Shown here piece after piece: positions 1 to 64,000 of a stretch of 64,000 nucleotides of DNA (position 1 is the stretch's first letter; each line of letters opens with the position of its first letter). The stretch spans positions 1,824,742 to 1,888,741 of the forward strand of contig NZ_QSNG01000001.1 of the NCBI RefSeq assembly GCF_003416765.1. Direction: 5' to 3'. Source of the stretch: Paratractidigestivibacter faecalis. GTDB taxonomy: Bacteria > Actinomycetota > Coriobacteriia > Coriobacteriales > Atopobiaceae. Under the pieces are notes generated by a model that did not search any database, was not told where the DNA came from, and saw only the letters and a list, made by a program, of their open reading frames with translations. A program made the position numbers and the translations under genes.

Positions 1-594
1 CTTGCCGGTCTCGTCCTCGTGGCGGACGACCTGCGCGCCGAAGCGGATCTCGACGGCGCTGGCGTCCTTGCGGGTCTCCCAGGGGAAGCCGTTGGCAAGC
101 CAGTTGTCGGTACGCTCCACCTGGCGGCCGCCCTCGATGTACTGGCGGAAGAGGCCGTAGCGGTAGCGCATGCCGTTGCCGTAGCCCGCGATGCCCTCGT
201 GGGCCATGGAGTCGAGGAAGCACGCGGCCAGGCGGCCCAGGCCGCCGTTGCCCAGGCCCGGGTCGACCTCCTGCTGGCAGAGCTCGTCGAGGCTCATGCC
301 GAGGGAGGCCATGCCCTCCTCAACGAGGTCGCGAACGCCCAGGTTGATGAGGTAGTTGTCAAGAAGGGGGCCAAGAAGGAACTCGAGCGAGAAGTAGTAG
401 ACCTTCTTGGCGTCCTTTGCGTGAGAGGTTGCCTGGATGGCACGAGACTTGGAAGCCACGAGCTTTGCCAGGACGAAGTAGCGCTCGTTGTCGGAGCACT
501 CCTCAAAGTCCTTGCCCAGCTCAAGAAGGCAGGCCTCCCTGTACTGGTTGATGAAGTCCAGCTTGGTCTCAAAGATCTTGTCGTTGTTCTCCAT
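1..594 (-). CDS. glgP: Glycogen/starch phosphorylase, N-terminal part (truncated by window edge)
   Basis: The first 198 residues are visible and the gene continues past position 1. The product would release glucose-1-phosphate from alpha-1,4-glucan (GT35 family, pyridoxal phosphate dependent, cytosolic). Recognised by the phosphorylase block DPGLGNGGLGRLAACFLDSM at residues 111-130, followed by the YGNGMRYRYGLF and NWLANGFPWE segments. The ATG at 594 is preceded by GGGGGAACCAC on the minus strand. It lies 71 bp downstream of glgB on the same strand, so the two probably form a glycogen turnover operon. The intervening gap holds a short hairpin (GCCGGC arms near 633-657). The C-terminal PLP lysine lies outside the window. 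Confidence 0.95.
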   Translation of the reverse strand, partial: MENNDKIFETKLDFINQYREACLLELGKDFEECSDNERYFVLAKLVASKSRAIQATSHAKDAKKVYYFSLEFLLGPLLDNYLINLGVRDLVEEGMASLGMSLDELCQQEVDPGLGNGGLGRLAACFLDSMAHEGIAGYGNGMRYRYGLFRQYIEGGRQVERTDNWLANGFPWETRKDASAVEIRFGAQVVRHEDETGK

Positions 595-665
595 GTGGTT
601 CCCCCGGTTTGGTTCCAATTGCTATCAGGGGCCGGCGAGAAGAGCGGTCCCGCCGGCCGAGTGAC

Positions 666-2807
666 CTACTTCTTGCCGCGACCCTTCTTGTGGGGCCTCG
701 GCTTTGTCTGCCTGCGCGCGGCGGGCTTGGCACCAGGCGCCGCCGTGGCGGTGGCGCCTGGTGCGGGCGCGGGCTTCTCGCCGGGCGCCGCGGGCTTGGC
801 GGCTGCGGCGGCCGTCTTGCTGGCCGGCTTGCGCTGGGCCGCGACGCGCTTGAAGATGGCGCCGCCCAGCGGCGGGACGCGCACGACGATAGACTGCTCG
901 CGACCGTTCCAGGGCACGTCCTCGCACTTGAGCCGACCCTCGTTCACCACGCCGGAGCCACCGAAGCGCTCCTCGTCGGAGTTGAAGACCTCGCCGTAGG
1001 TGCACCACTCGGGCACGCCCATACGGAAGTCCTCGCGTGCGTTGACGTCCATGTTGATGAGGATGACCAGGTCATCCTTGGGCTTGTCGCCGTGGCGGAC
1101 GAAGCTGATGATGGACTGGTCGGCGTTGTCGGCGTCGATCCACTCAAAGCCAGAGCCCTCAAAGGCGCGCTGCCACAGGGCGGGCTGCTCGTTGTAGACG
1201 GCGTTGAGCGCGGCGATGAACGCCTGCTGCCTGCGGTGGGTCTCGAACTGCTCCGTGAGGAAGTACTCGATGCCCTCGTAGTAGCGCCACTCGATGAACT
1301 GGCCGATCTCGTTGCCCATGAAGTTGAGCTTGCCGCCGGCGTGCGTCATCTGGTAGAGCGCCAGGGCGCGCAGGCCCGCAAACTGGCGCCAGGTGTCTCC
1401 CGGCATGCGCGTAATCAGCGAGCACTTGCCGTTGACCACCTCGTCGTGGCTAAGCGGCAGCACGAAGTTCTCGTTGAACTGGTACATGGTGGAGAAGGTC
1501 AGCATGCGGTGGTTGCCCGGGCGCCACGGGAAGTCGGTCTGCATGTAGTGCAGGGTGTCGTTCATCCAGCCCATGTCCCACTTGAAGTGGAAGCCCAGGC
1601 CGCCGTCCTTGGGCGGGTAGGTCACCAGCGGCCAGGCCGTGGACTCCTCGGCGATCATCATGACGTCGGGGTGGAGCCGACCCATCTCCAGGTTGGTCTG
1701 GCGGATGAAGGCGGACGCGTCCAGGTCCTCCTCGGTGCCGTTCTTGTTGAAGCGCTTCTGGCCCGGGTCGTCGATGCCGAAGTTCATGTACAGCATGGAG
1801 CTGACGCCGTCCATGCGGATGCCGTCGATGTGGTAGGCCTCAACCCAGTACAGGGCGTTGGAGACCAGGAAGCTGCGCACTTCTCCCCTGCTGAAGTCGA
1901 ACTTGTGGGTGCCCCAGTTGGGGTGGATCTCGTGCTCGTAGAGCATCTGGCCGTTGAAGGTGGCCAGGCCGTGGGCGTCCGCGCAGAAGCCGCCGGGCAC
2001 CCAGTCCATGATCACGCCGATGCCGGCCTCGTGGCAGGCGTCGATGAAGTGCATGAGCTGCCGCGGGTTGCCGTAGCGCGACGTGGGCGAAAAGTACCCG
2101 GTGGGCTGGTAGCCCCAGGAGCCGTCAAACGGGTGCTCGGAGAGGGGCAGGACCTCGATGTGGGAGTAGCCCATCTCGCGGACGTAGTCCACGAGCTCCA
2201 CGGAGAGGTCGTCGTAGGTGTAGAAGGTGCCGCGCTGTGCGGGGAAGGGGTCGCCGGGACCGGGCCAGGTGCCGTCCTCGCGGGGCTCGCCCTGCGGCTC
2301 GTCGCCGTGGCGCTTCCAGCTGCCCAGATGCACCTCAAAGATGTTGAGCGGGCTCTTGAACATGTTGCGCTTGGAGCGGGCGCGCATCCAGGCGGCGTCT
2401 GCCCACTTGTAGCCGGCGAGATCCGCCGTGCGGGAGGCAGTTCCCGGAGGCAGCTCCGAGAAGAACGCGTAGGGGTCTGCCTTGTAGAGGCGCTCGCCCG
2501 CGGCGGTCTCTATGACGTACTTGTAAAGCTGACCTGCGACAACGCCGGGAACGAAGCCCTGCCAGACGCCGCCGGTGGCGGTGCAGGAGAGGTGATTGGC
2601 GTTCTCGTCCCAGTTGTTGAACTCGCCGATGACGGCGACGGAGCGCACGTCGGGGGCCCAGACGGCAAAGTGGTAGCCGTCCTGGCCGGAGGCGTCCGTG
2701 GCGGGGTGGCTGCCGAGCTTCTCGTAGCTGCGGTACCACTCGCCTGTGCCGAGGAGGTACAGGTCGTCGTTGCTCAGGTAGAGCGTGCTGTCAGAGATGG
2801 TGGTCAT
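666..2807 (-). CDS. glgB: 1,4-alpha-glucan branching enzyme
   Basis: 713 residues, GH13 family. It transfers a chain segment to make alpha-1,6 branches in glycogen. An N-terminal CBM48-like domain (about residues 40-140, FAVWAPDVRSVAVIGEFNNW) precedes the TIM barrel. The catalytic Asp lies in DGIRMDGV near residue 333, the catalytic Glu in MIAEEST near 387, and the third acid in PLSHDEVVNG. The last 60 or so residues are an unusual Ala/Pro/Lys/Arg-rich tail ending in RPHKKGRGKK, beyond the normal C-terminal beta domain. It may be an unstructured basic extension, and no function can be assigned. The start ATG is preceded by GGAAGGGTAAGA. It is first in the glgB-glgP operon. Confidence 0.97.
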   Translation of the reverse strand: MTTISDSTLYLSNDDLYLLGTGEWYRSYEKLGSHPATDASGQDGYHFAVWAPDVRSVAVIGEFNNWDENANHLSCTATGGVWQGFVPGVVAGQLYKYVIETAAGERLYKADPYAFFSELPPGTASRTADLAGYKWADAAWMRARSKRNMFKSPLNIFEVHLGSWKRHGDEPQGEPREDGTWPGPGDPFPAQRGTFYTYDDLSVELVDYVREMGYSHIEVLPLSEHPFDGSWGYQPTGYFSPTSRYGNPRQLMHFIDACHEAGIGVIMDWVPGGFCADAHGLATFNGQMLYEHEIHPNWGTHKFDFSRGEVRSFLVSNALYWVEAYHIDGIRMDGVSSMLYMNFGIDDPGQKRFNKNGTEEDLDASAFIRQTNLEMGRLHPDVMMIAEESTAWPLVTYPPKDGGLGFHFKWDMGWMNDTLHYMQTDFPWRPGNHRMLTFSTMYQFNENFVLPLSHDEVVNGKCSLITRMPGDTWRQFAGLRALALYQMTHAGGKLNFMGNEIGQFIEWRYYEGIEYFLTEQFETHRRQQAFIAALNAVYNEQPALWQRAFEGSGFEWIDADNADQSIISFVRHGDKPKDDLVILINMDVNAREDFRMGVPEWCTYGEVFNSDEERFGGSGVVNEGRLKCEDVPWNGREQSIVVRVPPLGGAIFKRVAAQRKPASKTAAAAAKPAAPGEKPAPAPGATATAAPGAKPAARRQTKPRPHKKGRGKK

Positions 2808-3032
2808 TCTTACCCTTCCGCCAAGCCGCCGAGACGGCGCGACAGTGAATAGGAAGCGTATTTAGTTGTACCACCTATCTTCACAGCTTGAACACACAAT
2901 TGGGTCAAGAGAAGGTAACGAGCCTTTGACCTGCGGTTCATTTAAACGCATTTCGATGAACGGTGCCTGTTGGGCGCGGGACGGTGTGAGCGGGCGAGTT
3001 CTTGCGGGAGGCCTCCCATGGGGCCTCTTGCG

Positions 3033-3090
3033 CGTTTTGGGTTTGAAGATTCGGGCGAAGCGAGGAGCCCGAATCTCCGAACCCAAAACG
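3033..3090. repeat. Long imperfect hairpin between glgB and metY
   Basis: The 404-bp gap 2808-3211 has no convincing gene. It contains arms 3033-3056 and 3067-3090 (24 bp each) that are complementary except for a few positions, with a 10-nt loop. On the plus strand it starts CGTTTTGGGTT and ends AACCCAAAACG. It lies between the metY terminator and the glgB 5' region. It could be a second terminator or an isolated palindromic repeat. No other copy was found in the window. Confidence 0.6.
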
Positions 3091-3097
3091 TCAAAAG

Positions 3098-3132
3098 AAG
3101 GCCCGCGTGCCGAAAGGGAGCACGCGGGCCTT
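3098..3132 (-). terminator. Rho-independent terminator after metY
   Basis: A perfect 13-bp stem (3098-3110 with 3120-3132, AAGGCCCGCGTGC) has a 9-nt loop. On the minus strand it is followed by TTCTTTTG. It lies about 80 bp past the metY stop codon. Confidence 0.75.
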
Positions 3133-3211
3133 GTGGGTTTTGGTGCCTGCGGCGGGCACTTCTCGCCGTGAGTCGCGGCGGGCGAGAAGGGCGTGGCCGG
3201 AGCCGGAAGGC

Positions 3212-4531
3212 CTACGCCTGGGCGAGGGCCTGGTCGAGGTCGGCGATGATGTCGTCGGCGTTCTCGATGCCCACGGAGAGGCGGATGAGGTCCTCGGAGA
3301 GGTGGGCGGCCTTGAGCTGCTCGGCCGTGAGCTGGGAGTGCGTGGTGGAGGCGGGGTGGATGATGAGGGACTTGGCGTCACCCACGTTGGCCAGGTGCGT
3401 GAAGAGCTTCACGTTGTCGACGACCTTCAGGCCGGCGTCCCGGCCGCCCTTGACGCCGAAGACGACGACGCCACCGAAGCCGTTCTTGAGGATGCGGGAC
3501 GCGGTCTCGTGGCTCGGGTCGTTCTCCAGGCCGGAGTAGCGCACCCAGCTGACCTTGGGGTGGCTCTCGAGGAACTTGGCCACGGCCAGGGCGTTGTCGC
3601 AGTGGCGCTGGACGCGCAGGGACAGCGTCTCAATGCCGATGCCGATGAGCTGGGCGGCGTACGGGGAGAGCGTGGGGCCAAAGTCACGCAGCTTGTTGGC
3701 CAGGACGCGTGTGGAGAAGGGCGCGGCGGGAGCGGCGTCGGCGAAGATGGCGCCGTGGTAGGAGGGGTCAGGCTCGGTGATGGTGGGGAACTTGCCCGGA
3801 GTCTTCTTCCAGTCGAACTTGCCGGTGTCCACGACGGCGCCGCCGAGCGTGGCGCCGTGGCCGCCGATCCACTTGGTCAGGGACTCGATGACCACCGCGG
3901 CGCCGTCCTCGGCCGGACGGTAGAGGTACGGGGTGGCAAAGGTGTTGTCGACGAAGACCGGCACCGGCTCCTTCAGGGAGTTGGCGGCCGCCACGATGGC
4001 GGGCACGTCGGCGACGTCAACCAGCGGGTTGCCGATGGTCTCGACGTACCAGAGCTTGGTGTTCTCCTTGGTGGCGGCCACGAAGGCGTCGATGTCGTTG
4101 TTCTCGACGAAGGTGGTCTCGACGCCCAGGTCACCGAGGGTGTGCAGGAAGATGTTCCAGGTGCCGCCGTACAGGGAGTCGGAGGCGACGATGTGGTCAC
4201 CGGCGCCCACGATGTTGGTCAGGGCCAGGATCTCCGCGGCGTGGCCGGAGGCGACGGCGACGGCGCCCGTGCCGCCCTCGATGGCGGCCACGCGGGCGGC
4301 CACGGCGTCGGTGGTGGTGTTGGTCAGGCGGCCGTAGATGTTGCCGGGCTTGGCCAGGGCAAACTTGGCGGCGCCGTCCTCGGCGGAGTCAAACTGGAAG
4401 GCGGCGGAGGCATAGATGGGCAGGGCGGCCGCGCCGGTCGTAGGGTCAGGCGTCAGGCCGGCGTGAATCTGGAGGGTATCAAAGTGCTTGGCGGGGTCCT
4501 GGGCGAAGGTGGAATCAAGCTGGAACGGCAT
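3212..4531 (-). CDS. metY: O-acetylhomoserine sulfhydrylase (aminocarboxypropyltransferase)
   Basis: 439 residues. A PLP enzyme of the Cys/Met metabolism family, making homocysteine (or methionine) from O-acetylhomoserine and sulfide or methanethiol. Seen: the N-terminal LQIHAGLTPDPTTGAA signature, the FVDNTFATPYLYRP segment and the PLP lysine in SLTKWIGGHG at about residue 210. The open frame extends further upstream, but the ATG at 4531 is chosen because AAAGGAG sits 8 nt before it and homologues start with a similar MPFQ-like sequence. A member of the cystathionine gamma-synthase family with another acceptor cannot be excluded, but the length and signature fit MetY. It is a single-gene unit with its own terminator. 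Confidence 0.93.
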   Translation of the reverse strand: MPFQLDSTFAQDPAKHFDTLQIHAGLTPDPTTGAAALPIYASAAFQFDSAEDGAAKFALAKPGNIYGRLTNTTTDAVAARVAAIEGGTGAVAVASGHAAEILALTNIVGAGDHIVASDSLYGGTWNIFLHTLGDLGVETTFVENNDIDAFVAATKENTKLWYVETIGNPLVDVADVPAIVAAANSLKEPVPVFVDNTFATPYLYRPAEDGAAVVIESLTKWIGGHGATLGGAVVDTGKFDWKKTPGKFPTITEPDPSYHGAIFADAAPAAPFSTRVLANKLRDFGPTLSPYAAQLIGIGIETLSLRVQRHCDNALAVAKFLESHPKVSWVRYSGLENDPSHETASRILKNGFGGVVVFGVKGGRDAGLKVVDNVKLFTHLANVGDAKSLIIHPASTTHSQLTAEQLKAAHLSEDLIRLSVGIENADDIIADLDQALAQA

Positions 4532-4695
4532 GATGGTTTCTCCTTTGTTGCTGGGCGCCCTTGCGGCGCACGACAAAGCCACGCGGACAGTCTGTCCACG
4601 AGCAGTCATTTTTGGTTTGATGATTTTAGTCAGGCTAGCTGGAAGAAGGCTTAACGCCCGAGGTCAGAGCGGCGCATGACTGGAGGCGCCCGGGT

Positions 4696-4767
4696 CTAAG
4701 CGACCTCGGGCTTGCGCATGAACAACCCCATGCAGATGAGCGCGTTATATACATGCTTCTTCTTCAT
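4696..4767 (-). CDS. Possible 23-residue leader ORF upstream of metY
   Basis: A very short frame begins MKKKHVYNALICMG and ends RKPEVA. It is rich in Lys at the start and has Cys-Met within it. It lies 165 bp upstream of metY on the same strand. Its last codons fall in a hairpin (about 4688-4710; GCCCG/CGGGC and GGTC/GACC pairs, one bulged A, loop GCTTA). The ribosome binding site is weak (TAGGATT). It could be an attenuator peptide for sulfur amino acid control, an unannotated small protein, or chance. Confidence 0.3.
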   Translation of the reverse strand: MKKKHVYNALICMGLFMRKPEVA

Positions 4768-4857
4768 GGCTCTGAATCCTAGCAGCCCGATAGGAGATTG
4801 CCAACCCTCATTGCGTAACGCGTTTGTTAACGCCCGCGGCGTGCGTTGGCGAGAAGA

Positions 4858-4894
4858 GCGTGCCGCCGGCAAGAGCTTCTCGCCGGCGGCACGC
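4858..4894 (-). terminator. Hairpin downstream of rubrerythrin
   Basis: A perfect 13-bp stem, 4858-4870 with 4882-4894 (GCGTGCCGCCGGC), about 25 bp after the rubrerythrin stop. It lacks a long T run (CTCTTCTCG follows). The loop carries one CTTCTCGCC nonamer, and an inverted GGCGAGAAG lies just outside. Confidence 0.6.
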
Positions 4895-4919
4895 TGGTCA
4901 GGCGGTTGGGGCAGCGGCC

Positions 4920-5465
4920 CTAGTAGTTGACGGCCTGCTGCTCGAAGTAGGACTTGGGGTGGTTGCAGACGGGGCAGACCTCGGGTGCCTCGGGGCCGAC
5001 GTGCAGGTGGCCGCAGTTGCGGCACTTCCAGACCTTGACGCCCTCGCGCGAGAAGACCTCGCCCTTCTCCACGCGCTCGGCCAGCTTGAGATAGCGCTCC
5101 TCGTGGTGCTTCTCGACCTCTCCCACCAAGGCGAACTTGGTGGCGATCTCGTCGAAGCCCTCCTCGCGGGCGGTGGCGGCAAAGCCGGCGTACATGTCGG
5201 TCCACTCGTAGTTCTCGCCGGCCGCGGCGTCGCGCAGGTTGGTCAGCGTGTCGGGCACGCCGCCGTCGTGCAGGTACTTGAACCACATCTTGGCGTGCTC
5301 GCGCTCGTTGCCGGAGGTCTCGGCAAAGATGGCAGAGATCTGCTCGTAGCCCTCCTTCTTGGCCTTGGAGGCGTAGTAGGAGTACTTGTTGGTTGCCTGG
5401 GACTCGCCGGCAAAGGCGGCCTCGAGGTTCTTCTTGGTCTGTGAGCTCTCAAAATCGACGGACAT
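4920..5465 (-). CDS. rbr: Rubrerythrin
   Basis: 181 residues; non-haem iron peroxidase that reduces hydrogen peroxide in the cytosol of anaerobes. The N-terminal four-helix ferritin-like domain carries the di-iron ligands ([30 protein letters not shown]). The C-terminal rubredoxin domain has both CxxC pairs (CRNCGH and CPVCNHP). Length is normal for the family. The ATG at 5465 follows GAGAAGAGGAGAGGCC. It appears to be a single gene for oxidative stress defence, consistent with a strict or moderate anaerobe. Confidence 0.96.
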
Positions 5466-5540
5466 GGCCTCTCCTCTTCTCTTGCCTCCCGGTTGGCGGG
5501 AGGACGCGGGCGACGGCCGGTCGGCCGCCGAAGCGCCGGG

Positions 5541-6497
5541 CTAGGCCCGCCAGATGCCGCCCTCCTGCCGGCAGAACCCCTCTGCGGCAAGCTCAAGCAG
5601 CAACGCGCGGGCGTCCTTGGCGCCTATGGCTGTTCTACCCGCTTTTTGCTCCAACTGCGAGAGCTCTTTGGCCAGCGCGTCCTCGGGCGCGCCCCCGGCC
5701 GGGTCCGCGCGGTGGGTCAGCAGGAGGCGGACCATCTCGGCGCGCTTCTGGCGGTGCGACCCCTCAAAGCGCGACTGTCGCGCGTGGGCCTTGGCGCGCC
5801 GCGACGGGTTGGGGACGGTCCGCTTGAGGTAGGCGCCGTAGTCCAGCATGGCGTAGTACCAGGTGCGGGGGTCGTCGGGCTGCTCGGCAGAGGCGCCGGC
5901 AATGGCGTCGGCAACGTCAAAAGTTGACAAAGGGACTGTCCCTTTGTCAACTCCGTCGGGCGGGCAGGTGAGGTCGGCCAGGGCGGAGAGCTCGCGGTCA
6001 GTCACGCCGTCGCGGTCGGCGAGGAGCTCGTGGAGAAGGACGGTGCGGACGTTGGTCTCCAGGTAGACGCCGTGGAGGTTGAAGGCAAACGCGCGGATGC
6101 CGGCTGCCGTGGCAGGTCCTATGCCGGGCAGGGCCACGAGGTCGCGCTCGGCCACGGGCATCTGGCCGCCGGCCTCGCAGACGGCCTGCGCGGCACGGTG
6201 CACCGCCAGGGCACGACGGTTGTAGCCCAGGCCCTGCCACTCGTCCAGGACGTCGGCGGGCTCGGCGGCGGCCAGCGCGGCCGGGGTGGGAAAGCGCTCC
6301 AGCCAGCGCTGCCAGCGGTCGTCCACGCGGCTGACCTGCGTCTGCTGCAGCATGACCTCAGAGATCCAGATGGCGTACGGATCGCGCGTGCGCCGCCAGG
6401 GCAGGTCGCGGTAGAGCTCGCGACCGCGCTCCCTCACGGTGGCGCGGAAGGCGAGAAGCTCCTCGGGCGTGGGCGCAGTGGGAGTGGCGTCAGGCAT
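5541..6497 (-). CDS. MutY-like A/G-specific adenine glycosylase without iron-sulfur cluster
   Basis: 318 residues of the HhH-GPD superfamily. The catalytic Glu (ISEVMLQQTQV, about residue 47), the hairpin PGIGPATAAGIRAFAF (about 124-139) and the catalytic Asp (AMLDYGA, about 219) are all kept, so base excision of adenine opposite oxidised guanine is likely. The four cysteines of the normal [4Fe-4S] loop are absent. A winged-helix-like tail follows (LLLELAAEGFC). Residues 184-192 (DKGTVPLST) come from a 31-bp palindrome at 5922-5952. The ATG at 6497 overlaps the stop of the upstream Rrf2-like gene by 8 bp, so the two are translationally coupled. Confidence 0.85.
   Translation of the reverse strand: MPDATPTAPTPEELLAFRATVRERGRELYRDLPWRRTRDPYAIWISEVMLQQTQVSRVDDRWQRWLERFPTPAALAAAEPADVLDEWQGLGYNRRALAVHRAAQAVCEAGGQMPVAERDLVALPGIGPATAAGIRAFAFNLHGVYLETNVRTVLLHELLADRDGVTDRELSALADLTCPPDGVDKGTVPLSTFDVADAIAGASAEQPDDPRTWYYAMLDYGAYLKRTVPNPSRRAKAHARQSRFEGSHRQKRAEMVRLLLTHRADPAGGAPEDALAKELSQLEQKAGRTAIGAKDARALLLELAAEGFCRQEGGIWRA
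5922..5952. repeat. 31-bp perfect palindrome inside the mutY-like coding region
   Basis: 15-bp arms (AGTTGACAAAGGGAC and its complement) with one central T. It is read in frame and adds about ten residues to the protein without a stop. It falls in the region just before the conserved AMLDYGA segment, where MutY proteins vary in length. It looks like a small mobile palindrome captured in a gene. Confidence 0.9.
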
Positions 6498-7002
6498 GGG
6501 AGTCCTTCTCGTCGGGGGCACCGGCGGCACCCGGGACGGTGCTGCCCTCCTGCGGGCGGAGCAGCTCGAAGCCACCAGTGAACCGCGGGACGCAGCCCTC
6601 CTCCACCACCTGCCACAGCGTGACGGAGCCAAAGAAGGAGCGCAGCATGGCCTCAGCGTTGCACCAGATGGGGTTGAAGCCGCAGGCGCCGCGGCGCTCG
6701 CAGGGGCCGCCGTCCGCACCGGCAGCGTCACAGCCGCAGAGGGCGAGCGGGCCCTGGACGGCCTCCAGCAGGCGCAGGAGCGTGACCTCGCGCGGGTCAA
6801 CGGCCAAGCGCATGCCCCCGTTGGCTCCGCGGCTATTCTCCACGATGCCAGCCAGGGCCAGGTCATGCTGGATGGAGCGGGCAAAGGAGTAGGGCACGCC
6901 GTTGGCGCGGGCGACCTCGCGGACGGAGACCACGCCTGCGGGGTCCGTGGCCAGCGTTGCAAGCATGCGCAGCGCGTAGTCCGTCTTTCGGGCTATCTCC
7001 AT
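6490..7002 (-). CDS. Rrf2 family transcriptional regulator
   Basis: 170 residues. The N-terminal winged helix begins MEIARKTDYALRML and continues VSVREVARANGVPYSFARSI (about residues 25-44). The wing has the family's SRGANGGMRLA. A cysteine-rich segment (CGCDAA...GPC...GACGF, about 99-120) resembles the FeS-ligating region of IscR/NsrR/RsrR proteins, with extra cysteines, so redox or FeS sensing is plausible. The start is placed at the ATG at 7002 because the conserved family N-terminus begins there. It lies 4 bp after the HAD phosphatase and overlaps the mutY-like gene. Confidence 0.88.
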   Translation of the reverse strand: MEIARKTDYALRMLATLATDPAGVVSVREVARANGVPYSFARSIQHDLALAGIVENSRGANGGMRLAVDPREVTLLRLLEAVQGPLALCGCDAAGADGGPCERRGACGFNPIWCNAEAMLRSFFGSVTLWQVVEEGCVPRFTGGFELLRPQEGSTVPGAAGAPDEKDSHA

Positions 7003-7006
7003 ACGG

Positions 7007-7699
7007 CTATTCGTCCCAGTCCAGGATTTGCCAGCCACGCTTCTTGGCAATGGGGCGCAGCGTGGAGCCGGGGCAGACGGCAAAGGCCTCCTTGGCGCGG
7101 GACAGCAGGTCCACGTCGCTGTGGTGGTCGCCGTAGGCGTAGGCGAGCTCCCAGGCTCCCTGGCCGAGGTTCTTGTCGCACCACGCGGAGGCCGCGGCGT
7201 ACTTCTGCGGGCCGGCAATGACGTCTCCCTGGACGCGGCCGGTGTAGCGGCCCTGGGCGTCCTTCTCCATCAGGGTGGCCACGGCGGCGTCCATGCCAAG
7301 CGTGCGGGCGGCCACGTCGGCCATGGCCTTGAACGTGGCCGAGACCAGCAGGGTCACGCAGCCCTCCTCACGGCGACGGTCGACCTCCTCGCGGGCCTGG
7401 CGGCGGTAGCGAGGCAGGAGGACCTCGTCGTGGAAGCGGTGCATGACCTCATCCACCGTGGAGGGGTCAAGGTCGGCCAGGGCGCCAAAGACCAGCTCGC
7501 GAGCCTCGCTCTGGCGATACGGCAGGTGCAGCTTGTAGCGCAGGCCCCACCAGCCCAGGTGGAGGGCGCGCGGGAGCCTCATGATGCCGTGGCGCAGCAG
7601 GTAGGTGGTGAACAGCGCACCGGACTGGCCGTCGACGATGGTGCCGTCGAAGTCAAAGATGGCGACCTTGCGCGGTGTCATATCGGTGGCCTGCTGCAT
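7007..7699 (-). CDS. HAD-superfamily phosphatase, SerB-like (subfamily IB)
   Basis: 230 residues. Motif I is FDFDGTIVDG near the start. Motif II is the LLVSATFKAM segment, motif III a lysine in AGPQKYAAA, and motif IV YGDHHSDVDLL. This pattern is that of HAD-IB phosphatases (phosphoserine phosphatase-like), but the substrate cannot be read from sequence. The ATG at 7699 has AAGGTCGGGC just upstream; another in-frame ATG lies at 7681. It is the first gene of the HAD-Rrf2-MutY operon. Confidence 0.85.
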   Translation of the reverse strand: MQQATDMTPRKVAIFDFDGTIVDGQSGALFTTYLLRHGIMRLPRALHLGWWGLRYKLHLPYRQSEARELVFGALADLDPSTVDEVMHRFHDEVLLPRYRRQAREEVDRRREEGCVTLLVSATFKAMADVAARTLGMDAAVATLMEKDAQGRYTGRVQGDVIAGPQKYAAASAWCDKNLGQGAWELAYAYGDHHSDVDLLSRAKEAFAVCPGSTLRPIAKKRGWQILDWDE

Positions 7700-7807
7700 G
7701 CCCGACCTTGTCTCTTGAGGGTGATGCCTCGTGCCGAAGCCCAAACGTTCTTATCATACCGCGCTGCGTGGGAGGGCGTTCTTCTCGGCGGCACGAGTTG
7801 ACGGACC

Positions 7808-7878
7808 GGCCGCACTTTGCATGTGCTTGTGGACGGTGAGGCAACGGCCAGCGACCAAAGTCACATGCAAACGGCGGG
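7808..7878. repeat. TTTGCATGTG inverted-repeat element, copy 1
   Basis: About 70 bp between the HAD gene and tRNA-Asp. CTTTGCATGTG (near 7814) faces CACATGCAAACGGC (7862-7875), separated by about 37 bp. Related copies lie at 38704-38761 and 57282-57345. Confidence 0.7.
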
Positions 7879-7912
7879 ACAGGCAGCGAGAAGGACGTCG
7901 CGGCAAAGAAAA

Positions 7913-7934
7913 AGGCTCCCATTTCTGGGAGCCT
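7913..7934 (-). terminator. Terminator of tRNA-Asp
   Basis: 9-bp perfect stem AGGCTCCCA (7913-7921) with TGGGAGCCT (7926-7934) and a 4-nt loop. On the minus strand it is followed by TTTTCTTTG. It lies 12 bp past the tRNA 3' end. Confidence 0.85.
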
Positions 7935-7946
7935 CAAACTGTGCAA

Positions 7947-8023
7947 TGGCGGGATGTAAGGGACTCGAACCCTCGACCTCCGACGTGACAGGCCGGCGCT
8001 CTAACCAGCTGAGCTAACACCCC
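7947..8023 (-). tRNA. tRNA-Asp (anticodon GTC)
   Basis: 77 nt including encoded CCA. The cloverleaf can be drawn: acceptor GGGGTGT/ACATCCC (one G-T), D arm GCTC/GAGC, anticodon stem CCGGC/GTCGG with loop CTGTCAC, and T arm GAGGG/CCCTT around TTCGAGT. tRNA-Asp(GUC) is the substrate of the GluQ enzyme encoded at 53.4 kb. Confidence 0.97.
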
Positions 8024-8160
8024 GTGCGCCTTGCGCAAGAGATATATTGCCAAAGACCGGGTACCCTTGTCCAGTACTTTTTTAAAAAAAGTTTCCGCTG
8101 TCAGAAGCATCTTCAAAAGCCGCAGGTAAACAGCCTAAAAGCGGTAAGAACAACTTCCCG

Positions 8161-8997
8161 CTAGCCCAGCGCCACGCTCGTGGTGGCGCCCGTGGAGTCC
8201 GTCACCTTGAGCGCGCTACCGTCCAGCGTGGCGCTCTGGATGTCTCCGGAGCCACCGGCCGCGTTGCCGTCGGCACCCATTACGTAGGCCGGCACGGAGC
8301 CGTCCGCGATCATGTAGCTCACCACGTCCCAGCCGCCGTCGCGATTCTCAGGCACCACGAGGGAGCCGTTGTAGAGCACCAGGCCGGTGGGCGTACCCTC
8401 GAGGTTGAAGACCACGGCGCCGTCGCGCGTGACGGAGTACGTGCCGCCGTCCTGCGAGATGGAGAAGGACTGGCCTTGGAAGGTGACGCTCTCCCCCACC
8501 GAGACCTCGACCTGCTGCTGCTCGTTGGCAATCTGCTCGGCCTGCGTGGGCTCGGCGTCCGGGCGGGCCGCCTGCTGCCGGTCGGACTCCTGGCCGCCGG
8601 TCAGAAGGCCGGTGATGAGCCTGACCAGCAGGGCAACAACCAGCAGGACGCCAATGGCCAGCAGGACGACCTTGAGGATGTTCTTGCCCGTGCGCTCCGG
8701 GCCCTCGGCAGCGTGCGACGCGTGGCTGCCGCCGTCGCGGCGGGCGCCGTTGGCCACGGCGGTGAGCTGCGGCGAGGAGTGGCGCTTGGCAAAGCGCCTC
8801 TGCGCGTTTGCGCGGGCGGCGTCGGCCGCCTCGGAGGCGTTCTCCCTGGTGGTAATGCGAGCGCCCTGGCCGGCGTGGATGGTGGTCAGGCGCTGGCCGT
8901 CCGCCGCGCTGGGCGCGTGGCCGGCCGACGGGCGCCCGGCCGCGGAGTGCGCCGCGTGTGAGGGCGCGCCGTGCCTGCCAAACTGGTTGATTGCCAT
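8161..8997 (-). CDS. Single-pass membrane protein of unknown function
   Basis: 278 residues, not recognised. Residues 1-104 are hydrophilic, Ala/His/Arg-rich and probably cytoplasmic. One transmembrane helix spans about 107-131 (ILKVVLLAIGVLLVVALLV). A Gln/Glu-rich linker (about 136-165) leads to an extracytoplasmic domain of about 110 residues with beta-strand-like, Gly/Thr-rich sequence (VTFQGQSFSISQ, FNLEGTPTGLVLYNG). It is the last gene of the dnaX-ybaB-recR run, 37 bp after recR, with GAAGG near the ATG. It could be an envelope-anchored sensor or wall-associated protein. Confidence 0.75.
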   Translation of the reverse strand: MAINQFGRHGAPSHAAHSAAGRPSAGHAPSAADGQRLTTIHAGQGARITTRENASEAADAARANAQRRFAKRHSSPQLTAVANGARRDGGSHASHAAEGPERTGKNILKVVLLAIGVLLVVALLVRLITGLLTGGQESDRQQAARPDAEPTQAEQIANEQQQVEVSVGESVTFQGQSFSISQDGGTYSVTRDGAVVFNLEGTPTGLVLYNGSLVVPENRDGGWDVVSYMIADGSVPAYVMGADGNAAGGSGDIQSATLDGSALKVTDSTGATTSVALG

Positions 8998-9034
8998 GAT
9001 GGAACTTCCTTCTCTCTCGCCGGTCTTGGCCGGG

Positions 9035-9643
9035 CTAGACCTCGCGGCGGGCCTCGATGGCGCGGCCGAGGGTCACCTCGTCAGCGTACTCCAGGTCTCC
9101 GCCAACGGGTAGGCCACTGGCGAGCCTGGTCACGCGCACGCCGAGGGGCCGGATGACGCGCGAGAGGTACGTTGCGGTGGTCTCTCCCTCGACGTCGGGG
9201 TTGGTGGCCAGAATGACCTCCTTGACCTCGCCGTCCGCCAGGCGCTGGAGCAGCTCGCGGACGTGGAGCTGCTCGGGGCCGATCTTGTCCATGGGGCTGA
9301 TGACGCCGCCCAGCACGTGATAGAGGCCATGGTAGCTGCCCGTGCGCTCAATGGCCTGCACGTCGCGCGGCTCGGAGACCACGCAGATGGAGGCGCGGTC
9401 GCGCGAGGAGTCCGAGCAGACGTCGCACGTCTCGCGCGTGGCGTAGCTGAAGCAGACGGGGCAGAAGTGGACCTGCTGCTTGACCTCGAGGATGGCCTGC
9501 ACCAGGCGGCGGGCCTCCTCGGCATCGGCCTCAAGCAGGTAGTACGCAATGCGCTGGGCAGACTTGGGGCCAATGCCCGGCAGCCTGCCCAGCTCGTCCA
9601 GCAGCCGCTGGAGCGCACGCCCGTCGTTTGGGGAGGGGCTCAT
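9035..9643 (-). CDS. recR: Recombination mediator RecR
   Basis: 202 residues, normal length. Helix-hairpin-helix [17 protein letters not shown] at about 21-37, a C4 zinc finger (CPVC...CDVC, about 61-78), and a Toprim domain beginning [14 protein letters not shown] (about 86). It works with RecO/RecF at stalled forks and gaps. Start ATG at 9643 lies 1 bp after the ybaB stop, the conserved dnaX-ybaB-recR order. Confidence 0.98.
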
Positions 9644-9644
9644 C

Positions 9645-9980
9645 CTAGAAGAGCCCCGGGATGTTGAGACCGCCGGTCACGGCGCTCATCTGCTGGCCAG
9701 CCATGGTCTCGGCGGAGTCCAGGGCGTCGTTGACGGCGGCCAGGATCATGTCCTGGAGCATCTCAACGTCGTCCGGGTCGATGGCGGACGGGTCGATGGT
9801 GAGGGACTTGATGCGCATGTCTCCCGCGGCGGTGACCTTGACGGCGCCGCCGCCCGCGGTGGAGCTGACCTCAGTCTCGGCAGCCTTCTGCTGGGCCGCG
9901 AGCAGCTGCTCCTGCATCTTTCGGGCCTGCTGCATCATCTGGTTGCGGTTCATGCCGCCCATGTTGAATCCCTTGGACAT
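9645..9980 (-). CDS. ybaB: YbaB/EbfC family nucleoid-associated protein
   Basis: 111 residues. Begins [20 protein letters not shown], an amphipathic Met/Gln-rich helix, then [19 protein letters not shown] and the [13 protein letters not shown] helix typical of the family. Homologues are DNA-binding dimers encoded between dnaX and recR. The frame is open further upstream, but the ATG at 9980 has AAAGGAAC 6 nt before it and gives the family's usual N-terminus. Confidence 0.96.
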
Positions 9981-10032
9981 GGCGTGGTTCCTTTCGTCTT
10001 TTTGACCGGCCGCGTGGCTGGCCGGCTGGTTG

Positions 10033-12438
<2,406 letters not shown>

Positions 12439-12630
12439 GCGGCCTCCAGGCGGTCTGTCTGCTGGAGAACCAGTATACCCGCGGGCGCGCGGCAGGCGGG
12501 AACGTCCACGCAGGCCGCACGAGGCCGGCGGGTGGCAGCGCAAAGGCGCGCGGGGGAACGTAAATCAATGGCAATTCGCTTTCGTGCGGACTCGCGGAGT
12601 GCGCGGGACGTCGTCAAGGCCCCAAACTTA

Positions 12631-12883
12631 GTGCAGAACGCAGCTTCGTGTGAGTAGTTTGGGCAAGGCCGGTGCAGAAGTGGGCTTCGTGCGAGCGCCT
12701 TTCCGGGGAGCGGTGACGCCCGTCGCGAAAGTTATGCATCCCAACCAACGCCCACCTGCGGTTTCCCGCCCGAAATATTCATTGCTTTCTTGATATAGCT
12801 TCCAAGGAGCGAAAAAGGCCTCGCACGAAGCGGACTTCCGCACCGGCAGAGCAAAATCACTCACACGAAGGTGACTTCTGCAC
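12631..12883. repeat. Nested inverted-repeat element, copy A
   Basis: About 253 bp in the dnaX/GH3 gap. Two forward units (12631-12655, 12672-12695; GTGCAGAA..., ...CTTCGTGYGAG) face two inverted units (12820-12843, 12859-12883). Between them lies a non-repeated core with an AT-rich patch, AATATTCATTGC (12774-12785), then TTGATAT. The rest of the 12439-12968 gap holds only the terminator at 12903-12932. Three related copies lie at 18.3, 32.1 and 45.0 kb. Confidence 0.85.
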
Positions 12884-12902
12884 CGGCCAGGCCGCAAGAA
12901 AC

Positions 12903-12932
12903 GGGCCGGGGCCCCATCCGGAGCCCCGGCCC
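12903..12932 (-). terminator. Hairpin after GH3 gene 1
   Basis: Stem GGGCCGGGG/CCCCGGCCC around the loop CCCATCCGGAG, 36 bp after the GH3-1 stop. The equivalent hairpin after GH3-2 has almost the same loop, which supports duplication of the whole cassette. Confidence 0.65.
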
Positions 12933-12968
12933 ACCGGCAAGAGTCGCCGTCGTTCGAGGTCGAACGTC

Positions 12969-15900
12969 CTACTCCCGCTCCACCCTCTCGGCACGACGCT
13001 TGACGTGGTTGCGCCAACCGGTGAAGCCGATGAGGCCCAGGCCCACAAGGCTCACGCCCGTGCCGATCCAGCGAACGTAGTCGAGCTTCTGCGGGCCGTC
13101 CACCCACACGCTGCCGTGCATGGCACCGTTCATCACGTGGCTGTTTGCCGTGGTGTAGAGCAGCTTGTGTACCGCCTCGCGGGCGTAGTGGTACTCGGCG
13201 GGGTCGTTCTGGTCAAAGCTCCACTTGGCCAGGCTCTCCGCCTGCGCGAGCTTGGAGACGCCGCCGGCCTCGATCATCTGGCTCGCGTCCATGTAGGATC
13301 CGGCGCTGGAGGCAGAGTCGGTCACAATCCAGCCGCGGAAGCCCCACTCGTTGGCGAGCACGCCCGTGAGCAGCGCGTAGTTGCCGCCCGTCCACGTGGC
13401 GCCGATGCGGTTGAAGGCGCTCATCACGGCGGTGCACGCGGGGACCTCGCGCGTGGCGGTCTTGTAGGTGTCGCCGTCCTTCTGCAGGTAGCTCATCTCA
13501 ACGTCGTCGACCTTGGTGCACATCTCAAACGGCGTGAGGTAGACCTCGCGGATGGCCTGCTCGTTTGCCCAGGTAGCCATGGACTTCTGACCAGCTGTAT
13601 CGCCGCGGTGGTTCTCCTGGTCATTGAGGGCGAAGTGTTTGATGGTGGCGTAGAGGCCCTTGCTCGCCGCGCCGCGCACCTCAAGCGAGCCCACGACGCC
13701 AGAGAGGAAGCCATCCTCGGAGTAGTACTCGCCGTTGCGGCCGGTAAACGGCGTGCGGTGGATGTTCATCGAGGGGGCATACCAGCCGGCGGCGCCGCCA
13801 AGAATCGCCTCGTTGCCGACCATCTCGCCATAGCGCGAGTAGATGTCCTGGTTGTAGGTCATGGCAACGGTAACCGGCGTGCAGTACATCACGGAATCGC
13901 CCGAGACCATGCTGCCCGCGCCGCCGTAGATGAGGCCCGCGGCGGTGTCGGCGTCCACGTTGAACGGCTTCTGGACGCTCTTGAGGCCAGCGGTGCCGTA
14001 GCCGCCCACGCCAACGCTCAGGAAGTAGTCCTCGGGCGTGAGCTCGTCAAGAAGGTCGCTCCACTTGGGGTCGTCGTAGTCCAGGCCGCGCATGTCGATG
14101 AGCTCCAGGCCGTTCTTGGCGCCATAGACGGGCTTGTCGGTGATGCTCGCGCGGTCCACGGGGCTGCCGGACTCGGTGGAGTCAAGCTTGGCGAGAAGAT
14201 CTGCGCTTGCCGTCTTGGTGTAGAGGAGCGCGGCGGGGTTGCCGTCGGCGTCAACGCCGTTGATCTCGTTGCCCCAAGTAGAGATCTGGCCGGCCATGGG
14301 CGTACCGTCGTGCGTGGGGAAGGTGCCCTCCCAGTCAGCACGGGTGAGGTAGGTCGCGTCGCCTGCGGCGGCGTCGAACTGGTTGGTGATGGCGACACCG
14401 GTCTTGGAGTCCATGGCGTAGGTGGTCACGTCGACGTCGGCGTTATCCGGGACGTAGGTCGCGACCAGCGCGGCATTGCCGCCGGCCTCGGCGCCCGCAG
14501 CGACGCCGCGAGCGGCCAGAATGTTGTTCTCGGCGGCGTGTGCGTTGGCGCCTGCGGCGATGTAGTAGGTGCCCGCGTCAAGGATGTAGGTCTTGGCACC
14601 GTTGGTGTCATAGGACTTGAGCTGCTCGCGGTCGAACTCGATGGTGAGGGTCTGGCTCTCGCCGGGCTCCAGGAGCTTGGTCTTGCCAAAGCCCACGAGC
14701 TCGACGGCGGCCTTCTCAACGCCGTTGGCGCGGTCGTAGTCGGTGTAGGGACTCTGGGCGTAGAGCTCCACGACGTCCTTGCCCGCACGGTCGCCGGTGT
14801 TCTTGACGGTCACCGTGGCGGTGCACTTCTCGCCGTTCCATGAGGTGGCAAAGTCGCTCCACTCAAAGGTGGTGTAGGAGAGGCCAAAGCCAAAGGGGTG
14901 CGTGACCTCGGCATCGTAGTCAAAGTCGCCAGCATTGCCCTGGCCGAGGACGGCGTCCTCGTAGCGGGTCTCGTAGTACTTGTAGCCGACGTAGATGCCC
15001 TCCTCGTAGGTGGCGTAGTTGTAGCCGGTGAGGTTGCCGGACTCGTCCACATACTCGTAGTCACCGTAGTTCTGTGCGGCAGGAGAGCCCAGCGGGTTGC
15101 CCGAGAAAGTGTCCGCCGTGCGACCGGACGGGTTGACGTCGCCCGCCAGGATGCCGGCGAAGGAGTCCATGCCGTAGGTGCCCAGCGACGGCACGAAGAG
15201 CACGGACTTGATGTTGGGCATGTTGCGCAGGAAGTCCAGGTCAAGCGCGGAGGCGGTGTTCACCACGAGCACCGTGTTGTCATAGTTGTCGTTGAGGTAC
15301 TGCAAGATCTCCAGCTCGGTAGTGTCGGGCTCGAGGTAGGTCTTGGCCTGGTCGACGGGATTGCTCGCGTGGTTGTACATGGAGCGCGGCATGTCTCGGC
15401 CCTCGCCGGCCACGCGGCGAAGGACAAAGATGGGCGTGGTGCCCTGGGCGCCATCCAGCATACCGTTGTCGCCCAGGACGGAGAGCGGGCACTCGTTGAT
15501 GGAGAAGTCTTCAGAGACGCCGAAGCTCTGGGAGCCGGAGCCCAGCTTGTAGTCCTTGCCGGCCCCCGTGGTATAGAAGTCAAGAAGCTCCTGGTTGACG
15601 TCCAGCCCATGGGCCTTGAGGGCGTCGGCGAGCTTGCTCAAGTCATCGCCACCCGAGCTCATAACCTGGCTCAGCATGCTTTGCGAGGACGCGAGGCTCT
15701 TGACGGACTCGCCAAAGAAGCTGAGCTTGGTGCCCTGAGCGAGCGGCAGGCTCTGGTCGTCGTTCTGGAGCATCGTGATGCCCTCGGCCGCAATTTGCTG
15801 GTCCAGCTCCTTCTGGGCGTCCTTGATGGTGTCCTTGGTGTAGTCGGCCTTGTTGTACTGCAGGTCAAGACCGTCGTCTGCGGCCTTGGAGTTGTCCCAA

Positions 15901-16073
15901 TGCTGCTCGTAGCCGAGGATGTTATTGGCCATGCGGCCTACGGAGCTCATCGTACCCGGCAGCACGACGTTCATGACCACAAGCACGGCCACCAGCGCCA
16001 CGGCCACCACAATCTTGACGGCACTCTTTATCACCCGCCCCACCTTGCGAGCGGTACTTATCTGCTTTGCCAC
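12969..16073 (-). CDS. Membrane-anchored, circularly permuted GH3 glycoside hydrolase, copy 1
   Basis: 1034 residues. One TM helix at about 14-40 (IVVAVALVAVLVVMNVVLPG) and another near the C-terminus (about 990-1015) before a basic tail. Domain order is reversed from most GH3 enzymes: alpha/beta sandwich (about 80-400), fibronectin-III-like domain (LVGFGKTKLLEPGES...), then the TIM-like barrel with KHFALNDQENHR and the nucleophile Asp in GWIVTDSA (about 919). Activity would be a beta-glucosidase or beta-N-acetylglucosaminidase-type hydrolysis outside the membrane; the substrate is unknown. A GTG start at 16073 is chosen for its GGAAGGAGGGCTA ribosome site. It is divergent from RR-1/HK-1, which probably control it. 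Confidence 0.9.
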   Translation of the reverse strand: MAKQISTARKVGRVIKSAVKIVVAVALVAVLVVMNVVLPGTMSSVGRMANNILGYEQHWDNSKAADDGLDLQYNKADYTKDTIKDAQKELDQQIAAEGITMLQNDDQSLPLAQGTKLSFFGESVKSLASSQSMLSQVMSSGGDDLSKLADALKAHGLDVNQELLDFYTTGAGKDYKLGSGSQSFGVSEDFSINECPLSVLGDNGMLDGAQGTTPIFVLRRVAGEGRDMPRSMYNHASNPVDQAKTYLEPDTTELEILQYLNDNYDNTVLVVNTASALDLDFLRNMPNIKSVLFVPSLGTYGMDSFAGILAGDVNPSGRTADTFSGNPLGSPAAQNYGDYEYVDESGNLTGYNYATYEEGIYVGYKYYETRYEDAVLGQGNAGDFDYDAEVTHPFGFGLSYTTFEWSDFATSWNGEKCTATVTVKNTGDRAGKDVVELYAQSPYTDYDRANGVEKAAVELVGFGKTKLLEPGESQTLTIEFDREQLKSYDTNGAKTYILDAGTYYIAAGANAHAAENNILAARGVAAGAEAGGNAALVATYVPDNADVDVTTYAMDSKTGVAITNQFDAAAGDATYLTRADWEGTFPTHDGTPMAGQISTWGNEINGVDADGNPAALLYTKTASADLLAKLDSTESGSPVDRASITDKPVYGAKNGLELIDMRGLDYDDPKWSDLLDELTPEDYFLSVGVGGYGTAGLKSVQKPFNVDADTAAGLIYGGAGSMVSGDSVMYCTPVTVAMTYNQDIYSRYGEMVGNEAILGGAAGWYAPSMNIHRTPFTGRNGEYYSEDGFLSGVVGSLEVRGAASKGLYATIKHFALNDQENHRGDTAGQKSMATWANEQAIREVYLTPFEMCTKVDDVEMSYLQKDGDTYKTATREVPACTAVMSAFNRIGATWTGGNYALLTGVLANEWGFRGWIVTDSASSAGSYMDASQMIEAGGVSKLAQAESLAKWSFDQNDPAEYHYAREAVHKLLYTTANSHVMNGAMHGSVWVDGPQKLDYVRWIGTGVSLVGLGLIGFTGWRNHVKRRAERVERE

Positions 16074-16137
16074 TAGCCCTCCTTCCTTCACGGGCTTCTC
16101 GCCCAACTTATCGCTACGCTCAGGCTACGTTCAGGTG

Positions 16138-16189
16138 ACAGCCGACGGGTGGCGGTGACAGAATCGGTAGCGGAGTCGGACAGAATCGG
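16138..16189. promoter_or_regulatory. Direct repeats between GH3-1 and response regulator 1
   Basis: ACAGAATCGG occurs at 16158-16167 and 16180-16189, 22 bp apart. A weaker ACAGCCGAC starts at 16138. Direct repeats about two helical turns apart are the usual arrangement of LytTR binding sites, though these do not closely match the AgrA/ComE consensus. The last repeat overlaps the RR-1 ribosome site (GGGGAG). Regulatory role inferred. Confidence 0.4.
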
Positions 16190-16195
16190 GGAGCC

Positions 16196-16906
16196 ATGTT
16201 CAAGGTCTTGATAGTCGAGGACACGCCCGCCGAGGCAGACGTTCTTCGGGGCTTTCTTGCGCGCTATGCAGCCGAGAAGCGCCTGGAGCTTAACGTGGAG
16301 ACCCTCGGCAGCGCGTTGGAGTTCATCGAGGCCAGGCGCGCGGCCGACCTCGTGCTCATGGACATCGACATGCCCGGCATCAACGGCATGGAGGCAGCGC
16401 AAATCATGCGCGGTTACGACGCCCAGACGCCGCTCATCTTTGTGACCAACCTGGCCCAGTACGCGGTGCGTGGCTACTCCGTGGACGCGCTGGACTTTGT
16501 GGTCAAGCCCGTGGAGTACCACGACTTTGCGATGCGCCTGGACCGCGCGGTGCGCATCATGACCAGAAACGCGCGCAGCACGATCGCCCTGCCTACGGAG
16601 GACGGAGTTGCCGTTGTTGCCCACTCCGACCTGCTGTTTGTTGACATGCTCAAGCATGACGTCTGTTACCACCTGGCCGATGGGCGCGTACTCAGGGAGC
16701 GCGGCACCATGCGCGCCACGGCGCAGAGGCTCGGCGAGGACGAGTTCGTGAAGGTGTCCAGCGGGTGCCTGGTCAACATGGGATGCGTCACGAGGATCGG
16801 CGCGGAATCCGTGACCGTGGCGGATGGGACGGAGCTCTTCTTCAGCAGGTCCCAGAAGAAGGCAGCGCTTGAGCGGCTGGCCAACTTCGTCGGCAGGAGC
16901 ATCTGA
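16196..16906 (+). CDS. LytTR-family response regulator, copy 1
   Basis: 236 residues. REC domain 1-120 with acidic pair VED, phosphoacceptor Asp56 in LMDIDMPGINGMEAA, Thr in FVTNLAQYAVRGY and Lys in VKPVEYHDF. LytTR DNA-binding domain from about 130 (FVDMLKHDVCYHLADG, FVKVSSGCLVNMGCVTRI). AgrA-like. Starts 122 bp from the divergent GH3-1 start. Its stop overlaps the ATG of HK-1 by one base, so the pair is translationally coupled. Confidence 0.93.
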   Translation: MFKVLIVEDTPAEADVLRGFLARYAAEKRLELNVETLGSALEFIEARRAADLVLMDIDMPGINGMEAAQIMRGYDAQTPLIFVTNLAQYAVRGYSVDALDFVVKPVEYHDFAMRLDRAVRIMTRNARSTIALPTEDGVAVVAHSDLLFVDMLKHDVCYHLADGRVLRERGTMRATAQRLGEDEFVKVSSGCLVNMGCVTRIGAESVTVADGTELFFSRSQKKAALERLANFVGRSI

Positions 16907-18270
16907 TGCCGGAGCTGGGAGCCGATGGGCTGGTAGCCCTGGTGTACGCGCTCTCCGCCGTGGTGACGCTGGGCAGCGTTGGCGGCGGCATCCTCATGTT
17001 CACGTGCCGGTTAGCGCGACGGGAGCGCTTTGGGGCGCGGATTGCCGCACTGGCCGCTGCGGTGGGGCTTCTCGCCGTGGCCGGAGCGGGGCTAGCGCCA
17101 GCCTTCACGGACGCGGATGGGGCCTCCTACCTGCTGCAGCTTGGGCTCTTCTCGGCGATGCTTGCGCTTTTGGTGGGCGTCGTAGCGTGGCTGTACAAGG
17201 CCACGCCGTGGACGGCGCTGTTCTGTTGCACGGCAGGATACGCGCTGCAGAACTTTGCGTCCGGACTGACGGAACTTTGCTGGCTGCTGGCGGGGGTGCC
17301 CGAGGCAGCCGACGGCTCGCTGGGGGCGCACCTGACGAGGTTTGCCATCAACGTTACCTGTATCCTTGCCGTCTACGTGCCGTTTTACCTGGCGTTTGTG
17401 CGCAAGCTCGGGCGAGAGGCACTGGAGCAGATAGAGAACCCGGCGCTGTTGGCCATCATGGCGGCAGTCATGCTCGGCGTCATTGGGTTTGACCTGCTCA
17501 TCAAGTGCATTGGGGACTTTGGCTGGATCGAGGACTGGTGCATGGTGCCGCTGCGCGTGTCCCATGGGCTCATGTGCATCCTGACCTTTGCGCTTGAGTA
17601 CGAGCTGCTGGTCAACAGGCGCCTGCAGATCGAACGGGAGGCCGAAGCGCGCGTGCATGCGGAGCGCGAGCGGCAGTATGAGCTCAGCCGCGCCAACATA
17701 GAGGCCATCAACGTCAAGTGCCACGACATCAAACACCAAATCAGAGCGCTGGCTGGCGGCGCCGTTGCGGACCCGCGGGCGCTGGCGGACCTCGCGCATG
17801 AGGTGGAGTTCTACGACTCTGCCGTGCGCACCGGCAACGAGGCTCTGGACACCATTCTCACGGAGAAGCGCCTGACCTGCACAAACGAGGGAATCACCCT
17901 GAGCTGCGTGGCGGATGGTGCCGCACTTGGCTTCATGCGAGACGCAGACATCTACTCCTTCTTTGGAAACGCCCTGGACAATGCCATCGAGGCCACGCGC
18001 GGGCTGGACGACATCGCAATGCGCAGCGTCAGCCTGGTGGTGAGGCAGGTTGCCGGTGTGGCCTCCATCCACGTGGAGAACCGTTATGCGCACGAGCCCG
18101 TGGTCAACGGGGAGGGAACGCTCCTTACCAGCAAAGACGACATCGCCAACCACGGCTTTGGGCTGCGGTCCATGCGGCTCACGGTGGAGGGGTACGGAGG
18201 CACGCTGGCCACTCTCGTGGACCGCGAGGGACGCACGTTCCACGTCAACGCAATGATTCCGTTGCCGTAA
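16906..18270 (+). CDS. GHKL-domain sensor histidine kinase, copy 1
   Basis: 454 residues. Six or so TM helices in residues 8-230 form the sensor, with no obvious extracellular domain. A coiled-coil-like linker (about 235-265) leads to the phosphoacceptor His273 in NVKCHDIKHQIR, N box FFGNALDNAIEA and G box HGFGLRSM. The layout is like AgrC/quorum-sensor kinases (HATPase_c_5), but no peptide pheromone gene was found nearby. The signal could be a sugar, wall fragment or peptide. Confidence 0.92.
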   Translation: MPELGADGLVALVYALSAVVTLGSVGGGILMFTCRLARRERFGARIAALAAAVGLLAVAGAGLAPAFTDADGASYLLQLGLFSAMLALLVGVVAWLYKATPWTALFCCTAGYALQNFASGLTELCWLLAGVPEAADGSLGAHLTRFAINVTCILAVYVPFYLAFVRKLGREALEQIENPALLAIMAAVMLGVIGFDLLIKCIGDFGWIEDWCMVPLRVSHGLMCILTFALEYELLVNRRLQIEREAEARVHAERERQYELSRANIEAINVKCHDIKHQIRALAGGAVADPRALADLAHEVEFYDSAVRTGNEALDTILTEKRLTCTNEGITLSCVADGAALGFMRDADIYSFFGNALDNAIEATRGLDDIAMRSVSLVVRQVAGVASIHVENRYAHEPVVNGEGTLLTSKDDIANHGFGLRSMRLTVEGYGGTLATLVDREGRTFHVNAMIPLP

Positions 18271-18336
18271 GGAGCTTGGGAACCTAACGTGCAGGCGGCT
18301 ATTAGGGCTCGACTGGCAACTCGAAGCCCGAACCCT

Positions 18337-18588
18337 GTGCAGAACGCGCCTTCGTGTGAGTGATTTTCTGCGGCTTGTGCAGAAGTGGCCTTGGTGTGAG
18401 TGCCTTTCGGAGGCTTTGGCAGCAAGCCGTGGGAGTTTATGCAGCCGCCCGCATTGCGAGCTGCGGTTTCCCACGAAGATATACATTGCGTTATTGATAT
18501 TTGCCCCCAAGGCCCGAAAAGGGACTCGCACCAAGCGCACTTCTGCACAGCCAAAGTCAAGACACTCGCACGAAGGGGAGTTCTGCAC
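18337..18588. repeat. Nested inverted-repeat element, copy B
   Basis: 252 bp. Forward units 18337-18361 and 18377-18401 (GTGCAGAA..., ...CTTCGTGTGAGT) and inverted units 18524-18548 and 18564-18588. The core has GATATACATTGC and TTGATATTTG. It sits between HK-1 and the GH3-2 terminator, the same place in the cassette as copy A. Apart from this and the terminator, the gap 18271-18679 holds nothing recognisable. Confidence 0.87.
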
Positions 18589-18605
18589 AGCGGGCGCCGC
18601 AAAAA

Positions 18606-18635
18606 GGGCTGGGACCCCATCTGGAGTCCCAGCCC
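18606..18635 (-). terminator. Terminator of GH3 gene 2
   Basis: Stem GGGCTGGGA/TCCCAGCCC with loop CCCCATCTGGAG, followed on the minus strand by TTTTT. 44 bp after the GH3-2 stop. Confidence 0.8.
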
Positions 18636-18679
18636 ATCGTGCCGCAGAGCGTCACATCGGTCAACAAGCGGCCAAAACC

Positions 18680-21505
18680 CTACTCCTTGCCCTCCTTGCG
18701 GCTGCGAATCCAGGTCGCAATGCGTCCGGCGGGCTTGCCGGCCTCACGCCAGCGGACCATACGGACGTGGCGGCGCCACAGGTAGAGGCCAAAGAGCGCG
18801 GCGACCACGACATCGAGCACGATGAAGAAGGTGAGCACGGTTCCACGCAGGCTCGGCACGGCGGCGTATTCAGTCGCGGAGCTATTGGCCACCATATAGA
18901 GCACGTTGTGCGTGGCACGACGCAGGGCCTGGTGGCCAGACGCAGTGCCGGTTGTGTCATTGGTCAAGTACAGGTCCTGCAGCAGGTTAAGGCTGAGGTC
19001 GTTGCCGGCACGCAGGCTGCGGTTGGGGTCAGACGTGCTGGCGGCCATGGTGCAGTCAGTGACGACGGCGCCACGGAAGCCCCACTCGCCACGCAGAACG
19101 TCCGTCAAAGCCGCTGAGCTCTCGGCCACGGGCGTGGTTCCCAGGCGGTTGTACGCGCTCATCATGCCCGTAGCGCCGCCATCCTTGACCACAATCTCAA
19201 ACGCGCGAAGGTAGATCTCGCGGAGCGACTGCTCGTTTGCCCAGGTAACAAGGCCACCGTCGGCGCGGTGGGTCTCCTGGTCGTTGGCAATGAAGTGCTT
19301 GACGTAGGCATAGACGCCCTCGCTCTGCATCCCCGACACCTCCGCGGCGACCATCTTGCCCGTGAGCACCGGGTCCTCGCCCACATACTCGTAGTTACGG
19401 CCGCCGAAGGCGCTGCGATGCGTGTCGGCGCCCGGAGCATAAAGGCCACCAATGCCGTAGGCGTGCGCCTCCTGTCCAAAGAGTTGGCCCAGACGCTGCG
19501 CAAGCTCCACATTCCAGGTGTAGCCAAGCGTGCTCTGGCCAGTGAGTTGAGTGCCCTGCACGCCAGTCTGAAGGTTGTTGACGCCGTTGGGTCCGTCGCA
19601 CTCCACGATTACGGGCTTCTCGACAGAAGGCACGCTGGTGGTCGCCCAGCCGGCGTTGCCCACGAGCCTCTCCATCTCGTCGAGGGTCACCTGGTCGAGA
19701 AGGTCATTCCACTTGGGGTCGTCGTAGTCAAGGCCACGCACGTCCTCCAGCGTCAGCCCGTTCTTCTTGCCGGTCACGATGTCCTCGACGTCGGCGTTCT
19801 CGAGCGGCGCCGGGCTCGTGAGGGCCTGAATCTGCTCGTCGGTAGCGTCCTTGACCGCCGCCGGGCGCTCGGTGGGCATGGTGCCCGCCCAGTCCGCGCG
19901 AGAGAGGTATGTCACGTCGTCGCCATAGGAAACGTCGTCAAAGCGGTTGACGGCAGTCTCGTCGTCGCTCGCGCGCTTGCCGTCGTTGGCGTCGTTGTAG
20001 ATGACGTCGGCATCCACGTGCACGGTGCGGGAGTCGACCACGTTGTGGGAGTCAGTTTGAAGGTTGATGGCGTAGTCACCGGCTTCCAGCACGTAGGAGC
20101 CTCCCTCGGCCTTCACGCCCGTGTAGTCGTAGCTTGCTATGTCCTCCTTGGCAAAGCTGATGGTTAGCGCCTGGCTCTCGCCGGGCTCGAGCAGCTTGGT
20201 CTTCTGGAAGCCCGCGAGGACCACAGAGCTCTTCTCGATGCCGCCCTTGGTGTACGGGGCGCCCACGTAGATCTGCACCACCTGCTTGCCGGCGACGGAA
20301 CCGGTGTTGGTGACGGTCACCTTGGCCGTAATGGTGGTGCCATCGTCCTCAACGTCGTCCAACTTCTGATCAAACGTGGTGTACGAGAGACCATAGCCAA
20401 ACGGGTACTGCACCGTGGAGTCATAGTCGATGAAGCCGTCGGCAGCGGCGGTCTCAAAGTAACGGTACCCGACGTAGATGCCCTCCTGGTAGTCCACGAA
20501 GTAGAACGGGGTGGTGCCGGCGACGGCATCGCCTGTGCCTGCGAGTATAGCGGTGTTGGTGGTCGTCACGTTGTCGTAGGCGAACTCGCCAAAGTTGTAG
20601 TAGCTCGGCGCGCTCTCCTGCGCATACGGGAAGGTGTCAACGGTCTTGCCAGACGGGTTAACCTCGCCCGTCAGCACCTTGCCGATGGAGTTGCATCCCG
20701 TGGCGCCCGGCGTGCCCACCCAGATGGCGGCGTCGACAGCCTCGTTGTCAAGGAAGCCAAGCTCCATGGCATTGGGCGAGTTCAGCACCACAACCACCTT
20801 GGAGAAGTTCTTCTCGACCATGGCGAGAAGATCCTCCTCGTTAGGGGTGATCTCGAGGTAGTTGCGGCCCGCCTCGGATCCGGTGAAGTTCGCCATATCC
20901 ATCGGCAGGTCGGTGCCCTCGCCGCCCTTGCGGGTCAGAACCACGAGCGCGGTATCGGAGTAGTCGCGAGCGGCATCGATAAGCGCCGGGTCGTAGTCGG
21001 ACTGCGGCAGCTCATAGTTGTTGAAGTCAGTACCAACGAGTCCGTAAGAGATGGACTCGGGGGCGTTCTGGTCATAGAAGGCCTTGAGGTCCTCGTTGAC
21101 CTGGATGCCGGCGTTGGCAAGGCCCTGGTAGAATGAGACGTTATTGGACTCGTTGCCAGCTCCGGATCCGGTTCCGCCATAGCTGAAGTTGTTACCGGCC
21201 GTGGAGCCAAAGACGTTGACCTTGGCTCCAGCGGCCAGCGGCAGCGCGCCATCGTCCTTGAGCAGCGTCACTGCCTCGGACTCGACCTCCTCCGTGATGG
21301 CAGCGGTCGCGGCGCTTGCGGACTTTGCCTGCTCGCTCGAGGTATCCGCCACCGATACGTACGGAGCCGCGAGGTCCGCGTGCGGGACCACCAGCACGTA
21401 CCCCACGACCGAGAACGCCGCGACCAGCGCGACCAGCAGACACACGATGACCAATAGCGGCCTGTTGGCGCGACGCGGGGCGTGCGGCTTCTTCTCTCCT
21501 CCCAT
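18680..21505 (-). CDS. Membrane-anchored, circularly permuted GH3 glycoside hydrolase, copy 2
   Basis: 941 residues, a paralogue of the 13-16 kb gene and about 90 residues shorter. N-terminal TM at about 16-40 (LLVIVCLLVALVAAFSVVGY), alpha/beta sandwich, fibronectin-III-like domain (VLAGFQKTKLLEPGESQ), then the barrel with YVKHFIANDQETHR and nucleophile Asp in GAVVTDCTM (about 817). A C-terminal TM (about 885-910) precedes a basic tail. ATG at 21505 follows GGAAGGAAC. Divergent from RR-2/HK-2. The substrate is probably not identical to that of copy 1, as many loop regions differ. Confidence 0.9.
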   Translation of the reverse strand: MGGEKKPHAPRRANRPLLVIVCLLVALVAAFSVVGYVLVVPHADLAAPYVSVADTSSEQAKSASAATAAITEEVESEAVTLLKDDGALPLAAGAKVNVFGSTAGNNFSYGGTGSGAGNESNNVSFYQGLANAGIQVNEDLKAFYDQNAPESISYGLVGTDFNNYELPQSDYDPALIDAARDYSDTALVVLTRKGGEGTDLPMDMANFTGSEAGRNYLEITPNEEDLLAMVEKNFSKVVVVLNSPNAMELGFLDNEAVDAAIWVGTPGATGCNSIGKVLTGEVNPSGKTVDTFPYAQESAPSYYNFGEFAYDNVTTTNTAILAGTGDAVAGTTPFYFVDYQEGIYVGYRYFETAAADGFIDYDSTVQYPFGYGLSYTTFDQKLDDVEDDGTTITAKVTVTNTGSVAGKQVVQIYVGAPYTKGGIEKSSVVLAGFQKTKLLEPGESQALTISFAKEDIASYDYTGVKAEGGSYVLEAGDYAINLQTDSHNVVDSRTVHVDADVIYNDANDGKRASDDETAVNRFDDVSYGDDVTYLSRADWAGTMPTERPAAVKDATDEQIQALTSPAPLENADVEDIVTGKKNGLTLEDVRGLDYDDPKWNDLLDQVTLDEMERLVGNAGWATTSVPSVEKPVIVECDGPNGVNNLQTGVQGTQLTGQSTLGYTWNVELAQRLGQLFGQEAHAYGIGGLYAPGADTHRSAFGGRNYEYVGEDPVLTGKMVAAEVSGMQSEGVYAYVKHFIANDQETHRADGGLVTWANEQSLREIYLRAFEIVVKDGGATGMMSAYNRLGTTPVAESSAALTDVLRGEWGFRGAVVTDCTMAASTSDPNRSLRAGNDLSLNLLQDLYLTNDTTGTASGHQALRRATHNVLYMVANSSATEYAAVPSLRGTVLTFFIVLDVVVAALFGLYLWRRHVRMVRWREAGKPAGRIATWIRSRKEGKE

Positions 21506-21640
21506 GTTCCTTCCTTCCCGGGCGCGACGCGCCCACTAGCCCAACGTAACTGCCCGCATCCTACGAACGGGCAACTCGCGTTTGGGAACGATGACTTAAA
21601 ATGCGCCAAGAGGGACTTAGTTGACGGAGGGGATTCGCCT

Positions 21641-22354
21641 TTGTATCGAGCGCTCATCGTGGAGGACGACGCTTGCGCAGCCGACGTGCTGCGCAGCCAC
21701 CTCGCGCGCTTTGCCGCCGAGAAGGGCACGGGCTTCTCCATTGAGATTCTTGGGAGCGCATTAGAGCTCCTTGAGGGCAACCACCCTGCCGACGTGATCT
21801 TTCTTGATATTGGCCTGCCCGGCATCAACGGCATGGAAGCCGCGGAGATCATTCGGCAGAAGGACCAGGTCACACCTCTCGTCTTTGTGACCGACCTCGC
21901 CCAGTACGCCGTGCGCGGGTACCAGGTGGACGCCGTCGACTTCATGGTGAAGCCCATCGCCTACGAGGACTTTTCCCTGCGGATGGGCCGCGTCATACGT
22001 GTCATGGCCAGAAACGACTCCGAGGCCGTGAGCCTCTCCACCGCAAGCGGCCTGCGCATGGTGCCCGCAAAGGACATCGTCTTCGTGGAGATTTTGAAGC
22101 ATGACCTCTACTGGCACATTGCGGGCGAGGCGGAGCCGCTGCGCATGCGTGGCTCCATCAAGGAAACCGCCGAGCTGCTAGGCGAGGAGCGCTTCTGCCG
22201 AATCTCCGCAAGCCATATCGCCAATATGGGGCAGGTCAAGCGAGTCCGCGCCAACGAGCTGACCATGAGCGACGGCAGCGAGCTGAGCATCTCGCGGTCA
22301 AGAAAGGCGCAGGTGCTCGAGGCGCTGGCGCGCTACGCAGGGGCAAGCCAGTGA
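21641..22354 (+). CDS. LytTR-family response regulator, copy 2
   Basis: 237 residues from a TTG start at 21641, chosen because GGAGGGG lies 8 nt upstream and the length then matches copy 1 (236). REC domain with LIVEDD, phosphoacceptor Asp in IFLDIGLPGINGMEAA, VTDLAQYAVRGYQVDAVDF and the VKPIAYEDF lysine. LytTR domain from about 130 (FVEILKHDLYWHIAG, FCRISASHIANMGQVKRV). Divergent from GH3-2. The stop overlaps the HK-2 ATG by one base, exactly as in copy 1. Confidence 0.92.
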   Translation: MYRALIVEDDACAADVLRSHLARFAAEKGTGFSIEILGSALELLEGNHPADVIFLDIGLPGINGMEAAEIIRQKDQVTPLVFVTDLAQYAVRGYQVDAVDFMVKPIAYEDFSLRMGRVIRVMARNDSEAVSLSTASGLRMVPAKDIVFVEILKHDLYWHIAGEAEPLRMRGSIKETAELLGEERFCRISASHIANMGQVKRVRANELTMSDGSELSISRSRKAQVLEALARYAGASQ

Positions 22355-23694
22355 TGGTTGCGGAGACCTCAGACATCGAACTCGTCGAGCTGGTGCTCCT
22401 CTGTGCCCTCGTTCGCGTCTACCTTGGAATGGGACTCTTCTCTCAGAAACTGCCCAAGAAGCCAGCGTTCTGGCCGAAGCTTGGGCTCGCGACGCTCGCT
22501 CTCGTCCTGCACTTTGCCCTCATGGTTGCCGCCTGCCTGGTTGCAGCACCAGAGGGCCCTTCGGCGGGATATGTGTTCCAGGCAGTCTTCTTCTCGCTTC
22601 TGCAGCCGCTTTTGATTTATGGTTTGATGTATTTGTATGACGTCTCCGTATGGACGGCATCCTTCTGCGCGACGGCCGGCTACACCATCCAGAACCTTGC
22701 CTCGGGTGCCATGGAGCTCGTCTCCTCCCTTGCGGCAACGATGGGCGCGGCACCGGCGACCATCTCATTCCACCTGGTCGTCAACTTCATTTGCATACCA
22801 CTGACCTATGTACCTTGCTATCTCCTGTTCTCCCGCAGGCTCGAGCAACGCGGCCTTGAGACGGTGGAGAACCACGGCATGCTTGCCATGATGCCCGTTG
22901 TCTGCCTTGTGATAATTGGCTTCGACGTCTTGATCAAGTGCCTGGCGGCAGACGGCATAGCGCCCTGCTACTTTGTCGCCTTGCGCCTGCTGCACGGGCT
23001 TCTCTGCGTGGCGCTTCTGTGGGTCGAGTATCAAATGCTGTACCGAACGCACCTAGAGCAGGAACAGGCGACGACCGAGCGCCTGCTGGCAGAGCACGAT
23101 CGGCAGCTGCGCCTTTCTCGAGAGAACGTGGAGGCCATCAACATCAAGTGCCACGATCTGCGCCATCAGATCCGCTCGCTCGCGCAGGGCGGCGCCGTGG
23201 TGAGCGGCGAGGCGCTGGCCGACCTCGCACACGACATCTCGATCTACGACTCGTCCGTCAAGACCGGCAACGAGGCGCTGGACACCATCCTCACCGAGAA
23301 GCGGCTGCTGTGCGAGAGCCGCAAGATCACGCTGACCTGCGTTGCGGACGGCGGCGCGCTGGCCTTCATGGCCGCAGCGGACATCTACGCGCTGTTCGGA
23401 AACGCGCTGGACAACGCCATAGAAGCGGTGACCACCCTCGACGACCAGGCAAAGCGCTCCATCACGCTTGTGGTGCGGCAGGTCATGGGGTGCGCAAGCG
23501 TCCACGTGGAGAACTATTGCGACGCGGCGCCCGCGTTCGTGGACGGAATGCCGCAGACCAGCAAGGCAGACCGCGCATCGCACGGCTTTGGCGTCAGGTC
23601 CATGCGGCAGACGGCCGAGCGCTACGGAGGCACCTTCTCCGCCAGCGCAGACGATGGAACCTTCCGACTGGACATCATGATTCCGCTCCCATAG
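22354..23694 (+). CDS. GHKL-domain sensor histidine kinase, copy 2
   Basis: 446 residues, a clear paralogue of HK-1. Multi-TM sensor over residues 8-230, phosphoacceptor His267 in AINIKCHDLRHQIR, the shared stretch KTGNEALDTILTEKRL, N box LFGNALDNAIEA and G box HGFGVRSM. The ATG at 22354 is preferred; a GTG lies one codon earlier. Sensor helices differ more from HK-1 than the kinase domain does, suggesting different signals. Confidence 0.92.
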   Translation: MVAETSDIELVELVLLCALVRVYLGMGLFSQKLPKKPAFWPKLGLATLALVLHFALMVAACLVAAPEGPSAGYVFQAVFFSLLQPLLIYGLMYLYDVSVWTASFCATAGYTIQNLASGAMELVSSLAATMGAAPATISFHLVVNFICIPLTYVPCYLLFSRRLEQRGLETVENHGMLAMMPVVCLVIIGFDVLIKCLAADGIAPCYFVALRLLHGLLCVALLWVEYQMLYRTHLEQEQATTERLLAEHDRQLRLSRENVEAINIKCHDLRHQIRSLAQGGAVVSGEALADLAHDISIYDSSVKTGNEALDTILTEKRLLCESRKITLTCVADGGALAFMAAADIYALFGNALDNAIEAVTTLDDQAKRSITLVVRQVMGCASVHVENYCDAAPAFVDGMPQTSKADRASHGFGVRSMRQTAERYGGTFSASADDGTFRLDIMIPLP

Positions 23695-23755
23695 GGGCCT
23701 CCCCGCGGCTCGTCCCGCAGGGCAGTTCGGCAGTCGCGATTGCCAACGTCGATAC

Positions 23756-23894
23756 AAACTTCGTCTTGTATGTATCACTTTGGCTAGTTCCTGAGTAGCC
23801 GCCGCTATTTTCTTGGCGTTTTCCCAGTTGTTTCGGCTCGCAAATGCCGGTCTACTTGCAACTTCTCAAAAGTGATACATACAAGACGAAGTTT
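23756..23894. repeat. Inverted repeat with perfect 25-bp arms between HK-2 and the MFS gene
   Basis: Arms 23756-23780 and 23870-23894 (left begins AAACTTCGTCTTGTATGTAT) are exact complements separated by 89 bp. The 23695-23960 gap has nothing else. No second copy was seen in the window. Confidence 0.85.
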
Positions 23895-23960
23895 GCCGTC
23901 GGCGAGCTGCCCAAGGTCGCCCCGCCGACGGCAAATCACGGTCGAATCTGCCAGATTGCG

Positions 23961-25169
23961 CTATGCCGTACGCCCGCGAGCCTCCGCCAGCGCCTTGGAG
24001 AAGCTCGTCTCGCTGTGGCGAGCCCACATGACGTAGAGCGCAATGCTCGCCACGCAGGCCAGAGACACCAGCGCCCACATGTTGCCGTAGCCCACCGAGG
24101 TAATAAGCACGCCAGAGACGCCGCCGCCCAGGCCATAGCCGATGTCATATCCGCACAGGAAGGTGGAGTTGGCCGAACCGCGCGTCTCGTCGGTGGCGGT
24201 GTGGACGGCCATGGATTGCAGGGCCGGCTCCAGGCCGCCAAAGGCGTATCCGGCCAGCGCGCCAGAGACCAGGAAGGTCGCCACGTTGGGCACAAAGGCC
24301 AAAAGCAGCAGCGCGCAGATCATGGCCGCGTTGCCCGTGTAGACGAAGAAGGCCTCGCCGCGCTCGTCCACCAGCTTTCCCAGGAAGACGCGGACCAGCA
24401 GCAGGACCACGGACATGACCACAAAGTAGAGCGAGCCAGAGGGCAGCCCCTCGTTTGCCGCGTAGATGGCGACGAAGTTCTCAAGCGCGCCGAAGGTGAA
24501 CATGAAGACCAGCATGGTGCAGGTTGCCGGCAGAGAGTCCCTGTTGACGAGGCCCTTCAGGCTGAGCGGGCGCTTCTCCACCTTCGGCTTGGGCGTGCGG
24601 ATGAAGCAGAACAGCACCAGCGCCAGCACGGAGATTGCCGCCGCGGCCAGGTAGAGCACGTTGAAGCCAAAGCCCATGAGCTCGAGACCCAGCGCCGGAG
24701 CGATGGCGCTGGCCAGGGCCGTTGCCATGCCAAAGTAGCCCATGCCCTCGGCAAATCGCGGGCGGGCAATGACGTCGGAGGCGACGGTCGCCGTGGTGGA
24801 GTTGGAAAGCGAGAGCGCCGCGCCATGCACCATGCGGAACAGGATCGCCATGGAGAGCACGGGCACGCAGACGTAGCCCACCGGGGCCAAAGCCAGCAGG
24901 ACCAGGCCCGCCACTAGCACCGCCCTGCGGGCGCCGTTGTCCAGCCACCAGCCCACAAAGGGCCTCACCACAACGGCCACCAGGCAGAAGAACGCCGCAC
25001 ACATGCCAGCCTGGGCCTCGGTACCGCCCAGACTCTGGATGTAGAACGGAAAGGTCGAGAGGCTCATGATGTGGTTGGTGAAGACGCACAGGTTGACCAG
25101 GATGATCAACACCAGGTCACGCGTCCACAGCTTGCACGGCGATTTCTGGCGAGAAGAACTTGCTTGCAC
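23961..25169 (-). CDS. MFS transporter
   Basis: 402 residues with about 12 TM helices. The loop 2-3 signature appears as VRPFVGWWLDNGARRAVL (about 68-85), and a related motif, FLGKLVDERGEAFF, follows TM8. The two six-helix halves are joined by the KPKVEKRPLSLKGLV loop. A drug- or metabolite-efflux type is likely from the length, but the substrate is unknown. Start is GTG at 25169, with GAAGGGAATC upstream. The promoter side is flanked by a palindromic repeat that has been split by an insertion sequence. Confidence 0.88.
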   Translation of the reverse strand: MQASSSRQKSPCKLWTRDLVLIILVNLCVFTNHIMSLSTFPFYIQSLGGTEAQAGMCAAFFCLVAVVVRPFVGWWLDNGARRAVLVAGLVLLALAPVGYVCVPVLSMAILFRMVHGAALSLSNSTTATVASDVIARPRFAEGMGYFGMATALASAIAPALGLELMGFGFNVLYLAAAAISVLALVLFCFIRTPKPKVEKRPLSLKGLVNRDSLPATCTMLVFMFTFGALENFVAIYAANEGLPSGSLYFVVMSVVLLLVRVFLGKLVDERGEAFFVYTGNAAMICALLLLAFVPNVATFLVSGALAGYAFGGLEPALQSMAVHTATDETRGSANSTFLCGYDIGYGLGGGVSGVLITSVGYGNMWALVSLACVASIALYVMWARHSETSFSKALAEARGRTA

Positions 25170-25304
25170 GTTTGATTCCCTTCGACGAGACGGAACATGG
25201 CCGTCCGAGGAAGGTCGAGCGGCCCATCAATTGGACTTACGCCACAGGGCCACTCATTGACGCAGGTCATTATAGCCGTCCGCCCCGCAAATTGGGGACG
25301 TGTT

Positions 25305-26743
25305 GGGGGTGCGGACGAAAAGTTGGACGCCGACAGGCGTCCGGATTGGAGCCCGCAATGTACTCGAGCGACGAGAGGGACGCCATCCTGGGGCTCTGGC
25401 GCGAGTCCGGCCGGCCGGCCCACAGGTTCGCCAGGGAGTCGGGGCTCGCCTCCGCCGAGTCGATCAGGCGCTGGGCGTCCGGCGACCTGGGCGTCGGCTG
25501 GCACGCCCCCTATACTCTTGCCCAGAGGGCCGACGCCGCGCGCAGGGCGCTCGCCGGGGAGGACCCCGCCGAGGTCGCCGCGTCGATCGGCTGCCACCCG
25601 GAGACCGTGCGCGGCTGGGCCCGCGCCGCGGGGAGGGAGGGCGAGGTGTCGCTCGCGAACGGACGGGGCGCCCCGCGCGTGCCGCCGCCGGCCGACCCCG
25701 GGGACCTGGAGGCCCTCAGGGCCGAGAACCGGGCCCTGAGGCTGGAGCTCGCCAGGGCCGAGGCGGTGTTGGACGTCCTAAAAGGAGGCGGCCCGGGGCG
25801 GGGCCCGGACTCGCTGACGGCGGCGGAGAGGGCGCTGGTCGCCGACGCCCTTAGGCCCGGGTTCGGCCTGGAGGACGCCCTGCGCGCGGCCGGCGTGGCG
25901 CGCAGCACCTACTACTACCACCGCGCCCGCAGGGGCGCCCCCGACCGCCTGGCCGCCCTGAGGGCGCGGGTGCGCGCCCTGTTCGAGGCCGGGGGCGGGG
26001 CCTGGGGCTACCGCACGATATGGGCGAGGCTGCGCCTGGACCCCGACGAGCCCCTGGCGGTCTCCGAGAAGGTCGTGAGGCGCGTCATGCGCGAGGAGGG
26101 GCTCGAGGTGCGCTACCTGAGGCGCCGCAGGCGCTGGAGCAGCTATGCCGGCGAGGTCTCCGAGGCCCCTCCCAACCTGCCGCTGCGCCCCGACGGCACC
26201 CACGACTTCTCCGCCTCGCGCCCCAACGAGCTGTGGGTCACCGACGTCACCATGTTCACGATAGGGTCGGGGCGCTGCTGGCTGTCGCCGGTGGTCGACT
26301 GCTTCGACGGGGCGGTCGTGGCGTGGACCCTGTCGGAGTCCCCCGACGCCCGCATGGCCGACTCGATGCTGGAGGCGGCGGCCTCGACGCTCGCGGCCGG
26401 CGAGCGGCCCGTGGTCCACACCGACCGCGGCTGCCACTACAGGTGGCCGGGCTGGGCGGCGATATGCGAGCGCCACGGCCTGGTGCGCAGCATGTCGAGG
26501 AAGGGCCGCAGCCCCGACAACGCCGCGGCCGAGGGCTTCTTCGGCCGGCTCAAGCAGGAGTTCTACCACGGCAGGGACTGGTCCGGGGTGGGCTTCGAGG
26601 AGTTCCGGCGGCGCCTGGCGGGCTACCTCGCCTACTACAACTCGGGCAGGATCAAGCGGAGCCTGGGGTGGAGGAGCCCGGAGCAGTACCGCAGGGACCT
26701 GGGGTACTCTCTCCGTAGTGTCTAAGAAATTGTCCGCACCCCC
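25305..26743 (+). mobile_element. IS3-type insertion sequence (1439 bp)
   Basis: Terminal inverted repeats of 12 bp, GGGGGTGCGGAC at 25305-25316 and its exact complement at 26732-26743. A 3-bp target duplication GTT flanks it at 25302-25304 and 26744-26746. One transposase gene fills it. The GC content of the transposase is visibly above that of the neighbours. Clean ends and an intact gene suggest a recent arrival. Confidence 0.93.
25358..26725 (+). CDS. IS3-family transposase (single ORF)
   Basis: 455 residues from ATG 25358, with GGAG 9 nt before it. The N-terminal part (about 1-95) has two helix-turn-helix-like segments, followed by a leucine-rich coiled coil (about 117-142). The DDE core has Asp266 (ELWVTDVTMF), Asp326 (VVHTDRGCHY) and Glu362 (DNAAAEGFFGRLKQEF), the DD35E spacing. 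Most IS3 elements need a frameshift between orfA and orfB. Here both parts are in one uninterrupted frame. Confidence 0.95.
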   Translation: MYSSDERDAILGLWRESGRPAHRFARESGLASAESIRRWASGDLGVGWHAPYTLAQRADAARRALAGEDPAEVAASIGCHPETVRGWARAAGREGEVSLANGRGAPRVPPPADPGDLEALRAENRALRLELARAEAVLDVLKGGGPGRGPDSLTAAERALVADALRPGFGLEDALRAAGVARSTYYYHRARRGAPDRLAALRARVRALFEAGGGAWGYRTIWARLRLDPDEPLAVSEKVVRRVMREEGLEVRYLRRRRRWSSYAGEVSEAPPNLPLRPDGTHDFSASRPNELWVTDVTMFTIGSGRCWLSPVVDCFDGAVVAWTLSESPDARMADSMLEAAASTLAAGERPVVHTDRGCHYRWPGWAAICERHGLVRSMSRKGRSPDNAAAEGFFGRLKQEFYHGRDWSGVGFEEFRRRLAGYLAYYNSGRIKRSLGWRSPEQYRRDLGYSLRSV

Positions 26744-26789
26744 GTTCGTTTTTGCGCAAATTTGAACACGTCCCCAATTTGCGGGACCG

Positions 26790-27428
26790 TTACTTGCTGA
26801 GCTTGGCCTTCACCAGGCCCACGATGGTGGGGATGACGCTCACGAGCACGATGCCGACAATGAGCAGCTCAAAGTGCTCCTGGACAAACGGGATGCCGCC
26901 AAAGAAGTATCCCAGCAGCGTGAACAGGGTGGACCAGGTGATGCCGCCCAGCACGTTGAAGATCACGAAGTTGCGCCAGTGCATGCCGCCCATGCCGGCA
27001 ATGAACGGCACGAAGGTGCGGATGAACGGGAAGAACCGGCCCAGGAAGATGGCCAGGTGGCCCCACTTCTGCAGGAAGGCCTCGGACTTCTGGAGGCGCT
27101 CCGGCGTCATGGCCTTGACCTTGCCGGACTCGACGATCTTCTTGCCAAAGAAGTGGCCGATCATGAAGTTGCACTGGTCGCCAAGGATGGCGGCGGCCCA
27201 GGCAACGGCGAGAAGCGCCACGATGTTGAACCCGCCGCCCTGGGCAAAGAAGCCCGAGGCAAACAGCAGGGAGTCGCCAGGGAGGAACGGGAAGAAGACC
27301 ACGCCCGTCTCGATGAAGATGATGAGGAAGACGCAGCCATAGGCCATGACCGGGCCGGCGGCGATCCAGCTTGCGATGGCGGCGCGCGGGTCGCGCAGCA
27401 GGTTCATGATGAAGTCGACGAAGCCCAT
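26790..27428 (-). CDS. DedA family membrane protein
   Basis: 212 residues. Conserved VTT/SNARE-associated features: FFPFLPGDSLLFASGF (about 43-58), the GDQCNFMIGHFFGK stretch, and FLGRFFPFIRTFVPFIAGMGGM (about 126-147) with the essential arginines. Homologues include undecaprenyl-phosphate/phosphatidylethanolamine flippases and keep membrane proton motive force. The ATG at 27428 has AAAGGAG 5 nt upstream. The IS insertion in the repeat lies just 4 bp past the stop. Confidence 0.94.
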   Translation of the reverse strand: MGFVDFIMNLLRDPRAAIASWIAAGPVMAYGCVFLIIFIETGVVFFPFLPGDSLLFASGFFAQGGGFNIVALLAVAWAAAILGDQCNFMIGHFFGKKIVESGKVKAMTPERLQKSEAFLQKWGHLAIFLGRFFPFIRTFVPFIAGMGGMHWRNFVIFNVLGGITWSTLFTLLGYFFGGIPFVQEHFELLIVGIVLVSVIPTIVGLVKAKLSK

Positions 27429-27518
27429 TGATCTCCTTTGGCAGCGGCGCGGCCGGCGCGCCGGAAAGACACCCCCATACAGAACCGCCCTGCGACCAGG
27501 GCCGCAGGGCAGCAAAAA

Positions 27519-27626
27519 AGCGCGCTCGATGGGAACGGGCACCCGCCAGAGGCCCCTTATGGCTGCTGCCTCCCGGCCCTGACCAGGTTCGAGGTGTGAC
27601 GTCGCCCGAACCCATCGAACGCGCTC
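27519..27626 (-). ncRNA. ffs: Signal recognition particle RNA (small bacterial type)
   Basis: On the minus strand the SRP helix 8 core reads CCTGGTCAGGGCCGGGAGGC and then AGCAGCC, the Ffh-binding tetraloop and internal loop. Ends pair (GAGCGCGTTCGATGGG with CCCATCGAGCGCGC), and a run of six T residues follows at 27514-27519. It sits between DedA and the YcxB-like gene. Length about 108 nt is normal for 4.5S-type RNA. Confidence 0.93.
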
Positions 27627-27689
27627 TTGTCAAAGACTTTAGCAGACCGCCGCACCCAGCGGCTCGTGTCCACCAGAAAGCCATGGCCG

Positions 27690-27731
27690 CACGCGGCTCG
27701 CTGCACGCGGCTCGCTGCACGCGGCTCGCGG
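27690..27731. repeat. 14-bp tandem repeat, three units
   Basis: CACGCGGCTCGCTG is repeated at 27690, 27704 and 27718 (last unit ends CGCGG). It ends directly at the stop codon of the neighbouring membrane protein gene. Confidence 0.85.
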
Positions 27732-28310
27732 CTAGCTCCGCGTGGCCTCCAGCTCGCGGGAGAGCTCCTGGAAGCGGCTGGCGCTCATGGCCGTCGACGG
27801 CACGTAGGCGTAGCGGCGCCCGCCGAAGCCAGCCAGCAGGCCGTCGTCGTCGGCAGAAACGCTGCGCAGGTCAGAGAGGTCGTAGCGCTCCTCGGCACCG
27901 GACTCGTCGGCCACATAGACCGCGTCGCCGGTCACGACGACGTGACGGCGCGAGGAGGTTCCCTTGAAGCCCAGGCTGCTGTTGCGCGCGTACCGAAGCT
28001 GCATGTTGTGCCAGTTGGTGGAGACCGCCGTGGCCGCCATGGAAAGCACCAGAAGCACGATGGCAGGCGCCAGGTTGTTGGCGTCGGCAATGAGCACCAC
28101 AATCATCAGGGCCAGGCACGCCATGGACACCGCAAACGACGCAATGCGCGCCTTCTGGCCGCCCAGGTACGACGCGGCCTTGGAAAGCGCCAACTCACCG
28201 TAGTCATAGGTGGCGGAGAAGCGCAGCCCTTCGTACTTCTCGTCATCAAACTTGTAAGAGGGCTCGGCGGATGCCGGGCGGGTCTTGCGGGCGGTCTTCT
28301 TCTTTGCCAT
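27732..28310 (-). CDS. Two-TM membrane protein, possibly YcxB-like
   Basis: 192 residues. N-terminal Lys/Arg-rich cytoplasmic segment MAKKKTARKTR, a short soluble stretch (YEGLRFSATYDYGELA), and two TM helices at about 54-72 and 78-97. The C-terminal soluble domain (about 100-192) has alternating beta strands (RRHVVVTGDAVYVAD, EERYDLSDLRSV) and ends SRFQELSRELEAT. The TM hairpin plus beta-rich tail resembles YcxB/PH-like small membrane proteins; function unknown. AAGGAGCCC lies before the ATG. Confidence 0.75.
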   Translation of the reverse strand: MAKKKTARKTRPASAEPSYKFDDEKYEGLRFSATYDYGELALSKAASYLGGQKARIASFAVSMACLALMIVVLIADANNLAPAIVLLVLSMAATAVSTNWHNMQLRYARNSSLGFKGTSSRRHVVVTGDAVYVADESGAEERYDLSDLRSVSADDDGLLAGFGGRRYAYVPSTAMSASRFQELSRELEATRS

Positions 28311-28481
28311 GGGTCGGGCTCCTTGGGGGGGTCATGGAGGAATTGTCGGCGGCGGGCGGGCAGGTTTAGGCAAGCCGCCACCGGGCAACATACTAACCGT
28401 GCAGGGAGCGAGCGCACGTCGGAGTTCGCGAAACGCGTGCCCTCGCACTGTAGAGCGTTACAGCTTGGCAGCTGCCAAAGT

Positions 28482-28514
28482 GGAGGCCTCAGGGACTGTG
28501 TCCCCGGGGCCTCC
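28482..28514 (-). terminator. Hairpin downstream of pgi
   Basis: Arms 28482-28496 (GGAGGCCTCAGGGAC) and 28500-28514 pair with one G-T and one mismatch. About 46 bp past the pgi stop. No strong T run. The rest of the 28311-28559 gap shows nothing else beyond a short palindrome (TTGGCAGCTGCCAA). Confidence 0.55.
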
Positions 28515-28559
28515 GTCAATTTGAGCCGCTATATCAAGCAAGAAACCAGGCGAGAAGCA

Positions 28560-30251
28560 CTACCTGCGGTGGGCACGGTAGTAGGCGATGAGCGCCTGGG
28601 TGCTGGCGTCCTGCTGGGCCAGGGCCTCGTCGTCGTGGAAGGCCGGCGTAATCTGCTTGGCAAGCTGCTTGCCCAGCTCGACGCCCCACTGGTCGTAGGA
28701 GTCAAGGCCCCAGACGGTACCCTCGACAAAGGTGATGTGCTCGTAGAGGGCAATGAGCTCGCCCAGGGCGTGCGGGGTCAGCTCGCAGCCAAAGACGGAC
28801 GTGGTCGGGCGGTTGCCGTCAAAGACGCGGGCGGGGACCATCCACTCGGCCGTGCCCTCGGCGCGGACCTCGTCGGCCGTCTTGCCAAAGGCGAGGGCCT
28901 TGGTCTGCGCGAGGAAGTTGCCCAGGAAGAGCTCGTGGACGTCCTGGCCGTCGTCCTTGGTGGGGTTGGGCGTGTTCACGAAGGCGATGAAGTCGGCCGG
29001 GATGGCGCGGGTGCCCTGGTGAATGAGCTGGTAGAAGGCGTGCTGGCCGTTGGTGCCGGCCTCGCCCCAGAAGACCTCGCCGGTGGCGGAGGTCACGGGC
29101 GTGCCGTCCCAGCGAACGGACTTGCCGTTGGACTCCATGGTGAGCTGCTGCAGGTAGGCCGGGAAGCGGTGCAGGTACTGGTTGTACGGCAGGACGGCGT
29201 GGCTGCCCATGCCCCAGAAGTTGACGTACCAGACGTTCATGAGGCCCATGAGCGCGACGACGTTCTTCTCCAGCGGGGTGTTCTTGAAGTAGTGGTCCAT
29301 GTCGTGGAAGCCGGCCAGGAACTCCTGGAAGCGCTCCGGACCAAAGGCGATGATCAGCGAGAGGCCCACGGCAGAGTCCACGGAGTAGCGGCCGCCGACC
29401 CAGTTCCAGAAGCCAAAGGCGTTCTCGGGGTCGATGCCAAAGTCGGCGACAAGGTCAAGGGCGGTGGAGACGGCCACAAAGTGCTTGCGAATGGCGTCGG
29501 CGTCCTGCTCGGCAGAGCCGTCAATGGCGCCGGCGGCGCGCAGGCTCTGGAGCATCCAGGTCTTGGCCTCGCGGGCGTTGGTCAGGGTCTCGAGCGTGGT
29601 GAAGGTCTTGGAGACGATGATGCACAGGGTGGTCTCCGGGTCCAGGCCGCGGACCTTCTCGGCCATGTCGTTGGGGTCGATGTTGGAGACGTAGCGGCAG
29701 TCGATGCCGGCGTCGGCCAGGGGCCTCAGGGCCTCGTAGACCATGACCGGGCCCAGGTCGGAGCCGCCGATGCCGATGCTCACGACGTGCTCGATGCGCT
29801 TGCCGGAAACGCCCTTCCACTCGCCGGAGCGGACCTTGTTGGCAAAGGCGTACATGCGGTCCAGCACCTCGTGGACGTCGGCCACGGTGTCCTGGCCGTC
29901 CACGACGAACTTGCCCTTGTCGGAGGCGGGGCGGCGCAGCGCGGTGTGCAGGACGGCGCGGTCCTCGGTGGTGTTGATGTGCTCGCCGGCATACATGGCG
30001 TCGCGGCGCTCCTCCAGCTTGACCGCGCGGGCCAGGTCGCAGAGAAGGTCCACGGTCTTCTGGTCAATCAGGTTCTTGGAGAGGTCAAAGTGCAGGTCGT
30101 CCATGTCAAAGGAGAACTTCTCCACGCGCTGGGCGTCCTTGGCGAACTCCTCCTTGAGGGTGAAGCCGTCAGCCATCTCCTTCTGGTGGGCGGCAAGGGC
30201 GGCCCACTCCGGGGTCTGGGTGGCGTCGATGGGTGCGGGGATGCAAGACAT
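28560..30251 (-). CDS. pgi: Glucose-6-phosphate isomerase
   Basis: 563 residues. It interconverts glucose-6-P and fructose-6-P in glycolysis. Seen: [16 protein letters not shown], the [16 protein letters not shown] phosphate-binding segment, [24 protein letters not shown] and [19 protein letters not shown] with the conserved catalytic His. Two ATGs lie close together; 30251 is chosen because GGAGG is 8 nt away, while the ATG at 30257 would be only 2 nt from it. Single-gene unit with its own hairpin. Confidence 0.97.
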
Positions 30252-30368
30252 GTGCATGTCCTCCTTTGGATGGAGTACTTGGGACCGGGGCCCTTGCCGC
30301 AGGTGCGAAGAGGGTGCTCGGCCACATACCGGTTCCATTTTACGGCAACGGCTTTGTCCGGTGAACGG

Positions 30369-30923
30369 CTAATATGGCTCCGCGAGCGGGGGCACCTGCT
30401 TCAGACGGGCCCACATGACCTGCTTCTGGCGAGGGTTGCCGAGGGCCGCGGCAAAGCCGCCGAGGTTGAGGAAGCGCATGCCGCAGACGTGGGCGACCAT
30501 GCCCGCAGGGAGAAGCGCCTCGTTGAGGTCCTCCAGGCCCGAGAGCTCCTCGGCGTAGGCGTCGCGGACGGCCTGCGTGGCGGTCTCGTCGCAGCAGATG
30601 AGGGTGGCCGGGTCGAGCGTGGCCACGGCAAGGCGCATGAGGTCCGGGGCGAGCGGCGCGCCGGCGGCGTCCACGGCGACGAGCGTCTCCCAGTCCTCGG
30701 GCGCGTAGCCCAGGGCCTTGAGCGACGCCTTGAGCGCGGCGCCGTCGGAACCAGAGAAGGGCTCGGCGCCGGCAGCCTCCTCGGGCGTGAGCTCGCCCTT
30801 TGCCAGCAGCACGGGAGAGAAGGCGTTGCCGCCCATGCGCACGCCGCGCTCCACGAGCGAGGCCACCTCCGACCTCGTCTTCTCCACGTACGCCTGGCGC
30901 CTCTGCTCGCGCTCCGATGCCAT
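30369..30923 (-). CDS. Hypothetical protein, weak resemblance to uracil-DNA glycosylase-like proteins
   Basis: 184 residues, not firmly recognised. Begins with a charged helix (SEREQRRQAYVEKTRSEVAS), then RMGGNAFSPVLLAKGE and AEPFSGSDGAALKASLKALG. This loosely recalls the GEAPG...PFVG..G..L pattern of UDG-superfamily proteins, but catalytic residues are not clear. The C-terminal half is Ala/Leu-rich (ALLPAGMVAHVCGMRFLNLGG). Divergent from thioredoxin across a 150-bp gap. No function is assigned. Confidence 0.7.
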   Translation of the reverse strand: MASEREQRRQAYVEKTRSEVASLVERGVRMGGNAFSPVLLAKGELTPEEAAGAEPFSGSDGAALKASLKALGYAPEDWETLVAVDAAGAPLAPDLMRLAVATLDPATLICCDETATQAVRDAYAEELSGLEDLNEALLPAGMVAHVCGMRFLNLGGFAAALGNPRQKQVMWARLKQVPPLAEPY

Positions 30924-31073
30924 GGGGCCTCCGTTTTGCCTTGGGATGGGCCTTGGGCCGGACGGGCTTCTCGCCTGTCGGGGCGCCGCGGCCGCCGTTG
31001 ATGTGTGTCCTCCAGTTTAGTTCGGGGTATAAGGCAGACAAGTAAAAACAGCGCGTGCGCGAAGGGAGCCGTC

Positions 31074-31391
31074 ATGGCGAAGGCAATTACCGGTGCAGAG
31101 TTCGACCTTGTTCTCTCGGAGGCCAGAAAGCCCGTCCTGGTTGACTTCTGGGCACCTTGGTGCGGGCCGTGCCGCGCGCTGGGCCCCATCGTCGAGGAGG
31201 TCGGGCAGGATTTTGCCGACCGCATGGACGTCTACAAGTGCAACGTGGACGACGAGGATGAGCTGGCCGCGAGGTTCCGCATTGTTTCCATTCCCACGCT
31301 CATGCTCTTCAAGGACGGCCAGCCCGTGCATACTGTGGTCGGAAACATGTCCAAGCAGGCTCTGGTCGCAGAGATTGAGCCTTACCTCTAG
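31074..31391 (+). CDS. trxA: Thioredoxin
   Basis: 105 residues. Active site FWAPWCGPCRAL, followed by the cis-proline in VSIPTLMLFKDG and the VGNMSKQALVAEIEPYL end, a complete thioredoxin fold. ATG at 31074 follows GAAGGGAGCC. It lies 7 bp ahead of the PAP2 gene, so the two are probably cotranscribed. Confidence 0.95.
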   Translation: MAKAITGAEFDLVLSEARKPVLVDFWAPWCGPCRALGPIVEEVGQDFADRMDVYKCNVDDEDELAARFRIVSIPTLMLFKDGQPVHTVVGNMSKQALVAEIEPYL

Positions 31392-31398
31392 GAGCTTC

Positions 31399-32094
31399 AT
31401 GACCGCTAGCGATTCCAAGAGGGACGCTCGGGGCCTGGCCCAGGGCGTCCTTTCGTATGCACGCAAAAACGTCCGAACCATCGCGGTGCTGCTGGCCGCG
31501 CTGGCCTTTGTTTGGCTGCTGGAAGAGGTGTCCGAGGGAGAGATTATGACCCTGGACGCGCTGGCGTACCGGTTCTTTGTGGTCACGCTGCGCTCTGACG
31601 TGATGACCCCCATCATGGAGGGCTTCACCTCGCTTTCGTCCGTGGCCGTGATCTTGGTGATGGCGCTGGTGGTGGCCGCGTTTGCCCCGGGCAAGGCGCC
31701 GGGGCGCTGCGTCTGCGCCAATGTGGTGGGCGCGCTCGTGCTCAACCAGGTGCTCAAGTTCATCGTGCAGAGGCCGAGGCCGGACGGGTACCGGCTGGCG
31801 GTGGAGAGCGGCTACAGCTTTCCCTCGGGGCACTCGATGATCTCCATGGCGTTCTACGGGCTGCTCATCTGGATGATCTGGAAGTACGAGCGCGACGACG
31901 TGATGCGCCACGTGTGGTGCTGCCTGTTTGGGCTGATCATTGTGATGGTGGGCATCAGCCGCGTCTACCTGGGCGTTCACTATGCGTCCGACGTCATTGC
32001 CGGCTTCTGCGTCTCGTTGATCTGGCTGGTCTTCTTCACCAAGGTCATCGCCCCCGCCTTCATGGACGAGGAAAACGTCCAGCCACGGAGCTAG
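31399..32094 (+). CDS. PAP2-family membrane phosphatase
   Basis: 231 residues, five to six TM helices. PAP2 motifs in order: KFIVQRPRP (KX6RP-type), FPSGHSMISM (SGH) and GISRVYLGVHYASDV (SRX5HX3D). Likely dephosphorylates undecaprenyl pyrophosphate or another lipid phosphate at the outer face of the membrane. ATG 31399 follows TAGGAGCTTC, immediately after the thioredoxin stop. Confidence 0.93.
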   Translation: MTASDSKRDARGLAQGVLSYARKNVRTIAVLLAALAFVWLLEEVSEGEIMTLDALAYRFFVVTLRSDVMTPIMEGFTSLSSVAVILVMALVVAAFAPGKAPGRCVCANVVGALVLNQVLKFIVQRPRPDGYRLAVESGYSFPSGHSMISMAFYGLLIWMIWKYERDDVMRHVWCCLFGLIIVMVGISRVYLGVHYASDVIAGFCVSLIWLVFFTKVIAPAFMDEENVQPRS

Positions 32095-32097
32095 CCG

Positions 32098-32349
32098 GCG
32101 CAGAACTACCCTTCGTGTGAGTCATTCGGCAGCGCGTGTGCAGAAGTGGCCTTCGTGTGAGCCAGATTCCGCCGTTTTTGACGCACATCAAAATCTAAAT
32201 GTATATTCTTGAGGCAAAGCGGCTGTTGGCTTAGACGGAGCCTGCATATAATCAGACGGCCCCGGTCCACGGCAGCCAAGAGGCACTCACACGAAGGCCA
32301 CTTCTGCACACGCGCTGCCGAATGACTCACACGAAGGGCAGTTCTGTGC
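32098..32349. repeat. Nested inverted-repeat element, copy C
   Basis: 252 bp, the most symmetrical copy. Units 32098-32122 and 32138-32161 face 32285-32309 and 32325-32349. The outer 60 or so bases on each side, including the 15-bp spacer (CATTCGGCAGCGCGT), are complementary except one base. The AT-rich core (ATGTATATTCTT) is in the opposite orientation to the other copies. It follows the PAP2 stop by 3 bp. Confidence 0.9.
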
Positions 32350-32402
32350 AGCAAATCCTCCTCTAACCAAGCCCCACCCACCCCAAGGCCCCGCACGTTA
32401 TC

Positions 32403-32460
32403 CCCGCAAATTGGGGACGTGTTCGTTTTTGCGCAAATTTGAACACGTCCCCAACTTGCG
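32403..32460. repeat. Uninterrupted copy of the 60-bp palindromic repeat
   Basis: Left arm 32403-32424 and right arm 32441-32460 are complementary except one base (CCAACTTGCG against CCAATTTGCG). The loop is GTTTTTGCGCAAATTT. It is the unoccupied version of the sequence interrupted by the IS at 25305. Confidence 0.92.
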
Positions 32461-32463
32461 CAA

Positions 32464-32513
32464 AAAAGGGACACCCTTGGCGGCTGGCTGGATGCGCCAA
32501 GGGTGTCCCTTTT
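32464..32513 (-). terminator. Strong bidirectional hairpin after the phosphoesterase operon
   Basis: Perfect 19-bp arms, 32464-32482 (AAAAGGGACACCCTTGGCG) and 32495-32513, with a 12-nt loop and T tracts on both sides. It is 37 bp past the last stop of the minus-strand operon. The GGGACACCC motif could also make it a REP-type repeat. Confidence 0.75.
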
Positions 32514-32550
32514 ACCAGGTAACTAACAGCGTCCCCGTGTCCTGGCGGGG

Positions 32551-33000
32551 TTAGAGCTCGATGATCTGGGCGTCGACGACGCGGCCGTCCTCGCAGAGGA
32601 TGCGGCCCATGGAGGGCTTGCTGCCGCGCGGGTACGTGGGGCTGCCGGGGTTCATGACCAGCGTGCCCGTCCACTCGTCGCGCTCAACAAAGGGGCGGTG
32701 CGTGTGACCGCAGATGGCAACGTCGCACTTGAGCAGGTTGAGGTGCTGGCGATAGTGCACCACCTGCCACCTCAGCCCACTGGAGAAGAACACCTTGCGC
32801 GTCTTGACCTCGGGTCCGTACTCGTAGGCCCAGTCGTTGTTGCCCAGGCACATCTGCACGGGCGCGATCTTCTGCAGGGTACGGTAGTCCGCGCCGGAGC
32901 AGATGTCACCCGCGTGCACGATGACGTCCGCGCCCTGAAGCTGGTCCAGAAGGTCGGGCTCCAGGAAGCCGTGGGTGTCAGAGATGATGTCGTAGCGCAT
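32551..33000 (-). CDS. Metallophosphoesterase, YfcE/MJ0936-like
   Basis: 149 residues from ATG 33000. Metal ligands of the calcineurin-like fold: SDTHG (about 7-11), HAGDI (about 31-35), GNND (about 54-57), CDVAICGHTHRP (about 93-104) and NPGS. Probably a phosphodiesterase; the substrate is not known. A TTG at 33009 has a better spaced AGGTGA and would add three residues. Last gene of the six-gene operon that begins with the MurT-like gene, 19 bp after lytR. Confidence 0.9.
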   Translation of the reverse strand: MRYDIISDTHGFLEPDLLDQLQGADVIVHAGDICSGADYRTLQKIAPVQMCLGNNDWAYEYGPEVKTRKVFFSSGLRWQVVHYRQHLNLLKCDVAICGHTHRPFVERDEWTGTLVMNPGSPTYPRGSKPSMGRILCEDGRVVDAQIIEL

Positions 33001-33019
33001 GAGAGCCAACAGCGGTCAC

Positions 33020-33739
33020 CTACAGCCCGAGCGCGCGCTTGAGCGCAACGACGCGACGGCGCGAGACGGAGATCTTCTTGCCCTCGATGCCATTGATGCC
33101 CAGCTGTAGGATGCCGGAGGAGATGACCTCGACGTCCTCCACGTACTCAAGGTTGACGATGTAGCCGCGGTGCACGCGGAAGAACCCGTGCGGCGCGAGC
33201 TTCTGTTCAAGCTTGGCCAGGCTGATGGTGGAGAGGAACCTGTCCACGTCGGTGTAGATGCAGGAGTAGTCGTCCTTGGCCTCGATGTAGCGAATCTGGT
33301 CGATGGGCACCAGCACCTTGCGTCCGCTCTTGACCACCGGAATGCGCTCCACGGCTGAGTGGCTCTGCGGCTCCTCGGGCTTCATGCGGCCCTGGACCTT
33401 GTCCAGCGCCTGCGCAAGGCGCTCGGGCTCCACGGGCTTCATCAGGTAGTCAACGGCGTCCACGCCAAAGGCGTCAAGCGCGTACTCGCTGTAGGCCGTC
33501 ACAAAGACGATGGCCGGCGGGTTCTTGAGCTTGTGCAGGGCCTCGGCCAGCTGCATGCCGGACGTCTTGGGCATCTGGATGTCCAGGAACATGACGTCCA
33601 CCTTGCCGTCCATCAGGCGCTCCACGGCCTCGCGGGCGCTTGAGGCCTCCATGATGCCGTCGATGCGACCGGTCTCCTCGAGCAGGTAACGCAGCTCGGA
33701 GCGAGCGGGCGCCTCGTCGTCAACGATCATTGCGCGCAT
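33020..33739 (-). CDS. LytR/LytT-type response regulator
   Basis: 239 residues. REC domain with VDDE, phosphoacceptor Asp53 in FLDIQMPKTSGM, FVTAYSEYALDAFGVDAVDY and the Lys in LMKPVEPERL. LytTR domain from about 135 (IRYIEAKDDYSCIYT, FFRVHRGYIVNLEYV). This is the LytSR/BtsR type, distinct from the two AgrA-like regulators at 16-22 kb. ATG 33739 has GGGGGA 7 nt upstream. Cotranscribed with lytS. Confidence 0.95.
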   Translation of the reverse strand: MRAMIVDDEAPARSELRYLLEETGRIDGIMEASSAREAVERLMDGKVDVMFLDIQMPKTSGMQLAEALHKLKNPPAIVFVTAYSEYALDAFGVDAVDYLMKPVEPERLAQALDKVQGRMKPEEPQSHSAVERIPVVKSGRKVLVPIDQIRYIEAKDDYSCIYTDVDRFLSTISLAKLEQKLAPHGFFRVHRGYIVNLEYVEDVEVISSGILQLGINGIEGKKISVSRRRVVALKRALGL

Positions 33740-33784
33740 GTGCAAATCCCCCTGTTACGTCCGCTTGGGCGCGTGTTTCTACGC

Positions 33785-35140
33785 TCACGCCGATGCGGTC
33801 TGGTTCTTACGTGCTAGGTTGAGGCGAGCGCCCACGAGCTTGAGCGTGACGCAGGTGCCCTCACCAGGCTTGGACACGACCTCGACGCCCGAGCCAGCGT
33901 CAAAGAAGCGCTCAATGCGCTCGGCGACGTTGCGCAGGGCCATGCCCGTGCCCTTCTGCCCCGACGCGCCCATGGTAGCGGGCTTCTCGAGCAGACGATT
34001 TGCCACCTCCTGGGTCATTCCAAGACCATCGTCGGCGACGGCAATAAGAATATCATCACCGTCGGCCGCCACGTGAATGTCAATATTCAATGGGCCGGTG
34101 TCCCTCATGGCGTGGCGAACGGCGTTCTCCACGATGGGCTGCACCAGGAAGGACGGCACCGGCAGCGCCTCGCAGCCAGGCTCCACGTGCTCGCTCTCCA
34201 CGATGCGGCTCTCGCCGAAGCGGGCCTTCTCGATGGTGAGGTAGCGACGGGTCTGCTCAAGCTCCTGCTCAAGCGGGATGAGCGTCTTCTCGGAGCTCTC
34301 CAGCGTGCGGCGGTAGAACATGGAGAAGGCGCGCAGCACGTCGCGGGCCTTCATGGGGTCCGTGCGGCAGAGAGACGCAATGGTGTTGAGCGTGTTGAAC
34401 AGAAAGTGCGGGTTGATCTGCGCCTGCAGGGCCTTGACCTCGGCGCGGGCCGTGAGCTCGGCCTGCAGGTCAAGCTCGTAGGCAGAGAGCTGCGTGGAGA
34501 GAAGCGAGCCCAGGCCCTGGCCAATAGCCAGCTGCGTGCGGTCGATGTCCAGGTCACGAGCGTAGTAGAACTTGACCGTGCCCACGGCCTTGTCCTGCAC
34601 CAGCAGGGGGACCACCACGCCGTAGGTGCGGTCGCCGCGGCGGCCGATGGGGCCAAGGCGGCGGATGTCCTTGCCATCCTCCTTGTCCACCGCAACAAAG
34701 GTCTCCATGCGCTTGCTCTCGAGCACCTCAAGGGTGGAGCGGGCGTTCTCGGAGCCGGCGACAAAGGCCGGGTCGACGGTTCCCGCGCAAGCCAGGACAT
34801 GCGTCTTGTTGGTAATGGCTATGCCCGTGGCGTTTGTCTCGGGCAGGAGAAGCGCGCATATGGCCTGGGCGTTGTCGGCCGTGAGGCCGCCGCGCAGGTG
34901 CTCCAGCGTGCCCACCGCCACGCGCAGGGTACGCTCGGTTGCCTCGGAGCGGGAGTCGTCCGGGACCAGATTGACGGTGCCCACCAGCACAAAGCAAAGG
35001 GCCGCCACCACGCCAACGAAAATCGCCACGTAGACGTTGCCAACGGAGATTCCCCACGCCAGCACCAGCATAGATGCCCCAAGGACGGCGGCGAGAAGGG
35101 CGTTTGTCCCCCTGACCGACCGCTGGGTGGTTATTCTCAT
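33785..35140 (-). CDS. LytS-type sensor histidine kinase
   Basis: 451 residues. Only two N-terminal TM helices (about 13-33 and 36-58) rather than the LytS 5TM module. A GAF-like domain follows (about 80-205, GIAITNKTHVLACAG). The His_kinase domain has His245 in QAQINPHFLFNTLNTIASL and the GHKL ATPase has PIVENAVRHAM and GQKGTGMALRN. Its ATG overlaps the stop of the glycosyltransferase by 4 bp (ATGA), coupling the sensor to envelope genes. Confidence 0.94.
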   Translation of the reverse strand: MRITTQRSVRGTNALLAAVLGASMLVLAWGISVGNVYVAIFVGVVAALCFVLVGTVNLVPDDSRSEATERTLRVAVGTLEHLRGGLTADNAQAICALLLPETNATGIAITNKTHVLACAGTVDPAFVAGSENARSTLEVLESKRMETFVAVDKEDGKDIRRLGPIGRRGDRTYGVVVPLLVQDKAVGTVKFYYARDLDIDRTQLAIGQGLGSLLSTQLSAYELDLQAELTARAEVKALQAQINPHFLFNTLNTIASLCRTDPMKARDVLRAFSMFYRRTLESSEKTLIPLEQELEQTRRYLTIEKARFGESRIVESEHVEPGCEALPVPSFLVQPIVENAVRHAMRDTGPLNIDIHVAADGDDILIAVADDGLGMTQEVANRLLEKPATMGASGQKGTGMALRNVAERIERFFDAGSGVEVVSKPGEGTCVTLKLVGARLNLARKNQTASA

Positions 35141-36420
35141 AGGTCTCCTCCAAGGTTGCCGGAGATGTCGGCAGAGATGCCGCCAGAGAGATCCGCCGGC
35201 GTGACTTTCTGCAGGATGGGAGCCACCTCGCCGGTCTTGAGGATGGCCGCCTTGAGGTAGCGGTCCTCCCAGAGCGAGGCCATGATGCCGGACCAGGCCA
35301 TGGCAAACGAGAGGTAGCGTGCAGAGGCCGTGCGCGCGTACCGCTCCGCCTCGTGTCGGCCGCGCGTGAGAATGCGCAGGTAGGCAAGGCGGTCCGGACC
35401 CGTGAGCATGCGACGGTACGCCGTCTTGAAGACGCGCTGACGCACCTCGGGAAAGACCCACGGCGCCGGATAGGGCATGAGGGACTCGCGCGTTATGGTG
35501 CGCAGGTCTCGCCGCGCGTTGAGCGCCTCGAGCTTGCGGTACTCGTAGAGCCAGCGATAGGCGTCCTGCATGAAGAGCGAGGGGCCGCTGGCGGTCTCCT
35601 CGGGCGGCTGGCTGCGGACGCTCCAGGCGTTGTCAAACCAGACGTCAAGGCCAAAGGCGCGCAGGTCAAAGACATAGTCAAGGTCTTCTCCGCGCGTGAT
35701 GTAGGGGTCAAACGGCACGCGGGCAAAGGCCTCCGCGTGAAGCGCGCAGCAGCCTCCGCACATGTGGTTTGACCGCGAGAAGCGCGTGGCCGAGAGCATG
35801 CGCTCCATGACCTTGGTGAACTCGCCCGCCTTTGACCAGTAGCGCTCCGACCAGGCCGTGCTCGGATGCGGCAGCGCGGAGCCGGACGCGTCCACAAAGT
35901 AGCCGCTCTTGGCGCTGATGTGCTGGCCCTGGCGGTTGAGCGAACCCAGGCCGTAGACCGCGTTGAGAAGAAAGTCCTGGTCAAGGACAACGTTGTCGTC
36001 ATCAAGGAAGACCACCACGTCATGGCCCATGATGGCGGCCACCGCAAGGCCCAGGTTCTTGATGGCGCCGTAGCCGCGGAGGGCCACGGCCTCCCCCACC
36101 ACGTTGGGCAGCATCCGCCCTACGGCGTTGGTGACATGGGCCGCCTCCTGCTGGCCAATGACCAGCGGGTTCAGGTCCTCGTGCGCGCGGCAGATGGAGT
36201 TCACGCGGGCGCGGGCGGACTCCTCACAGGACGGGGGCGCCACCACCAGAACGATGACCCTGATGATGCCGCGCACCTGCTCCAGCGACGAGAGGCACAG
36301 CTCAAGCTCCGGGAGCGGCTTGCCGATGGGCGTGGCGTAGTCATAGACGCCCGGCTTTCCCAGGCCGTCGGGCTGTGCGCCCTCGGTCCAGTACGACGGT
36401 ATGACCACGACGGGGTTCAC
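35137..36420 (-). CDS. GT2-like glycosyltransferase
   Basis: 427 residues, soluble or peripherally bound; no clear TM helix. Nucleotide-sugar binding DDD in VVVFLDDDNVVLD (about 136-148), and the GT-A signature CGGCCALHAEAF followed by TRGEDLDYVFDLRAFGLDVW. The C-terminal 130 residues are helical and positively charged. Acceptor unknown; the operon context (MurT-like ligase, LytSR) points to a wall or surface glycan. Start GTG 36420 with AAAGG about 9 nt upstream. Confidence 0.85.
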   Translation of the reverse strand: MNPVVVIPSYWTEGAQPDGLGKPGVYDYATPIGKPLPELELCLSSLEQVRGIIRVIVLVVAPPSCEESARARVNSICRAHEDLNPLVIGQQEAAHVTNAVGRMLPNVVGEAVALRGYGAIKNLGLAVAAIMGHDVVVFLDDDNVVLDQDFLLNAVYGLGSLNRQGQHISAKSGYFVDASGSALPHPSTAWSERYWSKAGEFTKVMERMLSATRFSRSNHMCGGCCALHAEAFARVPFDPYITRGEDLDYVFDLRAFGLDVWFDNAWSVRSQPPEETASGPSLFMQDAYRWLYEYRKLEALNARRDLRTITRESLMPYPAPWVFPEVRQRVFKTAYRRMLTGPDRLAYLRILTRGRHEAERYARTASARYLSFAMAWSGIMASLWEDRYLKAAILKTGEVAPILQKVTPADLSGGISADISGNLGGDL

Positions 36421-36438
36421 GTTTGCAGCCTTTCTGCT

Positions 36439-37191
36439 CTAGTACGCCAAGCCCATGCCGGGCAGGCGGAAGGTCTTGAGGCGCTCTCTGTAGGCGGCGC
36501 GGACATCCTCCTCAAAGGCCAGAGGCGCGTCTGCCCGACCCATGAGGTCCAGCAGATAGCGCGTGAAGTCAGGGTTGAGCGGGAGCAGCGGGCCAATGAG
36601 CCACGTTGCCATGAGGTTGTTCTTGCGGAAGCCCTCGAGCTTGGTGCCCTTGTTGAGGCCAAAGCCCACCTCGTCGTGGCAGAAGAAGCCCGTCTGATTG
36701 TGGCCCTCCACCTGGGTGAACTGGATCTTGAAGCCGACGACCTTGATGGACTGCTGGCCGGGAGCGGGCACAAAGTCGCCGATGACGACGTCGTGGTAGC
36801 GCTCCGGCATGTTGCGGTGGGTCACAAAGTCGAGGATGCCCAGGCCGCAGACCTCGGAGCCGTCGGGGTTCACGATCTTGCTTCCCAGGACCTCGGGCGC
36901 GCTGCCGGTGAAGAGCATGGGCACGCCGGCGTCCACCAGCTCGTTCAGGCGGTCGCGGTAGGGCATCAAAAGCTCAATGGTCTTCTCCTGCTGCGCCTCG
37001 GACATGCCGCAGAGAAGGACCAGCGAGGGCACGTGCTCCGCAAAGTACGGCACGTCATCATGGCTGGTCTCCACAAATGTGGCGTCAGGCAGGCAGGCGC
37101 GCAGGTACATGGCGTTGCCGTTGTCGCCGGCCTGGTTGGCGTACTCCGGATAGAGAACCTCGACGATGGTCTTGCCGGCGCTATCGGGCAT
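36439..37191 (-). CDS. GatD-like class I glutamine amidotransferase homologue lacking catalytic Cys and His
   Basis: 250 residues. The fold matches GatD/CobB-CobQ amidotransferases: LYPEYANQAGDNGNAMYL start, CGLGILDFVTHRNMPERYHDVVIGDF, and a C-terminal IGPLLPLNPDFTRYLL block. The nucleophile elbow that normally reads CGGYQ is TGSAPEVLG here (about residues 95-103), and the usual YLHGPLLP histidine is Ile (TWLIGPLLP). Glutaminase activity therefore seems lost. Overlaps the MurT-like gene by 11 bp, so the two proteins probably form a complex. Confidence 0.85.
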   Translation of the reverse strand: MPDSAGKTIVEVLYPEYANQAGDNGNAMYLRACLPDATFVETSHDDVPYFAEHVPSLVLLCGMSEAQQEKTIELLMPYRDRLNELVDAGVPMLFTGSAPEVLGSKIVNPDGSEVCGLGILDFVTHRNMPERYHDVVIGDFVPAPGQQSIKVVGFKIQFTQVEGHNQTGFFCHDEVGFGLNKGTKLEGFRKNNLMATWLIGPLLPLNPDFTRYLLDLMGRADAPLAFEEDVRAAYRERLKTFRLPGMGLAY

Positions 37192-38596
37192 CTGCGGCCT
37201 CCTTGATCTTCTGAGCCACAAGCGTGCGGCTCTTCTCCACGTCAGGCCCGTTGTAGATGTCAAAGGCCCAGAAGACGGAGTCGACGCCGCTGGGGTCCAC
37301 GGCCGTGGCGGCCTGCTCGGGGGTCTCCACCATGGTGAGCTTGTCCGGGTCAATGCCGGCCAGGCGCAGGCGCGGCAGCAGGTCGGGGTTGGTAGCGCCC
37401 TGGACCACCACCTGCTTGATGCTGGGGTCCTTGAGGTACTCAAAGTCGGTCTGGTAGTACCAGCCTATGTACTCGGTCTCCTTGGGGTTGGCGGCCTTGT
37501 GCGCATCGGCCAGCATGACCACGACGGCCTTGCTGCCGGGCTCCTTGCGGATGGTGTCGAGCGCCACGGACGTGGCCGTGCTGTTCTCGCCCTTTGAGGC
37601 CACGGCCACCAGGCGCTTGCCGTCAGCCTCCTCCTCGGTGTAGCGAAGGGCCGTCACGTTGATGCCGCGCTCCAGCGAGGCACCAATGGCCTCGGCAGAA
37701 AGGCCCAGCTCACGGGCCACAACAACGGTGGAGAAGAGATTGTACAGGTTGGTGATGGAGTAGTTGCCATAGCGATAGGTGTGCGTGGGCGCGCCCTCGT
37801 GCGAGCGCTCGCAGACGGTGAAGGTATGGGCCTCGCGGTCAAGCGCGGTGAGCTCGTAGTCAGGCTCGGGGTTGGTGAAACCGCAGCTCTTGCATGTTGC
37901 ATGGCCCAGGTGGCGCAGGTGGCAGTAGTCGTACTCAAGCTTGCCACCGCAGACGGGGCAGGCCGTGAGGTCGCAGACAATGCCCTGGGGCTCGGCGGTG
38001 TCGTCGGCCAGGCGGCCGATGGAGTAGTAGACGCGGTTGGCGTCCTGCGGCGCCAGGCGGCAGGAGATGAGGTCGTCCGCGTTGAGCACCAGCTTGGTCT
38101 TGGGGCTCACGTAGTGGCTCATCACGTTGAAGATGAAGTCCGGGTTGGCGTTGCGGCTGAAGGAGTCACGATAGAGGTTGGTCACCAGGATGACGTCGGG
38201 CGTCAGGTACGGCAGGACCTTGCGGAAGGAGAGCTCGTCCAGCTCCATGACGGCCATGTCCTTCTTGGCACCACCGGACATGGTTGCGTTCCTGATGAGC
38301 GTGGACTGGATGCCGTTTGCCACGTTGCCGCCAGCCCTGTTGTTGACCACCTCGTACCCGTTGTCAGCGAGAAGGTCGTTCAGCAGGTTGTTGGTGGTGG
38401 TCTTGCCGTTGGTGCCAGAGACGCACACCACGGTCTTGGGCCGCGGCACGTCGGCGAGGATCTGCGGGTCGACCTTCTCGGCAATCACGCCCGGGAGCTG
38501 GCCGCCGTTGCGGTGCGCTGCCGTGAGCGCGGCCTGGGTTGCCTTGGCGGCAGCCATGGCCAGCTGGTACCTGGGGCCGCGATGAGCATCAGCCAT
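37181..38596 (-). CDS. Divergent MurT-like Mur ligase with zinc ribbon
   Basis: 471 residues. P-loop VSGTNGKTTTNNLL at about 59-72, Mur ligase centre (NRAGGNVANGIQS, MAVMELDELS, VTNLYRDSFSR, LNADD) and the MurT-type C4 zinc ribbon CPVCGG...CKSCGF (about 205-235). In normal MurT the region reads RDQLDRYGE; here it is RDSFSRNAN, so this is a divergent member. MurT-GatD amidates the D-Glu of lipid II; with an altered GatD partner the reaction here may differ. ATG 38596 follows GAAAGGACG. First gene of the operon. Confidence 0.88.
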   Translation of the reverse strand: MADAHRGPRYQLAMAAAKATQAALTAAHRNGGQLPGVIAEKVDPQILADVPRPKTVVCVSGTNGKTTTNNLLNDLLADNGYEVVNNRAGGNVANGIQSTLIRNATMSGGAKKDMAVMELDELSFRKVLPYLTPDVILVTNLYRDSFSRNANPDFIFNVMSHYVSPKTKLVLNADDLISCRLAPQDANRVYYSIGRLADDTAEPQGIVCDLTACPVCGGKLEYDYCHLRHLGHATCKSCGFTNPEPDYELTALDREAHTFTVCERSHEGAPTHTYRYGNYSITNLYNLFSTVVVARELGLSAEAIGASLERGINVTALRYTEEEADGKRLVAVASKGENSTATSVALDTIRKEPGSKAVVVMLADAHKAANPKETEYIGWYYQTDFEYLKDPSIKQVVVQGATNPDLLPRLRLAGIDPDKLTMVETPEQAATAVDPSGVDSVFWAFDIYNGPDVEKSRTLVAQKIKEAADAR

Positions 38597-38703
38597 GTTC
38601 GTCCTTTCTTGCCGGCGCGGCCCGAGGGCCGTGGATAATCCATCAACTCTATCACGTTGGCATGCAGCCCCCGTGAGCGCTTCTCGCCTGACGTGCAGTC
38701 GCG

Positions 38704-38761
38704 GTTTGCATGTGCCTTTGGTCGGCGTGGCGCTCCGAAGCGTCCACTTTCACATGCAAAC
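38704..38761. repeat. TTTGCATGTG inverted-repeat element, copy 2
   Basis: GTTTGCATGTG at 38704-38714 faces CACATGCAAAC at 38751-38761. Related to copies at 7.8 and 57.3 kb. Together with the nearby terminator it fills most of the 38597-38857 gap. Confidence 0.8.
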
Positions 38762-38785
38762 GGTGCCCTGGCGAGAAGAAAAACC

Positions 38786-38812
38786 GGGCCGGAAGCGGTT
38801 GGCTTCCGGCCC
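38786..38812 (-). terminator. Terminator of the PFOR gene
   Basis: 11-bp stem GGGCCGGAAGC/GCTTCCGGCCC with a 5-nt loop, followed on the minus strand by GGTTTTTC. 46 bp past the stop codon. Confidence 0.85.
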
Positions 38813-38857
38813 GGCCCGGGGGTGCGTCAGATCATGCAGCTAGCGCGCTTGCGTTGC

Positions 38858-42391
<3,534 letters not shown>

Positions 42392-42630
42392 ATCCTCTCC
42401 TTCTTGAACTCCCTGGGCACCCCCATGGCCCCAGGCCGTTCTTGCTGGGCCCACGCAACCGATGGGTGGGCCGTCGCATTCAATCACACAGTCTACCCCG
42501 GCCGCAGTGGTATCGATACCAAGTTGTTGGGGCATTCCGCGACGTGGGCGTTTTTTCCCGCGGACGCGTTAACCTTGGCGAGAAGAACGCATGGTACGAT
42601 ACCTGCAAAACGCACCAATTAGGAGCCGCC

Positions 42631-43497
42631 GTGGCCACTCAGCTTCCCCCCAGACAGCGGGGACGTTCTTCTTGCCCAGGTAATGGGGACACCCTTGGGG
42701 GCGATGCCGCCCGTCGCCGAGACGAGCGCGCGGCAAGGCGGGCTTCTCGCCAGGCGGAGGCCGAGCGGCAGGCGAGGCTGCGCGGAAAGCTTGCGGCGGC
42801 GATGGTGGCGCTGGCCGTGATCGCGGGCGTTGGGGGCTCGTGCGCCCGCGGGGCGCGGGTTGCGCGCGAGGACGCCCTGGCGGCAGTGACCACGCAGGCG
42901 CGGCAGAGCGCGGGCGGCCTGGGCTGCGAGATGGTCCGCGGGGCGCGGGCGTTTGCGGCGGGCTACGTTCAGCCCACAAGCACGGCGACGTCCGAGTGGG
43001 CGGTCGGCAAGATGCCCTACCTTTACCAAATTGATGCCGCGTTTGCGGACGACCGATACAGTAACGGCCCCATCAGCCTGCAGGGATGCGGTCCGTTTGC
43101 GCTGGACATGGTCTACATTGACCTCACGGGAGACACATCCATGGGGCCTATTGAGATGGCTGCCTACGCCACCAGCAACGGATACTCGACCGATCGCAAC
43201 GGCAGCGCATGGGCGCTCGTTGGCAGCGGCGCGGCGGGGCTGGGCCTCAAGAGCGAGGTGCTGGGCGCGTCCGCGAGCTCGCTGCGCGCGGCGCTCCAGG
43301 CCGGCAAGGACGCGATCTGCGTCATGGGGCCGGGCACGTTCACGCGCGTCGGGCACTTCATTGCGCTGGACGGGCTTGACGCCGACGGGCGGGCCATCGT
43401 GCACGACTCAAACAGCTACCTGCGCAGCCACCGGAGCTGGGACCTTAACCTCATCGTCAGCGAGATGAGCTGCGCCTGGGCGCTCTCCGTGGCGTAG
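42631..43497 (+). CDS. C39-like papain-fold peptidase, membrane anchored
   Basis: 288 residues. A basic N-terminus and one TM helix or signal anchor (about 53-70, AAAMVALAVIAGVGGSC) precede a Peptidase_C39_2-like domain. The likely triad is Cys153 (ISLQGCGPFALDM), His242 (RVGHFIALDG) and Asp259 (IVHDSNSYL). It probably acts outside the cell on peptides or wall material. A GTG start at 42631 is chosen because AGGAG lies 6 nt before it. The first 30 codons include GGGGACG and GGGGACACCC blocks like those of nearby repeats, so the true start may be different or the N-terminus may be repeat derived. Confidence 0.8.
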   Translation: MATQLPPRQRGRSSCPGNGDTLGGDAARRRDERAARRASRQAEAERQARLRGKLAAAMVALAVIAGVGGSCARGARVAREDALAAVTTQARQSAGGLGCEMVRGARAFAAGYVQPTSTATSEWAVGKMPYLYQIDAAFADDRYSNGPISLQGCGPFALDMVYIDLTGDTSMGPIEMAAYATSNGYSTDRNGSAWALVGSGAAGLGLKSEVLGASASSLRAALQAGKDAICVMGPGTFTRVGHFIALDGLDADGRAIVHDSNSYLRSHRSWDLNLIVSEMSCAWALSVA

Positions 43498-43541
43498 GCC
43501 CGGGTCGGAGTTGAGGACGGGGCCAGGGCCGTGTCCGCAGG

Positions 43542-44213
43542 CTAGCGGCGCTTGTCCATGGACTCCAGAAGGCGGACGTAGTCCTTGGTCAGGCGCTCGC
43601 CGATGGAGCCGGCGGCATCGGTGGCGCAGATGATGCCGTGCTCGTCGGAGGCAAGAAACACCTCGGCAGGGGACGCGGCGCCGGAGGCAACGTCGTCAAG
43701 CAGGTCGGCCTGGCGAGAGAGCGGCAGACCGACGGTCTTGGCCAGGTCCTCTACCAGTGAAGATGCGCCAGAGAGGCTCTGACCTGGGGCAACGCCCGCA
43801 ACCAGGCAGCCATCTCGGACGGCCCAGAGGGTCTCCGGCGCGACGCCCGTCTCGTCCGCCTCCTGCTGCGCGGCGGTTGCGCGGTCAACGAGGCCCGAGG
43901 CGGTCATGGCGGCAAGCGGCTCGTACGGGCCGACGGTCATGGCTGCCTGGCCCTCCTCGTCAACGATGAGCATGAGCACGCCGTTGGGGTTTTCTGCCGA
44001 ACCCTCGCGCAGGGTCCACTCAACGTGCTGCTTTGCCCACGCGATGAGCTGGGGAGAGACGGGCTCGTCGTCCAGAACGCGACGGCTCAGCGCGCGCAGG
44101 TGACGGTTCTCGAGCGGCAGGCGGCCGGACGCCAGGCGCCAGCGGCACACCAACGCCGGGGTCCCAAGCTTGAAATTCCTCATCTCGGCACTGCCGACGT
44201 TCACGTCACCCAT
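43542..44213 (-). CDS. Hypothetical protein
   Basis: 223 residues, not recognised. Soluble, no TM segment or signal peptide. Begins MGDVNVGSAEMRNFKLGTPALVCRW (split here only in description; a start near M11 is also possible). Contains VLMLIVDEEGQAAMTVGPY and PETLWAVRDGCLVAGVAPGQS, and ends in a helix (ERLTKDYVRLLESMDKRR). The GVAPGQS and ASDEHGIICATD stretches distantly recall branched-chain aminotransferase-like folds, but no catalytic lysine is evident. GGGGAGAAG precedes the ATG. It may be cotranscribed with the HAD gene 75 bp upstream. Confidence 0.65.
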   Translation of the reverse strand: MGDVNVGSAEMRNFKLGTPALVCRWRLASGRLPLENRHLRALSRRVLDDEPVSPQLIAWAKQHVEWTLREGSAENPNGVLMLIVDEEGQAAMTVGPYEPLAAMTASGLVDRATAAQQEADETGVAPETLWAVRDGCLVAGVAPGQSLSGASSLVEDLAKTVGLPLSRQADLLDDVASGAASPAEVFLASDEHGIICATDAAGSIGERLTKDYVRLLESMDKRR

Positions 44214-44288
44214 GGTCTTCTCCCCTTCTGCGGACGGCCTCTGTAGCGTACCCCATCGGGAAGCGGCTGAAACCGGCGGCGCCGGGCG

Positions 44289-44930
44289 TCAGAGCGCGGA
44301 AGGCAGCCAGTCGAGCAGAGCCGCGAGCGGGCCGAGGCGGACATCCGCAAGGGACTGATCAAGTTCGGGAGCACTTGGCGGCATAACGGCGCAAACCGTC
44401 GCATCAGCCTCGTGAGCTGCGCGAATGCCAAACGGCGAGTCCTCGACCACAAGCGTGCGGCACGGGTTGACGCCCAGCCGGCGCATGGCCGCAAGGTAGA
44501 TGTCGGGCGCCGGTTTGTTTGCAGCGCAGTCCTCTCCGGAAAGCGTCGCGTCAAAGGCGCTGGCCAAATTCAGCTGCTCAAGAAAGCCATCGATGACCCA
44601 GCGCGGGCCAGCAGAGGCGAGGCCGGTTTTGAGGCCCAGAGCGCGACACGCCTGAAGGACCTCGCGCATGCGGGGAACGCACAGCTGGGCATAGGGCACC
44701 GGATCGTTGGCAAAGCGAGAGCGAAACCGCCGGTAGAGAGCCTCGCGTTTAGCCGGGTCATCGGGCACTGCGGTTTTCCAGATGACCTCGTTGTTTGAGC
44801 CGTAAAAGCTGGGAAACGCAGAGTCGTCAATGCCAACCTCAGCAAAGAACTCGCGCCGGCGGCGGTCGTAGAAGGGCTCGGTATCAACCAGAACGCCGTC
44901 TTTGTCAAAGATGATTGCCTCGTAGCGCAC
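44289..44930 (-). CDS. HAD-superfamily hydrolase (beta-phosphoglucomutase-like)
   Basis: 213 residues. Motif I IIFDKDGVLVDTEPFY with a helical cap, motif II GLASAGPRW, motif III Lys in CAANKPAPDIYL, motif IV LVVEDSPFGIRAA. Typical of subfamily IA with an alpha-helical cap, covering sugar-phosphate phosphatases and beta-phosphoglucomutase. The second Asp of motif I is present, so either activity is possible. Start is GTG 44930 with GGGGAGGTCC. Confidence 0.85.
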   Translation of the reverse strand: MRYEAIIFDKDGVLVDTEPFYDRRRREFFAEVGIDDSAFPSFYGSNNEVIWKTAVPDDPAKREALYRRFRSRFANDPVPYAQLCVPRMREVLQACRALGLKTGLASAGPRWVIDGFLEQLNLASAFDATLSGEDCAANKPAPDIYLAAMRRLGVNPCRTLVVEDSPFGIRAAHEADATVCAVMPPSAPELDQSLADVRLGPLAALLDWLPSAL

Positions 44931-44999
44931 AGGACCTCCCCTTTTGCTTAATTTGCAAGGCTCGTATGCGCAGCCGGGGCGCCTTCTGGCCCAAAGTCT

Positions 45000-45250
45000 G
45001 CACAGAAGTGGCCTTCGTGTGAGCGATTTGGCTTCGGCTGCGCAGAAGTGCCCTTCGTGCGAGCCCCTTTCTGGGGGCCTTACCCGAAGACCTCAAGCAG
45101 TATGCATTTCCGGTAGAGCGTAACTGGCCTTATGCCTGAAAATATTCATTGCCAAATTTATATGGCTTTAAAACCCAAGAACCAGGCTCACACCAAGGCC
45201 ACTTCTGCGCAGCCGAAGCCAAATCGCTCACACGAAGGCCCGTTCTGCAC
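45000..45250. repeat. Nested inverted-repeat element, copy D
   Basis: 251 bp. Units 45000-45023 and 45040-45063 face 45186-45210 and 45226-45250. The spacers (GATTTGGCTTCGGCT and its complement) also pair. AT-rich core AAATATTCATTGCC at about 45139-45152. It fills most of the gap between the HAD gene and the cysteine desulfidase gene (44931-45312). Confidence 0.87.
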
Positions 45251-45312
45251 AAGGCATAAGCCAGCGGCGCCCGCGGCAGACACCCAAACGCCCGCCGCGG
45301 CGCCGCGGGCAG

Positions 45313-46593
45313 CTATTTCTCGAGCTGCTTGGCAAGCATGATGGAAAGAATTGCCTCGTCAGTGGTGGCAAAACCCTCGCGGACGAGCTTACCCGTGTGG
45401 CTGATGGTGTCCTCGGCGTCTTCAAAGACAATGCCCTCAAGACTGGACGGCTGAATGTCTGCCAGCGCCAGCGTCGAGGAGGTAATGGCAGCGTTGGTAC
45501 CTGCGGCAATCTTCAGCGCGCACGTGGCCTTGGCGCCATCGCAGATCATTCCCTGGAGCGTGGCGAGCATGTTGTTGATTGCGCACTTTATCTCAGGAAG
45601 GTTACCTCCCTGCAGGTAGGTCATGCCACAGCAAGAGCCTGTGCCGCCCGCAATACCGCTTCCGCACAGGGGAGAAAGGCGCCCCATGTACTCCTTGATG
45701 TGCATGACCACCAAGAACGACATGACAAGCGCGCGAGCAAGGTCCTCGTCGGAGGAACCCAGGGCGCGTCCCAGCTCGATGATGGGAAGACTGCTGGCCA
45801 GGCCCTGGTTTCCGGAGCCCGCGCACGTCATGACGGAAAGCGGACACCCGCCCATGCGGGCATCGGAGGCGGCGGCCGTGGCAGAAATCAGACGCAGGGA
45901 GAGGTTGTTGAGCAGCACGCCGCGCGCATTTGACCCGGCGCTCATGCGGCGGCCGACCTCCAGGCCGTAGCTGTTACGCAGGCCCTCCTCGCTCACGCGA
46001 GTGTTCATCGGCACGCAATCAAGCACAAACTTGATGTCCTCAAAGGGCACGGTGGTCGCAAACTCGTAGATGCCGTCCACGGTGAGGCCGGTGCCGCCGT
46101 CGGCATCGCCGGCGCCGACGGAGATGGGCTTGTCCACCAGGATCTCGCCGTTCTTCTCCACGCGCACGACGTTGGTGTGGTCGCGGCAGACAATGACGCG
46201 GGAGGTGTCCGTTCCATCCGTAAGCAGGGCCTCAATGTAGAGCGCCTCTGGCGTGGCCTTCTGCTCGACGTGCACCACGTGGGCCTCTACCAGCTCCTTT
46301 GCAGCCGCCAGCTGCTCAGGCGAGAAGCCCTGCAGCACCTCGAGCCGCTTCTCGGACTGCTTGACCACGGCGCCAAGCGCAGCAGCGATCTCAATGCCCA
46401 CCATGCCGGTCCCGGGGATGCCCACGCCCAGCGCGTTCTTGATGATGTTGGCGGACAGCTTGAGCCGCACGTCGGTGGCGTCGGCGCCCAGCTGCTCGGC
46501 CGCAAGAGAGACGGCAAACGCCACGGCCACAGGCTCGGTGCACCCCTCGGCCGGAACGACCTCCTTCTTGAGGAGCCCGATGTAGTCGACCAT
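45313..46593 (-). CDS. cyuA: L-cysteine desulfidase / UPF0597-type protein
   Basis: 426 residues. Conserved cysteines of the CyuA/YhaM family: AEGCTEPVAVAFA (about 15-27), MTCAGSGNQGLASSLP and LCGSGIAGGTGSCCGMTYLQGG (about 320-340), which hold a 4Fe-4S cluster in characterised members. It would break L-cysteine into pyruvate, ammonia and sulfide. A serine dehydratase-like activity on another amino acid is the main alternative. Last gene of a three-gene unit, 15 bp after the M20 peptidase. Confidence 0.88.
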   Translation of the reverse strand: MVDYIGLLKKEVVPAEGCTEPVAVAFAVSLAAEQLGADATDVRLKLSANIIKNALGVGIPGTGMVGIEIAAALGAVVKQSEKRLEVLQGFSPEQLAAAKELVEAHVVHVEQKATPEALYIEALLTDGTDTSRVIVCRDHTNVVRVEKNGEILVDKPISVGAGDADGGTGLTVDGIYEFATTVPFEDIKFVLDCVPMNTRVSEEGLRNSYGLEVGRRMSAGSNARGVLLNNLSLRLISATAAASDARMGGCPLSVMTCAGSGNQGLASSLPIIELGRALGSSDEDLARALVMSFLVVMHIKEYMGRLSPLCGSGIAGGTGSCCGMTYLQGGNLPEIKCAINNMLATLQGMICDGAKATCALKIAAGTNAAITSSTLALADIQPSSLEGIVFEDAEDTISHTGKLVREGFATTDEAILSIMLAKQLEK

Positions 46594-46608
46594 GTTGATC
46601 CTCCCAGT

Positions 46609-47928
46609 CTAGGCGGACAGCTCTACCAGCGCCTCAAGCGCCGCCTCATAAATATCCGTCGCTTTGGATATATTCTCAAGCATAACGTGCTCGTCGACGC
46701 CGTGCGCTCCGGTGTGAGTGCCTGGAAGTTTGGGGCCAAACGCCACCAGCGCGGGCAAGAGGCTGGCGTAGGTGCCACCCGCCATGACCGACGTCGTTCC
46801 CGGCTCTCCCGTCACCCGCTCGTACGCGGCGAGAAGCGCCTGCACGCAGGGGTCGTCCTCCGGGACCAGATGCAGCTGCTTGCTCATGGCCACCCTCACG
46901 TCCCAGCGAGCCCCCAAGGCCCCTCGCAGCCGAGAAACAACCTCGTCCTCGCTAATGCCAGAGCCAAAGCGCACGTCAAGCTCAATGCGCACGCGCCGTC
47001 CCTGCGCCTCAAGAACGCCTAGGTTAACGGACGTGTGTCCAAACTCATCGTCGGGCACGTCAATGCCAAGCGCCGCGCCAGTCAGGTCTCGACAGAACAG
47101 CTGCTCAAACAGGCAGATGACGTCGCCGCTGACCTCGGGCGTGCCCGCAAGCTCGCGAAGCAGCTTGCAGATGGCGTTTTGCCCCCGCTCCGGCGTTGAG
47201 CCATGCGCGCTTTTTCCGCTGGTCAGCATCATTGTGCCGTCAGGCAGCGTGGCCCGCGCGGAATCCGGCACCACGTTTGCAGCGGTGCCGCCGCTGATGC
47301 TCAAACCCACGGGCAGGTCGACGTCATCGCAGGTCAGCACCAAGTGAAGCCGCGCCTTCTCGCCGCGCACAAGGGGAAACGTCGCATCAGGCACAAACCC
47401 CAGGGAAGGCAGCTCGCAGCCCGAATCAACGTACTCGCGCAGGTCAGACATGCCGGTTTCTTCATCTGTTCCAAAGATGATGCGAATCCTGCAGGGAAGC
47501 CCGGTGGCCGCCCTCGCACGCTCCCACAGCTCCCCCACGAGCTCGATCATGACCGCGGCACCAATCTTGTTGTCCATGCAGCCGCGGCCGTAGAGCATGC
47601 CGTCCTCGACCTGCGCCCCGTACGGGTCGCGCGTCCAGCCGGCACCAGCGGGAACAACGTCCAGGTGCACGGGAAACGCCACCAGCGGGCCGTCCTCCCC
47701 CACCTCGGCAATCCCAACCTTCTGTCCCAGCCGAGAAGTTCGCATTCCCCTGGACTCGCACTCCAAGAGAGCCCGGCAAAGCGCCAACTCGCACCCCTCG
47801 CCGTACGGGGCCCCAGGCGCGGGCGCGGCGTGCTCCGTGTTGATGCGCACCAGGTCGCGCAGTAGCGAGAGAATCCTCTCGTCGCGAAGCTCCTGCGAAA
47901 GGGCCCAGCACGGACGAGGGGCGGCCAT
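46609..47928 (-). CDS. M20 family metallopeptidase (PepV/dipeptidase type)
   Basis: 439 residues. Metal-binding motifs: FPVHLDVVPAG (about 82-92), YGRGCMDNKIGAAVMI (about 107-122) with the bridging Asp, and FGTDEETGMSD (about 145-155) with catalytic Glu-Glu. The dimerisation/lid domain follows (about 185-330), then GGTYASLLPALVAFGPKLPG and AHGVDEHV. Likely a dipeptidase or amidohydrolase. Its place between an ATC-hydrolase homologue and a cysteine desulfidase suggests release of cysteine from a dipeptide or N-carbamoyl-cysteine. Start ATG 47928 lies 1 bp after the upstream stop. Confidence 0.9.
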   Translation of the reverse strand: MAAPRPCWALSQELRDERILSLLRDLVRINTEHAAPAPGAPYGEGCELALCRALLECESRGMRTSRLGQKVGIAEVGEDGPLVAFPVHLDVVPAGAGWTRDPYGAQVEDGMLYGRGCMDNKIGAAVMIELVGELWERARAATGLPCRIRIIFGTDEETGMSDLREYVDSGCELPSLGFVPDATFPLVRGEKARLHLVLTCDDVDLPVGLSISGGTAANVVPDSARATLPDGTMMLTSGKSAHGSTPERGQNAICKLLRELAGTPEVSGDVICLFEQLFCRDLTGAALGIDVPDDEFGHTSVNLGVLEAQGRRVRIELDVRFGSGISEDEVVSRLRGALGARWDVRVAMSKQLHLVPEDDPCVQALLAAYERVTGEPGTTSVMAGGTYASLLPALVAFGPKLPGTHTGAHGVDEHVMLENISKATDIYEAALEALVELSA

Positions 47929-47929
47929 G

Positions 47930-48481
47930 CTACTCGCCGTCCTTTGCGTTGGCCGCGGCGTCGGCGCGGCAGGCCTCGGCGCCCGAGGGGTCGCCGTCCT
48001 TCTTGGGGGTGAAGACGAGCTCGCAGATGTCGTCGCCGCGACCGATCTGGTTGGCAAAGTGCAGGTTGACGCCAGCGCAGTCGGCACGGGCAAAGTCGCT
48101 GTAGCAGGCAAGGCGGCAAAGCTCGGCCACACGCTCGGCGGGCAGCCCCATGGCCTTCCAGGTGTGCGCAAGCGGGCAGAAGTGGAACTTCAGCACGCCG
48201 CGCTCGTCGGACTTCTCGGCGAGCTCCATCTCAAAGACGTCCTGGCCGTTGCTGCCGTAGAGCATCTCGGCCATCTTGCCGGGGTTGCCCTCGCAGACGC
48301 CGTACTTCTTGCCGCGGCCAAGGCCAAACTTGTAGATGGTGTCCTCGCAGAACTCGTCCGGATCGATGCCGTGCTTCTCGGCCTCCTCGAGCATGAGGGC
48401 AAACCACTGGGCGCGGGTGCCGTTGGCGCCGCGGACGTCGGTCAGAAACTCGTCGCGAGTAAAGGTCTGCTTGTCAGACAT
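47930..48481 (-). CDS. L-2-amino-thiazoline-4-carboxylic acid hydrolase family protein
   Basis: 183 residues. Recognised by a pattern of the ATC-hydrolase family: a helical N-terminus (RAQWFALMLEEAEKHG) and FHFCPLAHTWKAMG, then CRLACYSDFARADCAG with spaced His/Cys/Asp residues that probably bind metal. Characterised members open the thiazoline ring on the way to L-cysteine. The last 30 residues are Asp/Ala-rich. First gene of the operon, with GGAGAGGAT before the ATG. The assignment is from memory of the family and needs a profile search. Confidence 0.72.
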   Translation of the reverse strand: MSDKQTFTRDEFLTDVRGANGTRAQWFALMLEEAEKHGIDPDEFCEDTIYKFGLGRGKKYGVCEGNPGKMAEMLYGSNGQDVFEMELAEKSDERGVLKFHFCPLAHTWKAMGLPAERVAELCRLACYSDFARADCAGVNLHFANQIGRGDDICELVFTPKKDGDPSGAEACRADAAANAKDGE

Positions 48482-48496
48482 ATCTATCCTCTCCAT

Positions 48497-48527
48497 AAAA
48501 CAAAGCGCAGGTAACGCTTGTTGTTTT
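48497..48527. promoter_or_regulatory. Palindromic operator candidate upstream of the thiol operon
   Basis: AAAACAAAGCG (48497-48507) faces CGCTTGTTGTTTT (48515-48527), an imperfect inverted repeat 16 bp before the ATC-hydrolase start. TTGACA-like sequence (minus strand) lies next to it. Regulator unknown. Confidence 0.4.
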
Positions 48528-48545
48528 GTGTCAATCAGACGAGAA

Positions 48546-48576
48546 GGGCCCGGCCGCTCCCAGCGTGGCCGGGCCC
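48546..48576 (-). terminator. Hairpin after the PTS operon
   Basis: Perfect 10-bp stem GGGCCCGGCC/GGCCGGGCCC with an 11-nt loop, 14 bp after the IIC-IID stop. Followed by CTTCTCGTCTG rather than a long T run. Confidence 0.6.
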
Positions 48577-48590
48577 AGGGAAGGCACTGC

Positions 48591-50192
48591 CTAGAGGGCA
48601 AAGACGCCGAGGAAGGCGCCGATGATGGAGGCGCAGATGAGGATGATCAGGCAGCGGGTGATCGTCCACTTCTTGCGCTTGATGCCCCAGAAGACAAAGA
48701 ACACTGCGGCCAGGGGAAGCAGGCCAGGGGCGATTGCGTCCAGGGTCGTCTGCAGCTGGACGGTCTTGTCGCCAAAGGTCCAGGCAAGCGGGGTGCTGAC
48801 CTTCACGATGCTGGCGGACAGGGCGCCCATCATGAACATGCCCACGATAGAGGCGCAGTCGATGATCTTGTTGATGATGCCGCCGGAGAGGATCTTCTGG
48901 ATGGACTCCTTGCCCAGCTTGTAGCCAAGGCCAAAGAGGAAGCGGGCCTCGCAGAACGTGATGACGGCAAAGGCGATGGGGAAGACCACGCCCACGGCGT
49001 TGCCGGTGGTGGCAAAAGAGGCGCCCAGGGCAAAGAGGATGGTCTGGATGGTGCCGAAGTCAAGGGTGTCGCCGATGCCAGCAAGCGGGCCCATGAGGCC
49101 GGTCTTGATGCCGGTGATCATCTCGTCAGGGATGTCGGAGCCCATGGCCTTCTGCTCCTCCATGGCGAGCACGGTGCCGTGGATGAGGCAGCCCCAGTTG
49201 GCCTGCGTGTTGAAGAAGCCCAGGTGGCGCTTGATGGCGGCCTCGAGGTCCTCGTCATTGGGGTAGAGCTTGCGGAGCACGGGGGCAAAAGAGGAGGCAA
49301 CGGCCAGGGCCTGCATACGCTCGAAGGAGTTGGAAAGCTCGGCCGTCCAGATCCAGCGCAGGAACACGCCGTTGACGTCCTTCTCGGACAGCAGGCGCTC
49401 CTGCTCCTTCTTCTCGCCGTCCAGGTCCTTGGCAAAGTTCAGGCCGTCGAAGGCCTTCTCGTCGCCCATGAACATGATGAGAAGGGCCATGCAGATGCCA
49501 AAGATGGCGGCAGCCATGGTCGGGATCTGCAGGTACTTGACCAGGAAGAAGCCGATGATGAAGAGCGGCAGGTACTTCATCTTGCCGATCATGAAGATCG
49601 TGGTGGCAAAGCCCAGGGCGGGCAGCATGCCGCCCATGACGTTGAAGCCGGTGAGCAGCCACGCGGGCATGACGTTCAGCATGGCGGTCACGAAGTCGGC
49701 ACCAAAGTAGTTGATGACGAACATCAGCGGGAAGCGAATGATGAATCCCAGGATGAACGGGTAGGTGGTGGCGCAGCGCCAGACCTTCTTGACGTCGGCC
49801 TCATCGGCGGCCTTGTCGGCCCAGTGGACAAACACGGCGTTGACGGTACGGCGCAGGTTGTTCACGAAGACGCCGAGGACGCCCAGCGGCACGGCGATGG
49901 AGACGGCCACCTCAGGGGTCACGCCGGTCTGGATGGCGATGGGCACGGCAATAAGCGCGGCAAAGACTCGGTCGGACGGGATGTTGCCGCCGGCGGCGAC
50001 CATGCCCAGGTAGACCATCTCGATGCTGCCGCCGGTGATGAGGCCGGTCTCGAGGTTGCCGGTGAGCGCGCCCAGGACGGTGCCCACCACGATGGGGGAC
50101 TTGAGCGTCTGGATCCACGAGTATCCCGCGAGGGACGCGGCAAACCAGAACCACAGTCCGCCGACAAGGGCGAAGAACAGGTTGAGTTGCAT
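48591..50192 (-). CDS. Mannose-family PTS, fused IIC-IID permease
   Basis: 533 residues. The N-terminal half (about 1-245) is a IIC domain with multiple TM helices (FFALVGGLWFWFAASLAGYS, LTGNLETGLITGGSIEMVYLG). A charged linker (about 246-285) joins it to a IID domain with WGCLIHGTVLAMEEQKA (about 340-356), GLMGPLAGIGDTLDFGTIQTI and a hydrophobic C-terminus. IIC and IID are usually separate proteins in this family. It transports and helps phosphorylate a hexose or amino sugar; specificity is not readable. Last gene of the IIA-IIB-IIC/IID operon. Confidence 0.93.
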   Translation of the reverse strand: MQLNLFFALVGGLWFWFAASLAGYSWIQTLKSPIVVGTVLGALTGNLETGLITGGSIEMVYLGMVAAGGNIPSDRVFAALIAVPIAIQTGVTPEVAVSIAVPLGVLGVFVNNLRRTVNAVFVHWADKAADEADVKKVWRCATTYPFILGFIIRFPLMFVINYFGADFVTAMLNVMPAWLLTGFNVMGGMLPALGFATTIFMIGKMKYLPLFIIGFFLVKYLQIPTMAAAIFGICMALLIMFMGDEKAFDGLNFAKDLDGEKKEQERLLSEKDVNGVFLRWIWTAELSNSFERMQALAVASSFAPVLRKLYPNDEDLEAAIKRHLGFFNTQANWGCLIHGTVLAMEEQKAMGSDIPDEMITGIKTGLMGPLAGIGDTLDFGTIQTILFALGASFATTGNAVGVVFPIAFAVITFCEARFLFGLGYKLGKESIQKILSGGIINKIIDCASIVGMFMMGALSASIVKVSTPLAWTFGDKTVQLQTTLDAIAPGLLPLAAVFFVFWGIKRKKWTITRCLIILICASIIGAFLGVFAL

Positions 50193-50201
50193 GGTTGCTC
50201 C

Positions 50202-50693
50202 TTAGGAGTTGTACTTCTTGAGGGCGTCGGCGAGGGTCATTCCGGCCTCCTCGGGGACGACCTGCAGGGTGATCTGGCATCCGGCGTCGGCCATGTGCGT
50301 GAGGTCTGCGACGTCGGCGTCGTTGAGCGCGACGGCCTGGAAGACAATCTTTCGGCCAGCCTCGGCGGGCACGCCGCCCAGCTGCAGGTTCTTGAGCTCA
50401 AGACCGGCATCCATGGCCTTGCGGGCCATCTGGATGCTCTTGAAGAGCAGAAAGACGTTGCCGGAGCCCAGGTCGTCTGCCTGGTAGGCGCGGGCGGTGT
50501 CCTCGGCGGACTTGATGTCAACGTCGACGCCGCTCGGAGCGGCCATCTTGTAGATGTCCACCATGAAGCTGTCCTGGGCCAGGACGTCGTCAACGATCAA
50601 GATCATCTGCGCCGCGGCGATCTTGGACCACTTGGTGATGACCTGGCCGTGGATGAGACGGTGGTCAACGCGCGCAAACGTGATGTTGGGCAT
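50202..50693 (-). CDS. Mannose-family PTS IIB component
   Basis: 163 residues. Phosphorylated His15 in FARVDHRLIHGQVITKW, followed by ILIVDD and the YKMAAPSGVDVDI segment. Receives phosphate from IIA and passes it to the sugar. ATG 50693; stop lies 9 bp before the permease start. Confidence 0.95.
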   Translation of the reverse strand: MPNITFARVDHRLIHGQVITKWSKIAAAQMILIVDDVLAQDSFMVDIYKMAAPSGVDVDIKSAEDTARAYQADDLGSGNVFLLFKSIQMARKAMDAGLELKNLQLGGVPAEAGRKIVFQAVALNDADVADLTHMADAGCQITLQVVPEEAGMTLADALKKYNS

Positions 50694-50716
50694 AAAACCT
50701 TCTTGTCTTGCGCCGG

Positions 50717-51118
50717 CTACTTGCCGAGCAGCTGGTTGATGTTCTTGACGCCCTGGACAGCCGCCTCCTGGCAGGAGGCCTGAAGCTCCTCGGCCGAGCT
50801 GGCGGTGTCTCGCGACGAGAGCGCCTCGATGAACATGGGAAGGTTCACCCCAGACAGCACCCGGTAGCTCCTCTCGCGCAAGTTCATGCTCGCGACGTTG
50901 CACGGGCTGCCGCCAAGAAGGTCGGTCAGCACGAGGACGCCGTCCCCGGTGTCCACGCGGTCAAGCGCGGCGAGAAACGCAGCGTTGAGGTCGTTGACGT
51001 TGTCCTCGCGGCGCAGGGAGAGCGTCTCCACCTGCGTCACGGGTCCCGTGATGAGCTCGGCCGCGTCCACGATCCCCTCGCTGAGCGCGCCGTGCGTCAT
51101 GACGATGATTCCGACCAT
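50717..51118 (-). CDS. Mannose-family PTS IIA component
   Basis: 133 residues. Phosphoacceptor His9 in GIIVMTHGALSEGI and the family's VLVLTDLLGGSPCNVA (about 66-81). ATG 51118 is chosen because GGGGAGGG lies upstream; the frame is open 14 codons further. First gene of the PTS operon, IIA-IIB-IIC/IID. Confidence 0.95.
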   Translation of the reverse strand: MVGIIVMTHGALSEGIVDAAELITGPVTQVETLSLRREDNVNDLNAAFLAALDRVDTGDGVLVLTDLLGGSPCNVASMNLRERSYRVLSGVNLPMFIEALSSRDTASSAEELQASCQEAAVQGVKNINQLLGK

Positions 51119-51198
51119 GAATCCCTCCCCTGGGTCAGGTCCTTGTGACTCTTGTGTCAAACGGATGGTGAGCTGCTGTGCACCGCATCTCGAGCCGC

Positions 51199-51227
51199 AT
51201 TTTTCTGACGCGCCGCTCGACTGTCAA
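51199..51227 (-). promoter_or_regulatory. Candidate sigma-70 promoter of the PTS operon
   Basis: On the minus strand TTGACA (51227-51222), 17-bp spacer, AAAAAT (51204-51199), about 80 bp before the IIA start. Prediction by eye. Confidence 0.45.
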
Positions 51228-51385
51228 CGAGGACCGGCCAGCGGTCGATTTTGCCGATTTTCTGGCTTGTAACCGTTGAGGACGAGCGGCTGGTATATGC
51301 TTAAGTGTTCCTAATTTGCTCTAAATGGACGGTTTTCTCGCTTTAGCACAATTTGCCTACTCGGTTACGCCCTATTGTTTTCTTC

Positions 51386-51415
51386 GGTTTTGCGCAATAT
51401 ACTGGTTTTGTGCAA
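51386..51415 (+). promoter_or_regulatory. Direct repeats upstream of DUF4143 ATPase 1
   Basis: GGTTTTGCGCAA at 51386-51397 and GGTTTTGTGCAA at 51404-51415, 18 bp apart, lie just before the gene. A further AATTTGC pair lies at about 51313 and 51350. Besides these and the divergent PTS promoter, the gap 51119-51442 shows nothing. Confidence 0.45.
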
Positions 51416-51442
51416 AGTCGAGGATGGAAGGGAGAACCGCAC

Positions 51443-52726
51443 TTGAAGGTCAAGAACGCACCTCTCAAACCCGAGGATTATTTCCCAAGACTATCTGACC
51501 GGATGTTACCGAGTCTCCTCAATTCCTACAAAATTCTTGAGTTCGAGGGCGTGCGCGGCTGCGGCAAAACCTACACGTGCCTGTCCGTCGCGCAGACCAT
51601 CACTCATGCAGACGAGAAGACCATCGTGCTGCCGCTCATTCAGTCAGACCCCCGCCTGGCCATATCGGGAGCCCGGCCACACGTCATCGACGAGTGGCAG
51701 ACCGTGCCGGAGCTCCAGGAGCTTGCCTACCGCGAGGCCGAGGCCACGGGAAGCCTGCTTCTCACCACCTCGCTGCGCCCCGGGTCTCCAGAGCCTTACG
51801 TGAGGTCCCACGCAAGCGCCGCCGCCCACATCCGCATGCGGACGCTCTCCCTCTTTGAGCTCGGCCTCTCAAACGCAAGCGTCTCGCTTGCCGGACTTCT
51901 GGATGGGCGCTTTGACCCCATGGCCAAGAACGTGTCCATAGGGACCATCGCCTCATATATATGTAAGGGAGGCTGGCCGTTTGCCAGAGAGACCGACCCC
52001 GCACGGGCCTTGGAGCTGGCTGGCCGTCACGTCAGGGACATCGTGGCCACAGACGTGACCGCAATGGGCAAGAAGCCCTCCACGGCACAGGATGTCCTTG
52101 CCTCGACGGCCGGGTGCGAGGGCGACTTCACCTACGCCCGCATCGCACAGGCCATGGAAGCCCACGGCGCCAAGCCGCCCTCAAGGAACACCCTCACTGC
52201 CTACCTGGGAGTTCTGGAGCGGCTCTACCTTGTAGAGCGCCTTAATGGCTGGGCGGCTCCAGTCCGCGCCACCTCGCGCGTCAAGGTCAAGCCCCGCTAC
52301 CTGCCCTGCGACCCAAGCGTCGGCGTCTTTGCCTGCGGGCTGAACGAGAGAGGCCTGCTCAGGGACGCCTCGGTCTTCTCGCGAGCGCTGAAGTCGATGG
52401 CACTCAGAGACCTTCTGGTCTATGCCGGCGCGCTGGAGCCCGGAGTTGAGCCACAGGTGCGCTACTACGCGGACTCCGACGGGCTTGAGGTTGACTTTGT
52501 TCTTCTCCTGGCGGACGGCCGCTGGGCGGCAATTAACGTCGAGATTGGAGAGGCGCAGGTCAAGGACTCAATCAAGCGGCTCCAGCGTCTCTGCAAGAAA
52601 GTGCGCAATGGCGGCACCTTGGGTGAGCCGGCCTTCTGCGCCGTCATTCTTGCCAGCACTGACCGGCCTCGCAGGGACGCGGCCACGGGCACGTTCGTCT
52701 TTTCTCTCACAACCTTTGGCGCATAG
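51443..52726 (+). CDS. AAA ATPase with DUF4143 domain, copy 1
   Basis: 427 residues from TTG 51443 (GGAAGGGAG 9 nt upstream; length then matches copy 2). Walker A is EFEGVRGCGKTYT (about 28-40), Walker B-like HVIDEWQTVPEL (about 74-85) and sensor LLTTSLRPGS. The winged-helix/DUF4143 part has SRNTLTAYLGVLERLYLVERL (about 245-265) and a nuclease-like DGLEVDFVLLLADGRWAAINVEIG (about 350-373). Family function unresolved. Followed after 8 bp by a GNAT gene. Confidence 0.9.
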   Translation: MKVKNAPLKPEDYFPRLSDRMLPSLLNSYKILEFEGVRGCGKTYTCLSVAQTITHADEKTIVLPLIQSDPRLAISGARPHVIDEWQTVPELQELAYREAEATGSLLLTTSLRPGSPEPYVRSHASAAAHIRMRTLSLFELGLSNASVSLAGLLDGRFDPMAKNVSIGTIASYICKGGWPFARETDPARALELAGRHVRDIVATDVTAMGKKPSTAQDVLASTAGCEGDFTYARIAQAMEAHGAKPPSRNTLTAYLGVLERLYLVERLNGWAAPVRATSRVKVKPRYLPCDPSVGVFACGLNERGLLRDASVFSRALKSMALRDLLVYAGALEPGVEPQVRYYADSDGLEVDFVLLLADGRWAAINVEIGEAQVKDSIKRLQRLCKKVRNGGTLGEPAFCAVILASTDRPRRDAATGTFVFSLTTFGA

Positions 52727-52734
52727 GAGAACCC

Positions 52735-53376
52735 ATGGCTTTGCAGCATCAAGGCGGCAGCCCTACCTATAGGCCGTTTGAGAAGGAGGACCTTGAGGTC
52801 GCGGCGGAGCTGTTCTACCAGCAGTGGGGCACGGAGGCCGGAGAGCGGCTGGGCAGGCTGGATGCACAGGTCAACCTGTGCAACTATCTCATGGACGCAG
52901 ACTGGGGCCTTGTCGCCGAGGGTGCGGGCGGCGAGCTTCTGGGCGTTCTTCTCGCAGAGACCGGCTCCCAGCCGGCCGCCACACTCGGCGCATGGCGCAC
53001 CAGGCGAGAAGAGCTTCTTGCCCAGGTTGCACCAGGCGCCACCTTTGGCCGCGAGGTCTGCCGGGTTGAGGCCGAGGAGCTAGCGCTCTCGCAGCGGTTC
53101 CGCGCCGCGGCGGACGCGAGTGGACGCCCGGAGGCAGCGGCGGAGTTCAAGCTCCTGATTGTGAGCCCGGCTGCCCGCGGGCTGGGCGTCGGCGGCGGCC
53201 TCGTGAGCCGTGGCGAGGACCATCTTGCGCAGACGGGAGCCACTGGTTATTACCTCATCACGGACGACACCTGTGACGTGGGGTTTTACGACCACTTAGG
53301 CCTTTCTCGCCTGGTGGCGGAAGCCTCGGCGGCGGAGCCCGGAATCAATCTTTATGTCTATGGCAAGGAGCTCTAG
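52735..53376 (+). CDS. GNAT-family acetyltransferase
   Basis: 213 residues. A GNAT core can be seen: YRPFEKEDLEVAAELFYQQW start, WGLVAEGAGGELLGVLLAE, and the acetyl-CoA loop LLIVSPAARGLGVGGGLVSRGEDH (about 140-163), ending YYLITDDTCDVGFYDHLGL. A long insertion (about 80-125) separates the strands. Substrate unknown. ATG 52735 follows ATAGGAGAACCC. Its stop abuts the gluQ ATG, so coupling with gluQ is likely. Confidence 0.85.
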   Translation: MALQHQGGSPTYRPFEKEDLEVAAELFYQQWGTEAGERLGRLDAQVNLCNYLMDADWGLVAEGAGGELLGVLLAETGSQPAATLGAWRTRREELLAQVAPGATFGREVCRVEAEELALSQRFRAAADASGRPEAAAEFKLLIVSPAARGLGVGGGLVSRGEDHLAQTGATGYYLITDDTCDVGFYDHLGLSRLVAEASAAEPGINLYVYGKEL

Positions 53377-54366
53377 ATGCCTGAAGTCACAAGCGCCGGC
53401 CCCGTGCGCGGGCGCTTTGCCCCCACGCCGTCCGGACGCATGCACCTGGGCAACGTCTTCTCGGCCCTGATGGCGTGGCTGTCCGTGCGCAGCGTGGGCG
53501 GAACGCTGGTCCTGCGCATCGAGGACCTCGACCCGCGCGCCCAGCGCCGCGAGGTGGCCGAGCTCCTCATGCGCGACCTCGAGTGGCTGGGCCTCACCTG
53601 GGACGAGGGTCCGTACTTTCAGAGCGAGCGCACGGCCATCTACCGGGCTGCCGTTGACAAGCTGACCGCCCAGGGGCTCACGTACCCGTGCTTTTGCACC
53701 CGCGCGGAGCTCCATGCGGCAAGCGCGCCGCACGCGTCCGACGGCACCTACCTCTACCAGGGAACTTGTCGCAATCTGAGCGCCGAGGAGATTTCGAGAA
53801 GAGCAGCCCTCCGGCCGCCGGCGACGCGCCTCAAGGTGCCGCCGGCAAACGACCCGGCAGGCACCGTCACCTGGACTGACCTGGCCTTTGGCCCTCAAAC
53901 CGAGGTGCTGGCCCAGGAATGCGGGGACTTTCTCGTGCGGCGCAGCGACGGCGTCTTTGCCTACCAGTTGGCCGTCGTGGTCGACGACTGCCTGATGGGC
54001 GTCAACCAGGTTGTTCGCGGATCAGACCTGCTGGGATCCTCCGCGAGACAGACCTACCTGGCACGCCTGCTGGGCTACGAGCCGCCGACGTTTGGCCACG
54101 TCCCCCTGCTGGTGGCACCTGACGGGCGGCGCCTCTCCAAGAGGGACCGCGACCTTGATTTGGGTGGCCTGCGCGAGGCGGGCCTGAGCCCCAGCGGAAT
54201 CATCGGCGCGCTTGCCTCGATGGCCGGCCTCGTGCCCGCAGGCACCGTGGCCACGCCCGAGGAGCTCATCCCCGCGTTCAGCTGGCAGAAGCTGGCCGAC
54301 CGGATTGCCTCCAAGGGAGAAGACATCGTGGTCACGGACGGTTTTCTGGCAGAGGGTTCAAGCTAA
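53377..54366 (+). CDS. gluQ: Glutamyl-Q tRNA(Asp) synthetase
   Basis: 329 residues, a glutamyl-tRNA synthetase catalytic domain without the anticodon-binding domain. HIGH motif as FAPTPSGRMHLGNVFSAL (about 14-31), zinc ligands CFCTRAEL and YLYQGTC (about 104-131), KMSKS motif as RRLSKRDRDLDLGGL (about 250-264). It attaches glutamate to the queuosine of tRNA-Asp. Short length excludes a normal GltX. The tRNA substrate gene is in the window at 7.9 kb. Confidence 0.93.
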   Translation: MPEVTSAGPVRGRFAPTPSGRMHLGNVFSALMAWLSVRSVGGTLVLRIEDLDPRAQRREVAELLMRDLEWLGLTWDEGPYFQSERTAIYRAAVDKLTAQGLTYPCFCTRAELHAASAPHASDGTYLYQGTCRNLSAEEISRRAALRPPATRLKVPPANDPAGTVTWTDLAFGPQTEVLAQECGDFLVRRSDGVFAYQLAVVVDDCLMGVNQVVRGSDLLGSSARQTYLARLLGYEPPTFGHVPLLVAPDGRRLSKRDRDLDLGGLREAGLSPSGIIGALASMAGLVPAGTVATPEELIPAFSWQKLADRIASKGEDIVVTDGFLAEGSS

Positions 54367-54416
54367 CCCTTGTGGCCGCGGGCATTTGTGAGGTATGATT
54401 CCAAAGCACCAAATTT

Positions 54417-54507
54417 GGAGAGCTGACCGAGAGGCCGAAGGTGCTCGCCTGCTAAGCGAGTATTCCCCCTAAGGGAATCTGGGGTTCGAATCCCCAGCTC
54501 TCCGCCA
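54417..54507 (+). tRNA. tRNA-Ser (anticodon GCT)
   Basis: 91 nt with encoded CCA. Acceptor GGAGAGC/GCTCTCC, anticodon loop with GCT in CTCGCCTGCTAAGCGAG, a long variable arm (TATTCCCCCTAAGGGAAT) and T arm TGGGGTTCGAATCCCCA. The long variable arm is the class II feature of tRNA-Ser. Confidence 0.97.
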
Positions 54508-54517
54508 GATTGTTCAA

Positions 54518-54549
54518 CCCGCCCTGCCAGCCAGGGCGGGTTTTCTTTT
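54518..54549 (+). terminator. Terminator of tRNA-Ser
   Basis: Stem CCCGCCCTG/CAGGGCGGG followed by TTTTCTTTTG. Confidence 0.88.
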
Positions 54550-54658
54550 GTTGATGAGCCGCCTATCTGCAGCGCTACCATTCGCTATCACACTTCCTTC
54601 ATATTTAGAAATCCTCATTGACAGATGGAGGAAGTAACGGCATTATAAATAACCGCAC

Positions 54659-54735
54659 GCGGCGTTACCTCAGCTGGATAGAGGACCTGACTACGAATCA
54701 GGGCGTCATAGGTTCGAATCCTATACGCCGCACCA
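54659..54735 (+). tRNA. tRNA-Arg (anticodon ACG)
   Basis: 77 nt with encoded CCA. Acceptor GCGGCGT/ACGCCGC, anticodon stem CCTGA/TCAGG with loop CTACGAA, T arm ATAGG/CCTAT around TTCGAAT. The ACG anticodon implies wobble deamination to inosine. Confidence 0.97.
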
Positions 54736-54744
54736 CGCAAACTA

Positions 54745-54772
54745 AGAGGCTCCTTCGGGAGCCTCTTTTTTT
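54745..54772 (+). terminator. Terminator of tRNA-Arg
   Basis: Stem AGAGGCTCC/GGAGCCTCT with a TTCG tetraloop and a seven-T run. Confidence 0.92.
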
Positions 54773-54818
54773 GTTGCCTTTCGGCAGGCGATAAGCACGC
54801 GCCCCCTCGCAAACGCCC

Positions 54819-55172
54819 CTACCCTACCGGCCGGTAATGAATGCCCGAGGTATCTCCCACCCCCATGTACGCGTAGGGCACGCCCTGCGCATCGCAACGG
54901 TCCATGAGGTCAACCAGGGCATTCTCCTCTCCACTGGCAAACTCCGTCAGGGCGGCCGCGGCATCGCCGCCAGGACGCCCCAGCGTCGCGGCCAGCCCCT
55001 CAAGCGCCGCCACGTCAAAGATCATCCTCGCCGTGTGCGAAGACTCCCCGTACGCAATGAAACAGCTCTTACCGGCAACGATCTCCTCAAGCGCCAACGC
55101 TCCAGACTCCTGAGAGCCAACCCGCATCACACGCACGTCCCCCGCCGACTCAAACCGAGCAACCTCCCGCAT
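54819..55172 (-). CDS. Small hypothetical protein
   Basis: 117 residues, not recognised. Soluble. Contains SGALALEEIVAGKSCFIAYG, TARMIFDVAALEGLAATLG, and the ending LMDRCDAQGVPYAYMGVGD followed by TSGIHYRP. Conserved-looking C-terminus (YAYMGVGD) suggests a real protein. ATG 55172 has GGAAGGGGCAC upstream. Convergent with the tRNA-Arg terminator and divergent from DUF4143 ATPase 2. Confidence 0.7.
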   Translation of the reverse strand: MREVARFESAGDVRVMRVGSQESGALALEEIVAGKSCFIAYGESSHTARMIFDVAALEGLAATLGRPGGDAAAALTEFASGEENALVDLMDRCDAQGVPYAYMGVGDTSGIHYRPVG

Positions 55173-55283
55173 AGTGCCCCTTCCGTCTTCCCATTTTGGG
55201 ATATTCTATCACAAGAATAGAACGCTTGTTCTTGTCTACTGGCCAGGTTCTTCAGGGCGCAGGTTCGGCTGCTCCAACTCTGC

Positions 55284-55375
55284 TGGCGTAGAATCATCAG
55301 TCAAAGTGGCGTAAAACGCTCAGTCAGGTTGGCGTAAAATCATCAGTCAAATTGGCGTAAAACGCTTAGTGACGC
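55284..55375 (+). repeat. Four 23-bp tandem repeats before DUF4143 ATPase 2
   Basis: TGGCGTARAA begins units at 55284, 55307, 55330 and 55353, exactly 23 bp apart. Units alternate between TCATCAGTCAA and CGCTYAGT endings. They end 18 bp before the ATPase start, so they lie in its promoter or 5' leader. The AT-rich upstream sequence (55197-55235) may hold the promoters of both divergent genes. Confidence 0.9.
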
Positions 55376-55393
55376 AGGTAGAGAGGCATTTTT

Positions 55394-56683
55394 ATGACTG
55401 TCGGCACATTGGCTCCCAAAGGCTACAGGCCTCGACTCATAGAGCCGAAGCTGGACTCTCTGATGCAGGCGTTTGGCTGCGTTGAAATCAACGGTCCAAA
55501 GTGGTGCGGCAAGACTTGGACGGCCATGACCCGAGCCGCCAGCATGACTAGACTTGATTCCCCCTCTGACCGCGACGCCGCTCGTCTCGATCCGTCCCTC
55601 GCCCTCATTGGTCAGAAGCCCCATCTTGTTGATGAGTGGCAGGAGGTCCCCGAAGTCTGGGATGCCGCCCGCCGCGCCGTTGATGCATCAGGAAACGAGC
55701 GCGGAATGCTGCTGCTCACGGGCTCAACGGCATTGAACCCCAGTGATCGTCCAAAAGTCCACCATTCGGGCACGGGGCGCATCGCACGTCTCTCAATGCT
55801 GCCCATGACCCTCTTTGAGACCGGTGATTCATGCGGCGAGGTGTCTCTCGCCCCCCTGTTTGAAGGCAAGCCCCTCAGCCCGACCCGTCGCGAGACCGGT
55901 CTTCAAGAGGTAGCTAGCTGGTGTTGCAGAGGCGGCTGGCCCGCAAACCTTGGCATCAATGACGCCTCTGCGCAAGAGACCGCAGCTCAGTACATTCAGT
56001 CCTTAACCGACGTCAACGTCATGGAGGATGGGCGCTCTCCAGAGACTGCAATGGCGCTGATGAGTGCCCTTGCGCTCAATCTCAGCCAGGCGGCAACCAT
56101 TAAGACCTTGTCAAAAGACATGGGTGCGGAGAATGCCCTCAGCCAGAACACCATCAACGAGTACCTTGAGCTACTGAATCGTCTTAAGGTTACCGAGCAG
56201 CTAAATGGTTGGGAGCCACCGATGCGCTCCAAGGCACGCGTTCGCATCAAGCCAAAGAGGTACTTCTGCGATCCGTCTCTTGCCGCGGCCCTTCTGGGCG
56301 CCACGCCCGACCGCCTTATGCGCGACACCCAGACACTCGGAATGCTCTTCGAGAACCTGGTCATTCGCGACCTGCGCGTCTTCCTCTCAACCTATAGGGG
56401 CCTTGGCAGCACCCTGCACTACTACCGCGACGAGAAGGGCCTCGAGGTGGACGTCATTGTTGAACACGCTGGTCGTTGGGCCGGCATCGAGGTCAAGCTC
56501 AGTGACACCAAGGCCGATGACGCCGCTCGCAACCTCCTTGCTCTGAAGAGGAAAGTCACCTCAAACCCTGCGGCCCAAAACGCAGAACCTGCCTTCCTGG
56601 CGGTAATCGTAGGCAGAGGCGCGCTCGCCTACACTCGCGATGACGGCGTCATGGTCATCCCTGCCGCAACGTTGACGGCGTAG
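55394..56683 (+). CDS. AAA ATPase with DUF4143 domain, copy 2
   Basis: 429 residues, a paralogue of the gene at 51.4 kb. Walker A is INGPKWCGKTWT (about 33-44), Walker B-like HLVDEWQEVPEVWD (about 77-90), sensor LLLTGSTALNPSD. The C-terminal half has SQNTINEYLELLNRLKVTEQL and the nuclease-like YYRDEKGLEVDVIVE...WAGIEVKL. GC content is lower than in most of the window. ATG 55394 with GAGAGG about 8 nt upstream, directly after the tandem repeats. Confidence 0.92.
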   Translation: MTVGTLAPKGYRPRLIEPKLDSLMQAFGCVEINGPKWCGKTWTAMTRAASMTRLDSPSDRDAARLDPSLALIGQKPHLVDEWQEVPEVWDAARRAVDASGNERGMLLLTGSTALNPSDRPKVHHSGTGRIARLSMLPMTLFETGDSCGEVSLAPLFEGKPLSPTRRETGLQEVASWCCRGGWPANLGINDASAQETAAQYIQSLTDVNVMEDGRSPETAMALMSALALNLSQAATIKTLSKDMGAENALSQNTINEYLELLNRLKVTEQLNGWEPPMRSKARVRIKPKRYFCDPSLAAALLGATPDRLMRDTQTLGMLFENLVIRDLRVFLSTYRGLGSTLHYYRDEKGLEVDVIVEHAGRWAGIEVKLSDTKADDAARNLLALKRKVTSNPAAQNAEPAFLAVIVGRGALAYTRDDGVMVIPAATLTA

Positions 56684-56732
56684 GGCGGCCGAGTCACGCC
56701 CCACGCCGTCAACGTTACTTGCCAGCTCAAAC

Positions 56733-57131
56733 TCAATGGCACCTGTCGTAGTAGACCTTCACGTCTTCAAATTGTTGGAAATACTCAAGCCGTGCCCTCA
56801 CCGCTTGGGCAACGTTACGTCTCATTCGTTCGCCCACCGATTCTTCATTAGGAAACTCGCTGCTTCGATAGACAAAAGATATCTATTCAACAGGCAAATA
56901 CCTAACAAGAGCCGCCACGTTTGGCAAACCAGCTATAGAAAAGAGGGATCTAAAGCGAGGCGTGCAAAAAAAATTGCTTCGATTTCCGATGTGCATAAAC
57001 GACTGCAGCCAATTGACGTTCTCTGAGTCTATTTCGTTCTTCCCGAGTTTCGAAACATCTGCGCACACAACGAGCGACTCTATTGCGCACTCAGGAAGAG
57101 CGCGGATTTTGGCGAAATGCTTACCCTTCTT
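56733..57131 (-). pseudogene. Remnant gene, possibly DUF3800-like
   Basis: One minus-strand frame is open from 57131 to the stop at 56733 except for one TAG near 56880. It has no start codon context and is entered directly after a stop. Protein-like stretches: KIRALPECAIESLVVCADVS, KNEIDSENVNWLQSFMHIG, then after the TAG FPNEESVGERMRRNV and ARLEYFQQFEDVKVYYDRCH. The last stretch recalls the C-terminus of DUF3800 proteins. The DNA is AT-richer than its neighbours, fitting a decayed acquired gene. Confidence 0.45.
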
Positions 57132-57275
57132 TCACTGGTCATTCCACGCGAGAACGTGAGAGCGCTACGAATCGGCCTCAATTCCCTCCTTGAGGATTAT
57201 TGCGGGCGCGCTCCCAAAGAAGTTCTGTCGGCACTCAGCGGAGCAGCCTCAAAACTCACTTCTGCCGATACCTGA
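57117..57275 (+). CDS. Possible 52-residue ORF or gene fragment
   Basis: Frame from ATG 57117 to TGA 57273-57275: begins MLTLLSLVIPRENVRALRIG, then SLLEDYCGRAPKEVLSALS and ends KLTSADT. No ribosome site. It reads like the C-terminal helices of some protein, so it is more likely a fragment than a functional gene. It lies in the otherwise geneless 56684-57573 stretch. Confidence 0.25.
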   Translation: MLTLLSLVIPRENVRALRIGLNSLLEDYCGRAPKEVLSALSGAASKLTSADT

Positions 57276-57281
57276 GCAATC

Positions 57282-57345
57282 GCCGTTTGCATGTGAAGTT
57301 GAACGGTGGCCGCCGACTGAACGACCACTTTCACATGCAAACAGC
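57282..57345. repeat. TTTGCATGTG inverted-repeat element, copy 3
   Basis: GCCGTTTGCATGTGA at 57282-57296 faces TCACATGCAAACAGC at 57331-57345 (one mismatch), 34 bp apart. Confidence 0.85.
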
Positions 57346-57508
57346 GGGGAGTACACAGGGCGGCCGAATAATCGGTCGGAAATTCGTTGAAGTATCAGAG
57401 AAACCGCAGGTCACACGGCAACGGATTCGTGGAACTCGGGCGTTTCCTACCGTTTTTTTGATAGGCAACGCCCGGCCGACGGAGATGACGGCCACGGCAA
57501 CAAAAAAA

Positions 57509-57542
57509 AACGGCGCCCGCACGAGGATGTGCGGGCGCCGTT
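57509..57542 (-). terminator. Terminator of the M28-like gene
   Basis: Perfect 14-bp stem AACGGCGCCCGCAC with loop GAGGAT, followed on the minus strand by a run of T (nine A on the plus strand). 31 bp past the stop. Confidence 0.93.
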
Positions 57543-57573
57543 GGCGTTGCGGGTCTGGCGAAAAGTGCAGCTA

Positions 57574-60048
57574 CTAGGACCTGCGAATCATCTCGGTTAC
57601 GAGGGCGGCCACCTGGGCGGCCTGGGCGGGGTTGACGCGCTCGATGACGTCGGCCGGGGTGCCGGAGAGCGCCTTCATGCCGCTGGGGTCAACACCGGTG
57701 ATGGTGATGGAGCGCACGTGGGCGCGCATAGACGGCGTGGCGTCGGTACTGCCCCACTCGTGCTCCGCCTGGGCAAGACCAATGTGCAGGTCAGCGGCGG
57801 TGCGGGCGAGGCTCCTCACCATGCGGCGGTCCGCTCGGCGAGAATTGATGATGCCCTCGCGCGTGAACACGGTGAGCTCGCCGGCGCCGACGGCATCAAT
57901 GTTGATCACAAACGCGCCGCGGATCTGCTTGCGGTGCTGGGCCAGGAAGGCCTTCATGCCCGCGTGGCCGAGGCCGCTGGCGCCCAGGCCCACGAACCAG
58001 ATGTCGTGGCAGAGAAGAGCGTCGTCGTTCATGGCCAGTACGGCGTCGCGCAGGTCCTCGTCGGTGGGGGCTGCGGCGCCGGAGTCCGCGGGGTTCTCGC
58101 CGGCAGGGGCGTCTGCGGCGGAGACAAACTCGGGGGCCGCGCCGGGCGTGCCGGCCACGGCAGCCTCGGCGGCGGCGTCGGCAGGGGCGGCCTCGTCCTC
58201 GACGAGCCTCAAGCCGGCGCGGGTGGTGGCGCCGCCCTTCCAGCCGCCGTCCTCGTCGCCCCAGTTCTCGTCATCGGTGATGCCGAGCCAATCCTCGCGC
58301 TGGTCGTCGGCCTCGGCGGCGCCCTTGTGACCAAACGGCAGGTTGATCTTGGGCAGCTTGAAGCCGCCAAAGCGGTGCTTGCCCTGGGCGGGCTTGCCCT
58401 GGGCAGCGTCAAAGCTGCCGGCGGAGATGGTGCCAAAGGACTGCGCGGGGGCCGCAGGCTGCTGCGGTGCGGGAGCCGGAGCGGGCACTGCGGACGGGCG
58501 ACGGACCGTGGACGGCTGAGCGGGAGCCTGGGTCACAACCTGGCCGCGCGGGTCCGTGGCAAACGGGTCCATGGACTCCTCGCCCGGGTTGGGCAGATCA
58601 AACAGGGAGGCGCGGCGCGCGGGGTTGGGAGCCTGCGGGCGGAAGCTGGTGTGGCCCCACTCCGGGTCCTCGGGAGCGGCCGGGCGCTGGCGCTGCGCGG
58701 GAGCCGTGGGCTGGGTGGCGTCGGCGTCGCCCATGGCGGTGAGACCCGCGGCATCGCCGTCGCCGGCCTGCGCGGGCTCGGCGTCAGAGACGAGGTTGAA
58801 GCGGCCGGTGGCCGTGAGGTCCTCGCCCGTCACGACGGGGACCTCTGCCGTGGCGCCGAGCTCGGGCTCCGCCGGAGCGGCCGGAGCGGCGGCCGTCACA
58901 TCGGCCTCGACCGGCTGGAAGCTCGCGGTCTGGCCGGCGCCGGCGGCCTCGGCGGCCTCGGCGGCCTGCTCTGCGGCTGTGGCGGCAACCTCCTCGGCAG
59001 GCACCTGCTCCATGACGTCGGTCTTGTACTCAATCTGGCAGTCCTCGGGGAGCATGCCCAAGCTGCGAAGGACGTCGGCGCCGTGGCGCACGCCCTCAAC
59101 GGGCACGGGACGCCACTGGGGCTCGGCGGGAACGAACGGGGCCGCGGCAACCGTGGCGCCGGCGTCGGGCGCGCCCTGGGCAGCGGCCGCAAAGTCCGCG
59201 GGATTCTCGCCAGCAGCGCCGTCTACGGCGGAGGCGTCGTCATAGGAGGAGACGGCGTCAAAGGCGGGCTCGGCGGGCACCCAGTCGGCGGGGTCCTCGT
59301 TTGCGGGGTAGGCGCTCTGCTCGCCGGAGGGGCGGACGTTCTCAAGGATGCCCAGCATGGCGGCCACGCCGGTCTTGTTGTCGTTTGCGCCCTCGGTGCT
59401 GAGCGTGAAGAGCTCCACAATGCCGGTAACGGCAAGGAGCAGAAGCGGCAGCGCAGCGATGAGGCCGACGACCCACAGGATGCGGCGGAAGACCTCGGGC
59501 AGGAAGGCCATGATCTGGAAGAGGGTAGCCACGGCCACGGCCAGCACGCACCACTTGCTGAAGCGCCAGGCCATGGGCAGGTACGGCGCGAGGGGCGTGG
59601 AGTAGACGGGGTTCTCGTGCGGGGTGTCGTAGTGGGCGACGATGACGATGGGGCGGACGCCCTTCTGGACCAGCGGGCCCTCGCCCTTGTGGAAGGCAAC
59701 CACGTTCTGGCTGCGCGCGGAGGGGCCGAGCTTCTCCACAAAGTCATTGCCCAGGTAGCGAGCCACAAAGGCCGCCATGGGGAGCGCCACCAGCACAAAG
59801 CCGATGACGGTCAGCGGCACGGCGCCAATGCCCACCAGCAGCATGCCCACAAAGAGCATGGCAAACAAAATCTGATCCATGACGCCGCCAAAGGCCTTGG
59901 CGTCAAACTCCTCGATGGAAGGCTCCACGCCGTGTCGGCGCATGATGTCCGCGATGGTCTGTGCGGCCTGGTACTCCTCCTGGCTGTTTGCCGGAGCAAT
60001 CCCGACGTTCTGGTCGAGCTGGTCCAGGTAGTCATGTGTCATGGCCAT
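57574..60048 (-). CDS. Multi-TM M28-like (zinc peptidase fold) protein with a long low-complexity insert
   Basis: 824 residues. TM pair at about 59-100, then VIVAHYDTPHENP (about 132-144) with the first zinc His-Asp. More TM helices at about 165-225, then TEGANDNKTGVAAMLGIL (about 232-249) with the bridging Asp. About 450 Ala/Pro/Glu-rich residues follow, with repeated AGENPAD. The fold resumes near 700 with HDIWFVGLGASGLGHAGMKA and VINIDAVGAGELTVF. The Glu-Glu pair expected in the third motif is not seen (GASGLG instead), so peptidase activity is doubtful. ATG 60048 follows AAAAGGACG. Confidence 0.82.
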   Translation of the reverse strand: MAMTHDYLDQLDQNVGIAPANSQEEYQAAQTIADIMRRHGVEPSIEEFDAKAFGGVMDQILFAMLFVGMLLVGIGAVPLTVIGFVLVALPMAAFVARYLGNDFVEKLGPSARSQNVVAFHKGEGPLVQKGVRPIVIVAHYDTPHENPVYSTPLAPYLPMAWRFSKWCVLAVAVATLFQIMAFLPEVFRRILWVVGLIAALPLLLLAVTGIVELFTLSTEGANDNKTGVAAMLGILENVRPSGEQSAYPANEDPADWVPAEPAFDAVSSYDDASAVDGAAGENPADFAAAAQGAPDAGATVAAAPFVPAEPQWRPVPVEGVRHGADVLRSLGMLPEDCQIEYKTDVMEQVPAEEVAATAAEQAAEAAEAAGAGQTASFQPVEADVTAAAPAAPAEPELGATAEVPVVTGEDLTATGRFNLVSDAEPAQAGDGDAAGLTAMGDADATQPTAPAQRQRPAAPEDPEWGHTSFRPQAPNPARRASLFDLPNPGEESMDPFATDPRGQVVTQAPAQPSTVRRPSAVPAPAPAPQQPAAPAQSFGTISAGSFDAAQGKPAQGKHRFGGFKLPKINLPFGHKGAAEADDQREDWLGITDDENWGDEDGGWKGGATTRAGLRLVEDEAAPADAAAEAAVAGTPGAAPEFVSAADAPAGENPADSGAAAPTDEDLRDAVLAMNDDALLCHDIWFVGLGASGLGHAGMKAFLAQHRKQIRGAFVINIDAVGAGELTVFTREGIINSRRADRRMVRSLARTAADLHIGLAQAEHEWGSTDATPSMRAHVRSITITGVDPSGMKALSGTPADVIERVNPAQAAQVAALVTEMIRRS

Positions 60049-60204
60049 GCTGTGCGTCCTTTTGGTAAGTCTCTGATGCGTTTGGTGCGTTGCTGCATAC
60101 AATCTAGACAGTATACGGCTTATGGTGCAGATTCGTTGAAAACTCGCAGATGCCTGGCGCAGGCGGTGAGTCGCGGGCGCAGGGGCGTTATCCCGGGAGG
60201 TCAG

Positions 60205-61158
60205 ATGGGCAGCAAAGAGATGACCAAGGACGACGAGAAGGTCGAGCGCATAGCCTCGTTGGCTGCGTACTTCATGCAGGCGAGAAGTGCCGTCAGCTCC
60301 GAGGCAATCCATACGAGGTTTTATCCATCACTGAGCGTCGACAGCTTCAACAAGGCGTTCTCGCGCGACCGTGCCGACCTTGCCATCTGCGGCCTGGTGC
60401 TGAAGAAGTGCGGCTCAGGTGACTCGCGCGCACTCTGGAAGGTTGACGAGGAGACTTCCTACGCGGACTCCACCGCACTCTCTCCGACCGACGCCTTTGC
60501 GTTTGCCCTGGCCTGCCAGCCGCTCCTTCGCACCGAGGGCTTCCCGCTCTCCACCGACCTGGACTTTGCGCTCAAAAAAATCTACAACTACTTTGACTCC
60601 GAGGCCGTCAGCTTTGCAAGCGGCCACAAGGACTCGCGCGAGGAGAGGGTCCTGCGCACGAGCATGGCCACCGGCAAGGCGTTTGAGATGGAATACGAGG
60701 ATGCAAAGGGGCAGGTCAGCACCCGTGTGATTGCCCCTTATGGCACGTTCTCGTTCCGCGAGCGGCTCTACGTGGTTGGCCCGCAGGTGGAGCGGGACGG
60801 GACGGTGGTGCTGGACAGCGTGCGCACGTATCGCTTTGAGCGCATCCTGAAGGCCAAGCTCACCTCCATTGCGTTTGAGGTACCGCGCGACTTTGACATC
60901 AGTGACCACCGCAAGCTGCCGTTTCAGATGGGCGAGCCGGTCTGTGAGGGGCACTTTGACGTGCCCGAGGCGGCGAGGGCGGAGGTCCTGAAGGCCGGCG
61001 CGCGGCTTGCCGACGGCCAGGGTGAGCTCGTGGCCGCGGTGAGCAGCCTTGAGGACGCCGCAGCGTGGGCCATCTCGGTCGGCGCTCGTCCCACGGCACC
61101 AGAGGAGCTGGTCACGGCATGGAGGAAGCAGCTTGAGGGGGCGGTCCGCAATGGCTAG
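60205..61158 (+). CDS. WYL-domain transcriptional regulator 1
   Basis: 317 residues. N-terminal helix-turn-helix-like region (VERIASLAAYFMQARSAVSS through FNKAFSRDRADLAICGLV, about 13-65), then a WYL domain with APYGTFSFRERLYVVGPQ (about 172-189) and FERILKAKLTSIAFEVPRDF. PafB-like layout. ATG 60205 has GGGAGG 5 nt upstream. Overlaps the second WYL gene by 8 bp. Divergent from the M28-like gene. Confidence 0.85.
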   Translation: MGSKEMTKDDEKVERIASLAAYFMQARSAVSSEAIHTRFYPSLSVDSFNKAFSRDRADLAICGLVLKKCGSGDSRALWKVDEETSYADSTALSPTDAFAFALACQPLLRTEGFPLSTDLDFALKKIYNYFDSEAVSFASGHKDSREERVLRTSMATGKAFEMEYEDAKGQVSTRVIAPYGTFSFRERLYVVGPQVERDGTVVLDSVRTYRFERILKAKLTSIAFEVPRDFDISDHRKLPFQMGEPVCEGHFDVPEAARAEVLKAGARLADGQGELVAAVSSLEDAAAWAISVGARPTAPEELVTAWRKQLEGAVRNG

Positions 61159-62065
61159 GGCTGGTCGTACGGGTGGCGTGGACGCGGCACGAGAGATCGT
61201 GAGCGTCATTGGCGCGCTCAGCACCGAGGGTGACGAGGTCAACCCGGGCGCCATTGCTTCTCGCATGGGCAAGACGCCCGAGGAGGCCAGCAAGTTCATG
61301 GACATGCTGCTCTACCTGGGCACGGATGATGTCGGGCTCAAGCTTTGCGCCGAGTTTGACGATGACGATACCCCCTATTTTGTGGACTCCGCCGCAGGAA
61401 GGCCGCTGCGCCTGACCAAGGCGGAGACCCTTGCCGTCCAGGCGGCGCTTGCCTGGATGGGCACCCCGGAGGACGACCCGCTGGCAGCGACGGTCAACCG
61501 GGCCCTGGGGGCACCGGACTTTGCCGGCAAGACGGTGCACAGGATGCTTGCGCCGGCAGGCTCGGCCGAGGTCGACGCCACCAGGAGCGCCTGTGCACAT
61601 GCCATCGCACGCAAGCTTGACCTGCGCATTGTCTACCGGAAGTCCGGCGCCTCGACCGACGAGGTGCGCCTGGTGCAAGACGCAAGGCTTCGGCAGGAGG
61701 ACGGCAGCTGGTACCTAACTGGCACGGACCCCAGCCGCGGTGCCAGGCGGGACTTCAAGCTGGAGCGCATCTCCTCGGTTGAGGCTGTTGCGCGCGCGGA
61801 GGAGGCGGTCGAGCCTGCCGGCCCCGCGAGCGAGCCGCGGCGAGTCACGCTGGTGTTTGACTCGGAGCACTGGCTGGAGCTTCTCCCCTGGCACGACCTT
61901 GAGGTGACAAGGCGGGCAGACGGCACCCTCATGGCAAAGACGGCCTGGTACGGGGGCATGTGGCTGCCCAGGATGATTGCCGCCTGCGGCGGCCACGTCA
62001 CCTGCGACGACCCCATGCTCGCAGCCGCCGTCCACGGCCTTGCGGCCGCAGAGCTGAGGCAGTAG
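61151..62065 (+). CDS. WYL-domain transcriptional regulator 2
   Basis: 304 residues. N-terminal helices (VDAAREIVSVIGALSTEG, ASRMGKTPEEASKFMDMLLY, about 10-55) resemble the PafC-type winged helix. WYL core: LDLRIVYRKSGASTDEVRL, GSWYLTGTDPSRGARRDFKLERI (about 195-217). Encoded with regulator 1 through an 8-bp overlap. Tandem PafB/PafC-type WYL pairs activate DNA-damage genes in other Actinobacteria; the DinG-type helicase next door is compatible but does not prove it. Confidence 0.85.
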   Translation: MARAGRTGGVDAAREIVSVIGALSTEGDEVNPGAIASRMGKTPEEASKFMDMLLYLGTDDVGLKLCAEFDDDDTPYFVDSAAGRPLRLTKAETLAVQAALAWMGTPEDDPLAATVNRALGAPDFAGKTVHRMLAPAGSAEVDATRSACAHAIARKLDLRIVYRKSGASTDEVRLVQDARLRQEDGSWYLTGTDPSRGARRDFKLERISSVEAVARAEEAVEPAGPASEPRRVTLVFDSEHWLELLPWHDLEVTRRADGTLMAKTAWYGGMWLPRMIAACGGHVTCDDPMLAAAVHGLAAAELRQ

Positions 62066-62114
62066 GGCCAAAATAACGCGAAGAGGGACCCCGCTGGCCC
62101 TGGTCGGCCCCGGC

Positions 62115-64000
62115 TTACCCCTGACTCTGCCGCCAGAACTCTATGTAGCGTCGGACGTTGGCGGAGTCCAACATCTGCACGTTCTTGCTGGGCAGGCTCT
62201 TGATGAACGTCTTGCCGTAGCGCTTGGTGGCCAGGCGCGAGTCGGCCAGCACCAGGACGCCGGAGTCGCTCGCGCTCCTGATGAGGCGCCCGGCGGCCTG
62301 CTTGACGGAGATCACTGCCTCCGGCAGCGAGTACCTCCACCAGGCACGCTCCTCGCGGGCATCGCGCTCGCGGACCAGCGGGTCATTGGGGCTGGCAAAC
62401 GGCAGCTTGGGAATCACCACGCAGCGCAGCGTGTCTCCCTGCGCGTCAAACCCCTCCCAGAAGGACTTGAGCGCCAGCAGAGAAAGGCTCTCCTCCTTCA
62501 TGAAGCGGTCGCGAAGGCGGCGCGGGCTGGTGCCGCGCTCCTGGCAGGCCAGGTCAAGGCCCTCGGCGGCCAGACGCGGGCGCAGCCCCTCGTAGACGCG
62601 CTCCATGTCGCGCCTGTTGGTGAACAGCGTCAGCACCGAGCCGCCCATGGAGACGTGCACGTCAAACAGCAGGTCCTCCAGCGCGCCGATGTAGGCGCGG
62701 TCGCTGGGCGCCGGCATGTCCTTTGCAACCACCGCGGCCATGTGCGAGTCGTAGTCAAAGCTCGAGTCAAGCCGCAGAGCGCGGTGCTTGCCCTCCGGCA
62801 GCCTGGAAAGGCCCACGCCCTCGTTGAAGTGCTTGAAGTCGTCGCCAACAGCAATGGTCGCGCTGGTAAAGACAACGCTCTCCATCTCGGGCAGCCAGCG
62901 CTCGGCAAGGTCCGCGCCCACGTCGATCTTCTCGGCAACAAGGCGCTCGGCGGCCATACGGCGCTTGGAGCGGCTGAGCTGCGCAGAGTAGACGTAGCGG
63001 TCGTCCTCGCCGTCGCAGATAAGGCGGATGCCGGCCAGCAGATCACCCAGGAACCTGCAGGACTCGCCCAGGTCGGCCGCCAGCTGGGGAGAAGCCCCCG
63101 CCAGAAACGCCTGCGCCTCCTTGAGCTGCTTGACGCCCTCTGCCAGCACGGACGCAGCCTTCTGGCCGCAGTCGCGCACGGCTCCCCACTCTTCGCTGGC
63201 GCGCACGTCGGCGTCAATCCACAGGGTCATGAGGTCGTAGCCGCCGTCGGAGCGGGCCAGGCCGGCCAACTCGTGCACGGCCACAAAGAGGTCCGCCACG
63301 TCCACGGAGGCGCGGGCCACCGTTGCGGCGGCTTTGGTCAGAAGCCCCTGGATGGTGGTGGACCCGTCCAGCATGGCGGACTGCACCAGCAGACTGTGGA
63401 TGACGCCGGTCTTGGTGCCGCCGAGCAGCTCAAACGCCATGCGGGCCTCTTCGCCGGAGACCTCCACGGCCCACTGGCGGCGCGCCTCGGACTCAAACGC
63501 GTGGGCCTCGTCGATGACCCAGTGGCGCACCGGCGGCAGGATCTTGCCCTCGGCCTCCACGTTGCGCAGCAGCAGCGAGTGGTTGGTCACCACCACGTCC
63601 GAGCTGGCCGCACGGCGACGGGCACCGTGGAGCAGGCACTCGTTGGGGTAGTACGGGCAGCGCGCGTGCAGGCACTCGCCGGACTTGATGGTGAGCATCT
63701 GGCGCGGCACGTATCGCCAGCGAATTCCCAGCGCGTCCAGGTCTCCGTCGGGGGACTGGCAGGCAAACGCATAGGTCACGGCTATGGCCGTGAGCATGTC
63801 CCCGCCCACGGCGTTATCGGAGCGGCCGTCGTGCTGCGCCAGCGAGAAGGGCAACTCGTCCTTGACCGCGCGGTCAAGGCGGTGCAGACACGGGTAGTGG
63901 TCGTAGCCCTTGAGACTGGCGAAGGTCAGGCCGTGCGGCAGGGCCTCCGCCAGGGCCGGCAGCTCGTGGGAGACCAGCTGGTCAGTGAGGGCATTTGTCT
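62115..64000 (-). CDS. DinG/XPD-type ATP-dependent helicase (N-terminus beyond window)
   Basis: 627 residues visible, with the P-loop upstream of the window edge. The visible part starts TNALTDQLVSHELPALAEAL. Cysteines in GYDHYPCL and SGECLHARCPYYPNEC fit the XPD/DinG iron-sulfur domain. DEAH motif HWVIDEAHAFESE, later VVFTSATIAVG, SLLALKSFWEGFDAQGD and the motif VI equivalent KQAAGRLIRSASDSGVLVLA. Probably unwinds R-loops, forked DNA or recombination intermediates in repair. Minus strand, convergent with the WYL pair. Confidence 0.93.
   Translation of the reverse strand, partial: TNALTDQLVSHELPALAEALPHGLTFASLKGYDHYPCLHRLDRAVKDELPFSLAQHDGRSDNAVGGDMLTAIAVTYAFACQSPDGDLDALGIRWRYVPRQMLTIKSGECLHARCPYYPNECLLHGARRRAASSDVVVTNHSLLLRNVEAEGKILPPVRHWVIDEAHAFESEARRQWAVEVSGEEARMAFELLGGTKTGVIHSLLVQSAMLDGSTTIQGLLTKAAATVARASVDVADLFVAVHELAGLARSDGGYDLMTLWIDADVRASEEWGAVRDCGQKAASVLAEGVKQLKEAQAFLAGASPQLAADLGESCRFLGDLLAGIRLICDGEDDRYVYSAQLSRSKRRMAAERLVAEKIDVGADLAERWLPEMESVVFTSATIAVGDDFKHFNEGVGLSRLPEGKHRALRLDSSFDYDSHMAAVVAKDMPAPSDRAYIGALEDLLFDVHVSMGGSVLTLFTNRRDMERVYEGLRPRLAAEGLDLACQERGTSPRRLRDRFMKEESLSLLALKSFWEGFDAQGDTLRCVVIPKLPFASPNDPLVRERDAREERAWWRYSLPEAVISVKQAAGRLIRSASDSGVLVLADSRLATKRYGKTFIKSLPSKNVQMLDSANVRRYIEFWRQSQG

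Follow-up and report, generated by a model that had tools for sequence, protein, structure and literature searches.

To our knowledge, the SusC/D systems by which glycan sensing in Bacteroides is explained are absent from Gram-positive gut bacteria. The locus described here, from Paratractidigestivibacter faecalis, raises the question of whether a membrane-held glycosidase can be placed under the control of a two-component system of its own. In the window (the whole stretch of 64,000 nucleotides that was analysed), two cassettes stand back to back, W1 at 12969-18270 and W2 at 18680-23694, and in each of them a GH3 gene on the minus strand is divergent from a LytTR regulator gene and a GHKL histidine kinase gene on the plus strand. 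Each cassette is, in our judgement, likely to be a local glycoside-responsive two-component switch for its extracellular beta-glycosidase.

The gene order, coordinates and strands given in the original prediction were matched by the sequence and by Pfam. In W1, the GH3 gene occupies 12969-16106 (minus), its likely true start, as read from the sequence, being a GTG at 16073 behind AAGGAGGG, which gives a protein of about 1034 aa; the response regulator gene lies at 16196-16906 (plus) and the kinase gene at 16906-18270 (plus). In W2, the corresponding genes are a GH3 of 941 aa (18680-21505, minus), a regulator with a TTG start (21641-22354, plus) and a kinase (22354-23694, plus), for which a GTG start at 22351 is possible. 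The regulators are 236 and 237 residues long, as had been claimed, and in both cassettes the regulator and kinase genes share one base within TGATG. Receiver and LytTR domains score above the Pfam cut-off in both regulators, as does HATPase_c_5 (PF14501) in both kinases, each of which carries a multi-pass sensor. Two near-identical hairpins behind the GH3 genes are also present: the one 3' of GH3 W2 (18606-18635, minus) was scored as terminator-like in a terminator scan, and the matching GC-rich hairpin 3' of GH3 W1 (approximately 12903-12932, minus) was read from the sequence and has no score in that scan.

Both GH3 enzymes were found by Pfam to have the domain order GH3_C - Fn3 - GH3_N (C-domain, Fn3 and barrel, the middle domain being Fn3-like), so that they are circularly permuted. 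This topology was established with GlyA1 (5K6L-O; PMC5104943), which, together with the beta-glucosidase of Paenibacillus barengoltzii (5WUG), shares the domain order and provides the best structural matches. An AlphaFold2 model of GH3 W2 (pLDDT 89.8, pTM 0.90) matches 5WUG and 5K6L-O over nearly the whole chain, with TM scores by target length of at most 0.83, and beta-glucosidases are the closest solved folds. The catalytic nucleophile D and the acid/base E are invariant in an alignment of all 76 full-length permuted GH3s; in GH3 W2 these are D817 and E196, which align with D242 and E458 of Thermotoga neapolitana Bgl3B (2X40), where D242 is marked as catalytic by the D242A entry 2X42. By its predicted catalytic residues, the GH3 would thus be a complete exo-beta-glycosidase. 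It had also been claimed that the enzymes are held to the membrane at both ends, and hydrophobic helices do occur at both termini, the C-terminal one of W1 lying below a simple hydropathy threshold; 66 of the 76 full-length permuted GH3s have such a helix at each end. In the GH3 W2 model these are long helices at residues 15-50 and 887-922, and basic residues lie beside both of them, on the outer sequence ends, which is consistent with an extracellular enzyme whose two tails would both lie in the cytoplasm. The permuted topology may suit an enzyme that is tied to the membrane at both ends; the GlyA1 paper mentions neither transmembrane anchors nor a linked two-component system (PMC5104943).

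The phospho-acceptor histidine (H268) is invariant in all 92 aligned kinases. An AlphaFold2 model of kinase W2 (pLDDT 91.5) has seven membrane helices, the seventh of which extends into the dimerisation helix. In a structure comparison dominated by the kinase domain, so that the sensor fold was barely probed, the best solved match to the kinase part of the model was the cytoplasmic region of AgrC (Z 16); at the sequence level, no solved structure matched the kinase profile. Sensors have diverged further than kinase domains, as the original prediction had noted: between W1 and W2 the sensor halves are 38% identical and the kinase cores 60%, and over 69 loci the mean identities are 16% and 41%, respectively.

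The resemblance to AgrC/AgrA, which combine a multi-pass, similarly diverged sensor and a GHKL kinase with a LytTR regulator, raises the possibility of a quorum-sensing circuit in which the kinase would serve as a peptide receptor of the Agr type, with the GH3 among the targets. Unlike in AgrC/AgrA, however, the pairs here are linked to glycosidases, and no match to AgrB (PF04647) was found in their own genome, so that the quorum-sensor-like character originally proposed holds for the kinase domain but not for the system around it. Among 14 genomes, four AgrB proteins scored above the cut-off, each adjoining a GHKL kinase without a permuted GH3 nearby; since AgrB in the same genomes adjoins other kinases, the GH3-linked kinases form a group separate from real Agr kinases. 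No conserved peptide-processing gene was seen in the neighbourhoods among open reading frames of at least 100 aa, and a peptide receptor appears improbable.

The reading of each cassette as a glycoside-responsive switch rests first on the linkage of kinase and GH3. With profiles built from the window proteins, eight regulator-kinase pairs were found in the organism's own 2.1-Mb genome, and all eight adjoin a GH3 gene. Six of them lie outside the two window cassettes; these, like the circular permutation, had been missed by the original prediction, whose observation on the cassettes is partly confirmed. Two kinds of GH3 stand beside the kinases, namely GHP, which is permuted and membrane-anchored, and GHT, which is non-permuted and carries a twin-arginine signal and a lipobox. 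GHT members occur at loci L024, L025 and L026, paired with the same kinase family, and no curated NCBIfam model covers the one GHT protein that was checked. One pair precedes an open frame of 2364 residues with two GHP units (L021:4865-11959; G000:C1, about 1572.9-1580.0 kb), and two full-length permuted GH3 genes in this genome stand alone, without a kinase pair. Another receiver-LytTR regulator is encoded in the window at 33023-33754 (minus) and falls, by score, outside the GH3-linked family.

In relatives, the kinase alignment was scanned against one genome per species, and among the best 80 of 496 loci a GH3, mostly full-length and permuted, lies in the flank of 74; three of the other six loci end directly behind the kinase. 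These 80 loci come mostly from Clostridia, and span Coriobacteriia, Lachnospiraceae, Oscillospiraceae, other Clostridia, Bifidobacterium asteroides, Listeria valentina and Caldibacillus. The usual order in Clostridia is regulator, kinase and GH3 on one strand, and in Coriobacteriia the arrangement is divergent. In 12 whole genomes, which were picked via the loci and are thus biased towards hits, a GHKL kinase was found within 10 kb of 61 of the 76 permuted GH3 genes, where chance placement would give about 5, and of 12 of the 41 canonical ones; lone permuted GH3s occur in this set as well. A less biased test drew 61 genomes evenly from the window's own family. The kinase is present in 24 of these, and all 24 also hold GHP or GHT, one or the other of which is found in 30 genomes (Fisher p 1e-11). 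Of the 76 kinases in this sample, 57 have GHP or GHT within 2 kb and 62 have one within 10 kb; inspection of the loci adds five more, four next to canonical GH3s (L121, L122) and one (L040) next to a GH3 truncated by the end of its contig, which leaves about nine for which no GH3 was found nearby. Seen from the enzyme, the family sample has 94 permuted GH3 genes, of which 48 are within 10 kb of such a kinase (about 4 expected). The original prediction had named GH3 genes mostly without the pair in related genomes as its refutation; when this was put to the test, the kinases proved to lie nearly always beside a GH3 in relatives, and permuted GH3s beside a kinase at the two frequencies given. 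A connection with the GH3 by which bee Bifidobacterium degrades amygdalin (PMC9897726) was considered and rejected, as the best match of the primer in B. asteroides (C1:607650) is more than 100 kb from any GHKL kinase found there.

Recurring neighbours of these loci are GPH/MFS sugar transporters, GH78 rhamnosidases, GH2 enzymes and canonical GH3s, which point to glycoside use. They bear on a further explanation, in which the substrates would be envelope glycans of the cell itself, cleaved during turnover of wall or glycolipids, and envelope stress would be the signal for the kinase. Wall genes are controlled by GHKL/LytTR pairs in other bacteria, the enzymes here are placed outside on the membrane, and a GtrA-like gene adjoins canonical GH3s at some loci, all of which would fit; yet the closest solved folds are beta-glucosidases, rhamnosidases, GH2 enzymes and sugar transporters are among the neighbours, the distribution is patchy (24 of the 61 family genomes), and permuted GH3s are typical of gut bacteria on plant diets (PMC5104943). 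A role in envelope turnover is accordingly regarded as unlikely. At five clostridial loci (L048, L050, L061, L076 and L099), permuted GH3 genes are also accompanied by a recurring protein of about 280 residues, whose N-terminus is signal-like and which has no match in Pfam.

Direct repeats upstream of 26 regulators of the family peak at a step of 21 bp (33 observed against 3.1 expected, with none of 200 shuffles as high), and a smaller peak lies at 42 bp in the same spectrum. Two nine-base direct repeats with a 12-bp gap are the established arrangement of LytTR sites (PMC6193735), and the 21-bp repeats of the regulator-side promoters, being typical of such sites, are candidates of this type. 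In the divergent promoter of W1, a putative array (16137-16189, plus), read from the sequence and from the repeat scan, consists of GACAGAATCGG at 16157-16167 and 16179-16189, a step of 22 bp, with a partial third copy, GACAG, at 16137, which is 20 bp before the first; half-sites resembling those of W1 are present in L038, L040, L042 and L043. The candidate in W2 (21565-21596, plus) is weak: it was read from the sequence, having been missed by the automatic repeat scan, and has GAACG at 21565 and 21586, 21 bp apart, with six of nine bases matching. In combining a LytTR regulator with direct repeats at a 12-bp gap, the cassettes are like the LytTR Regulatory Systems of the HdrRM/BrsRM type, but those pair a one-component LytTR regulator with a membrane inhibitor, whereas a receiver domain and a kinase are present here (PMC6193735).

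Taken together with the conserved linkage, these 21-bp LytTR-type repeats strongly support the original claim of a surface hydrolase under its own kinase/regulator pair, and the interpretation offered there is, as a whole, partly supported. In the mechanism that we favour, the seven-helix GHKL kinase would sense an outside signal, most likely a beta-glycoside or its cleavage product, and would phosphorylate its LytTR regulator. The regulator would in turn bind the direct repeats spaced at 21-22 bp in the divergent promoter and activate the GH3 gene as well as, probably, the operon to which it belongs itself; the direction of this control is the presumed one, and repression in place of activation is conceivable. 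The GH3, held by helices at both ends on the outer face of the membrane, would then trim small glycosides at the cell surface. A cell with several paralogous pairs, whose sensors have diverged and whose GH3s are of different types, could answer several glycosides, and diversification of the cassettes for different substrates, as suggested originally, is plausible.

A permuted enzyme with a helix at both ends, and with a conserved link to a membrane kinase, could also be imagined as a co-sensor that binds the glycoside and signals to the kinase within the membrane, substrate binding or turnover outside being passed via the two GH3 membrane helices to the adjacent seven-helix kinase. Kinase and GH3 distances do correlate (Mantel r 0.41-0.47, uncorrected for species kinship), but the correlation with the GH3 is no stronger for the sensor half than for the kinase core (0.346 each), and kinases of this family also serve GH3s that have no C-terminal anchor (the Tat lipoprotein type) as well as canonical GH3s (L121, L122), so that this reading has no special support. 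The catalytic residues are, moreover, all retained in the permuted GH3s. We consider both the co-sensor and the relay through its two helices very doubtful; if true, gut bacteria would have in these enzymes a new class of co-sensor for glycosides.

The two cassettes do not appear to stem from a recent duplication. The original prediction had described them as a tandem duplication, which fails for the enzymes: GH3 W1 and GH3 W2 are 36% identical, lie in different deep clades and are united in 0% of bootstrap trees, so that the back-to-back layout is not a recent whole-cassette duplication, which the GH3 tree rules out for these genes. In fully supported clades, W1 groups with enzymes of Faecalicatena and Pseudobutyrivibrio and with one half of the 2364-residue protein of its own genome, to which it is 61% identical, and W2 groups with Olsenella L039 and L038, sharing 67% identity with the Olsenella sp. 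L039 enzyme. Kinase W2 is likewise closer to the L038 kinase (53%) than to kinase W1. The kinase tree is compatible with an old shared origin of the W1 and W2 regulator pairs, and the pairs seem to have been re-used with different GH3 genes.

A similar association has been described in Butyrivibrio proteoclasticus B316, where Kelly and colleagues (2010) noted three LytTR response regulators, each close to a secreted GH3 with a C-terminal transmembrane helix (PUL7, 21 and 33), and suspected a common function of the two (PMC2914790). The present finding is therefore an extension of that sentence and not a first sighting. The Butyrivibrio report covers one genome in one sentence and is silent on permutation, second anchor, binding sites, divergent order and breadth; unlike there, the cassettes here are divergent and paralogous, in an Atopobiaceae-type genome. 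It was the sole direct prior art found in the openly searchable literature on LytTR, GHKL and GH3, subscription papers lying outside the search, and nowhere in the literature searched was the Butyrivibrio association found united with the permuted topology of GlyA1, nor was there a description of the second anchor, of the breadth, of the repeats in the promoters or of the second class of GH3. As the partnership of kinase and GH3 recurs across gut Coriobacteriia, Clostridia and bifidobacteria, it is probably a widespread means, hardly described so far, of sensing and cutting plant-type glycosides. A module of kinase, regulator and GH3, of which a genome often carries several paralogous copies, would give these bacteria a general route to sensing plant or drug-like beta-glycosides and deglycosylating them at the surface.

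A repeat element had also been assigned to each cassette, and one copy does follow each GH3 gene, but the element is present at about 25 places in the genome (68 units), which rules it out as a cassette part. Its four places in the window are 12632-12882, 18338-18587, 32099-32348 and 45001-45249. The element, of about 250 bp and possibly MITE-like, consists of two 23-nt units (TGCAGAANNNNNCTTCGTGNGAG) 40 bp apart, an AT-richer middle and then two inverted units, also 40 bp apart; no Rfam family was found in window positions 10000-26000. A long minus-strand open reading frame that looks like dnaX contains two in-frame palindromic insertions (10304-10400 and 11003-11093; 75 nt, 87% alike), whose exact core pattern is found at no other place in the genome and which encode a peptide of the LGASP...ARSAERRA type. 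Between kinase W2 and an MFS transporter gene lies a perfect 27-nt inverted repeat (23755-23781 and 23869-23895) with 87 nt between its arms.
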